Positions 1-64,000 of a stretch of DNA of 64,000 bases are shown here, one piece after another. The position numbers and the translations under genes were made by a program. The stretch's first letter is position 1. Every line of letters starts with the position of its first letter. The notes under the pieces were generated by a model. The model did no database searches. It had not been told where the DNA came from and saw only the letters and a program-made list of their open reading frames with translations. The stretch is from Eubacteriales Family XIII. Incertae Sedis bacterium (GTDB lineage Bacteria > Bacillota > Clostridia > Peptostreptococcales > Anaerovoracaceae): contig JAISKC010000051.1 in NCBI GenBank assembly GCA_031261345.1, positions 1-64,000 on the forward strand, written 5' to 3'.

Positions 1-7645: not shown

Positions 7646-9445
7646 CTACTGAGTGAGTTTGTCGAACTCATCCACCAACCCCGAGAAAACCTTCATCGCG
7701 TCGGTGATTGGCTCCGGCTTGCCCATATCGACCCCTGCAATCTTGAGTAACTCAATCGGATCATTCGAATCCCCGCTTTTCAGGAACTCCAAATAGTCGT
7801 CTACGGCCGGCTGCCCCTTCGTGAGAATGAGCGAAGAAATAGCACTCGCCGCCGAAAATCCCGTAGCGTATTTGTAGACATAAAAAGCCCTATAAAAATG
7901 CGGTATTCTCGACCATTCCATGCGGATAAAATCATCGGTCTCAACCTCAGAACCAAAATACGCCTCATTCAGCTCGCCATAAATCTCCGACAAATATTCG
8001 CAGGTGAGCACCTCGCCATTTTCCGTAGCCTCGTGAGTCCTCTTCTCAAACTCCGCAAACATCGTCTGCCTGACGAGCGTAGTCCGAAATTCCTCAATAT
8101 AGAAATTGACGTAGTAGGTCTTCTTCGAAAGATCGCCCGCCTCATCGGCCTTTGAAAGCAGGTAACTTATGAGGAGATTTTCATTGACGGTAGACGCGAC
8201 CTCCGCCGTGAAAATCGAGTGGCTCCCATAGGTAAACGGCTGCGCCTTCCTCGTATAGTAAGAGTGCATCGAATGTCCCATCTCATGAATAAGCGTGAAG
8301 ACATCCTTCATCTTTCCGGAAAAATTCATAAGAATATACGGCATGGAATCGTAGCTACCAAACGAGTAAGCACCGCTGCTCTTCCCCTCATTCTCGTAGA
8401 CATCGACCCAACCGTCCCTGATGCCGCCAAGTGCAATGTCGACGTATTCCTTGCCCAGAGGTGCGAGTGCCTCGGCGATGATACCGACCGCTTCATCAAA
8501 ACAGAGCTCCTCTTCATCTACCGGTGTGAGTGGCACATAAACATCGTACATAGCCAGCTTTTTTTCACCCAACAATCTCTTCCTCGTGCCCATATATTTG
8601 TGCACCACCGGAAGGTTTTCGCGAACGGTAGAGATGAGATTGTCATAGACCGATGGCTCCACATTGTCGCCGGAAAGCGCCGCAGAAAGTGCGCTTTCAT
8701 ACTTCCTGATACCGGCGGAAATGACGTCAACCTTAGTATTGTAACTGTACGTAGTCGCAAGCGTATTCTTCTGTGCTATGAATGCTTGATAAAGTTTTTC
8801 GTAAGCCTCCTGCCGAACCTTGCGATTTTTTGACTCGAGTAATTTAATGTAATTTCCGTGCGTAAGCTCGACCTTATTCCCACCCTCGTCTGTCACCTCG
8901 CCAAACTTCATATCGGCGTCGTTTATCATAGTGAAGATATCACCGGTGGCACCCAGCACCTCGCCAAGTTTTGCGAGAAGAAGCTCCTCGCTCTCACTGA
9001 GCACATGAGCCTTTTCACGGAGTAGCCTCTTTATCACATAGTCATACTGCCTGAGTTTGGGCTCTTCCGCCAAAAACTTTTCGAGCTTATCGGAAGGGAT
9101 TTGAATGAACTCGGGCACAAAGAAACTGGTTGCCGCCGAAACCTTCGCCATAAGAGTCTGCGACTTATCCGTCATAGCCTGATACTTAGCGTCGGCATTG
9201 TCTTCATCGCGCCTCATTCGAGCGTAGACAAATACATGCTCGCAAAGCCGCCAGACATCATCCCTCAAAGAAAACGCCGCAAGCAAATTGCCGGCACTGT
9301 CACCAATAGTCCCGCTCTTCTCGGCATATTCCTCAGCCAAAACCAAAACCCGCTCAAGATCCTTATCCCAGACCTCTTCGGAAGGATACATATCCTCAAT
9401 ATTCCACTTAAACCTATCATCAATCTCAGCTCTTCTCTTACCCAT
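7646..9445 (-). CDS. pepF: Oligoendopeptidase F (M3 metallopeptidase)
   Basis: About 599 residues, the usual length. The zinc site HEMGHSMHSYYT is the M3-family HExxH, with the third ligand expected in the following FTAEVASTVNE block. RFKWNIEDMYPSEEVWDKDL at the N-terminus is typical of PepF. The frame runs on upstream to 9514, but those codons come from a palindromic repeat. I chose the ATG at 9445 because AGGAG precedes it. The enzyme cuts short peptides of about 7-17 residues in the cytoplasm. Confidence 0.95.
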   Translation of the reverse strand: MGKRRAEIDDRFKWNIEDMYPSEEVWDKDLERVLVLAEEYAEKSGTIGDSAGNLLAAFSLRDDVWRLCEHVFVYARMRRDEDNADAKYQAMTDKSQTLMAKVSAATSFFVPEFIQIPSDKLEKFLAEEPKLRQYDYVIKRLLREKAHVLSESEELLLAKLGEVLGATGDIFTMINDADMKFGEVTDEGGNKVELTHGNYIKLLESKNRKVRQEAYEKLYQAFIAQKNTLATTYSYNTKVDVISAGIRKYESALSAALSGDNVEPSVYDNLISTVRENLPVVHKYMGTRKRLLGEKKLAMYDVYVPLTPVDEEELCFDEAVGIIAEALAPLGKEYVDIALGGIRDGWVDVYENEGKSSGAYSFGSYDSMPYILMNFSGKMKDVFTLIHEMGHSMHSYYTRKAQPFTYGSHSIFTAEVASTVNENLLISYLLSKADEAGDLSKKTYYVNFYIEEFRTTLVRQTMFAEFEKRTHEATENGEVLTCEYLSEIYGELNEAYFGSEVETDDFIRMEWSRIPHFYRAFYVYKYATGFSAASAISSLILTKGQPAVDDYLEFLKSGDSNDPIELLKIAGVDMGKPEPITDAMKVFSGLVDEFDKLTQ

Positions 9446-9462
9446 AAAAACTCCTAACTCCG

Positions 9463-9490
9463 TCATTGCCAGCGTAGCGAGCAATGACAA
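9463..9490. repeat. Short palindromic repeat upstream of pepF
   Basis: GTCATTGCCAGCGTAGCGAGCAATGAC: the arms GTCATTGC and GCAATGAC are perfect, around a variable centre. Same family as the repeats at 6733 and 58597. It lies directly 5' of the pepF ribosome site. Confidence 0.8.
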
Positions 9491-9524
9491 TACAAAATCA
9501 ATACCTTTAAACAATATACAAACT

Positions 9525-9732
9525 AACAGTCAGCGGCGGCGGTGTGCCCAAAACGGGCAACCTTGGCAGTGGCTGAATTTACAAATCGTGCAGTTGTGAT
9601 TCTCGCGAAATTTCCCCACTGTTTGAGCGAAGCGAGTTTGGGGAAATTCGAGAATCGCAACTGTGACGATTTAAAGTAAATTCCCCACTGTTGTTGGGGT
9701 CCGTTTTGGGCATGCCGCCGCCGCTGACTGTT
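9525..9732. repeat. 208-bp imperfect palindrome between hslO and pepF
   Basis: The outer arms AACAGTCAGCGGC(GGCGG) at 9525 and GCCGCTGACTGTT ending at 9732 are exact complements, followed inward by GTGTGCCCAAAACGGG versus CCGTTTTGGGCATGCC. The inner arms AATTTACAAATCGTGCAG... and ...CTGTGACGATTTAAAGTAAATT pair down to a GAAATTTCCCCA/TGGGGAAATTC stem and a short GAGCGAAGCGAG tip. No open frame of note lies inside. It may be a MITE-like element or a strong structural RNA. It accounts for nearly all of the gap 9446-9738. Confidence 0.85.
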
Positions 9733-9738
9733 GAATTA

Positions 9739-10614
9739 CTAAAATATATCAACTAACTCCTCCACCTCAAACCGATAGACCGAATCGCAAAACTGACAAG
9801 TGATCTCCAGTGGCTCACCCTTTGCCAAAATATCCGCCTTCTCGGCAACCCCCAAAGCGGCAAGAGCCTTACAAGCCCGTGTCTTACTGCAATAGCATTT
9901 GTAAAAAACCGAGTCTCTCGACAATATCTTGGGACTCATTCCCCTGAGTATTCCCGACACAATGAAATCCAAATCATGATCCTTGAGCACGTTGGTAACA
10001 TAGCCAAGCGACGAAACGTTTTTCTCGAGCGTATCGATGATCTCATCAGGAGCACCTGGCATAAGCTGTGCAATATATCCACCGGCTGCGGCCACAGACC
10101 AAGAAACATCGGATTTATACTCGGCGAGCACGCCCAAAGCAACCGCCGTTGGGGTCTGGTCGCTCTCAGAAAAATACAAAGTGAAATCCTCCGCAATCTC
10201 GCCACTCACGAGAGCCACACTTCCCGTATATGGATCGCCCACACCAAAATCCTTGATAATAGTGAGCAGCCCATCCGTGCCAACCGCCGAACCAACATCG
10301 AGCTTCCCCGCAGCCTTTCGGGGAATTTCCACATCAGGATTTTGAACGTAACCCCTCACATTCCCATCGCTGTCCGAAACACAAACGATACTGCCGAGAG
10401 GCCCGCCGCCGTTTATTCTCACGGTTACGGAAGTGCCCTCACCCTTCTGGTCCGCGCCAATCATAGCGGTAGCCGAAAGCGTCCGCCCGAGAGCCGCAGT
10501 AGCCACAGTAGTCCCATGCTGAATCTCCCGAGCACGCTCCACAATATCCTTCGAATCTATGGCCGTCAGCCGAACAAACCCGTCAGACGAAATAGCCTTA
10601 ATCAGTTCTCCCAT
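9739..10614 (-). CDS. hslO: Hsp33 redox-regulated chaperone
   Basis: 291 residues with the family's zinc-binding C-terminus: CYC, then about 30 residues on, CQFC. These four cysteines bind zinc when reduced and form disulfides under oxidative stress, which activates holdase activity. The N-terminal body (VAREIQHGTTVATAALGRTL-like) and INGGGPLGSIVC are typical. AGGAG lies 8 nt before the ATG. The gene follows the thioesterase with 6 nt between. Confidence 0.95.
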   Translation of the reverse strand: MGELIKAISSDGFVRLTAIDSKDIVERAREIQHGTTVATAALGRTLSATAMIGADQKGEGTSVTVRINGGGPLGSIVCVSDSDGNVRGYVQNPDVEIPRKAAGKLDVGSAVGTDGLLTIIKDFGVGDPYTGSVALVSGEIAEDFTLYFSESDQTPTAVALGVLAEYKSDVSWSVAAAGGYIAQLMPGAPDEIIDTLEKNVSSLGYVTNVLKDHDLDFIVSGILRGMSPKILSRDSVFYKCYCSKTRACKALAALGVAEKADILAKGEPLEITCQFCDSVYRFEVEELVDIF

Positions 10615-10620
10615 ATTGTT

Positions 10621-11043
10621 TTACTCCTCATCATACAGAGCTTTAAGAGCCCCAAAAAGCTCGGGGCAAAGCTTCGCAAGCCTCACGGGCTTCAGCTTGT
10701 CGTCCGTCATCGCATGACCCGTCGAGCCAGTTACCAGAAGCTCGCCCGTCTCCTTGCGCCTGATTTCATAAGCCATCTCAATAGTGACATAGGTCATCTT
10801 CTCGGGCCACGCCGCAATCTCAAGCACATCGTCATAAAACGCCGGACTCTTGTAATCGCAGTGCACAAAGGTGACAGGAAGCCAAAACGGAATCTTCTCG
10901 AGCACCGAATATGGATAGCCAATCTGCCTCAGAAACTCCGTGCGCCCCTGCTCAAACCAGCGAATATAACTGTTGTGATAAACGATGCCCATAGCATCCG
11001 TGTCGCCAAATATGACTCTGGCCTCCGAGTAAAACTTTTTCAT
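10621..11043 (-). CDS. Acyl-CoA thioesterase, YbgC/FadM type (4HBT hotdog fold)
   Basis: About 140 residues. VIFGDTDAMGIVYHNSYIRWFEQGRTEFLR is the 4-hydroxybenzoyl-CoA thioesterase signature region, with the catalytic Asp in DTDAMGIVYH. Hotdog thioesterases of this type hydrolyse short- to medium-chain acyl-CoA. A TTG three codons upstream (11052) is a possible start, but the AAGGAG site is too close to it; the ATG at 11043 is better spaced. It sits between the beta-helix protein gene and hslO. Confidence 0.88.
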   Translation of the reverse strand: MKKFYSEARVIFGDTDAMGIVYHNSYIRWFEQGRTEFLRQIGYPYSVLEKIPFWLPVTFVHCDYKSPAFYDDVLEIAAWPEKMTYVTIEMAYEIRRKETGELLVTGSTGHAMTDDKLKPVRLAKLCPELFGALKALYDEE

Positions 11044-11109
11044 CTGTGTCAACCGCTCCTTCTTGCTATATAGTAAATTATATCATAGTAAAGGGCGTCA
11101 GCTGTATTC

Positions 11110-14100
11110 CTATTGCGTTTGTGCTCTTTTTGTCTTTTTTCGCCATATGAGGGTGGCACACAAGGCGCATAGGGCGGCGGCTATCAGGATCAGAATTAAA
11201 GCTATATTCGCGTCATCTCCTGTTTTTGAATTATTTTCCGATTTGGGATCTGCTTTAGCACCATCTGCCTTGGATATCTCCAGTTTGATCGGATCAGTCT
11301 GCCCATCGGTGAAGACCGCTGTGAAGTAGTGGGTTCCCGAAGCGTAGCTTTTCACATGCGCCTCCTCTAGAGTGATGACCGTGCTTCCTTCGCTGACGCT
11401 GTATTGGCTTGGATCAACAGCCTCACCATTGTAGAGTAACCGGAGGAACTTTTGGTGATCGTGGTCTACCTTCGCCCAAGAGACACCACTGCCGCTGTAT
11501 AGACCAAAATGCCGCATTATGGTGAATGTAGGCAAAATCTCTGGTTCCTCGCTCGCAATAAGCGTGATTGTAGGTGGTTTGTATGACACATTGTTTGCCG
11601 GTGCAGTAAATGTCACAACCTTCGGATTCGCAGGGGCAAAATCAGCCGCGGCCACATCGCCAAGCCATGTTGGCTCGTAGCCCTGCGCGTGTGCAACGAT
11701 AGCATATTTCCATCTCGGTGCCAAATTTTCTATCGTGAATTTGCCCTTTGAGTCCACGGGGAATGTGCCAGGCAGGAAATCCCAATAAAGATGACCATCG
11801 GGAGCGGTAGCCAGACGGCGCACCTCAACATACGTGTCCGCAGGTAGTGCTTTCCCAACCGGAGCGAGAACTTTTCCGCCGATGTTCTCATAGCTTGAAA
11901 GCGTGTAATCAAAATCTACAAAACTGCTCGCCTTGACACGGAATTTTGTCACGCCTTTCGGTGGAGCGGTAAAGACTTCAGCGGGGATATTGACCGACTT
12001 GCCAATCAACTCGACATTTCCATTATCGCCCATATCGGTCGGAACACCTACAAACTGTGGGAAATGAGTACTATCACCATGGAAATACACTGCGTAGTCA
12101 GCCCCGGGCTTGACAAGAATTCTTGCGGAACTTTCGACATTGAGCCCACTTTCATTCACCCACTCCCAATTTCCGGGCGTAACCTCACGCCAGAGACTCA
12201 CCTGCTTGAAATATCCCGTTTCATTCCGCTCTTCATCTGTTCCCCTAAACCAATTATCAAAGTATGCCGTGAATTTCACACCGCTCAGAGGGTCGTCAAA
12301 ATCATTCACGCGCTTTGGCGATTTGATGCCTTGAACACCAATCTTACTCATGTCTATGGCTTGAATACCCAAATCCTCTGCAGCTTGTTCTGTCAGCTCA
12401 AAATTCCTCCCCTCATAGTCAGAGAATAGTGCTGCAGCCTCTGCAGTTTTTCCGGCGCTACCCCCCTCGAAATAATGATTGTTAAAGACCTTGCCATATT
12501 TGTCATCCACCGGTACACTCTCATCCATCGCCGGCCACTCTATCCCTTGCCAATGATCCTTCCAGTCACCGGCTACCCATAGCGAACGCTCACTGCGCAG
12601 CGCATTCAGGTTGACCACAAGGTTGTCTTCTATATCCGACATTACCGTTTCAATGTTCGTTCTTACTTCCATGTGGTCATAATATTCTTTCAACGTCGGA
12701 TATTTCTCGAGCCAAAGCGCACTATTGTATATACCGCTACCATCATCGTAATAAATCTTGAGAACATCATGTTCCTGAATAAGATCCATGCCTGTAGCAT
12801 CTTGACCATGCAGGCTGTCCCGAATGTCTTCGGTTGGATACTCAAACACATATGGCACATCGACGTATATATTGTTCACGTTTGTAAAGAGCCCGATCAC
12901 GTCGGCAGGGTTCGACACAAGCGGCACATTGTAAATCACATTGTAGGAAAAATCCCTATGGGGCATATTATTGTCATAATAAGCGCCGCCGACCCGACGT
13001 GCGAAGTCAAAACCAATGCCAGGGTGATCAATACCCGTCACATCATGAAAGTAATTGTAACGAACCTCCGTACCGTCGTTTATGCCCATGTAATTGATAT
13101 AGACGGCGCCCGTATCCTCCGCCATATCGCAGGGTGAATCCACGAATTCATTGTAGATGATTTTCGTGTCGATAATGTTTGCCGAGATTGCCTGACCGCG
13201 GCAATACGAGAAGAGATTGTTTTTGATGGTAATGCCGACACCTTCGAGATTGAGCCCTGAATTGTAAGCACCGCCAAGGATGCCGGAATGCTTGATGATG
13301 TTGTTTTCAAAAAGCACATCGCCACCTTCTCTTTGAACGGTGTTTCCCGTGGAAATCTTCGCCGCCATAAAGCCCGTATTCAAAAACGTAGAACCGGTAA
13401 TGCTGTGGTGCTTCCCATTGAGTGCCGCCTCACGGTTGAAGTCGCTTTCCGGATCTATAAGCATCGCGTCCAAAATCGCATCAGCCTCCGCTGGAGATTT
13501 GCCGGCTTCGATTTGCTCGTTTCTCAGCTCCGTATAGGCTGCCGCAAGATCACGAGTTGCCCAAGCTCCACTTCCAATGCGGACACCGGAACCCCCGTAG
13601 TTCTTCAACGTACAGTCTTCCACATTACAATACTCGCCTCCTACAATGTGGAAAACCGAGCCCTTGGTCAGCTCAAACCCCAATTCCGAAAATGTAAGAT
13701 ACGACGAATCCTTCACGTCCACCATATAGTTTTCATCTAGCATGGAAATCTTCACCGTTGCATTTTTCATATTCTTCGTGGGAAAAAGATACAGCACACC
13801 CTCGCGGCTGATATAGTATTCGCCGGGCGTGTCAAGTTCCTCAAACACATTTTCAAAGGCATAGCGAGAACCCTTTTTCACACCGGAGGACGGTTTGCCT
13901 TTCAGCTCAATCGTCATTCGGTTCGGATCGAGGTTTTTGATGATGTTCTTATTGTAGAAGAATTCCCAGCCGATAGAGCCGAACACGACGATATCCTCAT
14001 AGCTCGCCCACCTTTTGACCCTATTTTCAAGCGTCCTAAAGACGGGATTTTTTCCTGTAGGCTGCTCCGTCAAGTCATCGAAACCGGTATCCAAAACTTC

Positions 14101-14802
14101 AGGAACCCTCAAATAGGAATCATAAGGATTTTCCGCGAATATCCCGGGGACTTTGTTCGGATAGCGGGCAAGATCCAATACCTGATCATCGATGAAGACC
14201 TGCATTCTTGATGGCATGTAGCCTGTTTCCGCGTATTGCTCGGAAACAAACTCATTTAGATTTCCATTCGCCCAAAACGCCTTGCTGTAATCAAGGTCAT
14301 CAAATGTAAACCCATTTTTGAAAAGGTCAATCGACACGACAGCTTTCCGCGCATCGCTCGTCATAAGCCGAGATAGCATAGCCGGATCCGAAACCTTTGA
14401 GAAGTTCTTCCCGTCCAGATAAGAACCGCCGCTAAATAGGGGTTTCTCGCCAGGATAAGCAGTATAGGTAATGGGTGAAATAGCTGTGCCAGTATCCTCC
14501 GCCTCAAAATATGTAGTTTCAGCTACATTATAAGTGCCGCCCCGAAAGTATACCGTGATACCACCAGGCGGAAGTTCGCCCGATGCTGCTTTTTTAATTG
14601 CACGAATCCTATCCCTTGCACCGGCAACGGTAGCAAGTGGTTGATCCACATTCGTCCCTGCATTGTTGTCATTTCCATCAGGTGCAACATAAATTACCGT
14701 GCCGTTCGGCGGTGCTGCAGAGGCAAAATCCGGCAGAATAAAACTCGTAAAACAAAGAACAAGCACCAAAGCGAGAGCAGTTACGTGTGAAATCTGTTTC
14801 AT
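11110..14802 (-). CDS. Right-handed parallel beta-helix wall-anchored protein
   Basis: 1230 residues. Signal peptide 1-29, then the block VIYVAPDGNDNNAGT...ATVAGARDRIR that opens many secreted beta-helix proteins. Residues of about 360-650 hold repeated beta-helix coils (CNVEDCTLKNYGGSGVRIGSG, SITGSTFLNTG, ITIKNNLFSYCRGQAISAN). Further on lie a carboxypeptidase-regulatory-like module (GGKVLAPVGKALPADTYVEV) and an Ig/X2-like module. The C-terminus is a sorting-type signal: NSKTGDD, a hydrophobic span and a KKTKR tail, with SKTGD where LPxTG would stand. Polysaccharide binding or cleavage is typical of the fold, but no substrate can be named. AAGGGAG precedes the ATG, and it begins 14 nt after the response regulator. 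Confidence 0.85.
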   Translation of the reverse strand: MKQISHVTALALVLVLCFTSFILPDFASAAPPNGTVIYVAPDGNDNNAGTNVDQPLATVAGARDRIRAIKKAASGELPPGGITVYFRGGTYNVAETTYFEAEDTGTAISPITYTAYPGEKPLFSGGSYLDGKNFSKVSDPAMLSRLMTSDARKAVVSIDLFKNGFTFDDLDYSKAFWANGNLNEFVSEQYAETGYMPSRMQVFIDDQVLDLARYPNKVPGIFAENPYDSYLRVPEVLDTGFDDLTEQPTGKNPVFRTLENRVKRWASYEDIVVFGSIGWEFFYNKNIIKNLDPNRMTIELKGKPSSGVKKGSRYAFENVFEELDTPGEYYISREGVLYLFPTKNMKNATVKISMLDENYMVDVKDSSYLTFSELGFELTKGSVFHIVGGEYCNVEDCTLKNYGGSGVRIGSGAWATRDLAAAYTELRNEQIEAGKSPAEADAILDAMLIDPESDFNREAALNGKHHSITGSTFLNTGFMAAKISTGNTVQREGGDVLFENNIIKHSGILGGAYNSGLNLEGVGITIKNNLFSYCRGQAISANIIDTKIIYNEFVDSPCDMAEDTGAVYINYMGINDGTEVRYNYFHDVTGIDHPGIGFDFARRVGGAYYDNNMPHRDFSYNVIYNVPLVSNPADVIGLFTNVNNIYVDVPYVFEYPTEDIRDSLHGQDATGMDLIQEHDVLKIYYDDGSGIYNSALWLEKYPTLKEYYDHMEVRTNIETVMSDIEDNLVVNLNALRSERSLWVAGDWKDHWQGIEWPAMDESVPVDDKYGKVFNNHYFEGGSAGKTAEAAALFSDYEGRNFELTEQAAEDLGIQAIDMSKIGVQGIKSPKRVNDFDDPLSGVKFTAYFDNWFRGTDEERNETGYFKQVSLWREVTPGNWEWVNESGLNVESSARILVKPGADYAVYFHGDSTHFPQFVGVPTDMGDNGNVELIGKSVNIPAEVFTAPPKGVTKFRVKASSFVDFDYTLSSYENIGGKVLAPVGKALPADTYVEVRRLATAPDGHLYWDFLPGTFPVDSKGKFTIENLAPRWKYAIVAHAQGYEPTWLGDVAAADFAPANPKVVTFTAPANNVSYKPPTITLIASEEPEILPTFTIMRHFGLYSGSGVSWAKVDHDHQKFLRLLYNGEAVDPSQYSVSEGSTVITLEEAHVKSYASGTHYFTAVFTDGQTDPIKLEISKADGAKADPKSENNSKTGDDANIALILILIAAALCALCATLIWRKKTKRAQTQ

Positions 14803-14816
14803 ATCAATACTCCCTT

Positions 14817-15497
14817 TTATGAATTGCTCATTGTTAGGTAACGGACGGCTATTTGGGTTCGGTGCTCTAGACCTGTCTTTTCCATTATTGTTGAGATGTG
14901 GTTTCGGACCGTGCCGTCTGCGAGAAATAGATTTTCGGCTATCTGTGCATTTGAGAGACCTTCGGATACGAGTGCTACGATTTCCAATTCCCTCGGAGTC
15001 AATTCGGAGAAAAAATTGTATGCGGAGTCCTCAGGTAAAATGGCTATTGTGCCCTTTTCTACGGCACCTCTGATGTAGTCTATTACATCCTGCGCAAATA
15101 CCGTACCGCCCCTCGCAACCGTCACGATGGCGGAGAGAATCGTCTCAGGCGGACTGTTTTTCAAAATATAGCCCCGGGCACCACACCTGAGCGCACGAGC
15201 AATCAGTTCCGGTTCGTCGAAAGTGGTCAGCAGCAAAGGTAGCGCCGTGCCCTCAGAAAGCATCAGAGACGCGGCTTCAATCCCATCCAAAACAGGCATG
15301 CGAATATCCAAAACGGCGACATCCACCAAAGACTTCCGGCAGAGCGCCGCCGCTACCTCCCCATCCGGGGCAATACCCACCAGCTCCATACCCTCGTCGG
15401 AAGAAATTATCATAGAAAGCCCCTGCCGTATGATACTGTCGTCGTCCGCAATCAAAACGCGTACCCTGTCCAAGTTCCCGTCAATCCCATTACTCAT
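14817..15497 (-). CDS. NarL/LuxR-type response regulator
   Basis: The receiver domain begins VRVLIADDDSIIRQGL, with acidic pocket DDD and phosphoacceptor Asp in VLDIRMPVLDG; TTFDEPE supplies the conserved Thr region. A LuxR-type helix-turn-helix closes the protein (LTPRELEIVALVSEGLSNAQ, then GTVRNHISTIMEKTGL). The frame starts at 15512, but GGAGGAA directly precedes the ATG at 15497. It is paired with the kinase upstream and follows an ABC exporter, so it probably controls that transporter and perhaps the wall protein behind it. Confidence 0.93.
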   Translation of the reverse strand: MSNGIDGNLDRVRVLIADDDSIIRQGLSMIISSDEGMELVGIAPDGEVAAALCRKSLVDVAVLDIRMPVLDGIEAASLMLSEGTALPLLLTTFDEPELIARALRCGARGYILKNSPPETILSAIVTVARGGTVFAQDVIDYIRGAVEKGTIAILPEDSAYNFFSELTPRELEIVALVSEGLSNAQIAENLFLADGTVRNHISTIMEKTGLEHRTQIAVRYLTMSNS

Positions 15498-15508
15498 AAA
15501 TTCCTCCA

Positions 15509-16675
15509 TCATCTCGCAGGGAAGTTCATACGAATACGAAACCCGCTCTCATCTCCCTCGAAAAAGATACGCCCGTAGCAAAGCGCCGTCCTCTCCTCCA
15601 TACCCTGAAGCCCAATCCCCCGCCCCGAAGCAGCGGTCAGCCGTCCTGCTGCCCCCCGTCCATTGTCGGAAAATCCCACGCTCAAAAGTTTATTCTTATT
15701 CTCAATAGTTACGCGAAAAACACTGCCGCCGGAATGTTTCAGCACATTCGTAAGCGCCTCGCGAAGATTGTCTTTGATACAGAGCCAAATCTGTGCCTCA
15801 ATCCCGTTCATGTCGCCAGCGGTGTCAAGCGATGTCTCTATCTCGGGGTGATCCGTCCCAAAGCTCAGAAGCTCCTTCTCAATCTGAGACAGATTGGACG
15901 CAGAAGCGTCCGCTCGCTCTTCCCTGAGCACACTCCTTATCTTGTCAACGCTGCTCCTTAGATTGCCTATGGCCTTCGACACAGTTTCCTTCGCCTTGGC
16001 AGGATCCTTCAAAATGACCGTGTTCGCCCCTTCGAGAAGCAGAATACTGCCCGACATCCCGTGCCCGACCTCGTCGTGAATCCTTGAGGCGAGCCTGTTC
16101 CGCTCGAGCAGTTTCGTAGTATACTCCATGTTTTGTGCAGTCCTTCTTCCGTCGAGCAGACTCTTTCTGAGCTCATCGATCTCCTGACTTTTGCGCATGG
16201 AATTCTCTAGGATTTCGTTTTTTCTCCGAATGACCGACAGGACGTATATCATCATTCCTACAAGAAAAGCCGTGAAAATCAAAGGTAGAAGCCCCGGCCT
16301 TAAAATTGCGAAAAAAATTACTGACAAAATGGCAGACGCGCACAGAGTCCACAAAACCGGCAAATATTCATCGAAAAATTCCGTGAAAATCACAAGGAGA
16401 ATCGGAAGAGCCGACGCCGGCGAAAACAACAGAACGGCGGCGCAGACCCCTGCGGCCGAAGCGATACAGCAAATCCTCGGAAGTTTCATGAACTCGAGCA
16501 GAAGTTTGACACTGAGAAGGGTCAGCATGACGAGGGCGAAAACGATGATCCGCGTGATGCTGACGGGGCCCACATCTTCCGCAGCAGCACCGGTTCCATT
16601 CATGCTAGGAGTCCAAAGGCAGAGAGCCATCGCTACCACCTGAGCCACATAGACGAACCAAATCCTCTCCCTCAT
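15509..16675 (-). CDS. Sensor histidine kinase (HisKA_3, LiaS/DesK type)
   Basis: The N-terminal 165 residues hold five or six membrane segments with no large external domain, as in intramembrane-sensing kinases. The dimerisation helix has the phosphoacceptor His in NRLASRIHDEVGHGMSGS. The ATPase domain shows the N-box (LREALTNVLKHSGG) and G-boxes (FSDNGRGAAG, GRGIGLQGMEER). The start at 16675 is preceded by GGAGGTG; the frame upstream of it overlaps the permease and is not used. The partner regulator begins just after its stop. Confidence 0.93.
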   Translation of the reverse strand: MRERIWFVYVAQVVAMALCLWTPSMNGTGAAAEDVGPVSITRIIVFALVMLTLLSVKLLLEFMKLPRICCIASAAGVCAAVLLFSPASALPILLVIFTEFFDEYLPVLWTLCASAILSVIFFAILRPGLLPLIFTAFLVGMMIYVLSVIRRKNEILENSMRKSQEIDELRKSLLDGRRTAQNMEYTTKLLERNRLASRIHDEVGHGMSGSILLLEGANTVILKDPAKAKETVSKAIGNLRSSVDKIRSVLREERADASASNLSQIEKELLSFGTDHPEIETSLDTAGDMNGIEAQIWLCIKDNLREALTNVLKHSGGSVFRVTIENKNKLLSVGFSDNGRGAAGRLTAASGRGIGLQGMEERTALCYGRIFFEGDESGFRIRMNFPAR

Positions 16676-16718
16676 CACACCTCCAAAATTGCCGTATAGA
16701 TATTTTATTTTACCACAT

Positions 16719-17879
16719 CTACGCGGCCAGTGGTCTTCCTGCACTCCTGCTGCTCGCGAAGCGAACCGCGGTCAGAACGAAGCAGAGTAGCGACATCAGA
16801 GAGATGATACCGAGCGGCAAGAAGAAGCTGAAATTCCCCGCGCCGTCCTGATACGAGTGGATTGCCTCGAAGAACCAATACTGCGGCGTGATGAGTGCAA
16901 TCTTTTGGAAAATCTCGGGCGAATATTCTATTGGGAAATACGCGCCGCCGATCATCGCCATCACCTGCCCCACCGCTATCAGGCAAAACAGCATCGAGTT
17001 GAAGCTCGGCATGGTCAGCCCCACGAGCATCCCGAATCCGACCACGAAGACGGCGTAGCTCACGACCATCAAGACTATGACGAGTAGCGGCACGCCCGTA
17101 TCTATCCCACGAACACCCAGATAGGCGAGGGGCAAAATCACAGTCAGTAATGCCATAACAAGTCCGACCAAAGACATCGCTACCGTATACTGAACCGCCG
17201 TCGCGTTCGCCGACTTTATGCGTCTGAACGTCCCGTTTGTCCTGTCAAAGTACAGGGCATTCGCCAGACCTATGGCAATAATGAATGCGAACATCATGAA
17301 AAATCCAAGCATTGTGTCCATGCCCGAGCGCTCTGCCTCGCGCCTGAGTTGGCCCGCATCCTTTGTAACAGTCTCGATGTCAGGAACTACCGAGGCGGCT
17401 TCCGAAACCAGCGTCTCAAGCTTTGCCCTATCGCCTCCGGTCGCCAAAGCGAGCGTGAGCACGCTCTCCGAATACGAATCGATGTAGGAACGCACAAAGG
17501 CCTCGTTCGCGTAATCATCCAAAAATGTCAATTCGAGCGGCACGGGCGAGCCCGACAAAACTCCCTCTTCAAAGCCCTTAGGTATCTCGATGACCGCTGA
17601 AATATTCTTCTCAAGAAGCTCGGTATTCAAATATTCTATATCGTCTGAGCGGACGACTTTCGCCCCGATATCCTCCGACAGATAAGCCTCAAAATCATCA
17701 GATACAAATGAACTGTCGCCGTCTATTACTCCGATGTTGATGTCATCTACGGAAGATTCCGCGACACCGATGATCAGGACGAACATGGCTGTTATCACGA
17801 CGGAGAGCGCAAGGCTCATCATCAAAACACCCTTCGAATTTCTCAGGCCGTTCCTGAATATTGTCAATATATTATTCAT
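16719..17879 (-). CDS. ABC-2 type exporter permease (second of pair)
   Basis: 386 residues: one N-terminal membrane segment, an external domain of about 140 residues (DINIGVIDGDSSFVSDDFEA onward), and five further membrane segments, ending with a short basic tail. This is the ABC-2 permease layout of antibiotic/lipid exporters. The start ATG overlaps the stop of the preceding permease by 4 nt. It works with the ATPase encoded at 19041-20015; the two permeases probably form a heterodimer. Confidence 0.9.
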   Translation of the reverse strand: MNNILTIFRNGLRNSKGVLMMSLALSVVITAMFVLIIGVAESSVDDINIGVIDGDSSFVSDDFEAYLSEDIGAKVVRSDDIEYLNTELLEKNISAVIEIPKGFEEGVLSGSPVPLELTFLDDYANEAFVRSYIDSYSESVLTLALATGGDRAKLETLVSEAASVVPDIETVTKDAGQLRREAERSGMDTMLGFFMMFAFIIAIGLANALYFDRTNGTFRRIKSANATAVQYTVAMSLVGLVMALLTVILPLAYLGVRGIDTGVPLLVIVLMVVSYAVFVVGFGMLVGLTMPSFNSMLFCLIAVGQVMAMIGGAYFPIEYSPEIFQKIALITPQYWFFEAIHSYQDGAGNFSFFLPLGIISLMSLLCFVLTAVRFASSRSAGRPLAA

Positions 17880-19048
17880 GCTACAAGCTCCTTTCTACGG
17901 AGTAATGCCGAGCCTATTGCTGCGGTAATGGCGGTAACACCTATGCTCACGACCGTGACGAGAATCATCCCGTCGGGCCTACCGAATATCGTCAAATCAA
18001 ACGCGGCCGCTCTTATCATGCTGGTCGGCAAATATTCGGAAAAGCCGGTTATGAAAATCTCCTTTGAGAAGGTTCCCGAGAAGAAGAGCAGCACCCAGAC
18101 GACAGCCATGAACGGTATGAAAGGATTGGTTTTCATGAAAATCCCCGTGATCATGCACACGCCGGTAGCAGCCATACCGACCACCGAAAGCCCGATGAAC
18201 AAGAGCACATTTCCCTGCCACGTATTCGCATAATGAGCCCCGAAAAACAGCACTGACGGAACCATGACGCAGAGAACTGACAAAATATGTAATGGAAAAA
18301 ATCCCAAAAGTGAGCTGGCAAAATACTTGCTTCGGCTCACGGGCGACAACATGGTTCTACGCATGGTCCCGTCCTGCTTGCTCTGATATACGGACGAGGC
18401 GCCGATACTGCTACCCGACATGAAGACAATCATGACTATCATCATCACAGCATAGTAGTCTATCATAGAACGATTGACACCAAGGTCTTTGTCCACCGTC
18501 AAGTCTGTCAATTCTGTCATAGAGAGCGCTACCCTGGAGGGCACAGGCGCGAACGTGGCCCCATCAATCCCTGTCATTCCGGCCCACGAGCCGGAATCTT
18601 CCACCCCAACATGAGCCATCAAAACAGAAATAGCGGCATACTCCCTCGCAAAACTCTGCATAGTCAGCTTGACCGCACGGTTCTTCACCAAGTCCCCTCC
18701 CTCGGCAATAGTTACGGAAAACGGTTCGCTGAAAACAACGCAGGCGTCCAAATCGCCCTTATCCACGTCGACCTTACTAACCGAAAAATCGTCCGATTCC
18801 GTCAGCTTCACCTGCGAATTTTCTTCCATTACTGTCAAAAACTCATCTATCGCCGCCGCCTCCGCAGGGTTCTGCGTTTCAACGATATACGCCAACCGAA
18901 TTTCCTCAATCGGCGCATCCGCATTGTCTAGGGACGCGAGCATATTTCCCAAAACAAAGACGAGCACGACCGGAAAGATGAGCGAGAACACAAATCCGCT
19001 CCTATCGCGGAGCATTCCCAAAAATTCCTTCTGCATTATTCTAAACAT
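17876..19048 (-). CDS. ABC-2 type exporter permease (first of pair)
   Basis: 390 residues with the same topology as its partner: a first membrane segment (SGFVFSLIFPVVLVFVLGNM), an external domain and five C-terminal segments. The external domain carries an unusual segment, EDSGSWAGMTGIDG, encoded by a palindromic repeat of the family that also sits between genes here. The start overlaps the ATPase gene by 8 nt. Confidence 0.9.
   Translation of the reverse strand: MFRIMQKEFLGMLRDRSGFVFSLIFPVVLVFVLGNMLASLDNADAPIEEIRLAYIVETQNPAEAAAIDEFLTVMEENSQVKLTESDDFSVSKVDVDKGDLDACVVFSEPFSVTIAEGGDLVKNRAVKLTMQSFAREYAAISVLMAHVGVEDSGSWAGMTGIDGATFAPVPSRVALSMTELTDLTVDKDLGVNRSMIDYYAVMMIVMIVFMSGSSIGASSVYQSKQDGTMRRTMLSPVSRSKYFASSLLGFFPLHILSVLCVMVPSVLFFGAHYANTWQGNVLLFIGLSVVGMAATGVCMITGIFMKTNPFIPFMAVVWVLLFFSGTFSKEIFITGFSEYLPTSMIRAAAFDLTIFGRPDGMILVTVVSIGVTAITAAIGSALLRRKELVA
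18573..18601 (-). repeat. Palindromic repeat in frame inside ABC permease gene
   Basis: CATTCCGGCCCACGAGCCGGAAT: arms ATTCCGGC and GCCGGAAT, the same module as at 3182, 54842 and in larB. It is translated as part of the permease external domain without disturbing the frame. Confidence 0.8.
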
Positions 19049-20015
19049 GAGGAGTTTCCTCCTTGTTCAGCTCGCTACCCGTGAGGGCGAGGAAAGTTGT
19101 TTCAAGGTTCGGAGCCTCGCTGTCTATCGAGCGAACCGAAATGCCGCAGTCAAGGAGCGTGCCTAGTATGGGGGTGATATTCGAAAACGTCAAATCCACA
19201 TCGAGATCGATGATATTTTCGTTTCCCTGCCTCGACGAGTGCGAAACCCCAGGAATGGTTCCAAGAATGCGAAGCGCCTTAGAAAAGATCTCTTCGTCCG
19301 TATTCTCCGTCTCAATCACGACGGTTTTATGATTTGTTACATACGAGAGCAGCTCGGTCTCGGTGCCGATTGCCGCCAGTCGGCCACTGCTTATGATGGC
19401 TATGCGGTCGCAGATCTCCTGAACCTCAGGCATGTAATGCGAGGTATAAATGATGGTCGCTCCGCCGTCCCTCAGCGTTCTGATCGAATGCATGATGAGC
19501 TCACGGCTCTTTGCATCGACGCCAACAGTCGGCTCGTCCATGACGATGAGCTTAGGCTTGTGTGCGATACCGCAGGCTATGTTCAGCCGTCTTTGCATGC
19601 CGCCCGAGAGCTTGCCCGACCGCTTCTTCGTCTCGCCTTCGAGCCCGACAAAGGAGAGCGCCTCGTCCACCGCTTCCTTCAAAACCTTGCCTTTCAGGCC
19701 ATAGAGCGATGCAAAAAAAGTAACATTTTCCCGCGCCGTCAGGTTCTTGTAAAATGCTATCTCCTGCGGAACGAGTCCGATGATGGATTTGATTTCGCGT
19801 TCATTCTTTTTCAAGTCCAATCCGTCCACAGTTACTTCGCCCGAATCCGCTTCGAGCAGCGTGGACAGAATGTTCAGCGTGGTCGTCTTGCCTGCGCCGT
19901 TCGGTCCGAGAAACCCGAATATCTCTCCCTCCTCCACATTGAAGCTGAGGTTGTCCACCGCGGTCAGTTCGCCAAACCGCTTGGTCAAATTGTTTACAGT
20001 AATAAATTCATTCAT
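19041..20015 (-). CDS. ABC exporter ATP-binding protein
   Basis: About 324 residues. Walker A GPNGAGKTT, signature LSGGMQRRLNIACG, Walker B KLIVMDEPTVGVD, and switch His in YTSHYMPEVQ are all present. The C-terminal extension of about 90 residues is usual for the drug/lipid exporter branch. The frame opens at 20087, but homologues start at MNEFITVNNLTKRFG, and AAAGGGG precedes that ATG at 20015. It is the first gene of the exporter-kinase-regulator unit. Confidence 0.93.
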   Translation of the reverse strand: MNEFITVNNLTKRFGELTAVDNLSFNVEEGEIFGFLGPNGAGKTTTLNILSTLLEADSGEVTVDGLDLKKNEREIKSIIGLVPQEIAFYKNLTARENVTFFASLYGLKGKVLKEAVDEALSFVGLEGETKKRSGKLSGGMQRRLNIACGIAHKPKLIVMDEPTVGVDAKSRELIMHSIRTLRDGGATIIYTSHYMPEVQEICDRIAIISSGRLAAIGTETELLSYVTNHKTVVIETENTDEEIFSKALRILGTIPGVSHSSRQGNENIIDLDVDLTFSNITPILGTLLDCGISVRSIDSEAPNLETTFLALTGSELNKEETPHV

Positions 20016-20095
20016 GATTTTTACCCCTTTCATTATCTTAAAACCATCATACAAAACCGCCGAAAGCAAAGGAAGTGACAGGCGCACAAAAACGC

Positions 20096-20111
20096 CATGA
20101 CATTTGTCATG
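20096..20111. promoter_or_regulatory. Candidate operator upstream of exporter/two-component unit
   Basis: CATGACA-TT-TGTCATG is a perfect inverted repeat, 7-bp arms with a 2-bp centre, about 80 bp before the ATPase start. Symmetry and size fit a site for a LuxR/NarL-type regulator dimer, such as the one encoded in this unit. The link is an inference. Confidence 0.5.
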
Positions 20112-20162
20112 TATTTCCCCATGCTATCGGGTTACTATTTCTTTAACCGGTGATTTTGACGC

Positions 20163-20873
20163 TCATATTTTCAGCGTCTTGAGGTATTCCTTGTCTTCGG
20201 GCGTAACGCGAAAAGACTCCCTGCATTTTTGAATAGCCTTGTTATGCGTCCAAGGATCCAATGTTCCGCCTGACTTCCGCTCAAATATCGGCAAGGCCTC
20301 TTCCCGAAATTTGATGAAGCATTCGCAGGCCGCCCATGCGACACCCATTCTGACATAATATCCCTCATGCGTGATATTCGTGAGGCGTTCCAGATATCTT
20401 TCAATGTATTTCCCAGTAATGAAATTGCTCATACCTATGACCACGGCAAACCTTATGTAAAATTCCTTATCGCTCGTGAAGTAATCCGACAGAAAATCCC
20501 AAAGCAGAGAAACTTCATCGGACGAATCTTTCTGATTTGCCTTGATGGAAACCGTATCGCAAATGCCCCAGTTGTCTATCAACGGAATGAATGTTTTGAG
20601 AAGAGGAAATTTCTCAACAAGTGTGATTTTCATGGCCGAAATGACCATGCCATGCAGTTGGATTTCCTCAAAACTCCCATCTTTGCAGACCGACAAAAAT
20701 CCAATCGGATCCACCTTTGCAATATCCTTTGCGATTGCCCGAACAGCCGGCACCCGTACGCCATATGCCGTCGCCGTTCCAGGAATCAATCCTTCATTGA
20801 ATTTCCTATATTTCTCGTCCGAAAGTTCCTCAAACCTCTGAATTACTGCCGCGTAGTCCTCATCAGTAAACAT
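20163..20873 (-). CDS. DNA alkylation repair protein (AlkD-like HEAT repeat)
   Basis: About 236 residues, all helical, with the family's marks: YGVRVPAVRAIAKDI near the N-terminus, PLIDNWGICDTVSIK in the middle and YYVRMGVAWAACECF later. AlkD-like enzymes are HEAT-repeat glycosylases that remove bulky or positively charged alkylated bases. A GTG three codons upstream (20882) is an alternative start. The gene is divergent from the HD-domain gene; the gap 20883-20996 is AT-rich and should hold both promoters (for example TTGATA and TATGAT with an 18-nt spacer for the plus strand). Confidence 0.87.
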   Translation of the reverse strand: MFTDEDYAAVIQRFEELSDEKYRKFNEGLIPGTATAYGVRVPAVRAIAKDIAKVDPIGFLSVCKDGSFEEIQLHGMVISAMKITLVEKFPLLKTFIPLIDNWGICDTVSIKANQKDSSDEVSLLWDFLSDYFTSDKEFYIRFAVVIGMSNFITGKYIERYLERLTNITHEGYYVRMGVAWAACECFIKFREEALPIFERKSGGTLDPWTHNKAIQKCRESFRVTPEDKEYLKTLKI

Positions 20874-20996
20874 AATTATCACATTTCCCTAAATTTTTTC
20901 CACATTTTTATTCAATTATCCAGTTTGATAATACCATAACGCGTCAAATATGATAAACTATTAAAATTAAAAAGATTGAATACTAAGGAGTAAAAT

Positions 20997-21554
20997 ATGG
21001 CAAGGATACCAAATAGGGATGAGGCTTGGGCATTACTGCAGGAATACAACAAGGATGAGTTCCATCTGAAGCATGCAGAAATTGTCGGTGGCGTGATGAA
21101 ATATTTCGCCGAGGAGCTCGGCTATGGGGAAGAGGCCGATTTCTGGGAAGTAGTCGGGATTCTCCACGACATTGACTTTGAAGAATATCCTGACGCGCAC
21201 TGCATCAAGCTCCAAGAAATTCTCAAGCAAAATGACATCGATGATGGTATCATACATGCAACGGCAAGCCACGGTTACAATTTGACGGTGGACATAAAGC
21301 CCGAGCATGAAATGGAAAAAGTTCTCTATGCAACCGATGAGCTCACTGGACTAATCGGAGCCGTTTCTCTCATGCGGCCTTCGAAGAGCGTACAGGATTT
21401 GGAACTGAAATCAGTTCGAAAGAAGTACAAAAATGCAAATTTTGCCGCCGGTTGCTCGCGTGAAGTGATAGAAGACGGTGCTGTTATGCTCGGATGGGAG
21501 CTCGACGACCTGATTTCAAGAACAATTTTAGCGATGAGAACATGCACTGAATAA
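20997..21554 (+). CDS. HD domain hydrolase
   Basis: 185 residues. The metal-binding residues of the HD fold are visible in order: His in HLKHAEIVGG, HD in VGILHDIDFEEYP, His in DAHCIKLQE and HATASHGYN. Members of this branch (HDIG-type) are phosphohydrolases of unknown natural substrate. AAGGAG lies 7 nt before the ATG. The MerR gene follows 28 nt later and may be co-transcribed. Confidence 0.9.
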   Translation: MARIPNRDEAWALLQEYNKDEFHLKHAEIVGGVMKYFAEELGYGEEADFWEVVGILHDIDFEEYPDAHCIKLQEILKQNDIDDGIIHATASHGYNLTVDIKPEHEMEKVLYATDELTGLIGAVSLMRPSKSVQDLELKSVRKKYKNANFAAGCSREVIEDGAVMLGWELDDLISRTILAMRTCTE

Positions 21555-21582
21555 ACAGTAACTGAAAAGGAGACACGGGGTT

Positions 21583-22383
21583 ATGATTGGTAAGGATTTG
21601 CTTTCAATAAAGGATTTTTCAAAGCTAACGGGCATTAAACAGACGACTCTCAGATATTTTGACGATATGGGTTTGTTCTCTCCTGCGGTCAGAGGTGAAA
21701 ACAGCTATCGCTATTATTCTCCTCAACAGATCATTACAATCAATTCCATAAACTTGCTGAATGAACTCGACATGCCCATCAAGCGCATCTGTGAGATTGA
21801 ACGTGATCGGACTCCCGAAAACATATATGCAGTTTTGGGTGACAAAGAAGATGAGCTTCAGGCGGAGATTCATAGACTTCAGAAATCCTACAATGTCATC
21901 ACAACACTCAGAAAAAACATTGATGAAGGGCTGGCGGCCGGAAACGATCAAATTTCCATTGTGAAGCAGGATAGGCAACCTATCGTCATAGGTGACAAAA
22001 ATGACTTCAAGGGTTCTACATATTTCTATGATGCATTCCTGACGTTCTGCCACGATGCACCGAAGAAGGACATCGACCTGAGGCTTCCGGTCGGCGGTCG
22101 TTTTTCAGATTTTTCTTCATTCCTAAACGATGGCGGAAGGCCCGCAACATTCTTCTCGGTCGATCCCGACGGAAAAGATGAGATACCAGCCGGCAAATAT
22201 TTAGTCGGATACGCCAGAGGATACTACGGTGAGACCGCCGGTCTACCCGAGCGTTTGGACGCGTATATCAGGGAAAACAATATAGAAACCGACGGCGAGC
22301 TATACGTGATATACTTGCTCGACGAACTTTCCATACACGAAAAAGACAACTACCTGTTCAAGGCTTCAGTGAAGATAAAATAG
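21583..22383 (+). CDS. MerR family transcriptional regulator with GyrI-like effector domain
   Basis: N-terminal MerR helix-turn-helix (SIKDFSKLTGIKQTTLRYFD, then SPAVRGENSYRYYSPQQI), a coiled-coil dimerisation helix at about 75-120, and a C-terminal ligand-binding half of GyrI/BmrR type (PAGKYLVGYARGYYGETAGL). Such proteins act on spaced promoters in response to small hydrophobic compounds. No target gene is obvious; the next gene is on the other strand. Confidence 0.9.
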   Translation: MIGKDLLSIKDFSKLTGIKQTTLRYFDDMGLFSPAVRGENSYRYYSPQQIITINSINLLNELDMPIKRICEIERDRTPENIYAVLGDKEDELQAEIHRLQKSYNVITTLRKNIDEGLAAGNDQISIVKQDRQPIVIGDKNDFKGSTYFYDAFLTFCHDAPKKDIDLRLPVGGRFSDFSSFLNDGGRPATFFSVDPDGKDEIPAGKYLVGYARGYYGETAGLPERLDAYIRENNIETDGELYVIYLLDELSIHEKDNYLFKASVKIK

Positions 22384-22404
22384 CTATCGCTTCGCAATTT
22401 TATA

Positions 22405-23475
22405 CTAAAATTCGTTGACTGTGCAGTGTATTTCTTGGACCCGCAAAACCTGCTTTATACATTGATTGCAGGCTATGCATCGGTTGATTTTCTCGCCATG
22501 CTGTAGCTTGTTTGCGAAGTCGGGATCCGCGAGAAAGCCTCTGGCAATGCCAACAAAGTCGCCATCGCCTCTCGCGAGCACACGCTCGGCAATCTCACCG
22601 TCATTTATTCTATTGCACGCAACGGCGGGCAGGCCGGTCCCATCCTTTATTTCTCTAGCAAGATACGTGAAGCTGCCAGGTTCTACATCAGCAGAAATCT
22701 GCGGTATCTTAGACTCGTGCCAACCGCCCGTCACGCACACGAGGTCTATAGGATGGCTACCATCGGGGTTCCGAACGCCCTCGAGAAGTGCTATCACGTC
22801 CTCAACTTCATAGCCACCGAGAAGATCAGTCCCAGACACACGAATCATTACTGAGTAATCTTGACCAACCGCAGCACGGACATCCTTTATGACCTCTGAT
22901 GGAAACCGCAGCCTGTTCTCGAGCGAACCGCCATATTTATCCGTCCTCAAATTTGTGAGCGGCGAAATGAATTCCGTCAGCAGATAACCCGCCGTACAGT
23001 TTATCTCAATCGCACCGACACCCGCTTCCTTGCAGACCAGTGCTGCATCGACAAATTGCCTCTTCGCCTCAGCAATGTCAACAGCTGTCATCTCCTCAGG
23101 GAGTTGCTTGTATAAAGGTGATGGTATAGGCGATGGCGCGAGCGGAGGAAGCGCAGGATCGTATAGATTTTCTTGCTTTGCGTTCCTGCCCGAATGGAAA
23201 AGCTGCACTATCAGATGAGAGCCACGAGCACGCACCGCATCGGAAAGTCCCTTGAGATATTCCGTGTGCGCCTCATCGGCAAGTATGCAATTGTAGAAAA
23301 CACCGCGAGGAGACACCCCCGCAACGATAGTAACAGCAGCAGCACCGCCCGCAGCGCAGGAAACCAAAAACTCAGCTTCCTTCTCCATAGAAAACCCAGT
23401 CTGCATAGCGGTCATAATAATGCGATTTCTAACTTCTAAATTCCCAATCGCACCACCGGAAAACAAGTAGCTCAC
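22405..23475 (-). CDS. NADH:flavin oxidoreductase (old yellow enzyme family), short form
   Basis: About 356 residues forming only the FMN-binding TIM barrel. The N-terminus SYLFSGGAIGNLEVRNRIIM and the substrate/flavin segment GVGAIEINCTAGYLLTEFISPLTNLRTDKYGG are family hallmarks. The protein ends at a cysteine cluster (CIACNQCIKQ, then HCTVNEF) like the 4Fe-4S site of the FadH/BaiCD branch, whose members normally continue into a second FAD/NAD(P) domain. That domain is missing. The longer frame starts at TTG 23484; the GTG at 23475 is better placed behind GGGAGG. Confidence 0.85.
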   Translation of the reverse strand: MSYLFSGGAIGNLEVRNRIIMTAMQTGFSMEKEAEFLVSCAAGGAAAVTIVAGVSPRGVFYNCILADEAHTEYLKGLSDAVRARGSHLIVQLFHSGRNAKQENLYDPALPPLAPSPIPSPLYKQLPEEMTAVDIAEAKRQFVDAALVCKEAGVGAIEINCTAGYLLTEFISPLTNLRTDKYGGSLENRLRFPSEVIKDVRAAVGQDYSVMIRVSGTDLLGGYEVEDVIALLEGVRNPDGSHPIDLVCVTGGWHESKIPQISADVEPGSFTYLAREIKDGTGLPAVACNRINDGEIAERVLARGDGDFVGIARGFLADPDFANKLQHGEKINRCIACNQCIKQVLRVQEIHCTVNEF

Positions 23476-23499
23476 AAACCTCAACCTCCCACAAAACCA

Positions 23500-23577
23500 G
23501 AGGCGGGCTTCCTGTATGCCGCCTCCATATGTAAGTGCCTCTCCGTCATATGAGGCGGCATACGGAAACCCCGCCTC
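23500..23577. repeat. Long intergenic hairpin
   Basis: Arms at 23500-23531 and 23547-23577 pair over about 30 nt (GAGGCGGG, GTATGCCGCCTC and CATATG blocks) with few mismatches and a 15-nt loop. It lies between the DUF2207 gene and the flavin oxidoreductase, both read leftward, so it could end or attenuate transcription. No T run follows. Confidence 0.75.
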
Positions 23578-23604
23578 GGCAACAAGGTGATGTACTTTTC
23601 CGCC

Positions 23605-25683
23605 TTACCAGCTGCCGCCGCCACCGCCGCCGCCACCGCCGCCCGAACTACCGCCGCCGCCGGAAAAGCTACCGCCTCCACCAGAAAATCCGCCACTGCC
23701 ACCCGAGCCACCACCCGAAGATGACGGCGTAGAAATGAACCGACCGGCCGATTTTGCCTCATACCGCCCGAGCGAATGTGCCAGATAAGTAGCTCTGAAA
23801 ATATGATTGTCTCCATAGTAGCCGGTATACCAAGTAGGCGGCTCTTTAGCCAAATTCTCAAACTTCTCGCTCCACTTGTCCGAAAGACCGAAGACCCAAG
23901 CATAAGGCAAGATATTGTAGAAATACTGCGGATCCTCATCAAACAGGAGCTTAAGTTTTTCCATCTCCGCCGTCTCGATGAAATTCTTAAATCCCCTGAT
24001 ACGACCGAGAATATCGTTGTAATAATCCGTTCTCTTCTGAAGATGATAAGTGAAAAATCCACAAATAGCCGTTGACACAAAAGCGGCAGCAGCAAAAATC
24101 ACATTCGTCCCATTGAACGATACCAACACCCAACCGAACAGAGGAAATATACCCGACACGAAAGGCAGTATGAGAAAAATGACCCTAAACCTAAGCGTCG
24201 AAAGTATATTGAACCTTATGAACACATTGATGATGATTCCTGCAATAATGACAGAAAATAAAATCGGAGCTACACTCGTGATAGCCATATATCCATTCCA
24301 ACCGTATCCAATCATAGCCGCCGCGGACTGGTAGCCGATGAGAGGAATCATCGTCAGGAAAATGCCGAAAATCCTAAGTCTCATCGAAGACTTCTCAAAC
24401 ATGGATTCCGATGAATTGTTGTACTCTTTTTGCAGCTCCTTCTTCGTACTCTTCATAGCCAAAGCAAAAGAATAATTGCGTTTGCTCAAATCGACGGTAT
24501 TGCCGGAGGAAAACAAAGAGTCGAACATCTCCTGCGTGATACCATCGATACCGGAGTCCTCCTTGTCCGTGCGAGTCAGAACAAACTTGCCCTTCTTCTG
24601 CTCATCGATAGTGATATATCCCTGTGAAGCCCAGAAAAGAATCATCGCCAGAAGGTCCTTGTCATTGACTTTTCCGTCAACCAGATATCCGATTGCGGCA
24701 GGATTTAGATCGTCCGGCGGATAGAATTCGACCGTATCCACGGTCTTCCTGTCGCGGCCGAAGATAATCCACAACACCAAAAGCACTAAAAGCGGCACGA
24801 GAATGAGCATCCCCATGAATATGTAGGTGCCCCTGTCGGACAGCTCGTTTCCAAAAAATCCATTCGGCAGTTTGAGTAAAAATGTCATGCCCTCACCCTC
24901 GGAAAGCATGCGCGTGAGATGTGCCGACACTGTTACCGCATCCTTTTCTCCATCTATTACCGGAGGCTGTATTTCAAACACATCTGTATTGGCTTCACCC
25001 GAATATCCGACTATAAATTCAGCATCTGACACATCCGTGTCCTTGCCTGGAAACGTCACGGAAACCTTGGAAGTTTCTATCGGCGTCGCCCAACCGTGAG
25101 GCAAAAAATCGTAGTATATGCTGTCGTATTCATCTATTCCATCATCATAAAATTTCACGGTGTATCTGAGGACATAAATCTGCTCACCCGTTACGGTGTA
25201 GCTTCCGGAACCGATCTTGAACACAAAATTGCCGTTCTCGGTATACGTTTCAAATGAATAGCCGCTCCAGTCAACCTCACCGGTTTCAGGATCGAGCTGC
25301 CCCACCTTTGCGCCGGAGACCTGCATCTTTTCCTCTACTTCAAGCCGCTTTCCATCCACCTCGCTGACGATAAGTGAAGTCATTGGAATGTATCTGTATA
25401 GCCCGTGTTTATCCTCGAAGAAATCCGCATGTATGGTCTCAGTAATATCGATACTTTTGTTCTCCCAGACCCTCGCGTCCACATCGAAAGCCGTAGTGTA
25501 AAAACCCGCATAAGGCTCGTAATCCCGCTCATTTTCAGTTGCCAAATCTCGGGGCTCTTTCTGCAATTCCTCGCCTTCTTCCGCGAAGACGATACCGGAA
25601 AATTGTGTTGCAATCAACAGGCAGACAGAGGCTAGGCAAAGTAGCCGAATAAAGGTCTTGGGCACTCTCGCCCTAAGCATCAA
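23605..25683 (-). CDS. DUF2207 membrane protein
   Basis: 692 residues. Signal peptide or first membrane segment at 10-35, an external DUF2207 domain (NKSIDITETIHADFFEDKHGLYRYIP), a membrane segment at about 285-305 (FMGMLILVPLLVLLVLWIIF), a cytoplasmic region, more segments at 435-540, and a C-terminal Gly/Ser-rich tail ending in a glycine run and SW. The family's function is unknown; it is regularly next to LemA genes, as here (4-nt overlap). The glycine tail is encoded by GGC/GGT codon repeats. Confidence 0.9.
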   Translation of the reverse strand: MMLRARVPKTFIRLLCLASVCLLIATQFSGIVFAEEGEELQKEPRDLATENERDYEPYAGFYTTAFDVDARVWENKSIDITETIHADFFEDKHGLYRYIPMTSLIVSEVDGKRLEVEEKMQVSGAKVGQLDPETGEVDWSGYSFETYTENGNFVFKIGSGSYTVTGEQIYVLRYTVKFYDDGIDEYDSIYYDFLPHGWATPIETSKVSVTFPGKDTDVSDAEFIVGYSGEANTDVFEIQPPVIDGEKDAVTVSAHLTRMLSEGEGMTFLLKLPNGFFGNELSDRGTYIFMGMLILVPLLVLLVLWIIFGRDRKTVDTVEFYPPDDLNPAAIGYLVDGKVNDKDLLAMILFWASQGYITIDEQKKGKFVLTRTDKEDSGIDGITQEMFDSLFSSGNTVDLSKRNYSFALAMKSTKKELQKEYNNSSESMFEKSSMRLRIFGIFLTMIPLIGYQSAAAMIGYGWNGYMAITSVAPILFSVIIAGIIINVFIRFNILSTLRFRVIFLILPFVSGIFPLFGWVLVSFNGTNVIFAAAAFVSTAICGFFTYHLQKRTDYYNDILGRIRGFKNFIETAEMEKLKLLFDEDPQYFYNILPYAWVFGLSDKWSEKFENLAKEPPTWYTGYYGDNHIFRATYLAHSLGRYEAKSAGRFISTPSSSGGGSGGSGGFSGGGGSFSGGGGSSGGGGGGGGGGSW

Positions 25684-26255
25684 AACTGCACCTTAGGCGC
25701 GACACGCTCTTCCTCAGAGCCGACCTCAAACATCGGCCTTTCTGTAAAGTGGAACAATCCCGCGATGATATTGCTCGGAACCGACTGAACCTTGACATTG
25801 AACATTCTGACCAAGGCGTTGTAAAACTTTCTCGCCTTTGCAATCTCATCTTCGATGCCGGTGAGCTGATTCTGCAAATCGAGGAAATTGGTATTCGCCT
25901 TGAGGTCGGGATAACTTTCCGAAACTGCGAACAGACTTCTGAGTGCACCCGTCAGCTGACTTTCCCCCTCGAATTTTTGATCGGGCGTCGTAGCCGACTG
26001 AATCATGCTCCTTGCCTGCGTTACCTTCTCAAGCGTGCCGCTTTCATGCGCGGCATAGCCCTTCACAGTCTCGACGAGGTTGGGAATGAGATCAAATCTC
26101 TTCTTCAGATATACGTCCATCGTAGAATAGCCCTCTTCGCATTTGTTCTTTAGCGAAATGAAGCCATTGTATGTAGCTATCACCCATATCAGCAGGATCA
26201 AAATGATAACGACTATAATGATTGCAGCGATAATCAATCCGGACAAAGCATTCAT
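25680..26255 (-). CDS. LemA family membrane protein
   Basis: About 191 residues: one N-terminal membrane segment (LIIAAIIIVVIILILLIWVI) and a long helical cytoplasmic or external domain with the LemA marks YNGFISLKNKCEEGYSTMDV, KRFDLIPNLVETVKGYAAHE and ARKFYNALVRMFN. The ATG at 26255 is preceded by GGGAGAT; the earlier ATG is not. It overlaps the DUF2207 gene by 4 nt. Its role is not established. Confidence 0.92.
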   Translation of the reverse strand: MNALSGLIIAAIIIVVIILILLIWVIATYNGFISLKNKCEEGYSTMDVYLKKRFDLIPNLVETVKGYAAHESGTLEKVTQARSMIQSATTPDQKFEGESQLTGALRSLFAVSESYPDLKANTNFLDLQNQLTGIEDEIAKARKFYNALVRMFNVKVQSVPSNIIAGLFHFTERPMFEVGSEEERVAPKVQF

Positions 26256-26381
26256 AAGAAATCTCCCATACAAAAAACAACTATCTCTAATTAATGATAA
26301 TATTATAACATTTTTTCAGCCACACTACTCGCGCAGAGTATATAATAGTGTTATAAATTATCTTAGTAATGAAAGTGGAGA

Positions 26382-27206
26382 ATGATGGATAACAGACCGA
26401 TTGGATTTTTCGATTCAGGACTTGGAGGACTCACATGTATTCCTCACCTGATGAGGGCTCTTCCCGATGAGAGAATAGTCTATTTTGGCGACACAGCCAG
26501 AACGCCCTACGGCTCGAAGGCCGAATCCACAATCCGCAATTTCTCGTTCGAAATTTCCGACTTTCTCGTCAGTCAAGATGTGAAGATGATCGCAATTGCC
26601 TGCAATACCGTCAGTTCGATTGCACTCAGCGCTCTTAGAAAGAGGCATCCTTCTATCCCAATTCTAGGTATCATCAGCCCCGCTTCTCATACGATTGCAA
26701 ATACGTGCACCGGCGAAAACAATGTGGGCATCATAGGCACGAAAGTTACGATAGCCAGCGACGCCTATCCTGACAAAATTCTCAAGTTCAATTCCGATCT
26801 TCACCTGCATCAGATGGCGTGCCCTACGCTCGTGCCCCTCATTGAAGAGGGCATCATTGAGCACAGTATCATGGATTTGTCCATCGAGTATTATCTGGAT
26901 CACTTCATCAAATACAATGAAATTGACACGCTGGTTCTGGGTTGCACTCACTACCCGCTCATCAGAAAGAATATCGAGAAAATCTACCCGAAGCTCAGGA
27001 TTGTTGATCCATCGAAGGAAATGTTCACCAGTATCGACGACACGCTTACTGAGCGGGGCATCAAGGCAGCGTCTCCCACTATTTCAAACATATTTTATGC
27101 CAGCGATTTGTCCGAAAACTTCGTGAACATGATAAACAAAATCTTTTCCGACTCTGATTTTAAAGTCGCTTTTCGTAATTTTGATTTGGACGATTATCTT
27201 AGATAA
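26382..27206 (+). CDS. murI: Glutamate racemase
   Basis: 274 residues. The two catalytic cysteines are visible: Cys in IAIACNTVSS and in LVLGCTHYPLI. The start RPIGFFDSGLGGLT is diagnostic. It supplies D-glutamate for peptidoglycan. GTGGAGA precedes the paired ATG codons. The gene is divergent from lemA; a TATAAT hexamer lies at about 26339-26344 in the gap. Confidence 0.96.
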   Translation: MMDNRPIGFFDSGLGGLTCIPHLMRALPDERIVYFGDTARTPYGSKAESTIRNFSFEISDFLVSQDVKMIAIACNTVSSIALSALRKRHPSIPILGIISPASHTIANTCTGENNVGIIGTKVTIASDAYPDKILKFNSDLHLHQMACPTLVPLIEEGIIEHSIMDLSIEYYLDHFIKYNEIDTLVLGCTHYPLIRKNIEKIYPKLRIVDPSKEMFTSIDDTLTERGIKAASPTISNIFYASDLSENFVNMINKIFSDSDFKVAFRNFDLDDYLR

Positions 27207-27226
27207 TAATAGGGAGGAGAAACGCC

Positions 27227-27847
27227 ATGGAACTTGATGAATTACTCGCATTACTTGATGTAGACAGCCCCGCTGAGCTCGTGTATTTTGAGCAGTATGC
27301 GGACCTAATGGAAAATGAAAACGACATTCCTGTCGAAACCCTCTCTGCACTTGTGGAGGAGATGGATTCGGATGTGCTATCCGAGATTACGGACAATTAT
27401 TTTGACGATATGCTCGGTTTCATTCCCGATGATGCGGCGGAGCTTTATACTCTCATCCATACGGTGGGAACCACGCTTGCATCGCTCGCAAAGACGGGCG
27501 AGACCGACGCCGAGGACAGCACACTCAAAATGTATGCCGAAGAGCTATACAAATTCAGAAATTGGCTGCTCGATGAAGGTATCTGCGTCTGCACAAACAC
27601 GAGCACGGAGGAAGTCAAAGAACTGAACATCCTCGAGGCTCTCATCAGCTATAGGGTTTCAAATCTTACCGATGAGGATTATCAATATGATTTTTCGGGA
27701 GCTCTTGACTATCCGATTGACGAATACATCATTTCCCTCTCAGCACTGGCCGAGGATAGCTACGATGATGAGGACTACGATTTGGGCGACGACTACGATG
27801 AAGGTAGCGATCCACTTGACAAAGGCGATCCATTTTGGGAGCACTGA
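27227..27847 (+). CDS. Acidic hypothetical protein
   Basis: 206 residues, strongly acidic, with a tail of Asp/Glu/Tyr repeats (YDDEDYDLGDDYDEGSDP). AGGGAGGAG lies before the ATG, 20 nt after murI, so it is probably in the same transcript. The sequence reads as mostly helical and soluble. I do not recognise a family. Confidence 0.7.
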   Translation: MELDELLALLDVDSPAELVYFEQYADLMENENDIPVETLSALVEEMDSDVLSEITDNYFDDMLGFIPDDAAELYTLIHTVGTTLASLAKTGETDAEDSTLKMYAEELYKFRNWLLDEGICVCTNTSTEEVKELNILEALISYRVSNLTDEDYQYDFSGALDYPIDEYIISLSALAEDSYDDEDYDLGDDYDEGSDPLDKGDPFWEH

Positions 27848-27900
27848 CTAATTGTCATCATCGCCTTTGCACTGCCTTTTGCCCCACTTCTTCGGTAAAA

Positions 27901-27932
27901 AGCCTCGTGATACTACCAGTATCACACAGGCT
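27901..27932 (-). terminator. Rho-independent terminator at the left edge of the IS element
   Basis: On the minus strand AGCCT-GT-GTGATACT-GGT-AGTATCAC-G-AGGCT is followed by TTTTT. The perfect 8-bp core stem sits just outside the left inverted repeat of the IS1182-like element, so the insertion may have landed beside a hairpin. Confidence 0.7.
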
Positions 27933-28640
27933 GTCAAAGAAGTCCCTGCATCAGGAGCGGTGCAGGGACTTCTTTCTCACTAAACTAGTAGTGGCTTCTT
28001 CGATATTTTCAGTTCGAGATATTGGAATTATGAACTATCTGGGAAAAAGGGCATATTACCAAGCCCACAATGCTAACTTCTGTAGGTTCATTGCAGCGAA
28101 CTTCATTGTGATCCAGATGTCTACACGACCAATGCCCCGAAGCATTGTATACCGCATACCGTGTTTCTCTTTTGCATCAGCAAAGACCCTCTCAATTGTT
28201 TGTCTTAGCGATTTAATCCCATAAATGTGTTGCAAAAGAACTAACTTAACCAAAACAACAGGATCTACTGATGGTCTACCGTTGTCTTCGCAGTAAAGAT
28301 GAGAAACCATGTCATATACTCGATCAAAATCCACGGCTTTATCTATTTTTCTAAGCAAATGATCTTCTGGAACGAGGCTATCTAAGCAGGCAAGCTGCAC
28401 TTGTCCTCTAAGATTTGTGTTTTTCTCAAGCATAATTCCACCTCAATATATGTGAACGATTATGCTTATATTATATCGCTAATATGTTGAAATTTCAACG
28501 ATTACTGGTGAAGCTGCAACCATAATTTGTTGGAAGTTTGGGATATGACAATATGGCAATGAGCCAAAATGGCAATATGGTTATTGCTACTCTAGAGAGA
28601 AAAAAGGACACACGGCGTGCGACCTTTTTTGACAGTCTGT
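27926..28640. mobile_element. Internally deleted IS1182-like element
   Basis: The ends ACAGGCTGTCAAAGAAG (left) and, read inward from the right, ACAGACTGTCAAAAAAGG are matching inverted repeats. Each is followed inward by a hairpin: at the left a perfect 15-bp stem (27936-27950 with 27961-27975), at the right AAAAAAGGACACACGGCGTGCGACCTTTTTT. The only gene inside is a 125-residue transposase remnant. No clear target duplication was found. It fills most of the gap 27848-28712. Confidence 0.75.
28056..28433 (-). pseudogene. IS1182-type transposase, internal deletion
   Basis: 125 residues that join the N-terminal part of an IS1182-family transposase (LVPEDHLLRKIDKAVDFDRV to QHIYGIKSLRQTIE) directly to the family's C-terminal end (ERVFADAKEKHGMRYTMLRG onward). 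About 300 residues of the DDE catalytic core are missing, yet the frame is intact. The joint falls in a TIER-like stretch that occurs near both ends of full-length relatives, which suggests deletion between short repeats. It cannot be an active transposase. Confidence 0.85.
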
Positions 28641-28645
28641 AATAA

Positions 28646-28726
28646 CTTAACAGTTATTATACTAATCAGGCGAATAAGAACTTAATGGATTTCAGGGAAA
28701 GGATGGTCAACTATGAGCAAAAATAA
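28646..28726 (+). pseudogene. Possible 3' remnant of a HigB-type toxin gene
   Basis: Directly after the right end of the IS element an open stretch encodes about 26 residues ending NLMDFRERMVNYEQK and a stop that overlaps the antitoxin start by 14 nt. Charge pattern and overlap fit the end of a RelE/HigB toxin as found before HigA antitoxins. The call rests mostly on position; the sequence is too short to prove it. Confidence 0.35.
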
Positions 28727-29015
28727 GGTGCTTTCACCCATGGGCGACGACTGGGCTGATTTGAGGCAAACCTTACTCAATCCGCAAGAACGTGCCGCGA
28801 CAGATGTCAAAATCGCATTGCTCGATGAAATCATCAAATCCAGACAGGATAAAGGATTGTCGCAAAAGAAACTTGAGGAAATCAGCGGCGTAAAGCAACC
28901 GGTGATTGCTCGGCTGGAGCACGGCACAACCGATCCGCAACTTTCGACAATAATTAAAGTATTAATATCAATGGGGAAAACTCTTGCTGTAGTGCCATTA
29001 GAGCAGGCACAATAA
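28713..29015 (+). CDS. HigA-like antitoxin, XRE helix-turn-helix
   Basis: 100 residues. The C-terminal half is a Cro/CI-type helix-turn-helix (GLSQKKLEEISGVKQPVIAR, then TTDPQLSTIIKVLISMGKTL) in the form seen in antitoxins paired with phage-derived Gp49-like/HigB toxins. GGAAAGG precedes the ATG. No intact toxin gene lies on either side, so it is an orphan, probably since the IS element entered the toxin gene. Confidence 0.8.
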   Translation: MSKNKVLSPMGDDWADLRQTLLNPQERAATDVKIALLDEIIKSRQDKGLSQKKLEEISGVKQPVIARLEHGTTDPQLSTIIKVLISMGKTLAVVPLEQAQ

Positions 29016-29079
29016 TCGCCAAAACCTAAGCCATTCGGGGGGTTCCAACACGCTTGTGCTATCGTCCCTTTTTGATGTT

Positions 29080-29391
29080 TTATTTTCTTGATTTTCTGTT
29101 TCCGCGGATGCTTTCTATGATTTCTACTACTGCGGCCACTTCTTCGTGCGATAGACCGCTCACATCGACGGAAACTTCGGTGTCCAGTCCGAGCAAATAA
29201 TCCGATGATACGGAAAACGTATTTGATAATTCTATAATAAGAGCGGTGGACGGTGCCGCTATGCCCATCTCCCAGCTGTTGACCGCAGCACGCGAGATGC
29301 CGAGTTCACGTGCGAGTTCCGCCTGCGTCCTACCCGATTTTTCTCTCAACGATTTAATCTTTTCCGATAATGAAAATATTTCTTTTCGCAT
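29080..29391 (-). CDS. XRE family transcriptional regulator
   Basis: 103 residues: an N-terminal helix-turn-helix (KIKSLREKSGRTQAELAREL, then ISRAAVNSWEMG) and a short C-terminal helix. It is divergent from the unknown gene at 29528. The 136-bp gap holds an inverted repeat at 29436-29452 that could be its operator. Confidence 0.85.
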   Translation of the reverse strand: MRKEIFSLSEKIKSLREKSGRTQAELARELGISRAAVNSWEMGIAAPSTALIIELSNTFSVSSDYLLGLDTEVSVDVSGLSHEEVAAVVEIIESIRGNRKSRK

Positions 29392-29435
29392 GATTTCACC
29401 TCAAAATCATACTATTCATTTCAAAAAGATATTGC

Positions 29436-29452
29436 ATTATCATAAAGATAAT
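29436..29452. promoter_or_regulatory. Inverted repeat between XRE gene and unknown gene
   Basis: ATTATC-ATAAA-GATAAT: 6-bp arms around a 5-bp centre in the divergent gap. It resembles the operator candidate at 62727-62747, which has the same ATAAA centre and TTATC/GATAA arms. Confidence 0.45.
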
Positions 29453-29527
29453 TTTACTTTACAATATATATTTCTTATCATATAATTAGCTATCTTAAAC
29501 AATGTTCTATTTAGAAAGGGGGAGCGA

Positions 29528-30223
29528 ATGAGTAAGGGAAGGCAACTGAAACCATCTGAACTCGAAAAATTGCTAAAAAAAGGTAAAATCACACAGAGCA
29601 CATTCGATTCGTATTATAGTCTTTCTCTATCAGTACAGCAGCAAATATATGAGGAGACGTGGACAAAAGGTGATACAGCACGAACGATTTTTATACTCAT
29701 ATTTATAATAGCAATTATTGTGCTGGTGATCGATTCTTGTAGTACTAGCGATAATTACGATGATATGACGCCCGAAGCATGGCTTGAATTCGATGCAAAA
29801 TCTTGGGAGGATTACAAAGCACTATATCAAACACACAACAATCTAATAAATCATGCTGAAGCATTTGGTAATGGACAAATATCAATATTAGAATTCTATA
29901 ATAAATGCAAAGAATTTAAAAGTTGGTTTGGCAATGCTAGCCTGTCCTACTCTTATGGCGAAAATAAAGTCGAGAGAGATTATCTTGATCTTTACAAAAG
30001 CGTTGCAATAGCTGATGGCCAAGGAGTACAGTACATTATAGAAAGTGTTGATTCAAATAAATTTAGTGATGCTTCCGAGGCCAATGAAAGGATTAGTACA
30101 GCAAAAGACTTCATGGGACTAATTATCTTGAGTCGCTATGCGCTACTTAAAAAAGCAGGCTTAACTGAAGAAGAAATAACCGCAAAAGTCGATTCTGAAT
30201 CTGCTGCTTTGGATGCCGCCTAG
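29528..30223 (+). CDS. Hypothetical protein with one membrane segment
   Basis: 231 residues. Residues 1-50 are basic and soluble, 54-72 form one hydrophobic segment (IFILIFIIAIIVLVIDSC), and the remainder is a helical, charged domain (EAWLEFDAKSWEDYKALYQ). AAAGGGGGAG gives a strong ribosome site. I do not recognise a family. The base composition is more AT-rich than its neighbours, as for the two small genes behind it, which suggests transfer. Confidence 0.7.
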   Translation: MSKGRQLKPSELEKLLKKGKITQSTFDSYYSLSLSVQQQIYEETWTKGDTARTIFILIFIIAIIVLVIDSCSTSDNYDDMTPEAWLEFDAKSWEDYKALYQTHNNLINHAEAFGNGQISILEFYNKCKEFKSWFGNASLSYSYGENKVERDYLDLYKSVAIADGQGVQYIIESVDSNKFSDASEANERISTAKDFMGLIILSRYALLKKAGLTEEEITAKVDSESAALDAA

Positions 30224-30271
30224 TCGGATTGAATAGATTACAGGTTTTGATTAGTAAAGGGGGTATTGAAA

Positions 30272-30529
30272 ATGGTTTTTATGAAACGCAAGGAAAAATC
30301 ACAGATGACATTACATGAATTGGGCGAAATATTGAATAAAATGTACTCAACTGCCGCTTGGGGCGAAAAAACTGCTATGGCACATCTATTCGGCATCATA
30401 TATGCAGGAGAAATAAATAAGGGTGGTTATTCCGCTGCTGATGTTGCTCGCGAGGCAGGATTGTATAATACTGTGAATACGGAAGTAAGTGCCGGTATCA
30501 AACTCTCAAAATATGTTACCCCAATATAA
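30272..30529 (+). CDS. Small hypothetical protein, possibly DUF7226-like
   Basis: About 85 residues. The body LHELGEILNKMYSTAAWGEK, then AMAHLFGIIYAGEI, then NTEVSAGIKLSKYV resembles a small domain seen alone or fused to restriction-type proteins. I infer no function. The ATG at 30272 lies 8 nt behind GGGGG; a TTG at 30266 is too close to that site. Confidence 0.6.
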   Translation: MVFMKRKEKSQMTLHELGEILNKMYSTAAWGEKTAMAHLFGIIYAGEINKGGYSAADVAREAGLYNTVNTEVSAGIKLSKYVTPI

Positions 30530-30574
30530 CTCGCATTTAGTTTCTAAGAAATTTCGAAGGTGAAGGAGGAGAAA

Positions 30575-30811
30575 ATGGCGACTATTGATGAACAAGTTAT
30601 TGAAGCCACTAGGGAGTTGGATAAGAACACAATATATACCAGTAAGCAAATAGTAGATTTCGTTCTCGATAGAACATCAATTAGAAAGGGGAGTTTCAGC
30701 CCTTCTGATTACGCTTACAATTCGCATTGCGAGGGTGAGCATTGGCCAAAACTTTTTCTCAAATGGGATCGCGGTTCGTATAGCTATGTAGGCCCGAATT
30801 ATAGGGATTAG
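30575..30811 (+). CDS. Small hypothetical protein, possibly DUF7225-like winged-helix domain
   Basis: 78 residues. SFSPSDYAYNSHCEGEHWPK and the ending DRGSYSYVGPNYRD resemble a small domain found at one end of HNH-type and other nuclease proteins. AAGGAGGAG precedes the ATG. It follows the 30272 gene by 45 nt and likely forms an operon with it. The gene ends before a bidirectional hairpin. Confidence 0.6.
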   Translation: MATIDEQVIEATRELDKNTIYTSKQIVDFVLDRTSIRKGSFSPSDYAYNSHCEGEHWPKLFLKWDRGSYSYVGPNYRD

Positions 30812-30827
30812 GATTTTGGAATTGGGC

Positions 30828-30897
30828 AGCTCGGGAAACCGGCGATTTGCGTCAAAAAACGGCTCTTTTTTTGCGGAAATCGCCGGTTTTCCGAGCT
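30828..30897. terminator. Long bidirectional hairpin terminator
   Basis: AGCTCGGGAAACCGGCGATTT pairs with AAATCGCCGGTTTTCCGAGCT across a loop holding an A run and a T run. It lies between converging genes and includes the MFS stop codon. A hairpin of closely related sequence occurs at 62782-62847. Confidence 0.7.
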
Positions 30898-32353
30898 ATT
30901 CTTTGGTTTCGGAAGATCCATTTTGTTTGCGGCCGAGCGAGAGGAAGATTCCTAGGACGCATAGGGCGCAGAACACCGTGAAGGCTACTTGCATGCTGCC
31001 TATGATGCTCGCGTCCCCCGCCTCGTCTATCGGCGTGGCTCCCATGTAGGCGTTCATGATGATCGTGATGATCGCCATGCTTATGACCTGCCCCATCGAG
31101 CGCATCGTTGAGGTGACTGAGCTCGCGACGCTGTAATCCTTCGGCGGCACGCAGCTCATGATCGCGTTTGTGTTCGGCGACGAGAAGAGTCCGAAGCCGA
31201 CACCGACCACCACCAAGTTTATGACGACGTGCGCCAGCCCCGAATCCGCTCCGACGAAGATGTAGGAGAAGAGCGAAACCGCGCAGAGTGCCATGCCGAT
31301 CGAAGCTATCAGGTATGGCGATTTGCGGTCCGATAGCCTTCCAGAGAATGGCGAGCAGATGGCCTGCAAGAGCGGCTGAGTAATGAGGATGATGCCAGTA
31401 ATGCTGGCGTCGTAGCCCATGACAACCTGAAGGTAAATGGAGACCAGATAGCTTATCGCAAAGGTAGCGGCGTAATTGAACAGCGCGGCGAGATTTGAGA
31501 GCAGATAATTGATATTGCTTTTGAAGAGTCTGACCTCGAGTATCGGCCTCTCTGTCCTGAGCTCGTTTCTGACGAAAAGGACCAGCAGGACTATTCCGAC
31601 GGCGGTGAATACGTAGGAAAGAACGTTCTGCGTGAAGCTCGTGAGCCCATACATGAAGAACAGAATTGCCACTATATATAGAAGGCTTCCGATGGGATTG
31701 AGCTGTTTGCGAATTGAAGATTTCTCAGGTAAACCACCCCGGCCTTCGGCCACCCCTCCAGTGGAGGGGAATTGTGCACCTTCATCATGGGTTCCGGACG
31801 GAAGTTTGGTGGCCGCCATTATGAACGAGAACACGGCTAGTAGCGCTGCCGCCACGAAGATGAACCGCCAACCCAAATAGTGCGTTATCACGCCGCCGAT
31901 AATGGGTCCGGCTGAAAGTCCTATGTAGGTTGAAGCCACAGTGATGCCGATGACTCGGCCGCGCTTTTCTCTGGGGAAGGCATCGACCAATATGGCCATA
32001 TTCGTCGCTGAAATCATGGCACCGCCGAGCCCCTGAAGCACCCTCAATAGAATCAGAATCTCAAACGAGTTGGCGAACAAAGCGACTATCGAAAAAAATC
32101 CGAAAATCGCGACGCCTATGACCAAGACTTTTTTTCGGCTCGTGATGTCGGCGAGTCTGCCGAAGGGTAGCGAAAATGCGACGACGCAAAGCATGAAAGC
32201 TGTCATAATCCAGCCTAAAAGAGATGCCTTGGTGTGGAATTCCATTCCGATCGATGGCGCGGCTATGTTCAGGGCACTGCCGGCAAATGTAACTACGAAT
32301 GACGTGACTATCGCCACTATTAATACTGCGTTTTCTGTTGCTTTGTTGTTCAC
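30896..32353 (-). CDS. MFS multidrug exporter (DHA2, EmrB/QacA type)
   Basis: 485 residues with 12-14 membrane segments. MFS motif A is present (GRLADITSRKKVLVIGV), as is the DHA2 helix 5 region (GITVASTYIGLSAGPIIGG). The central cytoplasmic loop (about residues 187-222) contains a segment encoded by a palindromic repeat (31733-31771), in frame. Such proteins expel toxic compounds using the proton gradient. The start is 1 nt after the gpsA stop, so it is the last gene of the plsX-gpsA operon. Confidence 0.92.
   Translation of the reverse strand: MNNKATENAVLIVAIVTSFVVTFAGSALNIAAPSIGMEFHTKASLLGWIMTAFMLCVVAFSLPFGRLADITSRKKVLVIGVAIFGFFSIVALFANSFEILILLRVLQGLGGAMISATNMAILVDAFPREKRGRVIGITVASTYIGLSAGPIIGGVITHYLGWRFIFVAAALLAVFSFIMAATKLPSGTHDEGAQFPSTGGVAEGRGGLPEKSSIRKQLNPIGSLLYIVAILFFMYGLTSFTQNVLSYVFTAVGIVLLVLFVRNELRTERPILEVRLFKSNINYLLSNLAALFNYAATFAISYLVSIYLQVVMGYDASITGIILITQPLLQAICSPFSGRLSDRKSPYLIASIGMALCAVSLFSYIFVGADSGLAHVVINLVVVGVGFGLFSSPNTNAIMSCVPPKDYSVASSVTSTMRSMGQVISMAIITIIMNAYMGATPIDEAGDASIIGSMQVAFTVFCALCVLGIFLSLGRKQNGSSETKE
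31733..31771 (-). repeat. Palindromic repeat (second family) in frame inside MFS gene
   Basis: GGCC-TTC-GGCC (31741-31751) and CCCCTCCA-G-TGGAGGGG (31753-31769) lie back to back and are translated as FPSTGGVAEGRGGLPE. Its sequence differs from the CATTGC/CATTCCGG family. It falls in the loop between the two six-helix halves. Confidence 0.8.
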
Positions 32354-32354
32354 T

Positions 32355-33356
32355 TTAGATGGGCTCCTGCTCGCTTTTCTTTTCTCTGTTCATCAGTATA
32401 TCCAAGGCGTCAGACGGTTTCATCTGTCCTTGAATTACTTGGTAAATGCTCTCTGTAATGGGCATTTCTACATCGTATTTTTTCGCGAGATCATGAGCGG
32501 CTTCGGCGGTATAGATGCCTTCCACGACCATGCCGACCTTCGCTGTGGCCTCGCTCGGCGGTGTCCCCTCTCCTATCATTATACCACAACGCCGGTTGCG
32601 ACTGTGCATGCTTGTGCAGGTTACTATCAAATCGCCTATGCCCGAAAGACCATAAAATGTCGTTTCGAGTGCGCCCATTTTGACGCCCAGACGAGTAATT
32701 TCTGTGATGCCACGGCTCATGAGTGCCGCCTTTGTATTGTCGCCAAAGCCCATGCCGTCCGATATTCCGGCACCGAGAGCGATGATATTTTTCAGCGCGC
32801 CGCCGAGCTCAAGACCGAGCACATCGCTACTCGTGTACACTCTGAATCTGTCCGTGATGAAAGAATCCTGAACAAACTCAGCGGTCCCCGCAACTTTCGA
32901 CGCAACGGACACCGTAGTCGGCATACCGGCACCGACTTCTTCGGCGTGAGACGGTCCGGACAAAATAGCATAAGGCTGATGAGGCGAGACCTCGAAAGCT
33001 ATCTGCGAAATCGTCTTGAGCGCCCCTTGCTCGATACCCTTTGCCACGTTTACGACGACTGTCTTCGGGTTGAGATTTCCTGCGATACGCGTGAATGCCG
33101 CCCTGAAATGCTGCGCCGGTACAGCCATGAGCAGAATGTCAACGTCCTTTGATGCAACTTCGTCCGACTGAGAGATCTCGATGTATTCGTGCAATTCTAT
33201 ACCCGCCAGATATTTCTTGTTTTCCCTATTCGCCGCGATATACGAAAGGAGGTCTGCGTCGAGGTCCCAGAGCTTCACCTTGTTTCCCTTGTTTGCCAGC
33301 AGATTCGATAGGGCTGTGCCCCAGCTACCCGCGCCTATTACTCCAACATTCAACAT
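32355..33356 (-). CDS. gpsA: Glycerol-3-phosphate dehydrogenase [NAD(P)+]
   Basis: 333 residues. The N-terminal Rossmann motif is VGVIGAGSWGTALSNLLANK; the GpsA signature region follows with LSGPSHAEEVGAGMPT, the catalytic Lys in LGGALKNIIALG and LSGIGDLIVTCTS. It makes sn-glycerol-3-phosphate from dihydroxyacetone phosphate, the substrate of PlsY encoded just upstream. The frame extends to 33758 over plsY, but the true start is the ATG at 33356, behind AGAAGGA, sharing one base with the plsY stop (TGATG). Confidence 0.95.
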   Translation of the reverse strand: MLNVGVIGAGSWGTALSNLLANKGNKVKLWDLDADLLSYIAANRENKKYLAGIELHEYIEISQSDEVASKDVDILLMAVPAQHFRAAFTRIAGNLNPKTVVVNVAKGIEQGALKTISQIAFEVSPHQPYAILSGPSHAEEVGAGMPTTVSVASKVAGTAEFVQDSFITDRFRVYTSSDVLGLELGGALKNIIALGAGISDGMGFGDNTKAALMSRGITEITRLGVKMGALETTFYGLSGIGDLIVTCTSMHSRNRRCGIMIGEGTPPSEATAKVGMVVEGIYTAEAAHDLAKKYDVEMPITESIYQVIQGQMKPSDALDILMNREKKSEQEPI

Positions 33357-34009
33357 CACTTCACATCCTTCTTTCCGATACTCAGTTTCGGTTCTGTGCC
33401 CTTCAAAAGCCGTGCTATGTTTGCCCTGTGCTTCCACAAAATCAGTAATACTATTATGAATATCCACAGCGGATAGTAATTGTTTCCGAGAAAACCCGTG
33501 AAGGCCAGCACCACGGCAACAATCACCGCTACTATTACTCCGAGAGAGACCCTTCTTGCGATGGCCACCATGATGAAGACCACGCCAATCAAAATCAGGG
33601 CGTAAACCCAGTTTGCCGCGAGCAAAACGCCGAACGCAGTCGCGACGCCCTTCCCGCCGTGAAACCTGAAAATCACAGGATACATATGGCCTACTATCAC
33701 GAAAAGTCCGCAGAGCATAGCCAGTGGAAGCGAGAAAAACGCGGGAATGAAAAAACACAGAAAGCCTTTCAGCACATCGACAACGAAGGTGATGGCGCCT
33801 GCTCTTTTTCCGATCGAGCGAAGGGCATTTGTCGTGCCGGCGTTGCCGCTGCCGCTTTTCCGCACGTCCACCCCGTAGATTTTGCCTAGAATGATGGCAG
33901 GGTTGATGTTGCCGATGAAGTAGGCCGCTGCTGCCGCCAAAATGACTACGACCGGCGCGAGGTCTCCGCCCGCCAAGCCAGTTATGAAATTGTAGTTTTG
34001 TATGCTCAT
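33356..34009 (-). CDS. plsY: Glycerol-3-phosphate acyltransferase PlsY
   Basis: 217 residues with five membrane segments. The conserved motifs are YFIGNINPAIILGKIYGVDVRKSGSGNAGTTN-type (first loop), FHGGKGVATAFG (second) and the C-terminal ILWKHRANIARLLKGTEPKL (third). It transfers the acyl group from acyl phosphate (made by PlsX, encoded upstream) to glycerol-3-phosphate. The start overlaps the der stop by 4 nt. Confidence 0.95.
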   Translation of the reverse strand: MSIQNYNFITGLAGGDLAPVVVILAAAAAYFIGNINPAIILGKIYGVDVRKSGSGNAGTTNALRSIGKRAGAITFVVDVLKGFLCFFIPAFFSLPLAMLCGLFVIVGHMYPVIFRFHGGKGVATAFGVLLAANWVYALILIGVVFIMVAIARRVSLGVIVAVIVAVVLAFTGFLGNNYYPLWIFIIVLLILWKHRANIARLLKGTEPKLSIGKKDVK

Positions 34010-35334
34010 TCCTCCGGACCTATTTTTTCTCGGAAGACGAACCTTATCGGCGTTCCTGTGAAGCCGTAGACATCCCTTATCCTATTTTCGAGATAGCGCG
34101 AATACGAGAAGTGCATCAGGTCGCGCTTGTTGATTTTGAACGAGAAGAGCGGCGGTTGCACGCCCACCTGCGAGACATAGTAAATTTTCAGCCTCTTGCC
34201 CTTGTCGGACGGCGGTTGCTTCATCGCCATCGCATCTTGAATGAGCGCGTTGAGTTGTCCCGTTGGGATTCTCATCGCACAGTTTGCCGCAACGGTGGAA
34301 ACAATCTCGAGAACATTCCTGAGCCGCTGCCCGTCCTTGACCGAGATGAACACGCTCGGCACATAGGAAAGGAACGGCAGTTCCTTCATCATCTTCTCGC
34401 GATACTTTTCCATCGTGTTCGTTTCTTTTTTCAGTAAGTCCCACTTGTTGACGCAGAGGACGATGCCCTTGCCCGACTCGTGAGCCAACCCTGCAATCTT
34501 CTTGTCCTGATCGGTGATGCCCTCGGTTGCGTCTATCATCACGAGGCAGACATCACATCTTTCAATGGCACCTATTGCGCGAACGACAGAGTATCTTTCG
34601 ACGCCCTCATTCACCTTAGCCCTGCGCCTGATACCCGCGGTATCTATCAAAACAAACTTCTCTCCTTCAAACTCGAAAGGTGTATCTATCGAATCGCGCG
34701 TCGTTCCGGCTATCTCCGAAACTATCACCCTATTTTCGCCGACAACCGTGTTCACAAACGAGCTCTTGCCCACATTCGGCTTCCCGATGATGGCGAGTTT
34801 GATACTGTCAGCATCGTCTTCCTCTTCGGGAATTTGTTCAAGCCCTGCCACTATCTCGTCCAAAGCATCGCCGAGGTTCGTCATATTCGTCGCCGAAATA
34901 GGGATGGGCTCACCAAATCCAAGCTCATAAAAATCATAAAAATCGTCGGGTATACGTCCACCATCGACCTTATTCACGATGAGTATTACTGGCTTTTTCG
35001 TCATGCGAAGAAGGGTCGCAACCTCGCTGTCGTTCGTCGTCAGCCCCTCCTTGCCATCGACCATGAAGACGATAACGCTCGCCATATCCATAGCTATTTC
35101 AGCCTGCTCGCGCATCTGCGAGAAGATCACATCGTCCGATTTTTCGTCGATACCGCCCGTGTCGATAAGGGCAAAATTCTTGCCGTTCCAATCGGCTTCC
35201 GCATAAATTCTGTCGCGCGTAACGCCCGGAACGTCTTCAACAATAGCGAGCCTCGAGCCCACAATCTTGTTGAAAAACGTGCTTTTTCCTACATTTGGCC
35301 TGCCAACAACGGCTACGACCGGCAAATTACTCAT
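34006..35334 (-). CDS. der: Ribosome biogenesis GTPase Der
   Basis: 442 residues with two G domains in tandem: GRPNVGKST with DTGGI, and GKPNVGKSS with DTAGI, then NKWD. A C-terminal KH-like domain ends in PIRFVFREKIG. Der is needed for 50S subunit assembly. AAGGAAG precedes the ATG. It lies between ftsY and plsY in one transcript. Confidence 0.96.
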   Translation of the reverse strand: MSNLPVVAVVGRPNVGKSTFFNKIVGSRLAIVEDVPGVTRDRIYAEADWNGKNFALIDTGGIDEKSDDVIFSQMREQAEIAMDMASVIVFMVDGKEGLTTNDSEVATLLRMTKKPVILIVNKVDGGRIPDDFYDFYELGFGEPIPISATNMTNLGDALDEIVAGLEQIPEEEDDADSIKLAIIGKPNVGKSSFVNTVVGENRVIVSEIAGTTRDSIDTPFEFEGEKFVLIDTAGIRRRAKVNEGVERYSVVRAIGAIERCDVCLVMIDATEGITDQDKKIAGLAHESGKGIVLCVNKWDLLKKETNTMEKYREKMMKELPFLSYVPSVFISVKDGQRLRNVLEIVSTVAANCAMRIPTGQLNALIQDAMAMKQPPSDKGKRLKIYYVSQVGVQPPLFSFKINKRDLMHFSYSRYLENRIRDVYGFTGTPIRFVFREKIGPEE

Positions 35335-35362
35335 ATATAACTACTTCCTTTTCTAATACCCT

Positions 35363-36274
35363 CTAGTATTCTCCGCTAAAGATGCTCTCCGCGAATCTTT
35401 CGGGGTCAAAAGTTTCGAGGTCGTCCATTTTTTCGCCGACGCCGATGAACTTGATCGGAAGGTCGAATTCGTCCGAAACCGTGATTGCGATGCCGCCCTT
35501 TGCTGTTCCGTCGAGCTTTGTGAGCACGATACCGGTAATGCCCGCCACCTTGCCAAATTCCTCCGCTTGACTCACGGCATTTTTGCCGGTCGTCGCGTCT
35601 AGGACCAACAAAGTTTCAATCGACTCTGCGGCATATTCCTTCGCCAAAATCTTGTTCATTTTTTCGAGCTCGTTCATGAGATTTCGCTTGTTTTGCAGCC
35701 TGCCCGCCGTGTCGCAGATGAGCACGTCAATGCCCCTCGCTTTCGCCGCCGCCGCCGCGTCGTAGATGACGGCCGATGGATCCGCTCCCTCCTGATGTTT
35801 GATGACGGAAACATCCACCCGTCTTGACCACTCCTCGAGCTGTTCCGCCGCAGCCGCTCTGAACGTATCCGCCGCCGCGAGTAGGACTTTTTTTCCCTCG
35901 CTCTTGTATCTGTTTGCGAGCTTTGCGATGGAGGTCGTCTTGCCTCCGCCGTTGACTCCGATCAAAAGTATGACTATAGGATACGCCTCAGTAACTTTCA
36001 GACGCTCGCCCTTGTCCACTATTCCCTTGATGATTTCTTTCAATTTTTCTCTGACGCCTTCAGGGGTTTCTATTCTTTCTAGACGCACGGCCTCCCTGAG
36101 TTCGTCGACGATGTGCACCGAGGTTTCCATGCCGATATCGGACGTGATGAGGATTTCCTCAAGTTCCTCCATCAGAGCTTCGTCAACCTGCGGCCTGAGC
36201 AGTACCGCGTCCGTTATCCTCTCGGCCAACTTTCCAAAAAAGCCTCTTTTTTCCTTGCCTTCGATAATAGCCAT
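35363..36274 (-). CDS. ftsY: Signal recognition particle receptor FtsY
   Basis: 303 residues, NG domain only, without the acidic A domain of enterobacteria; this is usual in Gram-positive bacteria. GTPase motifs: GVNGGGKTTSIAKLA (G1), DTAGRLQNK (G3), LTKLDGTAKGG (G4). It docks SRP-ribosome complexes at the membrane. The start is 12 nt after the smc stop. Confidence 0.96.
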   Translation of the reverse strand: MAIIEGKEKRGFFGKLAERITDAVLLRPQVDEALMEELEEILITSDIGMETSVHIVDELREAVRLERIETPEGVREKLKEIIKGIVDKGERLKVTEAYPIVILLIGVNGGGKTTSIAKLANRYKSEGKKVLLAAADTFRAAAAEQLEEWSRRVDVSVIKHQEGADPSAVIYDAAAAAKARGIDVLICDTAGRLQNKRNLMNELEKMNKILAKEYAAESIETLLVLDATTGKNAVSQAEEFGKVAGITGIVLTKLDGTAKGGIAITVSDEFDLPIKFIGVGEKMDDLETFDPERFAESIFSGEY

Positions 36275-36286
36275 TGTTTCTCCCGC

Positions 36287-39200
36287 CTATGCCTCCAGCT
36301 TTTCTGCAAATTCTTCCGTTTCGCTTTCGCCCAGCGCCAGCGAGAGGATAGAGGTTACGCCCTTCTCCTGCATAGTAACGCCGAAGAGCACGTCCGCGTA
36401 TTCCATCGTTGAGCGCTGATGAGTAACGAGAGCAAACTGCGTGTCTTTAAACGAGGCGATATAGTCAGCAAAGCTGTGAATGTTCGTTTCGTCGAGTGCC
36501 GCGTCAATCTCATCGAGCATACAGAAAGGAGTCGGTTTGGCCTTGAGTATCGAGAAGAGCAAAGCGATGGCTATCATGGCCTTCTCTCCACCCGAGTAGC
36601 CATTGATGCTCGCAAGGTTTGACTTGCCCGGCGGACGCACCTTGATTTCTATGCCGCTTTCGAGCGGGTTTGTTTCGTCCTCAAGACTGATTTCGCCCAC
36701 GCCGCCGCCGAAGAGCACCGTGAATGTTTCGCGGAATGTTTCACTTACATTGTCGAAGCTCTCTTTGAATTTCGCCTTGCTGATGTTGTCCATATCGCGG
36801 ACGATTTCCTGAAAATCCCTCATGCTCGAGAGCACGTCATCCCTCTGCTCGGTGAGGAAATTGTATCGCTCAGAAGTCTCCGCATAGTCTTTGATCGAGC
36901 CAGGGTTGACCTCGCCGATTTCCCGAAGTCTATCCTTTATCACCCGATTTTCCTTGATACCCGAAGTCATTACGAAGTCGTCCTTCTTGAATTCCAAGGC
37001 GTGAACGTAGGAGAGCTCAAACTCATCGAAGAGCCGCTCCTTCCATGTGGTCAGCCTCGTGTCCTGCCGGCCGAGCTCGACTTCCATACCGTTTTTCGTG
37101 CTTATCTGCGCCTCGATCTTCGCCTCAAAACTTTCGTCCTCAAGCTCCCGCTCCTTGATGGTGAGAAGTATCTGATTTCTTTCGGTCAAAACCGTCTCAA
37201 TCTCCCCTTCGAGCTTTTCGTTCTCTTCTTCTATAATGGTCAAGTCTTCAATTGATCCAGAAGTCTCCGACAGACCGAAGCCAAGCACCTCGGCAAGCTC
37301 CTCCCGCTTCGACAAAAGCAGCTTCTCCGACGAGGAAATCCCCTCTTCAAGCGAAAGCACCGCCTGCTCCGCACTGCCTTTCGCGGACTCCTGCCGCCCG
37401 AGCTTAAGCCTGAGCTCCGTTACGTCCTCGGTAGCAGCAACAGAAGCGGCCTTCGCCACGGGAAGAGAAGCCATCGTCTCTTCTATCTCGCTGGTAATGG
37501 ACGCGAGCTTCTCATCGGCGAGCCTGATATCAGCCGCGAGCGACTCGTTCATGCCCGAACTGTCCGCCCTATCGGTCTCAATGCTTTTCAGGCTGTTCCT
37601 TGCCTTTTCAATCTGCTCAAATAGCGTCTTGTGACGGAATTCAGCCGCCGAAATTTCGCCGTCAGCCCGAACCGCCTCAGTCTCGTTCTCACGCACGGAA
37701 GCGTCAAGCTCCCTGATCTTCTCAATATCCGATGAATTCTTCTCTATGAGGGCTTCGAGTTCAGACTTCGCCGCGCGCCCCTGTGCATAGATTTCTTCAA
37801 CCTTCGCCTTCAGGGTTTCGCTCTCGTTTTTCCTTTCGAGAAGATTTGCACTCTTGTTCTTGTAACGCCCGCCCGTGAGTGCACCCGCCGGATTGATGAC
37901 ATCGCCGTCCACAGTTACTATCCGGTAACTTTCACGGTTATTTTTTGACATGGCTATCGCATTATCAAGCGTGTCGGATATGACTATCTTGCCGAGTAGG
38001 TAGCTGTATATCTCACTATATTTGTCGCCAAAATCTATCTGGTCTATGGCGTAGCCCAAAAATCCTTTCGCACCTTCGAGGCCCTTGTCAGCCCGAGCGT
38101 CTCTGGCCCGAATCGACTTCACGGGAAGGAAGGTCAGGCGACCTGCAGAATTCTTCTTGAGAAACTCAATCCCCTTCTTCGCATCGCCATCGTCCTCGCA
38201 GATGATATTTTGCATGGTCTGCCCGAGTGCCGTCTCGATAGCAATCTCAAAACCCTTATTCACCTTCATGAGTTCGGCCACGACGCCGTAGATACCCGCC
38301 GAGGGTTTCGACTTCATCAGAGCACGAACCGCTCCGTTATATCCTTCATAATTCGCCTCCATCTCCTCGATGGTCTTCTGTCGGCTACTCAGATTTGAGG
38401 CGCTGAGCTTGAGCTCCTCAATCCTGTTTCGAAGGTCCGAAATGGCAGATGAATCCTTCTCATATCTCTCGCGAACGGAGGCAAGCTCCGCCTGAAGATT
38501 TCCGATTTTCTCCGAAAGTGCTGTCTTTTTCAAACGCAAATCAGCCGTTTCGGCCTCCGCGGAAGAGAATGCCTCTCCGGCAGAACTGAGTTCCGATTTG
38601 AGATTTTCCTCTGCGGAGTCAAATGTACCAAGCAGCTCCCTGTTCCCCGCGAGCTCGGCCTCCTTCAACGCTTTGCTTCTGGAAAGCTCAAACATCTTAG
38701 CCTTAAGCTCATCTATGCGAAGGCTCTTCTGCGAATAAACACCTTCCTTTTCCGCCTGAACAGAAAGCAAATCAACCATCTTAGAATTGAGTTTGCCGAG
38801 CTCCGCACTCAGCCCCTCCTTGTCAGAAGTGAGTTCCTCAAGTCTCGCCCTATCCGCCTCGATTTTTGCTGCAAGCTCTTCCGACTCAGCAGTCAGGCGA
38901 ATCCGATCGCGCTCAATACTCTTCTTCTTCTCCTCCGTGAGAAGGGCCGCATTTCTGATATTGAGAGCCTTCGTCACATTTTCGGTGTGCCTGTCCTTCA
39001 GCTCGCTCGACCGAAGAAACAGCTCGTCGTTTCTCGCCCGAAGAGATGAAAGCTCCGCGTCCGTCTTTATCTTGCTGCCGCGAAGTTCCGCAAGACGCTT
39101 CTCGGCCTCTGTAAACTGCTCGGTGAGCTCCCTATTTTTGCCCTGAAGATTTTCGATATTCTTCAGCGTGATGTTGATTTCGAGTTCTTTGTAACGCTTG

Positions 39201-39856
39201 GACAGCTCGGCGTATTCCTGTGCCTTTTCGCTCTCCTCTTTCAGCCCGTCTATCCGAGATTCTATATCGATGACTATGTCGTTGATACGGTCGAGATTGC
39301 CCGAAGCCGACTCAAGTTTTCGCTGCGCCTCCGCCCTCTTGCTCTTGTATTTGATGATACCGGCGGCCTCTTCGAAGACCTCGCGCCTCGTCTCGGGTTT
39401 GTCCGAAACAATCTTGTCAACGCGTCCCTGCCCGATGAATGAGTAGCCATCGACGCCGATACCCGTGTCCATGATGAGCTCTCTTATATCCTTCAGCCTG
39501 CACTGGTTTCCATTGATGAAATACTCGCTTTCGCCGCTCCGAAAGAGCCTTCTCCTGATAGCGACTTCCGCGTATTCTATGCCCAAAAGCCCCGAAGTAT
39601 TGTCCAGAACAAGCGTTACCTCAGCCATGCCCTTAGACCTTCTGCTGTCCGTCCCCGCAAAGATGATTTCCTCCATCTTGCCGCCCCGAAGAGTCTTTGC
39701 ACTCTGCTCGCCGAGCACCCATCTCATAGCGTCCGAGATATTGCTTTTGCCGCTGCCGTTCGGCCCGATGATGCACGTGATACCGCTATCGAACTCAATC
39801 GACACCGGCTCAGCGAAACTCTTAAAACCCTGTATTTCTATTCGTTTTAGGTACAT
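36287..39856 (-). CDS. smc: Chromosome partition protein SMC
   Basis: 1189 residues, the usual length. Walker A is GPNGSGKSNISDAMRWVLGE; the two coiled coils flank a hinge at about 510-640 (YGVVAELMKVNKGFEIAIET). The C-terminal signature reads NGYSGGEKAMIAIALLF and Walker B is FCMLDEIDAALDETN. It condenses and segregates the chromosome together with ScpA and ScpB, which are not in this window. It stands between rnc and ftsY, the common Firmicutes order. Confidence 0.97.
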   Translation of the reverse strand: MYLKRIEIQGFKSFAEPVSIEFDSGITCIIGPNGSGKSNISDAMRWVLGEQSAKTLRGGKMEEIIFAGTDSRRSKGMAEVTLVLDNTSGLLGIEYAEVAIRRRLFRSGESEYFINGNQCRLKDIRELIMDTGIGVDGYSFIGQGRVDKIVSDKPETRREVFEEAAGIIKYKSKRAEAQRKLESASGNLDRINDIVIDIESRIDGLKEESEKAQEYAELSKRYKELEINITLKNIENLQGKNRELTEQFTEAEKRLAELRGSKIKTDAELSSLRARNDELFLRSSELKDRHTENVTKALNIRNAALLTEEKKKSIERDRIRLTAESEELAAKIEADRARLEELTSDKEGLSAELGKLNSKMVDLLSVQAEKEGVYSQKSLRIDELKAKMFELSRSKALKEAELAGNRELLGTFDSAEENLKSELSSAGEAFSSAEAETADLRLKKTALSEKIGNLQAELASVRERYEKDSSAISDLRNRIEELKLSASNLSSRQKTIEEMEANYEGYNGAVRALMKSKPSAGIYGVVAELMKVNKGFEIAIETALGQTMQNIICEDDGDAKKGIEFLKKNSAGRLTFLPVKSIRARDARADKGLEGAKGFLGYAIDQIDFGDKYSEIYSYLLGKIVISDTLDNAIAMSKNNRESYRIVTVDGDVINPAGALTGGRYKNKSANLLERKNESETLKAKVEEIYAQGRAAKSELEALIEKNSSDIEKIRELDASVRENETEAVRADGEISAAEFRHKTLFEQIEKARNSLKSIETDRADSSGMNESLAADIRLADEKLASITSEIEETMASLPVAKAASVAATEDVTELRLKLGRQESAKGSAEQAVLSLEEGISSSEKLLLSKREELAEVLGFGLSETSGSIEDLTIIEEENEKLEGEIETVLTERNQILLTIKERELEDESFEAKIEAQISTKNGMEVELGRQDTRLTTWKERLFDEFELSYVHALEFKKDDFVMTSGIKENRVIKDRLREIGEVNPGSIKDYAETSERYNFLTEQRDDVLSSMRDFQEIVRDMDNISKAKFKESFDNVSETFRETFTVLFGGGVGEISLEDETNPLESGIEIKVRPPGKSNLASINGYSGGEKAMIAIALLFSILKAKPTPFCMLDEIDAALDETNIHSFADYIASFKDTQFALVTHQRSTMEYADVLFGVTMQEKGVTSILSLALGESETEEFAEKLEA

Positions 39857-39893
39857 TCATTCTTCCTATCCGTGAAAATAATTAACCGTATTA

Positions 39894-40562
39894 TTATACC
39901 TTATTTAACGCCTGCCGTGCAGCCTCTTGTTCGGCACTTTTCTTCGACCTACCCGTGCCCGTGCCCAGCACCTTGCCGTCGCTACTGACGCTGACAGAAA
40001 AAACCTTGTCGTGGTCGGGGCCACTTTCAGATACAAGTGAGTAATGAATATTTGCCTCGCCTGTTCTCTGGAGTATGGTTTGAAGTTTCGACTTGAAGTC
40101 TTCGTCAAGCAAAGAGATTGACCCCAAATCGTGTTCATACATTTCGGAAACAAAGGTCGCCGCTGCAGAAAAGCCGCCATCGAGATAAATAGCTCCGATA
40201 AGTGCCTCAAAAGCATTCTCAAGAACCGTAACATTTTGCCTCTCTCCGGACGTTTCCGCCCCCTTGCCGAGTAGCAGATAATCGCCGAGATCGATAGCCT
40301 TCGCGTGTTCGGAAAGACTCCTCGTGCAGACGAGCCTCGAGCGCATAAGCGTCAATTGGCCTTCCTCAGTCTCGGGGAAATTGTGATAGAGCATATCCGC
40401 AACGCAGACGGATAGCACGGCATCGCCCAAAAACTCAAGCCGCTCGTTGGATTCTGTAGAAGAACCCTGCTCGTTGACAAAAGAAGAATGTGAAATCGCT
40501 GTCAGAAGCAGAGACTCGTCACGGAAGTGATAGTTTATCGTGTCCTCGAGTTTCCTTGTCAC
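39894..40562 (-). CDS. rnc: Ribonuclease III
   Basis: 222 residues. The catalytic motif NERLEFLGDAVLSV is followed by the second acidic cluster in LENAFEALIGAIYLDGG. The double-stranded-RNA binding domain covers about 155-222 (DFKSKLQTILQRTGEANIHY). It processes rRNA precursors and structured RNAs, so the many long hairpins in this genome could be substrates. The start is GTG, overlapping the plsX stop by 4 nt. Confidence 0.96.
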   Translation of the reverse strand: MTRKLEDTINYHFRDESLLLTAISHSSFVNEQGSSTESNERLEFLGDAVLSVCVADMLYHNFPETEEGQLTLMRSRLVCTRSLSEHAKAIDLGDYLLLGKGAETSGERQNVTVLENAFEALIGAIYLDGGFSAAATFVSEMYEHDLGSISLLDEDFKSKLQTILQRTGEANIHYSLVSESGPDHDKVFSVSVSSDGKVLGTGTGRSKKSAEQEAARQALNKV

Positions 40563-41602
40563 GAGCTGGCCTCACCGTGTAGGGATTCCTCGAGCGAATC
40601 CACCTTTTTGATAGCCTCGGTGATGGTAGCTATCACCTCATTTTCAACAAACGGAATGGCCTTCATGATACCGCTTCGGACAGCATTTGCGTTTGACGAA
40701 CCATGTATCTTTATTACTGGGTGCTTGATACCTAGGATTGGCGCACCGCCGTATTCGGTATAGTCGAACAACTCCTTCAGCTCCTTCATCTTGCCATAAA
40801 GAAGACCTGCCCCAATTTTGGCAACGGCCCCATCCGTAAACTTCTGCTTCAGCAAATCCATGATGGTCAGTGCGAGTCCCTCGGTGAGCTTGAGAATGAT
40901 GTTGCCAGTCATGCCATCGCAGACGATCACGTCGGCAATCCCCGTCGGGACGGTTCGACCCTCGATATTGCCGATGAAATTGATACCCTCTTTTCGGCTC
41001 TCCTCAAGAAGAACATATGTTTCTTTGAGCACCTTGCCGCCTTTGCTCGGCTCGGTTCCCATATTCACCAGACCCACCTTCGGGCTTTGAAGTCCGAGCA
41101 CCTTCTCCATGTATATGCTGCCCATCGTGGCAAAGTGCAGAAGATTGTGCGGCTTACACTCCGAGTTTGCGCCAGCATCGATCAAAAGTCCGGCACCACC
41201 CTTCTCCATGAAAGGATATACGGACCCAAGCGCCGGCCGCTCAATTCCCTCAATTCGTCCGAGAAGCAAGAGGCCGCCCGTCATGATAGCACCGCTGTTT
41301 CCGGCGGAAATTATCATATCGCCCTCTCCCTCTTTCACCATCATGAGCCCCTTCACGAGCGAGGAGTCCTTCTTTTGGCGAATGGCCTTCACGGGACTGT
41401 CGTCAAACGTGATGACTTCGGACGCATGCACTATGCTGATATTTTGTGAGTTGTGATCGACTGTATCGAGCTCGCGCCTGATAGCCTCTTCATCTCCGAC
41501 AATCACAATTTCATGGCCTATCAGCTTTGACGTGATTGCAGCACCTTTGACTATTTCGGCGGGAGCGTGATCTCCGCCCATTCCATCAAGTATTATTCTC
41601 AT
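40559..41602 (-). CDS. plsX: Phosphate acyltransferase PlsX
   Basis: About 347 residues. The start MRIILDGMGGDHAPAEIVKG and the later LIDAGANSECKPHNLLHFA and GMTGNIILKLTEG are PlsX hallmarks. It converts acyl-ACP to acyl phosphate for PlsY. The frame opens at 41635, but GGAGAT is placed for the ATG at 41602. It is the first gene of the operon; the 108-bp gap to the divergent kinase gene is AT-rich and should hold both promoters. Confidence 0.95.
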   Translation of the reverse strand: MRIILDGMGGDHAPAEIVKGAAITSKLIGHEIVIVGDEEAIRRELDTVDHNSQNISIVHASEVITFDDSPVKAIRQKKDSSLVKGLMMVKEGEGDMIISAGNSGAIMTGGLLLLGRIEGIERPALGSVYPFMEKGGAGLLIDAGANSECKPHNLLHFATMGSIYMEKVLGLQSPKVGLVNMGTEPSKGGKVLKETYVLLEESRKEGINFIGNIEGRTVPTGIADVIVCDGMTGNIILKLTEGLALTIMDLLKQKFTDGAVAKIGAGLLYGKMKELKELFDYTEYGGAPILGIKHPVIKIHGSSNANAVRSGIMKAIPFVENEVIATITEAIKKVDSLEESLHGEASS

Positions 41603-41710
41603 TTTTTCAATCTCCGATTCAACTTCTATTAACATAGAATTATAACATATTTAGTGGTACGATTTTACGTAATTATTACAATGTACACTGCCACTACTGT
41701 GATAGAATAA

Positions 41711-44323
41711 ATGGAAATGGGAAATCAGAACATGAAAAATAACGATAACGGGGCTTCTTCCGTATCTTTACCAACAAGAATCATTCAATCGCTGATAGTA
41801 GTGGCTGCGGTTTTGGCTGTCTTCGTCGCGCTCGTTCATGTGAACAAAGCGCCGTCCAAAGCGAACGACCCGCTGTTCGTCTCACTCTACGACGCACCGG
41901 CGTACATCACAGCCGGATTTGACAGTTCCGTTTTGCATGAAGACAATCTTGAGACCTTCACATGGCAGGATATTTTGCCGGCACATCACACGAATCCCAT
42001 TACTCCGGCATCGTTACTGCCAAAGGTGGGCAAGTCCGGCCTGAAGGAATATACGATAGCCATACCCTTCAAAATACCGAAAACCGCATACGAGCAAATC
42101 GAAAACGAGCCGTCGACTGTCCCTGGGATATATCTCGCGGGAATCGGCGACAACTGGGAAATCTATCTCAACGGAGAGAAACTGAACTCGGAAATGCACA
42201 TCGGAGAGAACGGAACAATAACGTCGCACAGAGAGGAGCGCGGTGTCAACTTTCCGATACAACCACAGATTCTGACCGCAGACGCAAACATCTTGGTATT
42301 TCACATCATAGGAGACTCGAGGTCTGAGCTCACGGGGCTGGGTTACTCATCGCCCTACTATTTCGGGACATACAAAAATATCGCAGAAAATCCACAAAAC
42401 AAATTGACGCTGTTCTTCTGCACAATCTACGTTTTCATCGGACTCTACCACCTACTGCTCTTCCTCATGAGAAGAAGCGACAAATACAACTTGGTCTATG
42501 GACTTTTCTCGATAACGGTAGCGATATATTTCATGTTCAGATCCTCCATGGTCTACGCGCTGATTCAAAACACGGAAATCACGCAGAGCATAGAGTACTC
42601 GGCCTTCTACCTCACGTCGCTCATGCTTGTGCTTTTCGTGGATCAGCTGAATTTTGGAAAATTTCAAATACCTACGAAAATATTTTTCGGAATTTGCATT
42701 GTCCTGATCATACTTCAAGTGGCACTGCCCCTTCATTTTGCAGGAAAACTTCTGATGTTCGGGCAAATTTTCTGTCTGGCTTGCCTAGGCTATACCGTCA
42801 TATTCGATGTGATCTACACGTTTTTCAAAAGGTTTAACGCGGAACGGGCAGAGGCAGAGGACTCCGGCGTGAAAGAAAAATATGCCGCGGCTCTGTTCAG
42901 CAGACTCATCGATACGCCGCTGGGAAACATATTCATCACGATCATATTCGTGGCGGTAACTGTGATTTTCGACGTGATTGACTCCCGCTTTTTCCACTCG
43001 GGTGCAATCCTTACCAGATATAGTTTCTTCATATTCACGGTCGGAGCCGCCTTCATATTATCAAAGGAATATGCATCGAATTACAGTCGCGCGCAGACCA
43101 TGAACGAGACGCTCGAGGCCGCTGTGAAGGAACGGACGAAGGACCTCGCCGAGCAGGTTCAGGTTGCAACGCTGGCTTCACGCGCGAAAAGCGACTTCCT
43201 AGCCAACATGAGCCATGAAATCAGGACGCCTCTGAACGCCATTATCGGCATGACAAACGTAGGCATAAGGGCTTCGGACTCGAAGAAGAAAGACTACAGC
43301 ATGGCCAAGATTGACGAGGCCGGAACGCACCTTTTGGGAGTGATCAACGACATTCTGGATATGTCCAAAATCGAGGCCGGCAAACTCGAACTCGCTTCGG
43401 TTCACACAAATTACAAAAAGGCTATCGAAAGGGCCACTACAGTAATAAAATTCAAGGCGGACGAAAAGTTGCAACATCTTGAAGTCGATATTGATGAAAA
43501 CATACCGAACACAGTTTTGGGCGACGACCAACGTCTCGCACAGGTAGTAGCAAACATTCTCGGTAATTCTATTAAATTCACGCCGGAAGGTGGACACATC
43601 TCCCTGTCTGCAAGGCTTTCAGATGAAAGGGAAGGGCTATGCAGCATCAGGGTGGAGATAAAAGATGACGGAATAGGCATCTCAAAGGAACAGCAATCTC
43701 GCCTCTTCAAATCATTTCAGCAGGCCGACACGGGTACTTCGAGGGTCTACGGCGGCACGGGACTCGGTCTCGCCATCTCAAAGCAAATTGTTGAAAAGAT
43801 GGGCGGATACATCTGGATCGAATCGGAAGAAGGCAAGGGTTCGAAATTCATCTTCACGGTCAAGGCTCTTCGGGTGGACGATGATGATGAACTCACGGGG
43901 CCAGACGTAAGGAAGGAAATACACGAACCCGAACCGCATGAGTTTGCCGGTTTCCATGCCCTGCTCGCAGAAGATATTGAAATAAATGCCGAGATCATTC
44001 TCACGTTGCTTGAATCCACCGAACTCGACATTGAAATTGCAACGAATGGAGCCATAGCCCTTGAAAAGTATCAAGCAAATCCGGAGAAATACGACATCAT
44101 TTTCATGGATGTTCAGATGCCTGTCATGGACGGATATACCGCGACGGAAAAAATTCGCCAATTGGAATTGCCAAACGCAAAGGAGATTCCGATCATCGCT
44201 ATGACGGCCAATGTCTTCAGGGAAGATATAGAGAGAAGCGAGGCCGCCGGCATGAACGGGCACATCGGAAAGCCGATAACTCTAAGCGACCTGATAGGAG
44301 TTTTAAGGAAATATCTTTTGTAA
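41711..44323 (+). CDS. Hybrid sensor histidine kinase with 7-helix sensor and receiver domain
   Basis: 870 residues. One membrane segment at 27-45, an external domain to about 230 (7TMR-DISM-like layout), seven hydrophobic segments at about 235-460, HisKA with phosphoacceptor His in FLANMSHEIRTPLNAIIGM, ATPase domain (NILGNSIKFT, DDGIGIS, GGTGLGLAIS), and a receiver with phosphoacceptor Asp in IIFMDVQMPVMDGY and Lys in HIGKPI. No Hpt or output partner lies nearby. Ribosome sites are weak; Met4 and Met8 are alternative starts. Confidence 0.92.
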   Translation: MEMGNQNMKNNDNGASSVSLPTRIIQSLIVVAAVLAVFVALVHVNKAPSKANDPLFVSLYDAPAYITAGFDSSVLHEDNLETFTWQDILPAHHTNPITPASLLPKVGKSGLKEYTIAIPFKIPKTAYEQIENEPSTVPGIYLAGIGDNWEIYLNGEKLNSEMHIGENGTITSHREERGVNFPIQPQILTADANILVFHIIGDSRSELTGLGYSSPYYFGTYKNIAENPQNKLTLFFCTIYVFIGLYHLLLFLMRRSDKYNLVYGLFSITVAIYFMFRSSMVYALIQNTEITQSIEYSAFYLTSLMLVLFVDQLNFGKFQIPTKIFFGICIVLIILQVALPLHFAGKLLMFGQIFCLACLGYTVIFDVIYTFFKRFNAERAEAEDSGVKEKYAAALFSRLIDTPLGNIFITIIFVAVTVIFDVIDSRFFHSGAILTRYSFFIFTVGAAFILSKEYASNYSRAQTMNETLEAAVKERTKDLAEQVQVATLASRAKSDFLANMSHEIRTPLNAIIGMTNVGIRASDSKKKDYSMAKIDEAGTHLLGVINDILDMSKIEAGKLELASVHTNYKKAIERATTVIKFKADEKLQHLEVDIDENIPNTVLGDDQRLAQVVANILGNSIKFTPEGGHISLSARLSDEREGLCSIRVEIKDDGIGISKEQQSRLFKSFQQADTGTSRVYGGTGLGLAISKQIVEKMGGYIWIESEEGKGSKFIFTVKALRVDDDDELTGPDVRKEIHEPEPHEFAGFHALLAEDIEINAEIILTLLESTELDIEIATNGAIALEKYQANPEKYDIIFMDVQMPVMDGYTATEKIRQLELPNAKEIPIIAMTANVFREDIERSEAAGMNGHIGKPITLSDLIGVLRKYLL

Positions 44324-44345
44324 GAAAGCCATTGTATTTTTAAAC

Positions 44346-44375
44346 GTCATTGCGAACGTAGTGAAGCAATCCAGT
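44346..44375. repeat. Palindromic repeat between converging genes
   Basis: GTCATTGCGAACGTAGTGAAGCAATCCAGT: CATTGC and GCAATC edges as in the other intergenic copies, with a degenerate centre. It lies between the hybrid kinase and the lipid kinase. Confidence 0.65.
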
Positions 44376-44377
44376 AC

Positions 44378-45289
44378 CTACCACTCGCGCTGTTTCATGT
44401 CCGCTTCCAATGTGTTGACGAGCAACCTCTCCCGCAGCATCGACACCTCAAACGGAAGTTTCGTGCCCCTCTCGCCATCCACGTCCGTAAGAATTTCGCC
44501 CTCCATGGACTCGATTTTGAGTTTGCTCGTCTTGAAATATATGACGTGGTTGTCGCTGATGTGCTGACCTGTCAGGGCGGAAAGAAGCACCGGTGCCATG
44601 ACGGGCACAAGCATCTCCTTGAATATTATCACATCGAAAAGTCCGTCGTTTATCGCCGATTCGGGAGCGAGATGCTTGAAGCCACCGGCAGAACGTCCGT
44701 TCATAATCAAAACGGCGCTGGTCTTTTCGTCTACCACCCGCTCGTCGGTCGTGATACGCAAATGTGAAGCCTTCACCTTCGGTAGCTCAGAGAGTCCTTT
44801 CAAATAATAGCCCGCCAATCCCATCGTGCTTTTGATATTCGGGTCGGTTTTTTGACTGATGTCAACGAGCATTCCTATGGCAAGCACGTTCACAAAGCAC
44901 TTCTTTCCGGCGACACCGACGTCCATGGTCGTATAATTTTCGCTGAGTGAAATGGCAATCATCTCTTCTATCACGTTCGGAATATGGAAATACGAGGCGA
45001 GGTCGTTTGCAGTTCCCGCTGGATAAATTGCCAATGGAACGTAGACATCGTTTTTGATCATAGCGTTGACGATACGGTTGATCGTTCCGTCTCCACCGGC
45101 CACAATTATCTTGTGATAACCGGAAATGTCGAGGTCGCTCATCATCTTTTCGACCGTGAGCGAGCCGCCAATTCTGACGGGGACGACCAACATATCCTTC
45201 TTCGCAAAGGACGAGATGACCAAGTCAAGGTGCATTGTGAAGACCGCATTTCCGGCCTTAGGATTGTAAAACAATAAAACTTTTTTCAT
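44378..45289 (-). CDS. Diacylglycerol kinase family lipid kinase
   Basis: 303 residues of the DAGK catalytic family: KVLLFYNPKAGN at the N-terminus, the nucleotide site IIVAGGDGTINRIVNAM, and IYPAGTANDLASYFHIP. The C-terminal half is the beta-sandwich typical of YegS/BmrU/DgkB. It probably phosphorylates diacylglycerol or a related lipid, recycling it into phospholipid synthesis. Which lipid cannot be told. Confidence 0.92.
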   Translation of the reverse strand: MKKVLLFYNPKAGNAVFTMHLDLVISSFAKKDMLVVPVRIGGSLTVEKMMSDLDISGYHKIIVAGGDGTINRIVNAMIKNDVYVPLAIYPAGTANDLASYFHIPNVIEEMIAISLSENYTTMDVGVAGKKCFVNVLAIGMLVDISQKTDPNIKSTMGLAGYYLKGLSELPKVKASHLRITTDERVVDEKTSAVLIMNGRSAGGFKHLAPESAINDGLFDVIIFKEMLVPVMAPVLLSALTGQHISDNHVIYFKTSKLKIESMEGEILTDVDGERGTKLPFEVSMLRERLLVNTLEADMKQREW

Positions 45290-45347
45290 CTTTTACTTAC
45301 CTCATTTAGGCAACATTCTGTGCTACCGCCCATACTTGCTTATTTAC

Positions 45348-46640
45348 TTATTCTATCACATCGCCCGAGCAAAAAATATCGCTGACGAGGTATAGCGAAC
45401 CGGCAATGACGATTGCGTCGTAGTCACCCGCGAGCGACAGCGCAAGTGCGTAAGCCTTCCGAGGATCAGCCTCCACGTATACGGGGTGGTCTGCCGCCGA
45501 GCATACTTTTGCCTCCAGCTCCCCCACCGGCGTAGCCTTCTCGTTTGCGGACTCCGTGAGTACAATTCCCGCAGAGGCCTCGAGAAACTTGGCCAAAATC
45601 CCCTCCGCATCCTTGTCCTTCAGTATGGAGGTAACAAACAGTATTTTCTTCTCGGGAAGAAGCACCCGCAAAGTATCCACAAGCACCGATGCACCCTCGG
45701 CATTGTGAGCACCATCGACGATGACTAAGGGATCCGCGGACGCAACCTCAAATCTCGCGGGTAGCTTCGCCGAAAGCATGCCCTCCTTGAGCTTTCCGGA
45801 ATCCAGTGAAATGTATTTTTTCATTCTGAGATATTCAATGGCGACAAGCGCGGTTACGGCGTTTCGCACCTGATGCTCGCCCACCATCGATATTTCAATG
45901 TGGTCATAACGCTTCGAGTCGATGATGGCCGAAAAGTCGTAGCCTCCGAGCGTCCTTTCGTGAATGAAGTACTTCACCTTCGAGCTGTCGACCAAGGGCG
46001 CCCGAAGCTCGTAAGCCTTCCGTGCAATGACCTTGGCAGCTTCGCCGGTAGCCCCGCTCACAACCGGACAGCCCGACTTGATGATACCAGCCTTCTCCGC
46101 CGCTATCTCCGCCTCTGTCTCGCCCAATCTGTCGGTATGGTCGAGCGATATACCAGTAATGACGGACACGAGGGGCTTGTCTATGATGTTGGTCGAATCG
46201 CCCCTGCCTCCGAGGCCGACTTCGAGAACGACAAAATCCAAATCCTGCTCCTCAAAATACGAAAAGCCTATCGCGGTCAAAATCTCAAATTCGGTGGGGC
46301 TTGTCTTCATCGATTTTGCCGCTTCAAGCACCCTGTCCGTGTGAAGGAAAAGTGCCTCGTCCGAAATCATCTTACCGTTTGCTTCAATTCTCTCGTTGAA
46401 TTCCCTCACGTAGGGCGAGGAAAAAATACCGGCGGTGTATCCGAGCGAAAGAAGCACTTCATAAATGTACCTTGATACCGAGCCCTTGCCGTTTGTACCC
46501 GCAACGTGAACGACCTTGAGGTCTTTTTCAGGATTGCCAAGCAAGTTGCAAAGCTCCCGAATATTGTCCAAACCAAGCTTGCTGCCAAACTTAGCAAACT
46601 CAGAAATCCGAGCCTGCACATTCCCTTTCAAAGCACTCAC
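45348..46640 (-). CDS. folC: Folylpolyglutamate synthase / dihydrofolate synthase
   Basis: 430 residues of the Mur-ligase fold. The ATP loop is VAGTNGKGSVSRYI; LDHTDRLGETEAEIAAEKAGIIKSG is the family block, and VIVDGAHNAEGA the C-terminal one. It adds glutamate to folate. The start is GTG, sharing one base with the valS stop; valS-folC is a common Firmicutes pair. Confidence 0.95.
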   Translation of the reverse strand: MSALKGNVQARISEFAKFGSKLGLDNIRELCNLLGNPEKDLKVVHVAGTNGKGSVSRYIYEVLLSLGYTAGIFSSPYVREFNERIEANGKMISDEALFLHTDRVLEAAKSMKTSPTEFEILTAIGFSYFEEQDLDFVVLEVGLGGRGDSTNIIDKPLVSVITGISLDHTDRLGETEAEIAAEKAGIIKSGCPVVSGATGEAAKVIARKAYELRAPLVDSSKVKYFIHERTLGGYDFSAIIDSKRYDHIEISMVGEHQVRNAVTALVAIEYLRMKKYISLDSGKLKEGMLSAKLPARFEVASADPLVIVDGAHNAEGASVLVDTLRVLLPEKKILFVTSILKDKDAEGILAKFLEASAGIVLTESANEKATPVGELEAKVCSAADHPVYVEADPRKAYALALSLAGDYDAIVIAGSLYLVSDIFCSGDVIE

Positions 46641-49309
46641 TACTTAGCCAGCCTCTCCTCAAGAGCCCGTAGCCGCTGCGAAAGTTTCTCACAGCTGTCC
46701 TCGGCCGCCGCCAATTTCGCCCTCTCGCTCAAAACGACAGCCTCCGGCGCCTTAGCCACAAAGCCTTCATTATTAAGTTTGCCTGAAAGCCTCTTGATAT
46801 TCTGCCGATGTCCCTCTATCTCCTTTGAGAGTCTTTCCTTCTCCGCCTCAAAATCAATCAAATCTCCGGCAGGAATGAAAATCTCAACACCGCTCGCAAC
46901 AGCCGTCATGGAGTCTTCACTGCCGACGTCAGCAAACGCGACAGACGTGATATTCGCCAGTTTTTCTATATGAATTAGCTCCGCCTCAAGCATCGCCTTT
47001 TTCTTTGCATCGGCTTTGAAGACGGCCGTAAGTTTCTTCGATGGTGGGGCCTCCGCCTCCGCCTTGATATTTCTGATGGCACGAATGACAGACTTCACGA
47101 GTTCAATTCTCTCGTTCTCCTCTTTGAAATCGGGCAAATCCGAGCCCTCGGGCCAAGCATCGACGATGAGCTTGTTCGGCTTATTCAGGTATGACCAAAT
47201 CTCCTCCGTGATGAACGGCATGAACGGATGGAGCAACCTGAGCAAATCGGAAAGTACATCGACGAGGACTATCAGGCAAATTTCCTTCTGCTCCTCATCC
47301 TCACCGTAGAGCCTCGACTTGACCAGCTCGATATACCAATCGCAGTAATCATCCTTGATGAGATCGAATATCTTCTGCGTCGCAACCGAAAGCTCAAAAC
47401 TCTCCAAATTGTTCGTAACCTCAGCCGCCACGATTTCCGTCCTGTGGAGTATCCACTTGTCTTCATCAGCGAGATTCAGCTTCGCCATCTCTTCTTTTCC
47501 CAGTAATGGAAGGCCTGATTCCGGCACGCTCATGAGGACAAACCTCGAGGCGTTCCACAGCTTGTTTGCAAAATTTCTAGCGGACTCAACCTTGTCGGTT
47601 GTGAATCTCATATCATTTCCGGCGGCGCTTCCGTTCAGTAGCATGAACCGAAGTGCGTCAGCTCCATATTGATCGATCACCTCCAACGGATCAACGCCGT
47701 TGCCGAGGCTCTTGCTCATCTTGCGCCCCTCGGAATCCCTGACGAGGCCGTGGACAAAGACATGCTCAAACGGAACAGAACCCGTCATCTTCAGAGCGGA
47801 AAATACCATGCGAACCACCCAGAAGAATATGATGTCATAGCCTGTTACAAGTACGTTTGTGGGATAAAAATAGTCCATGTCGGGGCTCTTCTCGGGCCAA
47901 CCCAAAGTCGAAAACGGCCAGAGCGCCGAACTGAACCACGTGTCGAGGACATCTTCGTCCTGCGTCAAATTCTTACCTCCGCATTTCGGGCAGGAATCCG
48001 GCTTCTCGCGTGAGACGATGAGCTCGCCGCAATCATCGCAGTAATACGCGGGAATTCTATGTCCCCACCAGAGCTGCCTTGAGATACACCAATCTCTGAT
48101 TTCCTCGAGCCAGTGCAGATAAGTCTTTTCAAATCTATCGGGCACGTGCTTAAGGTCTTTCTTTTTCGCCGCTTCTATAGCAGGTTTCGCGAGTTCTTCC
48201 ATCTTAACAAACCACTGCTCGCTTATCATGGGTTCAACGATAGTGCCGCAACGATAACATTTCCCTGTAGGAATGACCACGTTTTCGGTCTTCACGAGGA
48301 AACCGCCAGCATCGAGGTCAGCCACCCAATTTTTGCGGCAAGCGAATCTATCCTGCCCCTCATACTTCCCTGAAACATCGGTCATTTTCGCATCGAAATC
48401 TATACAGACGAGCTGCGGCAGACCGTGTCTCTCGCCAACCTCAAAGTCATTCGGGTCATGAGCCGGAGTGATTTTTACAGCACCCGTGCCCTTCTCAGGG
48501 TCAGGATAGCTGTCAGCAATCACAGGTATCTCGCGATTTACCAAAGGAATAAGAACCTTCTTACCTATCATTCCTACGTATCTTGGATCATCACCCCTGA
48601 CCGCGATTGCCGCGTCGGCAAACATCGTCTCCGGCCGTGAAGTCGCGACCGTGATACCCTTTTCCGGATTTTCAGGATCCTCCGCATCTGGATATCTGAA
48701 ATACCAATACTGGCCGTTCAAATCCTCGTGCTCAACCTCCGCGTCGGAAAGCGTAGTCCCACAATCCGGACACCAGTTGATGAGCCTGCTACCCTTGTAT
48801 ATCAGACCTTGCTCATAAAGAGTGACGAAGAACTCGACAACGGCCTCGTTGCAACCCTCATCCATCGTGAAACGCTCGCGCTCCCAATCGCAACTGTCGC
48901 CGAGACGCCTCTGCTGCTCGGTGATCTTGCCGCCGTAGATTTCCTTCCACTTCCAAGCCCTCTTCAAAAACTCATCGCGGCCAATTTCATCTTTCGTCTT
49001 GCCCTCCGTCTTGAGTATATCGTCGGCGACCTTCACCTCCGTAGCAATGCTCGCGTGATCCGTCCCAGGCAGCCAAAGAGCCGAAAACCCCTGAAGCCGC
49101 TTAAATCTCGTCAGCACGTCTTGGAGCGTCTGGTCGAGTGCATGCCCCATGTGAAGCTGCCCCGTGATATTCGGCGGCGGCATTACAATAGTAAACGGCC
49201 TCTTATTCTCATCGATTTCCGCATGAAAGTCGCCGTCCGCCTCCCACGCCTCGTATATCTTCTTCTCAAATGACTTAGGGTCATAATTCTTCGCTAATTC
49301 TCTCGCCAT
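46640..49309 (-). CDS. valS: Valine--tRNA ligase
   Basis: About 889 residues. Class I motifs: PPNITGQLHMGHALDQT (HIGH-type) and GRKMSKSLGNG (KMSKS). The editing domain lies at about 180-350 and a C-terminal coiled coil at about 825-889. Cysteine pairs (WCPDCGTTL, YYCDDCG, CPKCGG) suggest zinc binding. AGGAGAG precedes the ATG at 49309. No T-box leader is seen in the short upstream gap. Confidence 0.97.
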   Translation of the reverse strand: MARELAKNYDPKSFEKKIYEAWEADGDFHAEIDENKRPFTIVMPPPNITGQLHMGHALDQTLQDVLTRFKRLQGFSALWLPGTDHASIATEVKVADDILKTEGKTKDEIGRDEFLKRAWKWKEIYGGKITEQQRRLGDSCDWERERFTMDEGCNEAVVEFFVTLYEQGLIYKGSRLINWCPDCGTTLSDAEVEHEDLNGQYWYFRYPDAEDPENPEKGITVATSRPETMFADAAIAVRGDDPRYVGMIGKKVLIPLVNREIPVIADSYPDPEKGTGAVKITPAHDPNDFEVGERHGLPQLVCIDFDAKMTDVSGKYEGQDRFACRKNWVADLDAGGFLVKTENVVIPTGKCYRCGTIVEPMISEQWFVKMEELAKPAIEAAKKKDLKHVPDRFEKTYLHWLEEIRDWCISRQLWWGHRIPAYYCDDCGELIVSREKPDSCPKCGGKNLTQDEDVLDTWFSSALWPFSTLGWPEKSPDMDYFYPTNVLVTGYDIIFFWVVRMVFSALKMTGSVPFEHVFVHGLVRDSEGRKMSKSLGNGVDPLEVIDQYGADALRFMLLNGSAAGNDMRFTTDKVESARNFANKLWNASRFVLMSVPESGLPLLGKEEMAKLNLADEDKWILHRTEIVAAEVTNNLESFELSVATQKIFDLIKDDYCDWYIELVKSRLYGEDEEQKEICLIVLVDVLSDLLRLLHPFMPFITEEIWSYLNKPNKLIVDAWPEGSDLPDFKEENERIELVKSVIRAIRNIKAEAEAPPSKKLTAVFKADAKKKAMLEAELIHIEKLANITSVAFADVGSEDSMTAVASGVEIFIPAGDLIDFEAEKERLSKEIEGHRQNIKRLSGKLNNEGFVAKAPEAVVLSERAKLAAAEDSCEKLSQRLRALEERLAK

Positions 49310-49398
49310 AAAAGCATCTCTCCTAAACTTCAATAATGTACATACGCATTTAATTATACACCATTTTCACCCCAACAAAAATTGGCAGAAAATATTCG

Positions 49399-49460
49399 GC
49401 GATTTGACCAGTAACTTTCATGCGAAAAGACCAGTATAACCCCTGCGATTTGACTGATAG
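49399..49460. promoter_or_regulatory. Three direct repeats with a 23-bp period
   Basis: GCGATTTGACCAGTAA (49399), GCGAAAAGACCAGTAT (49422) and GCGATTTGACTGATAG (49445) are spaced exactly 23 bp apart. The third contains the -35 hexamer of the AAA/DUF4143 gene. Repeats in phase with about two helix turns suggest cooperative binding of a regulator, perhaps the gene's own product. Confidence 0.7.
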
Positions 49461-49478
49461 ATATATTTGTGGTAATAT
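49450..49478 (+). promoter_or_regulatory. Promoter of AAA/DUF4143 gene, apparently leaderless
   Basis: TTGACT, a 17-nt spacer and TAATAT. The ATG at 49485 lies 7 nt after the -10 box, where transcription would begin, and no ribosome site precedes it. The mRNA may therefore start at or next to the AUG. Confidence 0.65.
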
Positions 49479-49484
49479 TCCCTT

Positions 49485-50762
49485 ATGGAAAAATACAAAG
49501 ATAGACTATTGGATAAAAAAATAAGCAATCTCGTAGATATATTACCTGCGATTGCTATTGATGGCGCGAAAGCCGTAGGAAAGACCGCCACCGCAAGTAG
49601 ATTTTCAAAATCCATCTTTGAATTTGATGATTTTGATGTACAAACTCTATATCAACTCAAACGTGATGAGATTCTCGGAGCGGCTACACCCGTACTCCTC
49701 GATGAGTGGCAACGAATTCCTGCGATTTGGGATGCAGTACGCCGTATTGTAGACAAAGATAGTAGACCGGCTCAATACATCCTGACGGGAAGTGCATATC
49801 CCCAAAATGCGAATATCCACAGTGGAGCAGGTCGAATCGTTCATCAGAAAATGTATCCTCTGTCATTGCAGGAGAGGTATCAATTTACGAACGGTATCAG
49901 TATTGGGGATTGTTTTTCGGGAAACATTGACAATGAAATGTTTATAGAAACGAAAATAACCTTTGATGATTACATAAAGGAAATACTCAGCTCCGGCTTT
50001 CCTGGCATATATTTTGGTGAAGAGCAGGCGAGAGACTATTACTTGAATGGATATATTGACAATATGATCTCAGTAGAAATGATTGAAAATAATTATCGAA
50101 TCAGGAAGCCCGATACCATGAAGAGATGGTTGAAATCATTTGCCGCCGCCACGGGCACAGAGACCGGCTACACTGAGATTTTGGATAATGCTACCGCAGG
50201 AGAACGCGACAAACCGTCCAAAACGACCACGGAAGTTTATAGAGAAATCCTACAAAACTTATGGCTTTTGGAGGAACTCCCTGCGTGGCTTCCGCTTGAG
50301 GGAAACTTCAACCGACTGAAGACCACGCCAAAGCATTATTTGGTAGATCCTGCAATTGAGGCAAAACTACTTGGACTTACCTATGACGAGATGGCGGCCA
50401 TGAAAGCGAAATCCCCCTTTGATAGAAAATATGGTTCCATAGTGGGAAGATTGTTCGAGTCGCTTATTTGTCTATCGCTCAGAACATATTCTTCCGCAAA
50501 CGACGCAGCTCTTTCATACTTAAAAACGCGAAATGGTGACCATGAGATAGATTTTATTGTTTCCAAGGGGAAAAAAGTTGTTGCTATAGAAGTAAAATTG
50601 TCAAATGATATTGCGGATAGTGATGCGAAGCATTTAAACTGGTTGGAGAACCAAATTGGTGAAAACCTTGTCTGCAAAATAATAGTATACACGGGAAAAT
50701 ACTTATATCGCAGGGAAAGCGATGCAGTCATAGCCTGTCCTGCCTGCTTGCTCGGTGCATAG
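49485..50762 (+). CDS. AAA ATPase with DUF4143 domain
   Basis: 425 residues. An AAA_14-type ATPase forms the N-terminal half (IAIDGAKAVGKTATASRFSK with Walker A GAKAVGKTA; LLDEWQRIP as Walker B; YILTGSAYP). The C-terminal DUF4143 half ends in a PD-(D/E)XK-like nuclease fold (GDHEIDFIVSKGKKVVAIEV, Asp...Glu-x-Lys). These proteins are frequent and mobile in gut bacteria; a role is not established. Three 23-bp repeats and a near-consensus promoter lie directly upstream, and a terminator follows. Confidence 0.88.
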   Translation: MEKYKDRLLDKKISNLVDILPAIAIDGAKAVGKTATASRFSKSIFEFDDFDVQTLYQLKRDEILGAATPVLLDEWQRIPAIWDAVRRIVDKDSRPAQYILTGSAYPQNANIHSGAGRIVHQKMYPLSLQERYQFTNGISIGDCFSGNIDNEMFIETKITFDDYIKEILSSGFPGIYFGEEQARDYYLNGYIDNMISVEMIENNYRIRKPDTMKRWLKSFAAATGTETGYTEILDNATAGERDKPSKTTTEVYREILQNLWLLEELPAWLPLEGNFNRLKTTPKHYLVDPAIEAKLLGLTYDEMAAMKAKSPFDRKYGSIVGRLFESLICLSLRTYSSANDAALSYLKTRNGDHEIDFIVSKGKKVVAIEVKLSNDIADSDAKHLNWLENQIGENLVCKIIVYTGKYLYRRESDAVIACPACLLGA

Positions 50763-50801
50763 AAAAAGAGCCCCCCGCTATTTGTGCGAGAGGCCCTTTT
50801 T
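50763..50801. terminator. Bidirectional rho-independent terminator
   Basis: AAAAAGAGCCCCCCGC pairs with GCGAGAGGCCCTTTTT around TATTTGT (approximate stem with bulges). It ends the AAA gene and, with the A run, would also serve the surface gene converging from the right. Confidence 0.7.
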
Positions 50802-50829
50802 AGGTTTGGGTTTCAATCCTAAGTTGTCA

Positions 50830-53800
50830 TTATGCTACGTATGCTTCTTCATGCTCCGAATCTCTGTCCGCTCTTCTGAGCTTGTAGACTACCAGTAATG
50901 CTATTTGGGCTATGAAGACTATGCCTACGAAGAACGTCCAGTTGTTGATCCATACCATCGGCTGATTGAGATTGTCGAGAATGAGCCAGACAATTGGCGT
51001 CAATATGCCAAAGATGACTGTCAAAGCCTTGAGTACCTTTCCGCGTTTGTTTTGAGCCTCATCATCGATATATCCATCATACAAATCATCCTCACGCCTT
51101 CTTTTCACGAGCGTTCCAGCGACGAGCAACACCGAAATAATAGTAGCGACCAAGGAAATGAGCAGGCTGAGCAAACTCCAAGCACCCTTTGTACCGAACC
51201 CACCGAGCGGCACGTTGCCATTGAGCACATCGATGATAGGATTGCCAGTCTGATTTGCGAACATCTCAGCATTTCTGTCAGTTCTATCAATAGGCGCACC
51301 GCCACGCTCAGTAGTCGTTCCCGTGGGTGCGTTGGTCTCCGGCTCCTGCGGCTCATCGATTTCCTCTTCTTCGTCAACGCCAACAGGAATCCTACTCCAC
51401 AACGCAGTGTAGGTAGCATCTCCCGTCACCTTCGCGGCTACAGTCTTGTCCCAACCGTCAAACTGCCAGCCGGCTTCTCCACTGGCCTCTGGTGCCGAGG
51501 GTGTGAGGTCCGAGTAATGAAGACCACCAGTAACCTGTTCAGCAAATGAGCCATGCGTGCCAGGCAGGTATTTCACCGTATAGTCGATAGGCTTCCAGAC
51601 AGCAGTGTAGGTAGCATTTCCTGTCACCTTAGAGGCGATAGTCTTGTCCCAGCCGTCAAACTGCCAACCGGCTTCTCCACTTGCCTCTGGTGCCGCAGGT
51701 GTGAGGTCCGAGTAATGAAGACCACCAGTAATCTGTTCGACAAATGAGCCATGCGCGCCAGGCAGATATTTCACCGTATAGGCGATAGGTTTCCAGACAG
51801 CGGTATAGGTAACGTTCTCTGTCACCTTAGAGGCGATGGTCTTGTCCCAGCCATCAAACTGCCAACCGGCCTCACCACTAGCCTCTGGTGCCGCAGGTGT
51901 ATTCGGAGCTACGCCGTCCGAGTAATGAAGACCACCAGTGATCTGCTCGGCAAACGTCCCATGTATGCCTGGCAGATATTTCACCGTATAGTTTATAGGC
52001 TTCCAGACTGCGTAGAGGTTGCTATTTGCAGCAGAAAATCTCACAGAATTTCCGGCATCGTATTTTGCATCAGCCTCTTTTGCATCTTTGTCAGAAGACC
52101 AACCGATGAACTTGTAGTGTGCCCTGCTATATCCCAAATCAGATTCCGAGGCAATGCTATATGGTGCAAGTCTTTGCACCTTCAAGTCGTTTAGTTTTGA
52201 ATCGCCTTTGTCAGTATTTCTATGATATGTAAGTTTCACCAAATCGTCAGGATCAACATAGCGCGCAACAAGCGTAGTATTTCCATATACATTTATATGC
52301 ATACCGGGATAAACGATGTCGGTATGAGAAACGCTTTCAGCATCAGTATATGTATAAGTCCAGCCCGCGAAGACCTTGCTGCCGTCCTTAAGCCCACTAC
52401 CATCAAGTACATTCACCTTAGTGCTGATGTCATAAGAAGAACCATCGACGGGAATGCTTCCCGAAGTCCCTGTACCTATATCGTAAGAAACACCAAATCC
52501 ATCAGTCTGCCACATTGCGACGAGTTCAACATTTTCAATGATTTCGTTTTCCCATGCATATTCTTGAGTCTTGCCATCTTTAGTCCAATACCACCCAAGG
52601 AAAGTACCGTAACCCTCTACCTGCTCGCCTATCTGATAGATATCTTCCGGAAATATCACCTTGCCATTCGCGGCTACGCCTACGGTGAGTTTTGGTTCGG
52701 AATCTGCAGCTTTGGCTTTGAAGTAAACATAATAGGCATTGGGTTCATATTTTGCATAAAGTTTGGCATCTAAAGCCGGATACAATTCATCTCCTGTGAA
52801 TCTTGTTTTATAATCATTGTCCCAATACCAATCGACAAAGTCATAACCGTCTGGAGGTGTTGGATTATACGCTGACAGATTGCCAATAGGCTCCTCGAAA
52901 GGTCCAGAAATAGAGCTTTGTACATTCGTTCCGCTTCCTGCATCAAGTTCTATTGTTACCTCCCTTCGATTGTAGAAACCATATGTGTAGGAATATTGGC
53001 TACCTCGAATAAACTCGGCGGGTTGCACCCAACCTCCTGAAGCGAAATTGCCTGGAGTTGGCGATAACCCATCGTAAACCAATTGAGCAATGTTGGTGAT
53101 GTTTGCACCATTGTACGTATAGTTCGAAACTACGTACGAAGGAGAATACTTATAAATTTTGCCGTTATACTTCAGATATTCTCTATGCGTACCATCGACC
53201 ATACTTGCGGTCTCATCGGACATATTCGCAATCTCTATTGAATTGTCATCAACATATTGTTCTTCCTCAACGGTAAGTTCTATATACGCAAGTCGTTCGT
53301 GTAAATATGCGGGATCAAAGGTCTTCAAGGCGGGCTTGACAATGATTGTTGTTGAGCCCGCACTTGTCGGGTTGATTGACGCAAAACCAATAGAGTATGG
53401 ATTAAAGTGTGTTTGGTGTGGCCCACTATTTTCATCTGTTTCATTGCCATAAAGCCAACCATAAAATTTCTGATTAGATGTATTTGTAACATCCTGAGGT
53501 TCGGGAAACATACCTGATACTACTTGCCCAAACTTTGCTTCAAAACTGTATGTGCCGGTTGCATAACTTTGCCCTTTATACACAAATGTCATTCCTGCAG
53601 GATATTGAAAATCAAATGTATACACGATTCGCTGATAATATACATTGATGATGGTGCTATCATTGCCAGCAATAGTTTTCCCAACCGCAGTTGTAAACCC
53701 ATAATTTGAGTATGTCAATTCAGAATTGGCACCCTTTGCCAAAGCATAATACCTTGTCGCAATACCCTCAACAGTGGTATCATCAAGAACTGTTCCTGCC

Positions 53801-55198
53801 GTCAAGGCCTCACCAATATCGTCCTTATCTACAACTTTGGAATATATGTACTGATAGTTTTGAGTATTTGCACCTGGATTTCCGTCAATATTTGCCTTCT
53901 CATTCCAGTATACAATGGTATATCCTACATCTATTGCTTCCCAAACAGCATAAAGATGCACATCGCCTGCCGATTCTGCAACTTGTACAGGATTGCTACT
54001 TTGGAAATAATCGATCGTAGATGAAACCTTATCAGGGTCATCACTTGACCAATACAAAAAACTGTAGCCACTGCGAGAGGGATCGGAGGTTGGCTTCGTT
54101 ACGTCGCCTAAATCAGTGACACCGTTGTAGATAATTTTTTCGGGTCTGATATAACTACCATTTGTATGGAAATAGACATTGTGTTCAAAAACAAGCTCTG
54201 GGGCAAGAATCAAATTGTCATTTATTTGTGTGCCTGAAGACCCAAAATAAAATTGGGTGACCGAATTTCCTTTTGGAAACCACTTGCCCGTTGTGACCAT
54301 TCCCGACGGAGCCGTGAATTTAAGGTTGGGATTTGTGATGGTATCACCCGCACTTGCGGTTTCGGAATGTATTATAAGTCCACTAGCATCTTCAAATTGC
54401 ACGAGGTATTTGTCGGAATAGACAGCGGTCAGGGTCAGGTTGTTATCTGTTACCAGTGCATCGGTGATCGGGGTGTTTTCAATTTGAAATGCCTCGTTTG
54501 GGTCAGTGGTGTCGGTTCCGTCGATGTACCAACCAAAGAAGGAAGTCTTACCTGGCGGAAGCTCAGGTATTTTCGGCTCATGAACGGTTTCACCATTCTC
54601 AACATAATAAGTCTTATATGTGCTACCATCGCCATTCTTGAAGGTAACGGTATAGACAGAATCTTCATTTACCAATGCTTCAATTAAATTGGTCGATTTT
54701 TGAAGCGAAGTGATTGCAGTAGAAAAAGCTCGCTCGCCTTCCTTGTCATAGTGAGCAGAGCGAGCGTGGGCCTGACCCGACCTGTGCTGGGACGCACCAT
54801 CAGGTGAGTCGCAGTGAATCCAGTCCTCATTGCTGCTAATAGATTCCGGCTCAGAGGCCGGAATGACAGAGTTTGGTGCTGGAATAACAGAACTGTTGTC
54901 CGTTTCACTGTCATTGCGGGCTTGACCCGCAATCCAGCCCTTGTCGCCATTTGTGGAAAAAGCTCGCGAGTCCGGAAGGACAGCCTCATCGGGGTTGTCG
55001 GAACCGGACATTTGCCCTTCAGCTACTTGCTCGGAGAGCACCCCCCCCCCTGACATTTTCTTCCAATTCGTCTGTCGCCATCGCAAACTGCGGTACTATC
55101 GCCATTGTCAGCATCACCAGTGTCAGCAATACAGCCGACACTCGCCTCCCAAATGGCTTTCTCGCATTACCATTACTATAGTTGCTATTGTTCCTCAT
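50830..55198 (-). CDS. Phase-variable InlB/Listeria-Bacteroides repeat surface protein, out of frame at a G10 tract
   Basis: The ATG at 55198 (behind AAAGGGGAAA) opens a signal peptide (RRVSAVLLTLVMLTMAIVPQ), but at the ten-G run 55041-55050 this frame passes into 59 codons and a stop. The long frame picks up one nucleotide later; nine or twelve G would join them into about 1455 residues. The body holds many Flg_new/InlB B-type repeats (VTFKNGDGSTYKTYYV, FFGWYIDGTD), three near-identical 66-70-residue repeats (YTVKYLPG...GLHYSD...GWQFDGWDKT) and three C-terminal membrane segments after VPLGGFGTKGAW. An in-frame ATG at 55086 would lack the signal peptide. The reading as a phase-variable adhesin-like protein is inference; a base-count error is the alternative. 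Confidence 0.8.
51395..52000 (-). repeat. Three near-identical tandem repeats in surface gene
   Basis: Units of 198, 198 and 210 bp, each starting YTVKYLPG and ending YTAVWKPI or a close variant. DNA identity is very high, so they can recombine and change number in steps that keep the frame. The 12 extra bases lie in the N-terminal-most unit. Confidence 0.88.
54755..54975 (-). repeat. Cluster of in-frame palindromic repeat modules
   Basis: Same modules as at 3053-3210, in the same order: the composite block coding HCDSPDGASQHRSGQA (about 54770-54826), TTCCGGCTCAGAGGCCGGAA (54843-54862) and ATTGCGGG-CTTGA-CCCGCAAT (about 54913-54933). All are read through in the surface-protein frame right behind the G10 tract. 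Confidence 0.85.
55041..55050 (-). repeat. G10 homopolymer tract (OFF frame)
   Basis: Ten consecutive G on the coding strand, starting 148 nt after the ATG at 55198. With ten, the signal-peptide frame meets TGA at 55019-55021. With nine or twelve it joins the long surface-protein frame. Confidence 0.9.
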
Positions 55199-55365
55199 TG
55201 TTTCCCCTTTCGTACTATTATATATTACTATCTATATACCACCTAAAGACATCCATAAATCGCCCTCAGATTTAGTATCTGCATTATCTGTCACAATTAC
55301 CGTCAGTGCTTCTAGTGGAAAAAGCTCGCTCGCCATTTTTGACAGATTTATCCCTTTCCTTGTCA

Positions 55366-55432
55366 TTGCGGGCCTGACCCGACCTGTGCTGGGACGCACC
55401 ATCAGGTGAGTCGCAGTGAATCCAGTCCTTGT
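55366..55432. repeat. Composite palindromic module in the upstream region of the surface gene
   Basis: CATTGCGGGCCTGACCCG followed by the same block as at 3098 and 54770, and AATCCAGTCC at the end. It lies between the surface gene start (55198) and the shared upstream element (55489-55521), so it may lengthen the leader. The gap 55199-55803 holds this module, the shared element and the promoter at 55696; I see no gene in it. Confidence 0.8.
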
Positions 55433-55488
55433 CACTGTCAGTAGATTGCTCCTCAGCCGCAATTTCTTACAAACTGACATCTTATATA

Positions 55489-55521
55489 TTATTTATACCC
55501 AATAATTATGAGTTTAAACCT
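55489..55521 (-). promoter_or_regulatory. Upstream element shared by the two surface genes (second copy)
   Basis: Matches 3481-3513 at about 25 of 33 positions, with the blocks TATACCCAAT and GTTTAAAC. It is about 290 nt from the start codon here, against 90 nt in the left gene; the inserted module at 55366 explains part of the difference. Confidence 0.5.
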
Positions 55522-55695
55522 AAAAAAGCAAAAAATATCGAATTTTACTCATTCTTTACAATATCAAATTGTCAGCTGAACCCCAGTTGTCCCCAAATAT
55601 TGCATCACTATAAGTAAAGAGCCACAAAAAAACAAATGTACTGTATCAAAAAGAATATTAAAAAAAATTACTCAGAAGTTCTTTCGATTAGGCTT

Positions 55696-55724
55696 GACAA
55701 GATATAAATATCATGGTAATATTT
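55696..55724 (+). promoter_or_regulatory. Promoter of the retropepsin pair
   Basis: TTGACA, a 17-nt spacer and TAATAT, 80 nt before the first gene of the pair. Only one base of the -10 box departs from consensus. Confidence 0.7.
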
Positions 55725-55803
55725 CTCAGTAATAGAAAATTATTTTAAAGCGGTGGTCATTGCGATAGCTTACATATGAGAATATACTGAGGGGGATTAC
55801 AAT

Positions 55804-56070
55804 ATGCGACAAAAAAGTTTTAGATGGGCAAGGGTGAATCAAATGTTTCAAGACATGGAGACTGTCAACCAAAAATATTCCGGACAATGGGTGTTTCTGA
55901 TCAACTGCGTGGAGGAAACCAATGGTTCTGTTGTTGGTGGTGAAGTAGTATTGCACAATGAAAATCGCGAAGCCGTACTGCAAAAGATGCCAAAATATGA
56001 ACACGAAAAGAGCTTGACTCTATTCAGATACGCAGGAGACATTCCAAAAGATGTTCACGTGATTCTATGA
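55804..56070 (+). CDS. Small protein paired with aspartic protease, DUF5678-like
   Basis: 88 residues. NQKYSGQWVFLINC, then VVGGEVVLHNENREAVLQKM resembles the small DUF5678-type domain (a W-V-A-L core with a later AxxK-type helix). GAGGGGG precedes the ATG. The gene overlaps the protease gene by 4 nt, so the two are made together. The function is unknown. Confidence 0.65.
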   Translation: MRQKSFRWARVNQMFQDMETVNQKYSGQWVFLINCVEETNGSVVGGEVVLHNENREAVLQKMPKYEHEKSLTLFRYAGDIPKDVHVIL

Positions 56071-56480
56071 AAAGTATCCGTTTAGAATTGAATCTCAATA
56101 CCGGAATTCCAATGGCATATATGAATATTTGGGACAGAAAAAAACAGGACTTTTCACTTATGTATTTGGTAGTGGATACGGGAGCAAGCGTCACAACGTT
56201 ATCAAAGGATTTGCTTCAGCTAGCCGGACACATGATGCCGAACTCTAATAAAAAGAAAATAACTACAGCCAGCGGCGTAGAATTTGTCGATGAAATCATT
56301 CTTGACAAAATCAAACTGGGTGGACTTGAAATGAGCAATATACCAGTATATGCCCACACTTTTCCCGAAGAAAGTTTTTCATCCGGTGTCATAGGTATGA
56401 ATATCCTATCCTGCTTCAATTTAGAGTTTTTATTTGACTCCAATGAACTAATATTGTCATACGAAAATGATGCGGCATGA
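56067..56480 (+). CDS. Retropepsin-like aspartic protease
   Basis: 137 residues, the size of a single retropepsin unit. LVVDTGASVTTLSKDLL is the active-site D-T/S-G motif, and GVIGMNILSCFNLEFLF matches the conserved Gly-x-Asn/Asp-hydrophobic end of the fold. Such single-domain proteases act as dimers; substrates in bacteria are unknown. It has no signal peptide. Confidence 0.82.
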   Translation: MKSIRLELNLNTGIPMAYMNIWDRKKQDFSLMYLVVDTGASVTTLSKDLLQLAGHMMPNSNKKKITTASGVEFVDEIILDKIKLGGLEMSNIPVYAHTFPEESFSSGVIGMNILSCFNLEFLFDSNELILSYENDAA

Positions 56481-56510
56481 AATAGCATAGCGTCGTAGAT
56501 TTGTGCTCAA

Positions 56511-56555
56511 ACCTTGTCGCCAGCGTAATTTCCTATCACGAAGTTTCTCTTTATC
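56511..56555 (-). pseudogene. Duplicated 3' end of the sigma-factor gene
   Basis: 45 nt identical, apart from one base, to 57267-57311. On the minus strand it encodes IKRNFVIGNYAGDKV and the stop, the same as the end of the sigma-factor gene. The sequence upstream of it (56556 on) is unrelated and AT-rich. The DUF4160/DUF2442 pair lies between the two copies. The gap 56481-56693 holds this fragment and the promoter at 56591. Confidence 0.85.
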
Positions 56556-56590
56556 TTGTGGGTGAATATAAAATTTATTTTTTAATTTAC

Positions 56591-56619
56591 TTGACATTGC
56601 ATAGTAATAATTGTATTAT
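56591..56619 (+). promoter_or_regulatory. Promoter of the DUF4160/DUF2442 pair
   Basis: TTGACA, a 17-nt spacer and TATTAT, 75 nt before the DUF4160 start codon. Confidence 0.75.
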
Positions 56620-56693
56620 ATGGTAAATATAGGATACAGGTGAAAACTAATTTACTTTGTCCACAACTCTGTTAAAATAAAGGAGAAATAGTA

Positions 56694-56960
56694 ATGCCCG
56701 AACTGTCAAGATTTTATGGAATAGTAATACGTATATTTTTCTCGGATAATGAGCGTCATCATAAGCCACATATACACGCTTATTACAGTGAACACAAAGC
56801 AACAATCGGAATAGACGGCGAATTACTGGCGGGATCAATTCCGGTCAAGCAATTGAAATTGATTCAGGCTTGGCTTGTCTTACATGAAGACGAACTCTAT
56901 GTGGCATGGGGAAGAGCAATCAGAGATGAGGCGGTGGATAAGATTGAACCGTTGAAGTGA
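56694..56960 (+). CDS. DUF4160 domain protein
   Basis: 88 residues. The family core IRIFFSDNERHHKPHIHAYY is unmistakable, followed by a segment (LLAGSIPVKQLKLIQAWLVL) typical of it. DUF4160 genes are regularly followed by a DUF2442 gene, and the pair behaves like a toxin-antitoxin-type or mobile accessory module; this role is not proven. AAAGGAGAAA precedes the ATG. Confidence 0.88.
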   Translation: MPELSRFYGIVIRIFFSDNERHHKPHIHAYYSEHKATIGIDGELLAGSIPVKQLKLIQAWLVLHEDELYVAWGRAIRDEAVDKIEPLK

Positions 56961-56977
56961 TAAGGGAGATGAGGTTG

Positions 56978-57262
56978 ATGTATATAAAAAATGGGATTGC
57001 GTATGCTGACGATCTCGGCATGGAAATTGAAGTGGCGGCAGTAAAACCGCTTAATGATTACAAACTGCTTGTGACATTTTCAACCAATGAAACAAAGCTT
57101 TATGATTTCAAGCCTCACCTATCACATGACGTATTCAGGCCACTTCGCGACATCAATCTGTTCATGGCTGCACATGTAGGTTTCGGCACCGTCGTCTGGG
57201 ATAATGATTTGGATATTGCTCCCGAGCGCCTGTATGAAGATGGGGAATCAGTCAACGAATAG
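56978..57262 (+). CDS. DUF2442 domain protein
   Basis: 94 residues. The pattern AVKPLNDYKLLVTFSTNETK, then LYDFKPHL and the end VVWDNDLDIAPERLYEDGES is the DUF2442 signature, a small DNA-binding-like fold often taken as the antitoxin-type partner. The frame extends to a GTG at 56957 overlapping the upstream gene; AAGGGAG fits the ATG at 56978. It ends one nt from the converging sigma-factor gene. Confidence 0.85.
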   Translation: MYIKNGIAYADDLGMEIEVAAVKPLNDYKLLVTFSTNETKLYDFKPHLSHDVFRPLRDINLFMAAHVGFGTVVWDNDLDIAPERLYEDGESVNE

Positions 57263-58456
57263 TCAGACCTTGTCACCAGCGTAATTTCCTATCACGAAGT
57301 TTCTCTTTATCGTGAATTCATTGCCATTTTTGTCATTTACCCTGCACACGATTTTGTATTCGCCCTCTTGCTCTTCGTCCGCCATCCTCGTGAGCTCGGC
57401 GTTCAGATCCGCCTCATTACCTGCGAAAATTACTGAGCCATCTGCCGTGTTTTCAATCTCAAAGGATTGTAGAGTTTCCCCCTCCGCGAGACCCGAAAGC
57501 TGCATCCCGTGCGGGTTGATATGCCCACACTCGCAGTCCGCACCCGAGAAAGTTATCAGTCCATCTGCCGTAGCTGCCACCACGGTGTTGGTGCTTACAT
57601 CCGCCACCGGCTGACTGAAACCACCGCTGACCGCTACGCCTCCTGTGATTACTGACGTTGCCAATACGACGCAAACTGCAATCTTCGCCACGCTCAAACC
57701 GCCTACGCCATGCAAACCTGACAGGACGTGCAATCCATGCGCGGCAGGCATCGGCATCGCGTGGATCGCCGTCTGCCAGTTGTTGCCTATCGCCGCCATC
57801 TTCGCGGCCGGCAAAATTTTAATTGATTCAGCCTCAAGAACCCGCCCTAGGACGGTCGATGTAGCAGGAATCGCCATGAGCGCCGCTTTATTCGCCTGTT
57901 CTTCCATTTTTGTCAATTTCTTTTTCAATGTCTTTCTCGCCCCAATCAAGTTTGTGGAAACGGTCTTCACCGACGTTCCCATGATTTCCGAAATTTCTTT
58001 GTAGCTCATCCCCTTGTAGTAATAGAGAATGATCGTCTCGCGTGCAACGTATGAGAGCTCCGTGACCAAGGTGAATAGCTTGTCTCTGAGCGCCTCGTCC
58101 TCCGCGTATTCCTCTGGGAGAAACTCCCTGTCATCCTCGGGAATTTCAACTATCTCGTCCTCCACGAAGGTGGTTTCGGCCTGTGGCTTACGCTTTCTCA
58201 GGATGCGTATGCTGCAAGTTCTAGTAATTTTTTCAATCCATGCGTCTATGGCCTCTGGATTTTTCAGCTTGCATATATGCTTGTACATGAGGATAATCGT
58301 CTCCTGCGTGGCATCCTCAGCATCCTGATAGTTGCCCAATTTCATGTAAGCTGAAAACGCGATGCTTCTCTGCTTGATTTTGCAGAGGTCCTCGAACGCA
58401 TCCACATTCCCCATTTTGGCCTTTTTTGCCAGTTCTACAACTTCAGGTGTCGCCAA
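57263..58456 (-). CDS. ECF-type sigma factor fused to a membrane segment and external domain
   Basis: About 397 residues. Region 2 lies at 15-85 (NYQDAEDATQETIILMYKHI) and region 4 at about 125-185 (LSYVARETIILYYYKGMSYK, then EISEIMGTSVKTVSTNLI). An Ala-rich linker leads to one membrane segment near 258-278 (VAKIAVCVVLATSVITGGVA) and an external domain of about 115 residues with an Ig-like feel (GEYKIVCRVNDKNGNEFTIK). Ordinary ECF factors end after region 4. The extra part may act as a built-in anti-sigma or sensor. The frame opens at TTG 58477; GGGGGAA fits the TTG at 58456. Confidence 0.85.
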   Translation of the reverse strand: MATPEVVELAKKAKMGNVDAFEDLCKIKQRSIAFSAYMKLGNYQDAEDATQETIILMYKHICKLKNPEAIDAWIEKITRTCSIRILRKRKPQAETTFVEDEIVEIPEDDREFLPEEYAEDEALRDKLFTLVTELSYVARETIILYYYKGMSYKEISEIMGTSVKTVSTNLIGARKTLKKKLTKMEEQANKAALMAIPATSTVLGRVLEAESIKILPAAKMAAIGNNWQTAIHAMPMPAAHGLHVLSGLHGVGGLSVAKIAVCVVLATSVITGGVAVSGGFSQPVADVSTNTVVAATADGLITFSGADCECGHINPHGMQLSGLAEGETLQSFEIENTADGSVIFAGNEADLNAELTRMADEEQEGEYKIVCRVNDKNGNEFTIKRNFVIGNYAGDKV

Positions 58457-58596
58457 CGAATTTCCCCCAATATCCAATCCCTATAAGTTACGAGCCGATT
58501 TTCATGTGATGTACTGTATTCTAAGTCTAACTTATTCAGCCGCCTCTTGCAATTTTTCACACCATTTTTTCGCCCCATGACGCTATTACGTGCCGT

Positions 58597-58633
58597 CATA
58601 GTGAGCGTAGCGAAGCAATCCATTGCCATCGTG
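58597..58633. repeat. Palindromic repeat, intergenic copy
   Basis: GTCATAGTGAGCGTAGCGAAGCAATCCATTGCC: the GAGCG...GCGAAGCAATCC layout of the family, with one decayed arm. It lies 5' of the sigma-factor gene. Confidence 0.65.
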
Positions 58634-58716
58634 CAGTAACATTTTAATAAACATTTAACATAGCCTAAATGAAACGGTGTGTTTTCTCTGGTAAAATAGT
58701 GACAAAGCACAGCAGA

Positions 58717-58793
58717 ATTACACAAAGGGACGTTTCGTTTGTGTAAATTGCGATAGGAAAACATTACACAAACGAAACGTCCCCTTGTGTAAT
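58717..58793. repeat. REP-like hairpin upstream of pspC
   Basis: Arms 58717-58746 and 58764-58793 are complementary at 29 of 30 positions (ATTACACAA...GGGACGTTTCG...TTTGTGTAA) around a 17-nt loop. The sequence resembles the GGGACGTTTCG/TTTGTGTAA palindromes that accompany REP-associated tyrosine transposases in other Firmicutes. It ends 20 nt before the PspC start, so it would fold in the mRNA leader. With the repeat at 58597 it accounts for the gap 58478-58813. Confidence 0.8.
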
Positions 58794-58813
58794 ATTGAAA
58801 GTGAGGTTTTGAA

Positions 58814-59014
58814 ATGGCTGAAAAGAAGAGACTGTTTTTGTCCGATACAAACAAGGTGTTTGCCGGTGTCTGCGGAGGCATAGGCGAATATTTTGACATC
58901 GACCCAACGGTGATAAGGGTCATCTGGGTGATTTTGGCGCTCGCATTCGGCTCCGGAATCCTCGCCTACATCATAGCGTGGATAGTAATGCCGAAACGCA
59001 TCCACCGATATTAA
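58814..59014 (+). CDS. PspC domain membrane protein
   Basis: 66 residues. LSDTNKVFAGVCGGIGEYFD is the PspC start, followed by one long hydrophobic segment (VIRVIWVILALAFGSGILAY) and MPKR at the end. Stand-alone PspC proteins are small envelope-stress proteins of unclear role. AAGTGAGG lies before the ATG. It converges on larC with a 4-nt overlap. Confidence 0.9.
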   Translation: MAEKKRLFLSDTNKVFAGVCGGIGEYFDIDPTVIRVIWVILALAFGSGILAYIIAWIVMPKRIHRY

Positions 59015-59841
59015 TATAGCGTGCCTAAGGTGATGCGGACGGCCCCAAGTCTTCCGGTGTCTCTTTTGCCGAAGCCGTAGCCTACCTTTTCGGGAATGAT
59101 AGAAAGAGCTGGGTCAAACTCAGCCCCGAGTCCTTTGATGATGCCGAAGCCCGTCGGCGTAATCATTTCTGTTTCAACCTCTTCATGAATCACCATGGGA
59201 TATCCCGCGTTTTGGCTCATCTCCATGACGGCGGGGACAGGGACGGGTATGACGCCGTGCTGGCAGAGAATCGTTCCGCTTCCGTCGTGAAGCACGCCTG
59301 TGAATATTTTTTCCACGCCCAAAATGTCCACCGCGATTGCGGTCCCCACTATGTCTATTATCGAATCCATCGCGCCGACTTCGTGGAAGGTAACGTCTTC
59401 CGGCGGCAGGCCATGAACCTTCGCCTCGCCTTCAGCTATCACGCGAAAAATACTCACGGCGTAGCCTTTTGATCTCCCAGTAATTGAGCTTTTTTCTATG
59501 AGTTTTTTTATATCCGCGAACGAACGTGAATGGGTGTGGGTGTGCGATGGCTCATCGTAGCTGACAAAATTGTAGGATTTTGGCGCATGCGATGGCAGTT
59601 GTCCCTGCATTACTGAGCCGCCCTCACCTTCGATTATCACGTCGAGATTTGTGCCGTTTATGCCGTTTCTCGCGAACGGGTGCGGCACGAGATCGTAGGG
59701 CTCAGGTACAAATTTGTCGAGCTCTCGCTTGATGTCCAAAACCGAAACGCCAAGGTCAATGAGCGCCCCAAGCGTCATGTCGCCGCTGATCCCGTCGTTA
59801 CATTCGAAATATAAAATTCTGCCGCCATTCTTCTCACTCAT
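59011..59841 (-). CDS. larC: LarC, N-terminal part (nickel insertion into pincer cofactor)
   Basis: About 276 residues. ILYFECNDGISGDMTLGALI opens the protein as in LarC; the His-rich loop SHTHTHSRSFADIKKLIEKS and VTFHEVGAMDSIIDIVGTAI follow. It stops at YGFGKRDTGRLGAVRITLG, where full-length LarC continues into a second domain of about 120-150 residues (LarC2). Only a stop and the converging pspC gene follow. In some bacteria LarC1 and LarC2 are separate or joined by frameshifting. LarC inserts nickel in the last step of cofactor synthesis. ATG 59850 is an alternative start. Confidence 0.88.
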   Translation of the reverse strand: MSEKNGGRILYFECNDGISGDMTLGALIDLGVSVLDIKRELDKFVPEPYDLVPHPFARNGINGTNLDVIIEGEGGSVMQGQLPSHAPKSYNFVSYDEPSHTHTHSRSFADIKKLIEKSSITGRSKGYAVSIFRVIAEGEAKVHGLPPEDVTFHEVGAMDSIIDIVGTAIAVDILGVEKIFTGVLHDGSGTILCQHGVIPVPVPAVMEMSQNAGYPMVIHEEVETEMITPTGFGIIKGLGAEFDPALSIIPEKVGYGFGKRDTGRLGAVRITLGTLY

Positions 59842-59916
59842 ACTATTCATTTTAGCATAATGTCGAGGAAATAAATCGTGTATAATCATAAGTAGGCTTT
59901 TGAAAGGATTAAGTTG

Positions 59917-60162
59917 ATGAAACACACATACAAAACTCAGCGCGTTTGCGCACACAAAATAGATTTTGATGTCGAGGACGGAGTAATTCAGGACGTCAAA
60001 TTCCACGGCGGCTGCAACGGCAATCTCAAGGGCTTGTCCGTGCTCACCCGCGGCATGAAGGTGGAAGATGCAATCGAGAAACTTTCCGGACTGACCTGCG
60101 ACAACAGAGGAACCTCCTGCCCCGATCAGCTGGCGATAGCACTGAGCCAATTATCAAAATAG
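59917..60162 (+). CDS. TSCPD domain protein (TIGR03905 family)
   Basis: 81 residues. HGGCNGNLKGLSVLTRGMKV and the ending RGTSCPDQLAIALSQL define this short family, named for its T-S-C-P-D motif; the same domain occurs at the C-terminus of some ribonucleotide reductases. AAAGGAT precedes the ATG. The gene is divergent from larC, and an intergenic hairpin follows it. Confidence 0.9.
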   Translation: MKHTYKTQRVCAHKIDFDVEDGVIQDVKFHGGCNGNLKGLSVLTRGMKVEDAIEKLSGLTCDNRGTSCPDQLAIALSQLSK

Positions 60163-60169
60163 TGGAAAA

Positions 60170-60236
60170 CGCGTACTATTCGCCAATTCGGTCAAAAAAG
60201 CACCCTCTTTTTTACCGAATTCCGGAATAGTACGCG
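60170..60236. terminator. Long bidirectional hairpin terminator
   Basis: CGCGTACTATTCGCCAATTC pairs with GAATTCCGGAATAGTACGCG; the loop contains CAAAAAAG and CTTTTTT. It closes the TSCPD gene and overlaps the last codons of the converging membrane protein gene. Confidence 0.7.
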
Positions 60237-61885
60237 GACTGCAGGTTCCAACAGTGAAAACGCTTGCTCTCATCGACGTAGGCCCCTTTTCCGTATTCGT
60301 CCGAATATGAATAGTAGCGTTCACGGTGCGATTCTATGCCCCGTTTCGCCATGCCCCTGACATCGGCGTCGGGCGCATTTTCGCCGAGTTCTCGAAGGTA
60401 AGGCAAAACCGCGTCCGACATGTAGCCCAGCATTTCCACATCTATCGTCTTGAGTCGGCCGCTCTCGTAGTGCTCCACATTGTATTTTGCGATGAAGCCA
60501 TCGGAGTTGCTCAGGAACAGGGCCAACGTGAAAGCGACTGCGATGAGCACGATAGGTCTTCCGGCATTGAAAGGCTTTATGTGCCAGACTATGAGAGTAA
60601 TGAAGACCAAAATAAGAAGAACCATAAACCAAAGCGTGTAGACCCTGAGCCGCGAAAGCCCATAGGTTTCAACGTACATGAGCATCTTACTGATGGCAGT
60701 AGCGATGAGCAGAACGGTCAACCCCGAAAGCACGGCCGTCAAAATTCTCAGGCTCTTCGGGTATTCTCCGGCACTTCTCCTCGCAAACAAGTAGGCGGCG
60801 GCGAGGACGATGAGGTTGATAGCCGCCACACCGCAGAGCTCGAAAAACCCTTGCCTTGCGTATTCAGCATAGGTGTATCCCGTCGGCAAGGAGCCGCCAA
60901 AGGCTGAGAACAGATAGCTTCCCATTACTGAGAAAAAAACTACGTACAGCAGATTGAGAATGGCAATCGGAGCAATCACACCGGCCCGCGGAAGACCGTG
61001 TGCTTTTGCAATTCCTTGCGCCAAATCCGCCTCGCTCATGTTTGAAGTCATTCGCTTGTGGGCGTTGCCATAGAGCGCACCGCAGATATAGCAGGCGACA
61101 GGAATCCCAAGAACGAACTTCAGAATGTATTGACCAAGGTGCTCGATATTCAGATAATCGGCGATGTGCGAGGTGAAATACTCGAAGCCCCTGTCCGCAG
61201 AAATGAGCAGCGTTACGATGAGAATGAGCAGGGGAATGGAAATGACGATGCCGACCGCTCCCGAAAGGACGACTTTGCTTCGCCTGCTGCCGCGATTCGC
61301 TCTGCGAAATATGCTGCCGAACAGAGCAGCGAAATTGCAAAATGGCACACAGAAGAATTGGTTCGCCCAATCTCCCAAGATGAAGCCGGAGAGCTTTCCT
61401 GAAATCTCCGTTTTGCAGGAATATGCCAGCCATATGAGGCACGCCGCGAATTCAAAAATCAGTAGGTAAAAATTGATTGGGATGCCGTCGTATAGCGCGA
61501 AGGGCAAAGCGCCGATCAGAGCTACGGCGAGAACCGTGAGGCTCTTTTTATTTTGGCGTATTCCCCGACTTTTCATGTAGATGAGACTCACCGAGATTGC
61601 CAAAATGAAGAAGAGAAATAGCCCAAGTTGCCCACTCTTGTAGGCGGCAAAGCCATTCCACTGCCAGAATAGAAAACCGAGTATGAGCGAGGCGGCCGCG
61701 AGCAATGTGTCGGACGTTGCAAATTCATAGGCCGCCTTCGGAGCCTTCGCATAAGTGTTGTAATGCGGGTTTTCACGCGATTCCGCACCATTTTTTGCGT
61801 CTTGCAACTGCTCCGTGATTTTCAGCTCTTGGGTGCAGTTAATAATGGCAGGGGATTTGCCCCCTGTGTCGGTTTGGCTGTTCAT
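60212..61885 (-). CDS. DUF4153/DUF4173-type polytopic membrane protein
   Basis: 557 residues with about 13 hydrophobic segments. The block TGYTYAEYARQGFFELCGVA in the middle is the most characteristic part and matches DUF4153/DUF4173 proteins. Residues 1-60 are soluble, and the last 90 form a soluble domain (HYESGRLKTIDVEMLGYMSD, then AVLPYLREL). The function is unknown. The last codons lie inside a hairpin terminator. It follows the DUF2975/HTH pair with 16 nt between, so the three may be one operon. Confidence 0.88.
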   Translation of the reverse strand: MNSQTDTGGKSPAIINCTQELKITEQLQDAKNGAESRENPHYNTYAKAPKAAYEFATSDTLLAAASLILGFLFWQWNGFAAYKSGQLGLFLFFILAISVSLIYMKSRGIRQNKKSLTVLAVALIGALPFALYDGIPINFYLLIFEFAACLIWLAYSCKTEISGKLSGFILGDWANQFFCVPFCNFAALFGSIFRRANRGSRRSKVVLSGAVGIVISIPLLILIVTLLISADRGFEYFTSHIADYLNIEHLGQYILKFVLGIPVACYICGALYGNAHKRMTSNMSEADLAQGIAKAHGLPRAGVIAPIAILNLLYVVFFSVMGSYLFSAFGGSLPTGYTYAEYARQGFFELCGVAAINLIVLAAAYLFARRSAGEYPKSLRILTAVLSGLTVLLIATAISKMLMYVETYGLSRLRVYTLWFMVLLILVFITLIVWHIKPFNAGRPIVLIAVAFTLALFLSNSDGFIAKYNVEHYESGRLKTIDVEMLGYMSDAVLPYLRELGENAPDADVRGMAKRGIESHRERYYSYSDEYGKGAYVDESKRFHCWNLQSAYYSGIR

Positions 61886-61901
61886 TTTAGATTTCCTTTC
61901 T

Positions 61902-62114
61902 TTAATCGTCTTTCGTATATTCGAGAATGTCGCCCGGCTGGCAATCTAGGGCTTCACACAGAGCCTCGAGTGTCGAAAATCTGATAGCCTTTGCCTTGTT
62001 GTTCTTCAGTATTGACAAATTTGCGGGTGTGATGCCGATGCGATCAGCGAGTTCACCTGCGGAAATTTTTCTCTTTGCCATGACGATGTCTATGTTGACT
62101 GCAATACCTTTCAT
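61902..62114 (-). CDS. YozG-type helix-turn-helix regulator
   Basis: 70 residues, a bare Cro/CI helix-turn-helix: VNIDIVMAKRKISAGELADR, then IGITPANLSILKNNKAKA and DCQPGDILEYTKDD. This short type is almost always next to a DUF2975 gene, as here (13 nt behind it). The frame extends to 62189, but GGTGAG is placed for the ATG at 62114. Probable target: the palindrome at 62727-62747. Confidence 0.9.
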   Translation of the reverse strand: MKGIAVNIDIVMAKRKISAGELADRIGITPANLSILKNNKAKAIRFSTLEALCEALDCQPGDILEYTKDD

Positions 62115-62127
62115 TTTTCTCACCACC

Positions 62128-62592
62128 CTAAATCGTATAGTCGTTTTCGTCTTTGAGCTGCACGGCGGCAGCAATGACGTTTTTGACAACCCGCAGGATA
62201 AGGCCGAAAAAACAGGCTAACGCTCCTATTACCAAGAAGAAAAAGCTCGTGGCAAATCCCGCTACAAGTGTGGCTATTGCGACTGCGAAACACATCCATG
62301 AAATGGTGCGTAGCAGTCGGACATTTTTTTCGGTAAATACGTTGCCGTTTTTGATATTGGCCAAAAGTCTATTAAGTGAGAACAAGGCGATAAGGGCCAA
62401 AAGACAGCAGATGATGAAAATGGCGATGATCAGAGGTATGTGATCGTTCATCTGTGCCGTTACATATCCGTCTTCGCCGAAAAGGCCTTTTCGCAGTGCA
62501 ATTGGAAACGCAATCGCCGCAGCAAATACCAAAACGATGGCAATCTTCGTGCAGACGAGCGATAATGTCAAACTTTTGTCGGTATTCCACAT
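62128..62592 (-). CDS. DUF2975 membrane protein
   Basis: About 154 residues with four membrane segments; the cytoplasmic loop LLANIKNGNVFTEKNVRLLR is the DUF2975 mark. GGAGGAA precedes the ATG at 62592; the longer frame from 62652 is not used. Its role is unknown. It is the first gene of a short operon with the HTH regulator. Confidence 0.9.
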   Translation of the reverse strand: MWNTDKSLTLSLVCTKIAIVLVFAAAIAFPIALRKGLFGEDGYVTAQMNDHIPLIIAIFIICCLLALIALFSLNRLLANIKNGNVFTEKNVRLLRTISWMCFAVAIATLVAGFATSFFFLVIGALACFFGLILRVVKNVIAAAVQLKDENDYTI

Positions 62593-62692
62593 TTGAATTC
62601 CTCCGAACTTGAATTCTTCCAACTGTAGCGATTTGAAATCAATATCCTTCAACTCGCCAACTCTTCCCTGATGTTATTGTTCTACCAATTAA

Positions 62693-62721
62693 ACATTATC
62701 ACGGCATTTATCGCTTGTCAA
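62693..62721 (-). promoter_or_regulatory. Promoter of the DUF2975/HTH operon
   Basis: On the minus strand TTGACA (62716-62721), a 17-nt spacer and TAATGT (62693-62698). The spacer contains a half site of the neighbouring palindrome (ATTTATCG at 62706-62713). Confidence 0.65.
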
Positions 62722-62726
62722 CAATA

Positions 62727-62747
62727 ATTTATCGATAAACGATAAAT
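62727..62747. promoter_or_regulatory. Candidate operator of the DUF2975/HTH operon
   Basis: ATTTATCG-ATAAA-CGATAAAT, a perfect inverted repeat with 8-bp arms, just upstream of the -35 box, with a third half site inside the promoter. The HTH protein of the operon is the likely ligand. Confidence 0.6.
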
Positions 62748-62781
62748 TATATTATTTTAGAATTGCTGTGAAGTGGCAAAG

Positions 62782-62847
62782 CTCGGGAAATCGTCGATAT
62801 GCGTAGTTTTTTGCCCGTTTTTCTACGGAAATCGACGGTTTCCCGAG
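62782..62847. terminator. Long hairpin terminator behind larB
   Basis: CTCGGGAAATCGTCGATATG pairs with CGGAAATCGACGGTTTCCCGAG over a loop with T runs. Its arms are close to those of the hairpin at 30828-30897, so the two belong to one family. Confidence 0.7.
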
Positions 62848-62852
62848 GTGGG

Positions 62853-63860
62853 CTACTTTTTCTGCAAGATGAGGGAGGCGAAGTGACCGGCTCCGAAGCC
62901 GTTGTCGATGTTCATGACGCTCACCCCAAGACTACAGGAATTGAGCATGGAAAGGAGTGCGGACAAGCCACCCATTGAGGCACCATAGCCAACAGACGTC
63001 GGCACGGCAATCACCGGAACGCTTACAAGACCGCCGACCGCCGAGGCCAAGGCGCCCTCCATACCGGCTACAACGACGATAACGTCCGCCCTTCTGATTT
63101 CACTGACTTTCGAGAGAAGTCTGTGGATACCGGCCACGCCGACGTCATAATGACGCATCACATTGGCGCCGTAAAGAGCGAGCGTGATTGCTGCCTCTTC
63201 CGCAATCGGTATGTCGGCAGTGCCACCACAGGCGACACAGACCAAACCGCTCGCGTCCCTGACATTTGTTCCGTCATCAGAGATTTCCACAGCTGTCATT
63301 CCGGCTTCTATGCCGGAATCCAGTCCTTCTTTTCTGACGTTTGTTCCGTCATCAAACACAATCATCTGAGCCGCAGAAAAATACGTCAATCTTGGTGTCC
63401 CATCTGAGAAGAGTTCCTCGTCAAAGAAATCGTCCGCCGAGGCTTCCTCAAATCCCAATTTGCGGATTTGGGGATTCCGGCTCAAGGCCGGAATGACAGA
63501 TTGAGAAGCCGGAATGACAGCTTTTGAGGCTGCAATGACAGATTTTGAGGCCGGAATGAGCGAGCGGCTCGCTACGAATTTTTCTGCCACAGCCTCAAAC
63601 TGCTCCTCGCTCGCCTTCGTCGCTATCACAAGTTTGGACGACGCGGCCATATTACTCATGATTTCAGCCACTTGCTCGGGCGTTTTCCCAAGACCGAATA
63701 TCACCTCGGGGTGCCCCGTTCTAAGACTTCTATGCGTATCAATCTTGGCTATACCGATGTCGTCATATGGAAAAGAAGCCAACTGCCCCGCCGCTTCCTG
63801 CGGTGTCAAACGGCCTTCCGCCACGCTTATCAGCAATTCACTTAGCCTATTTTCATCCAA
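62853..63860 (-). CDS. larB: LarB, pyridinium-3,5-biscarboxylic acid mononucleotide synthase, with in-frame repeat insertion
   Basis: 335 residues; LarB is usually about 250. The N-terminus (LTPQEAAGQLASFPYDDIGI, then IDTHRSLRTGHPEVIFG) and C-terminus (AACGGTADIPIAEEAAITLA-like, EGALASAVGGLVSVPVIAVP, then TSVGYGASMGG) are intact; the latter is the AIR-carboxylase-like core. Between about residues 95 and 205 sit segments encoded by palindromic repeats (IPASKSVIAASKAVIPASQS, and SGIEAGMT with two copies of SDDGTNVR-type sequence). LarB carboxylates nicotinate adenine dinucleotide in nickel-pincer cofactor synthesis. The start is TTG. Confidence 0.92.
   Translation of the reverse strand: MDENRLSELLISVAEGRLTPQEAAGQLASFPYDDIGIAKIDTHRSLRTGHPEVIFGLGKTPEQVAEIMSNMAASSKLVIATKASEEQFEAVAEKFVASRSLIPASKSVIAASKAVIPASQSVIPALSRNPQIRKLGFEEASADDFFDEELFSDGTPRLTYFSAAQMIVFDDGTNVRKEGLDSGIEAGMTAVEISDDGTNVRDASGLVCVACGGTADIPIAEEAAITLALYGANVMRHYDVGVAGIHRLLSKVSEIRRADVIVVVAGMEGALASAVGGLVSVPVIAVPTSVGYGASMGGLSALLSMLNSCSLGVSVMNIDNGFGAGHFASLILQKK
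63293..63570 (-). repeat. Palindromic repeat modules in frame inside larB
   Basis: CATTCCGGCTTCTATGCCGGAATCC (from 63298) and ATTCCGGCTCAAGGCCGGAAT (63475-63495) are palindromes of the intergenic family. Beside the second lie four shortened half copies (GTCATTCCGGCTTC / TGTCATTGCAGCCTC types, 63496-63560). GTTTGTTCCGTCATC also occurs twice (63267 and 63341), flanking the first palindrome. Confidence 0.85.
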
Positions 63861-63942
63861 CTATCATTCTCCATTATTCGCTACCACTCGCTATCATTCA
63901 CCGCAATTCGAAACACAATCAAAGCACAACGTTACTCTGACG

Positions 63943-64000
63943 TCAAATTCTCTCCGCCGCCGTTATCACGTGATCCAAAAGTATCTGGGTCGTTACCGCG
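63943..64000 (-). CDS. Possible 3' end of a gene entering from the right edge
   Basis: A minus-strand frame encodes AVTTQILLDHVITAAERI and a stop at 63943-63945. It is too short to name. Another frame is also open for about 22 codons, so the call is weak. The 82 nt between it and larB show only short ATTCGCTACC/CACTCGCTATC-like repeats. Confidence 0.25.
   Translation of the reverse strand, partial: AVTTQILLDHVITAAERI

Follow-up and report, generated by a model that had tools for sequence, protein, structure and literature searches.

The 64,000-nucleotide stretch analysed here (the window) carries on its minus strand a homopolymer of ten G at positions 55041–55050 (C10 on the plus strand), placed between two reading frames. 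Upstream of it, a frame opening at the ATG at 55198 (55051–55198), with a Shine-Dalgarno-like AAAGGGG (55204–55210) five bases 5′ of the start codon, encodes MRNNSNYSNGNARKPFGRRVSAVLLTLVMLTMAIVPQFAMA and then TDELEENV up to the tract. We called this a signal peptide from its basic n-region, hydrophobic core and A-x-A end, without a predictor, and the same signal peptide is common to the sister genes described below. At the present tract length this frame reads MRNNSNYSNGNARKPFGRRVSAVLLTLVMLTMAIVPQFAMA-TDELEENVRGGGALRASS* and stops six codons past the G10. A second frame (50830–55086, minus strand), uninterrupted over 1,418 codons, contains a surface-protein body of ~1,400 codons (50830–55040). 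The two frames are one base apart, and would be joined at nine G (or six, or twelve) into a single protein of 1,455 residues. Reading of the frames thus bears out the initial annotation, which had described the G10, a strong ribosome site at the ATG at 55198, a one-nucleotide offset between signal frame and body, and a single protein of about 1455 residues at nine or twelve G. We regard the tract as a putative slippage switch that is OFF at its present length. No Rfam families were found within positions 50000–56500.

A start codon within the body frame was also considered. The initial annotation had pointed to a signal-less ATG at 55086, which was a misreading: the codon there is a TTG, the first of the listed open reading frame, and the sole ATG of the body frame 5′ of the tract lies at 55056. 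Since the ATG corresponding to 55056 is absent from several sister genes (for example gaaaataccaat-G and gattcttccaat-G), and since the resulting protein would be signal-less, an internal start at 55056 or 55086 was ruled out.

The body contains Listeria-Bacteroides/InlB B-repeats (PF09479, PF18998) and has several hydrophobic segments at its C-terminus, where no LPXTG sorting motif was found. From the signal peptide, the repeats and the C-terminal hydrophobic anchor, we infer that the protein is exposed at the surface. Used as a query, the body matched 60 stretches within its own genome, and no relatives were found in the genome-contig and viral-contig collections. Comparison with segments of sister genes gave dN/dS values of 0.18–0.30 at a dS of ~1, which argues that the body has been maintained as a protein and shows, to the extent that aligned paralogues can, that it is under purifying selection; such paralogue ratios may partly record selection that predates the switching of the gene. 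On the 3′ side of the tract, positions 54709–54930 (minus strand) form a linker built from dispersed repeats that are read in frame as WIAGQARND, VIPASEPES and WIHCDSPDGASQHRSGQA, and these motifs recur 3′ of the tracts in sister genes. Dispersed repeats lie both in this in-frame linker and 5′ of the gene (55305–55460). Repeat elements occupy, in frame, the post-tract linker of most sister genes, reminiscent of the Rickettsia palindromic elements inserted in open reading frames.

The window holds a second G10 at 3235–3244 (minus strand) with the same anatomy. Here the signal peptide from the ATG at 3391 continues through the tract into the body, which remains open until the gene is truncated at the contig end (1–3391, minus strand); this copy is therefore in frame, or ON. 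The initial annotation had proposed tract-slippage phase variation from the single locus at 55041–55050, overlooking both this ON tract and the genome-wide system to which the two belong. The proposal itself gains support from the recurrence and the mixed states described below.

To place the tract in its genomic context, we counted G runs on both strands of the whole assembly, a fragmented draft of 2.42 Mb in 91 contigs that often end near repeated 5′ modules. The genome contains 19 G7, 17 G8, 29 G9, 11 G10 and 2 G11 runs, that is, 59 runs of at least eight G and 42 of at least nine. Within the window, run counts drop five- to eightfold with each added base (ratio ~0.13–0.21); with this decay and 19 G7 runs, about one G9 or fewer would be expected, against the 29 observed. 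Each of the 59 runs of at least eight G was read in its sequence context and classed by a fixed rule: a hydrophobic, signal-like segment had to lie either ahead of the tract or where the body begins, and the body had to span at least 150 codons. The rule was satisfied by 39 of the 59, compared with 145 of 1,045 G3–G4 runs in the window (14%; P ~1e-18), and the G3–G4 runs caught by it were mostly in frame. Long homopolymers early in a reading frame are thus far more frequent than chance would give. Two layouts account for the 39 genes: signal peptide-tract-body in 28, with the tract 96–226 nt from the start, and leader-tract-signal peptide-body in 11, with the tract at 31–62 nt. Three further loci (L018, L040, L026) fit by eye but are cut by a contig end or lie beyond the distance limit.

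Other tract-gated bodies carry BspA-type leucine-rich repeats (LRR_5), a putative adhesive domain (pAdhesive_6), beta-helix repeats or Ig-like domains, while several have no Pfam match; bodies of more than 1,000 codons remain open. Loss of mismatch repair was considered as a cause of slippage and rejected as far as MutL is concerned, the only component looked for: MutL is encoded in the genome, and slippage is therefore not favoured by its loss. Two G9 runs were noted in genes of another kind. One lies in frame inside an HsdS gene (type I restriction specificity, PF01420; L012:2520–3632, minus strand), possibly a phase-variable specificity subunit, and the other (L031:3046–3054) close to the 3′ terminus of what looks, by inspection alone, like the gene of a GntR/MocR-type regulator.

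Nine of the 39 tract genes read through and 30 are OFF. The tract length required for read-through varies, being nine in some genes, ten in others and eight or 11 in a few, and frame offsets of 0, +1 and −1 all occur among sister genes. Among signal peptide-tract-body genes, four of 28 are ON, compared with a mean of 9.7 when tract lengths were shuffled, four or fewer being reached in 1% of shufflings (P 0.01). The leader-tract-signal peptide-body genes show no such bias (5/11 ON), and the two layouts pooled are not significant (P 0.09). Sister genes are not independent, and the choice of start codon is uncertain in the second layout; these figures therefore only hint that the OFF state is favoured. 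Near-identical 5′ ends were found with unlike tracts: L001 (G10, OFF) and L017 (G9, ON) are 99.3% identical over 142 nt, L004 (G10, ON) and L038 (G9, OFF) 96%, L003 (G11) and L029 (G9) 98%, and L005 (G10) and L079 (G8) 92.5%. The tracts thus change faster than their flanks, a comparison that is drawn between sister loci of one genome and not between alleles of one locus.

These differences bear on the possibility of programmed slippage by RNA polymerase (or the ribosome), in which a constant DNA tract would yield a fixed fraction of full-length product, as the many genes out of frame in the assembly and the predominance of G9 might suggest. Because the required lengths are mixed, a single programmed frameshift cannot account for all genes; offsets are not conserved across sisters, some genes are already in frame, and it is the DNA tract itself that differs between near-identical 5′ ends. 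We consider this explanation unlikely; RNA slippage could nonetheless contribute weak expression when a cell is OFF. A sequencing or assembly error, with a real tract of nine G and an intact gene, was raised in the initial annotation as a base-count error. Homopolymers are error-prone, tract lengths in databases can be wrong (PMC9187656), the tract at 55041–55050 comes without a read check, and any single length may be off by one. Error cannot, however, account for ~40 long G runs that share one anatomical position or for the excess at nine and ten, and signal peptide-tract-body genes are in frame more rarely than shuffling of the lengths predicts, the opposite of what intact genes with random count errors would give; for the phenomenon as a whole we think it very improbable. 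That the tracts are fixed frameshifts in decaying pseudogenes agrees with most copies being out of frame, yet is scarcely credible given open bodies of more than 1,000 codons, the dN/dS of the window body and the in-frame sister copies.

Some tracts fall into a further layout, in which a short leader frame and the tract precede a terminator-like hairpin and a signal-peptide gene. It was seen at L011 (minus-strand G10), L015:3079–3087 and L074 (G8), and in a related genome (G041, described below) at L189, L284–L287, L283 and L288, with tracts ranging from G8 to G12. In five G041 copies, the leader stops upstream of the hairpin in two of the tract phases, at about +20 and +34, and reads across it in the remaining one. 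These loci are candidate phase-variable attenuators, by prediction only. Immediately 5′ of the tract, many leader-type loci in three genomes carry GAAC-N4-GTTC (L001:131–152, L017, L028, L080, L084, L011 and L015 in the present genome; L269, L272, L273, L274 and L276 in G014; L283 and L292 in G041). This motif is the Gram-positive LexA/SOS box core; it may act as an operator, form an RNA hairpin or merely be conserved leader sequence.

The nearest named matches of ValS are the Family XIII metagenome-assembled genomes (MAGs) Hs463_bin135 (71%; G041), Hs463_bin55 (69%) and Gx481_bin172 (67%; G043), whose names presumably derive from termite-gut collections. Of 99 family genomes, the majority hold between zero and two runs of at least nine G, and a few hold more than 20. 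In Hs463_bin135, the signal peptide-tract-body layout occurs with tracts of G9, G11 and G12. In Gx481_bin172, a G9 tract (G13 in one case) gates each of 13 type IV pilin-like genes, which consist of a conserved short leader (MRTIETAKSVK, for instance), the tract, and a body bearing the prepilin motif GFTLVEVIVVIVIIAILAAIG (L203, L204, L209, L214, L217, two at L225, L227, L233, L234, L237, L239 and L240). All 13 pilin bodies are out of frame with their leaders (P 0.005 against an expectation of one third). Two other genomes, G006 and G024, have many long G runs, yet these are mostly unlike the tract-gating plan; a high run count alone is therefore no evidence. The runs of G014 are mixed, some lying at contig ends. 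In G113, a further genome of the family, the flanking sequence caatatcttcca-G9-cacgctgaatta recurs around many G9 tracts (L299–L318) that precede reading frames, and at L314 the frame after the G9 reaches a prepilin-like motif.

Phase variation of a surface-protein repertoire by replication slippage is the best supported explanation, because the arrangement recurs ~40 times, lengths and states are mixed, sister 5′ ends occur in opposite states and the plan recurs in related MAGs. We judge it highly probable on the observed tract, frames, genome-wide recurrence, differing lengths between near-identical 5′ ends and selection on the body. At the window gene, a ribosome site and signal peptide lie 5′ of the G10 and a large, putatively membrane-anchored repeat protein 3′ of it. 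Slippage of DNA polymerase would gain or lose G in the tract; nine (or 12) would fuse the signal peptide to the body, other lengths would give a short dead-end peptide, and the window would carry an OFF allele. With the window gene among ~40 built alike, a population would be an ever-changing, mostly OFF mix of giant surface proteins. That tract length changes within a population and that expression tracks the frame are inferred, as is the benefit, which could be evasion of phage, host immunity or predators, or altered adhesion. The mostly OFF bias would also fit a use of the OFF frame that is not yet understood.

The best-known poly-G contingency loci are those of a few Gram-negative pathogens. 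In sortase-dependent pilus genes of Bifidobacterium breve (bbr_0113 and bbr_1889), a Gram-positive gut bacterium, a G tract likewise splits signal-peptide and body frames and its length sets their fusion, replication slippage having been demonstrated experimentally (PMC9187656). Those genes belong to two LPXTG pilin operons of an actinobacterium, whereas here ~40 dispersed Clostridia genes encode large InlB-repeat, LRR and adhesive-domain proteins, the window protein lacking LPXTG. Campylobacter jejuni has 18–39 predicted poly-G loci per genome, which similarly carry tracts inside reading frames that set ON and OFF states through the frame (PMC8355987, PMC4965091); they are mainly glycan, capsule and flagellar loci in a species without functional mismatch repair, unlike the giant secreted proteins of a genome that encodes MutL. 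The B. breve pilus genes are thus closest in anatomy and Campylobacter closest in scale. The leader-tract-terminator layout resembles the pil1 attenuator of Streptococcus gallolyticus, in which a short leader with a tract of GCAGA repeats lies upstream of a terminator hairpin, itself followed by a surface gene (PMC3894217), but uses a homopolymer in place of a 5-bp repeat; the architecture of the window gene differs from pil1. In the literature searched, from which most subscription journals were excluded, no poly-G contingency loci in Clostridia were found. The mechanism itself is known; what appears new, within that scope, is the type of host, how many loci there are and what kind of protein they target.

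Tract-gated genes are an annotation hazard, as they get called signal-less or broken, and strain-level metagenomics blind to homopolymer length would miss a major source of surface variation. We also put forward, tentatively and knowing that it may well prove wrong, that poly-G slippage is a main control of the exported proteome in this Family XIII lineage, through three layouts (signal peptide-tract-body; leader-tract-signal peptide, including the pilin arrays of the related MAG; and the leader-tract-terminator-gene attenuator), with selection keeping most copies OFF and a small subset expressed per cell. On the main reading alone, an uncultured Clostridia genome would hold a Campylobacter-like number of poly-G loci, nearly all on exported proteins, and, if this is true, phase-variable surfaces are a strategy also beyond the groups in which they are known.
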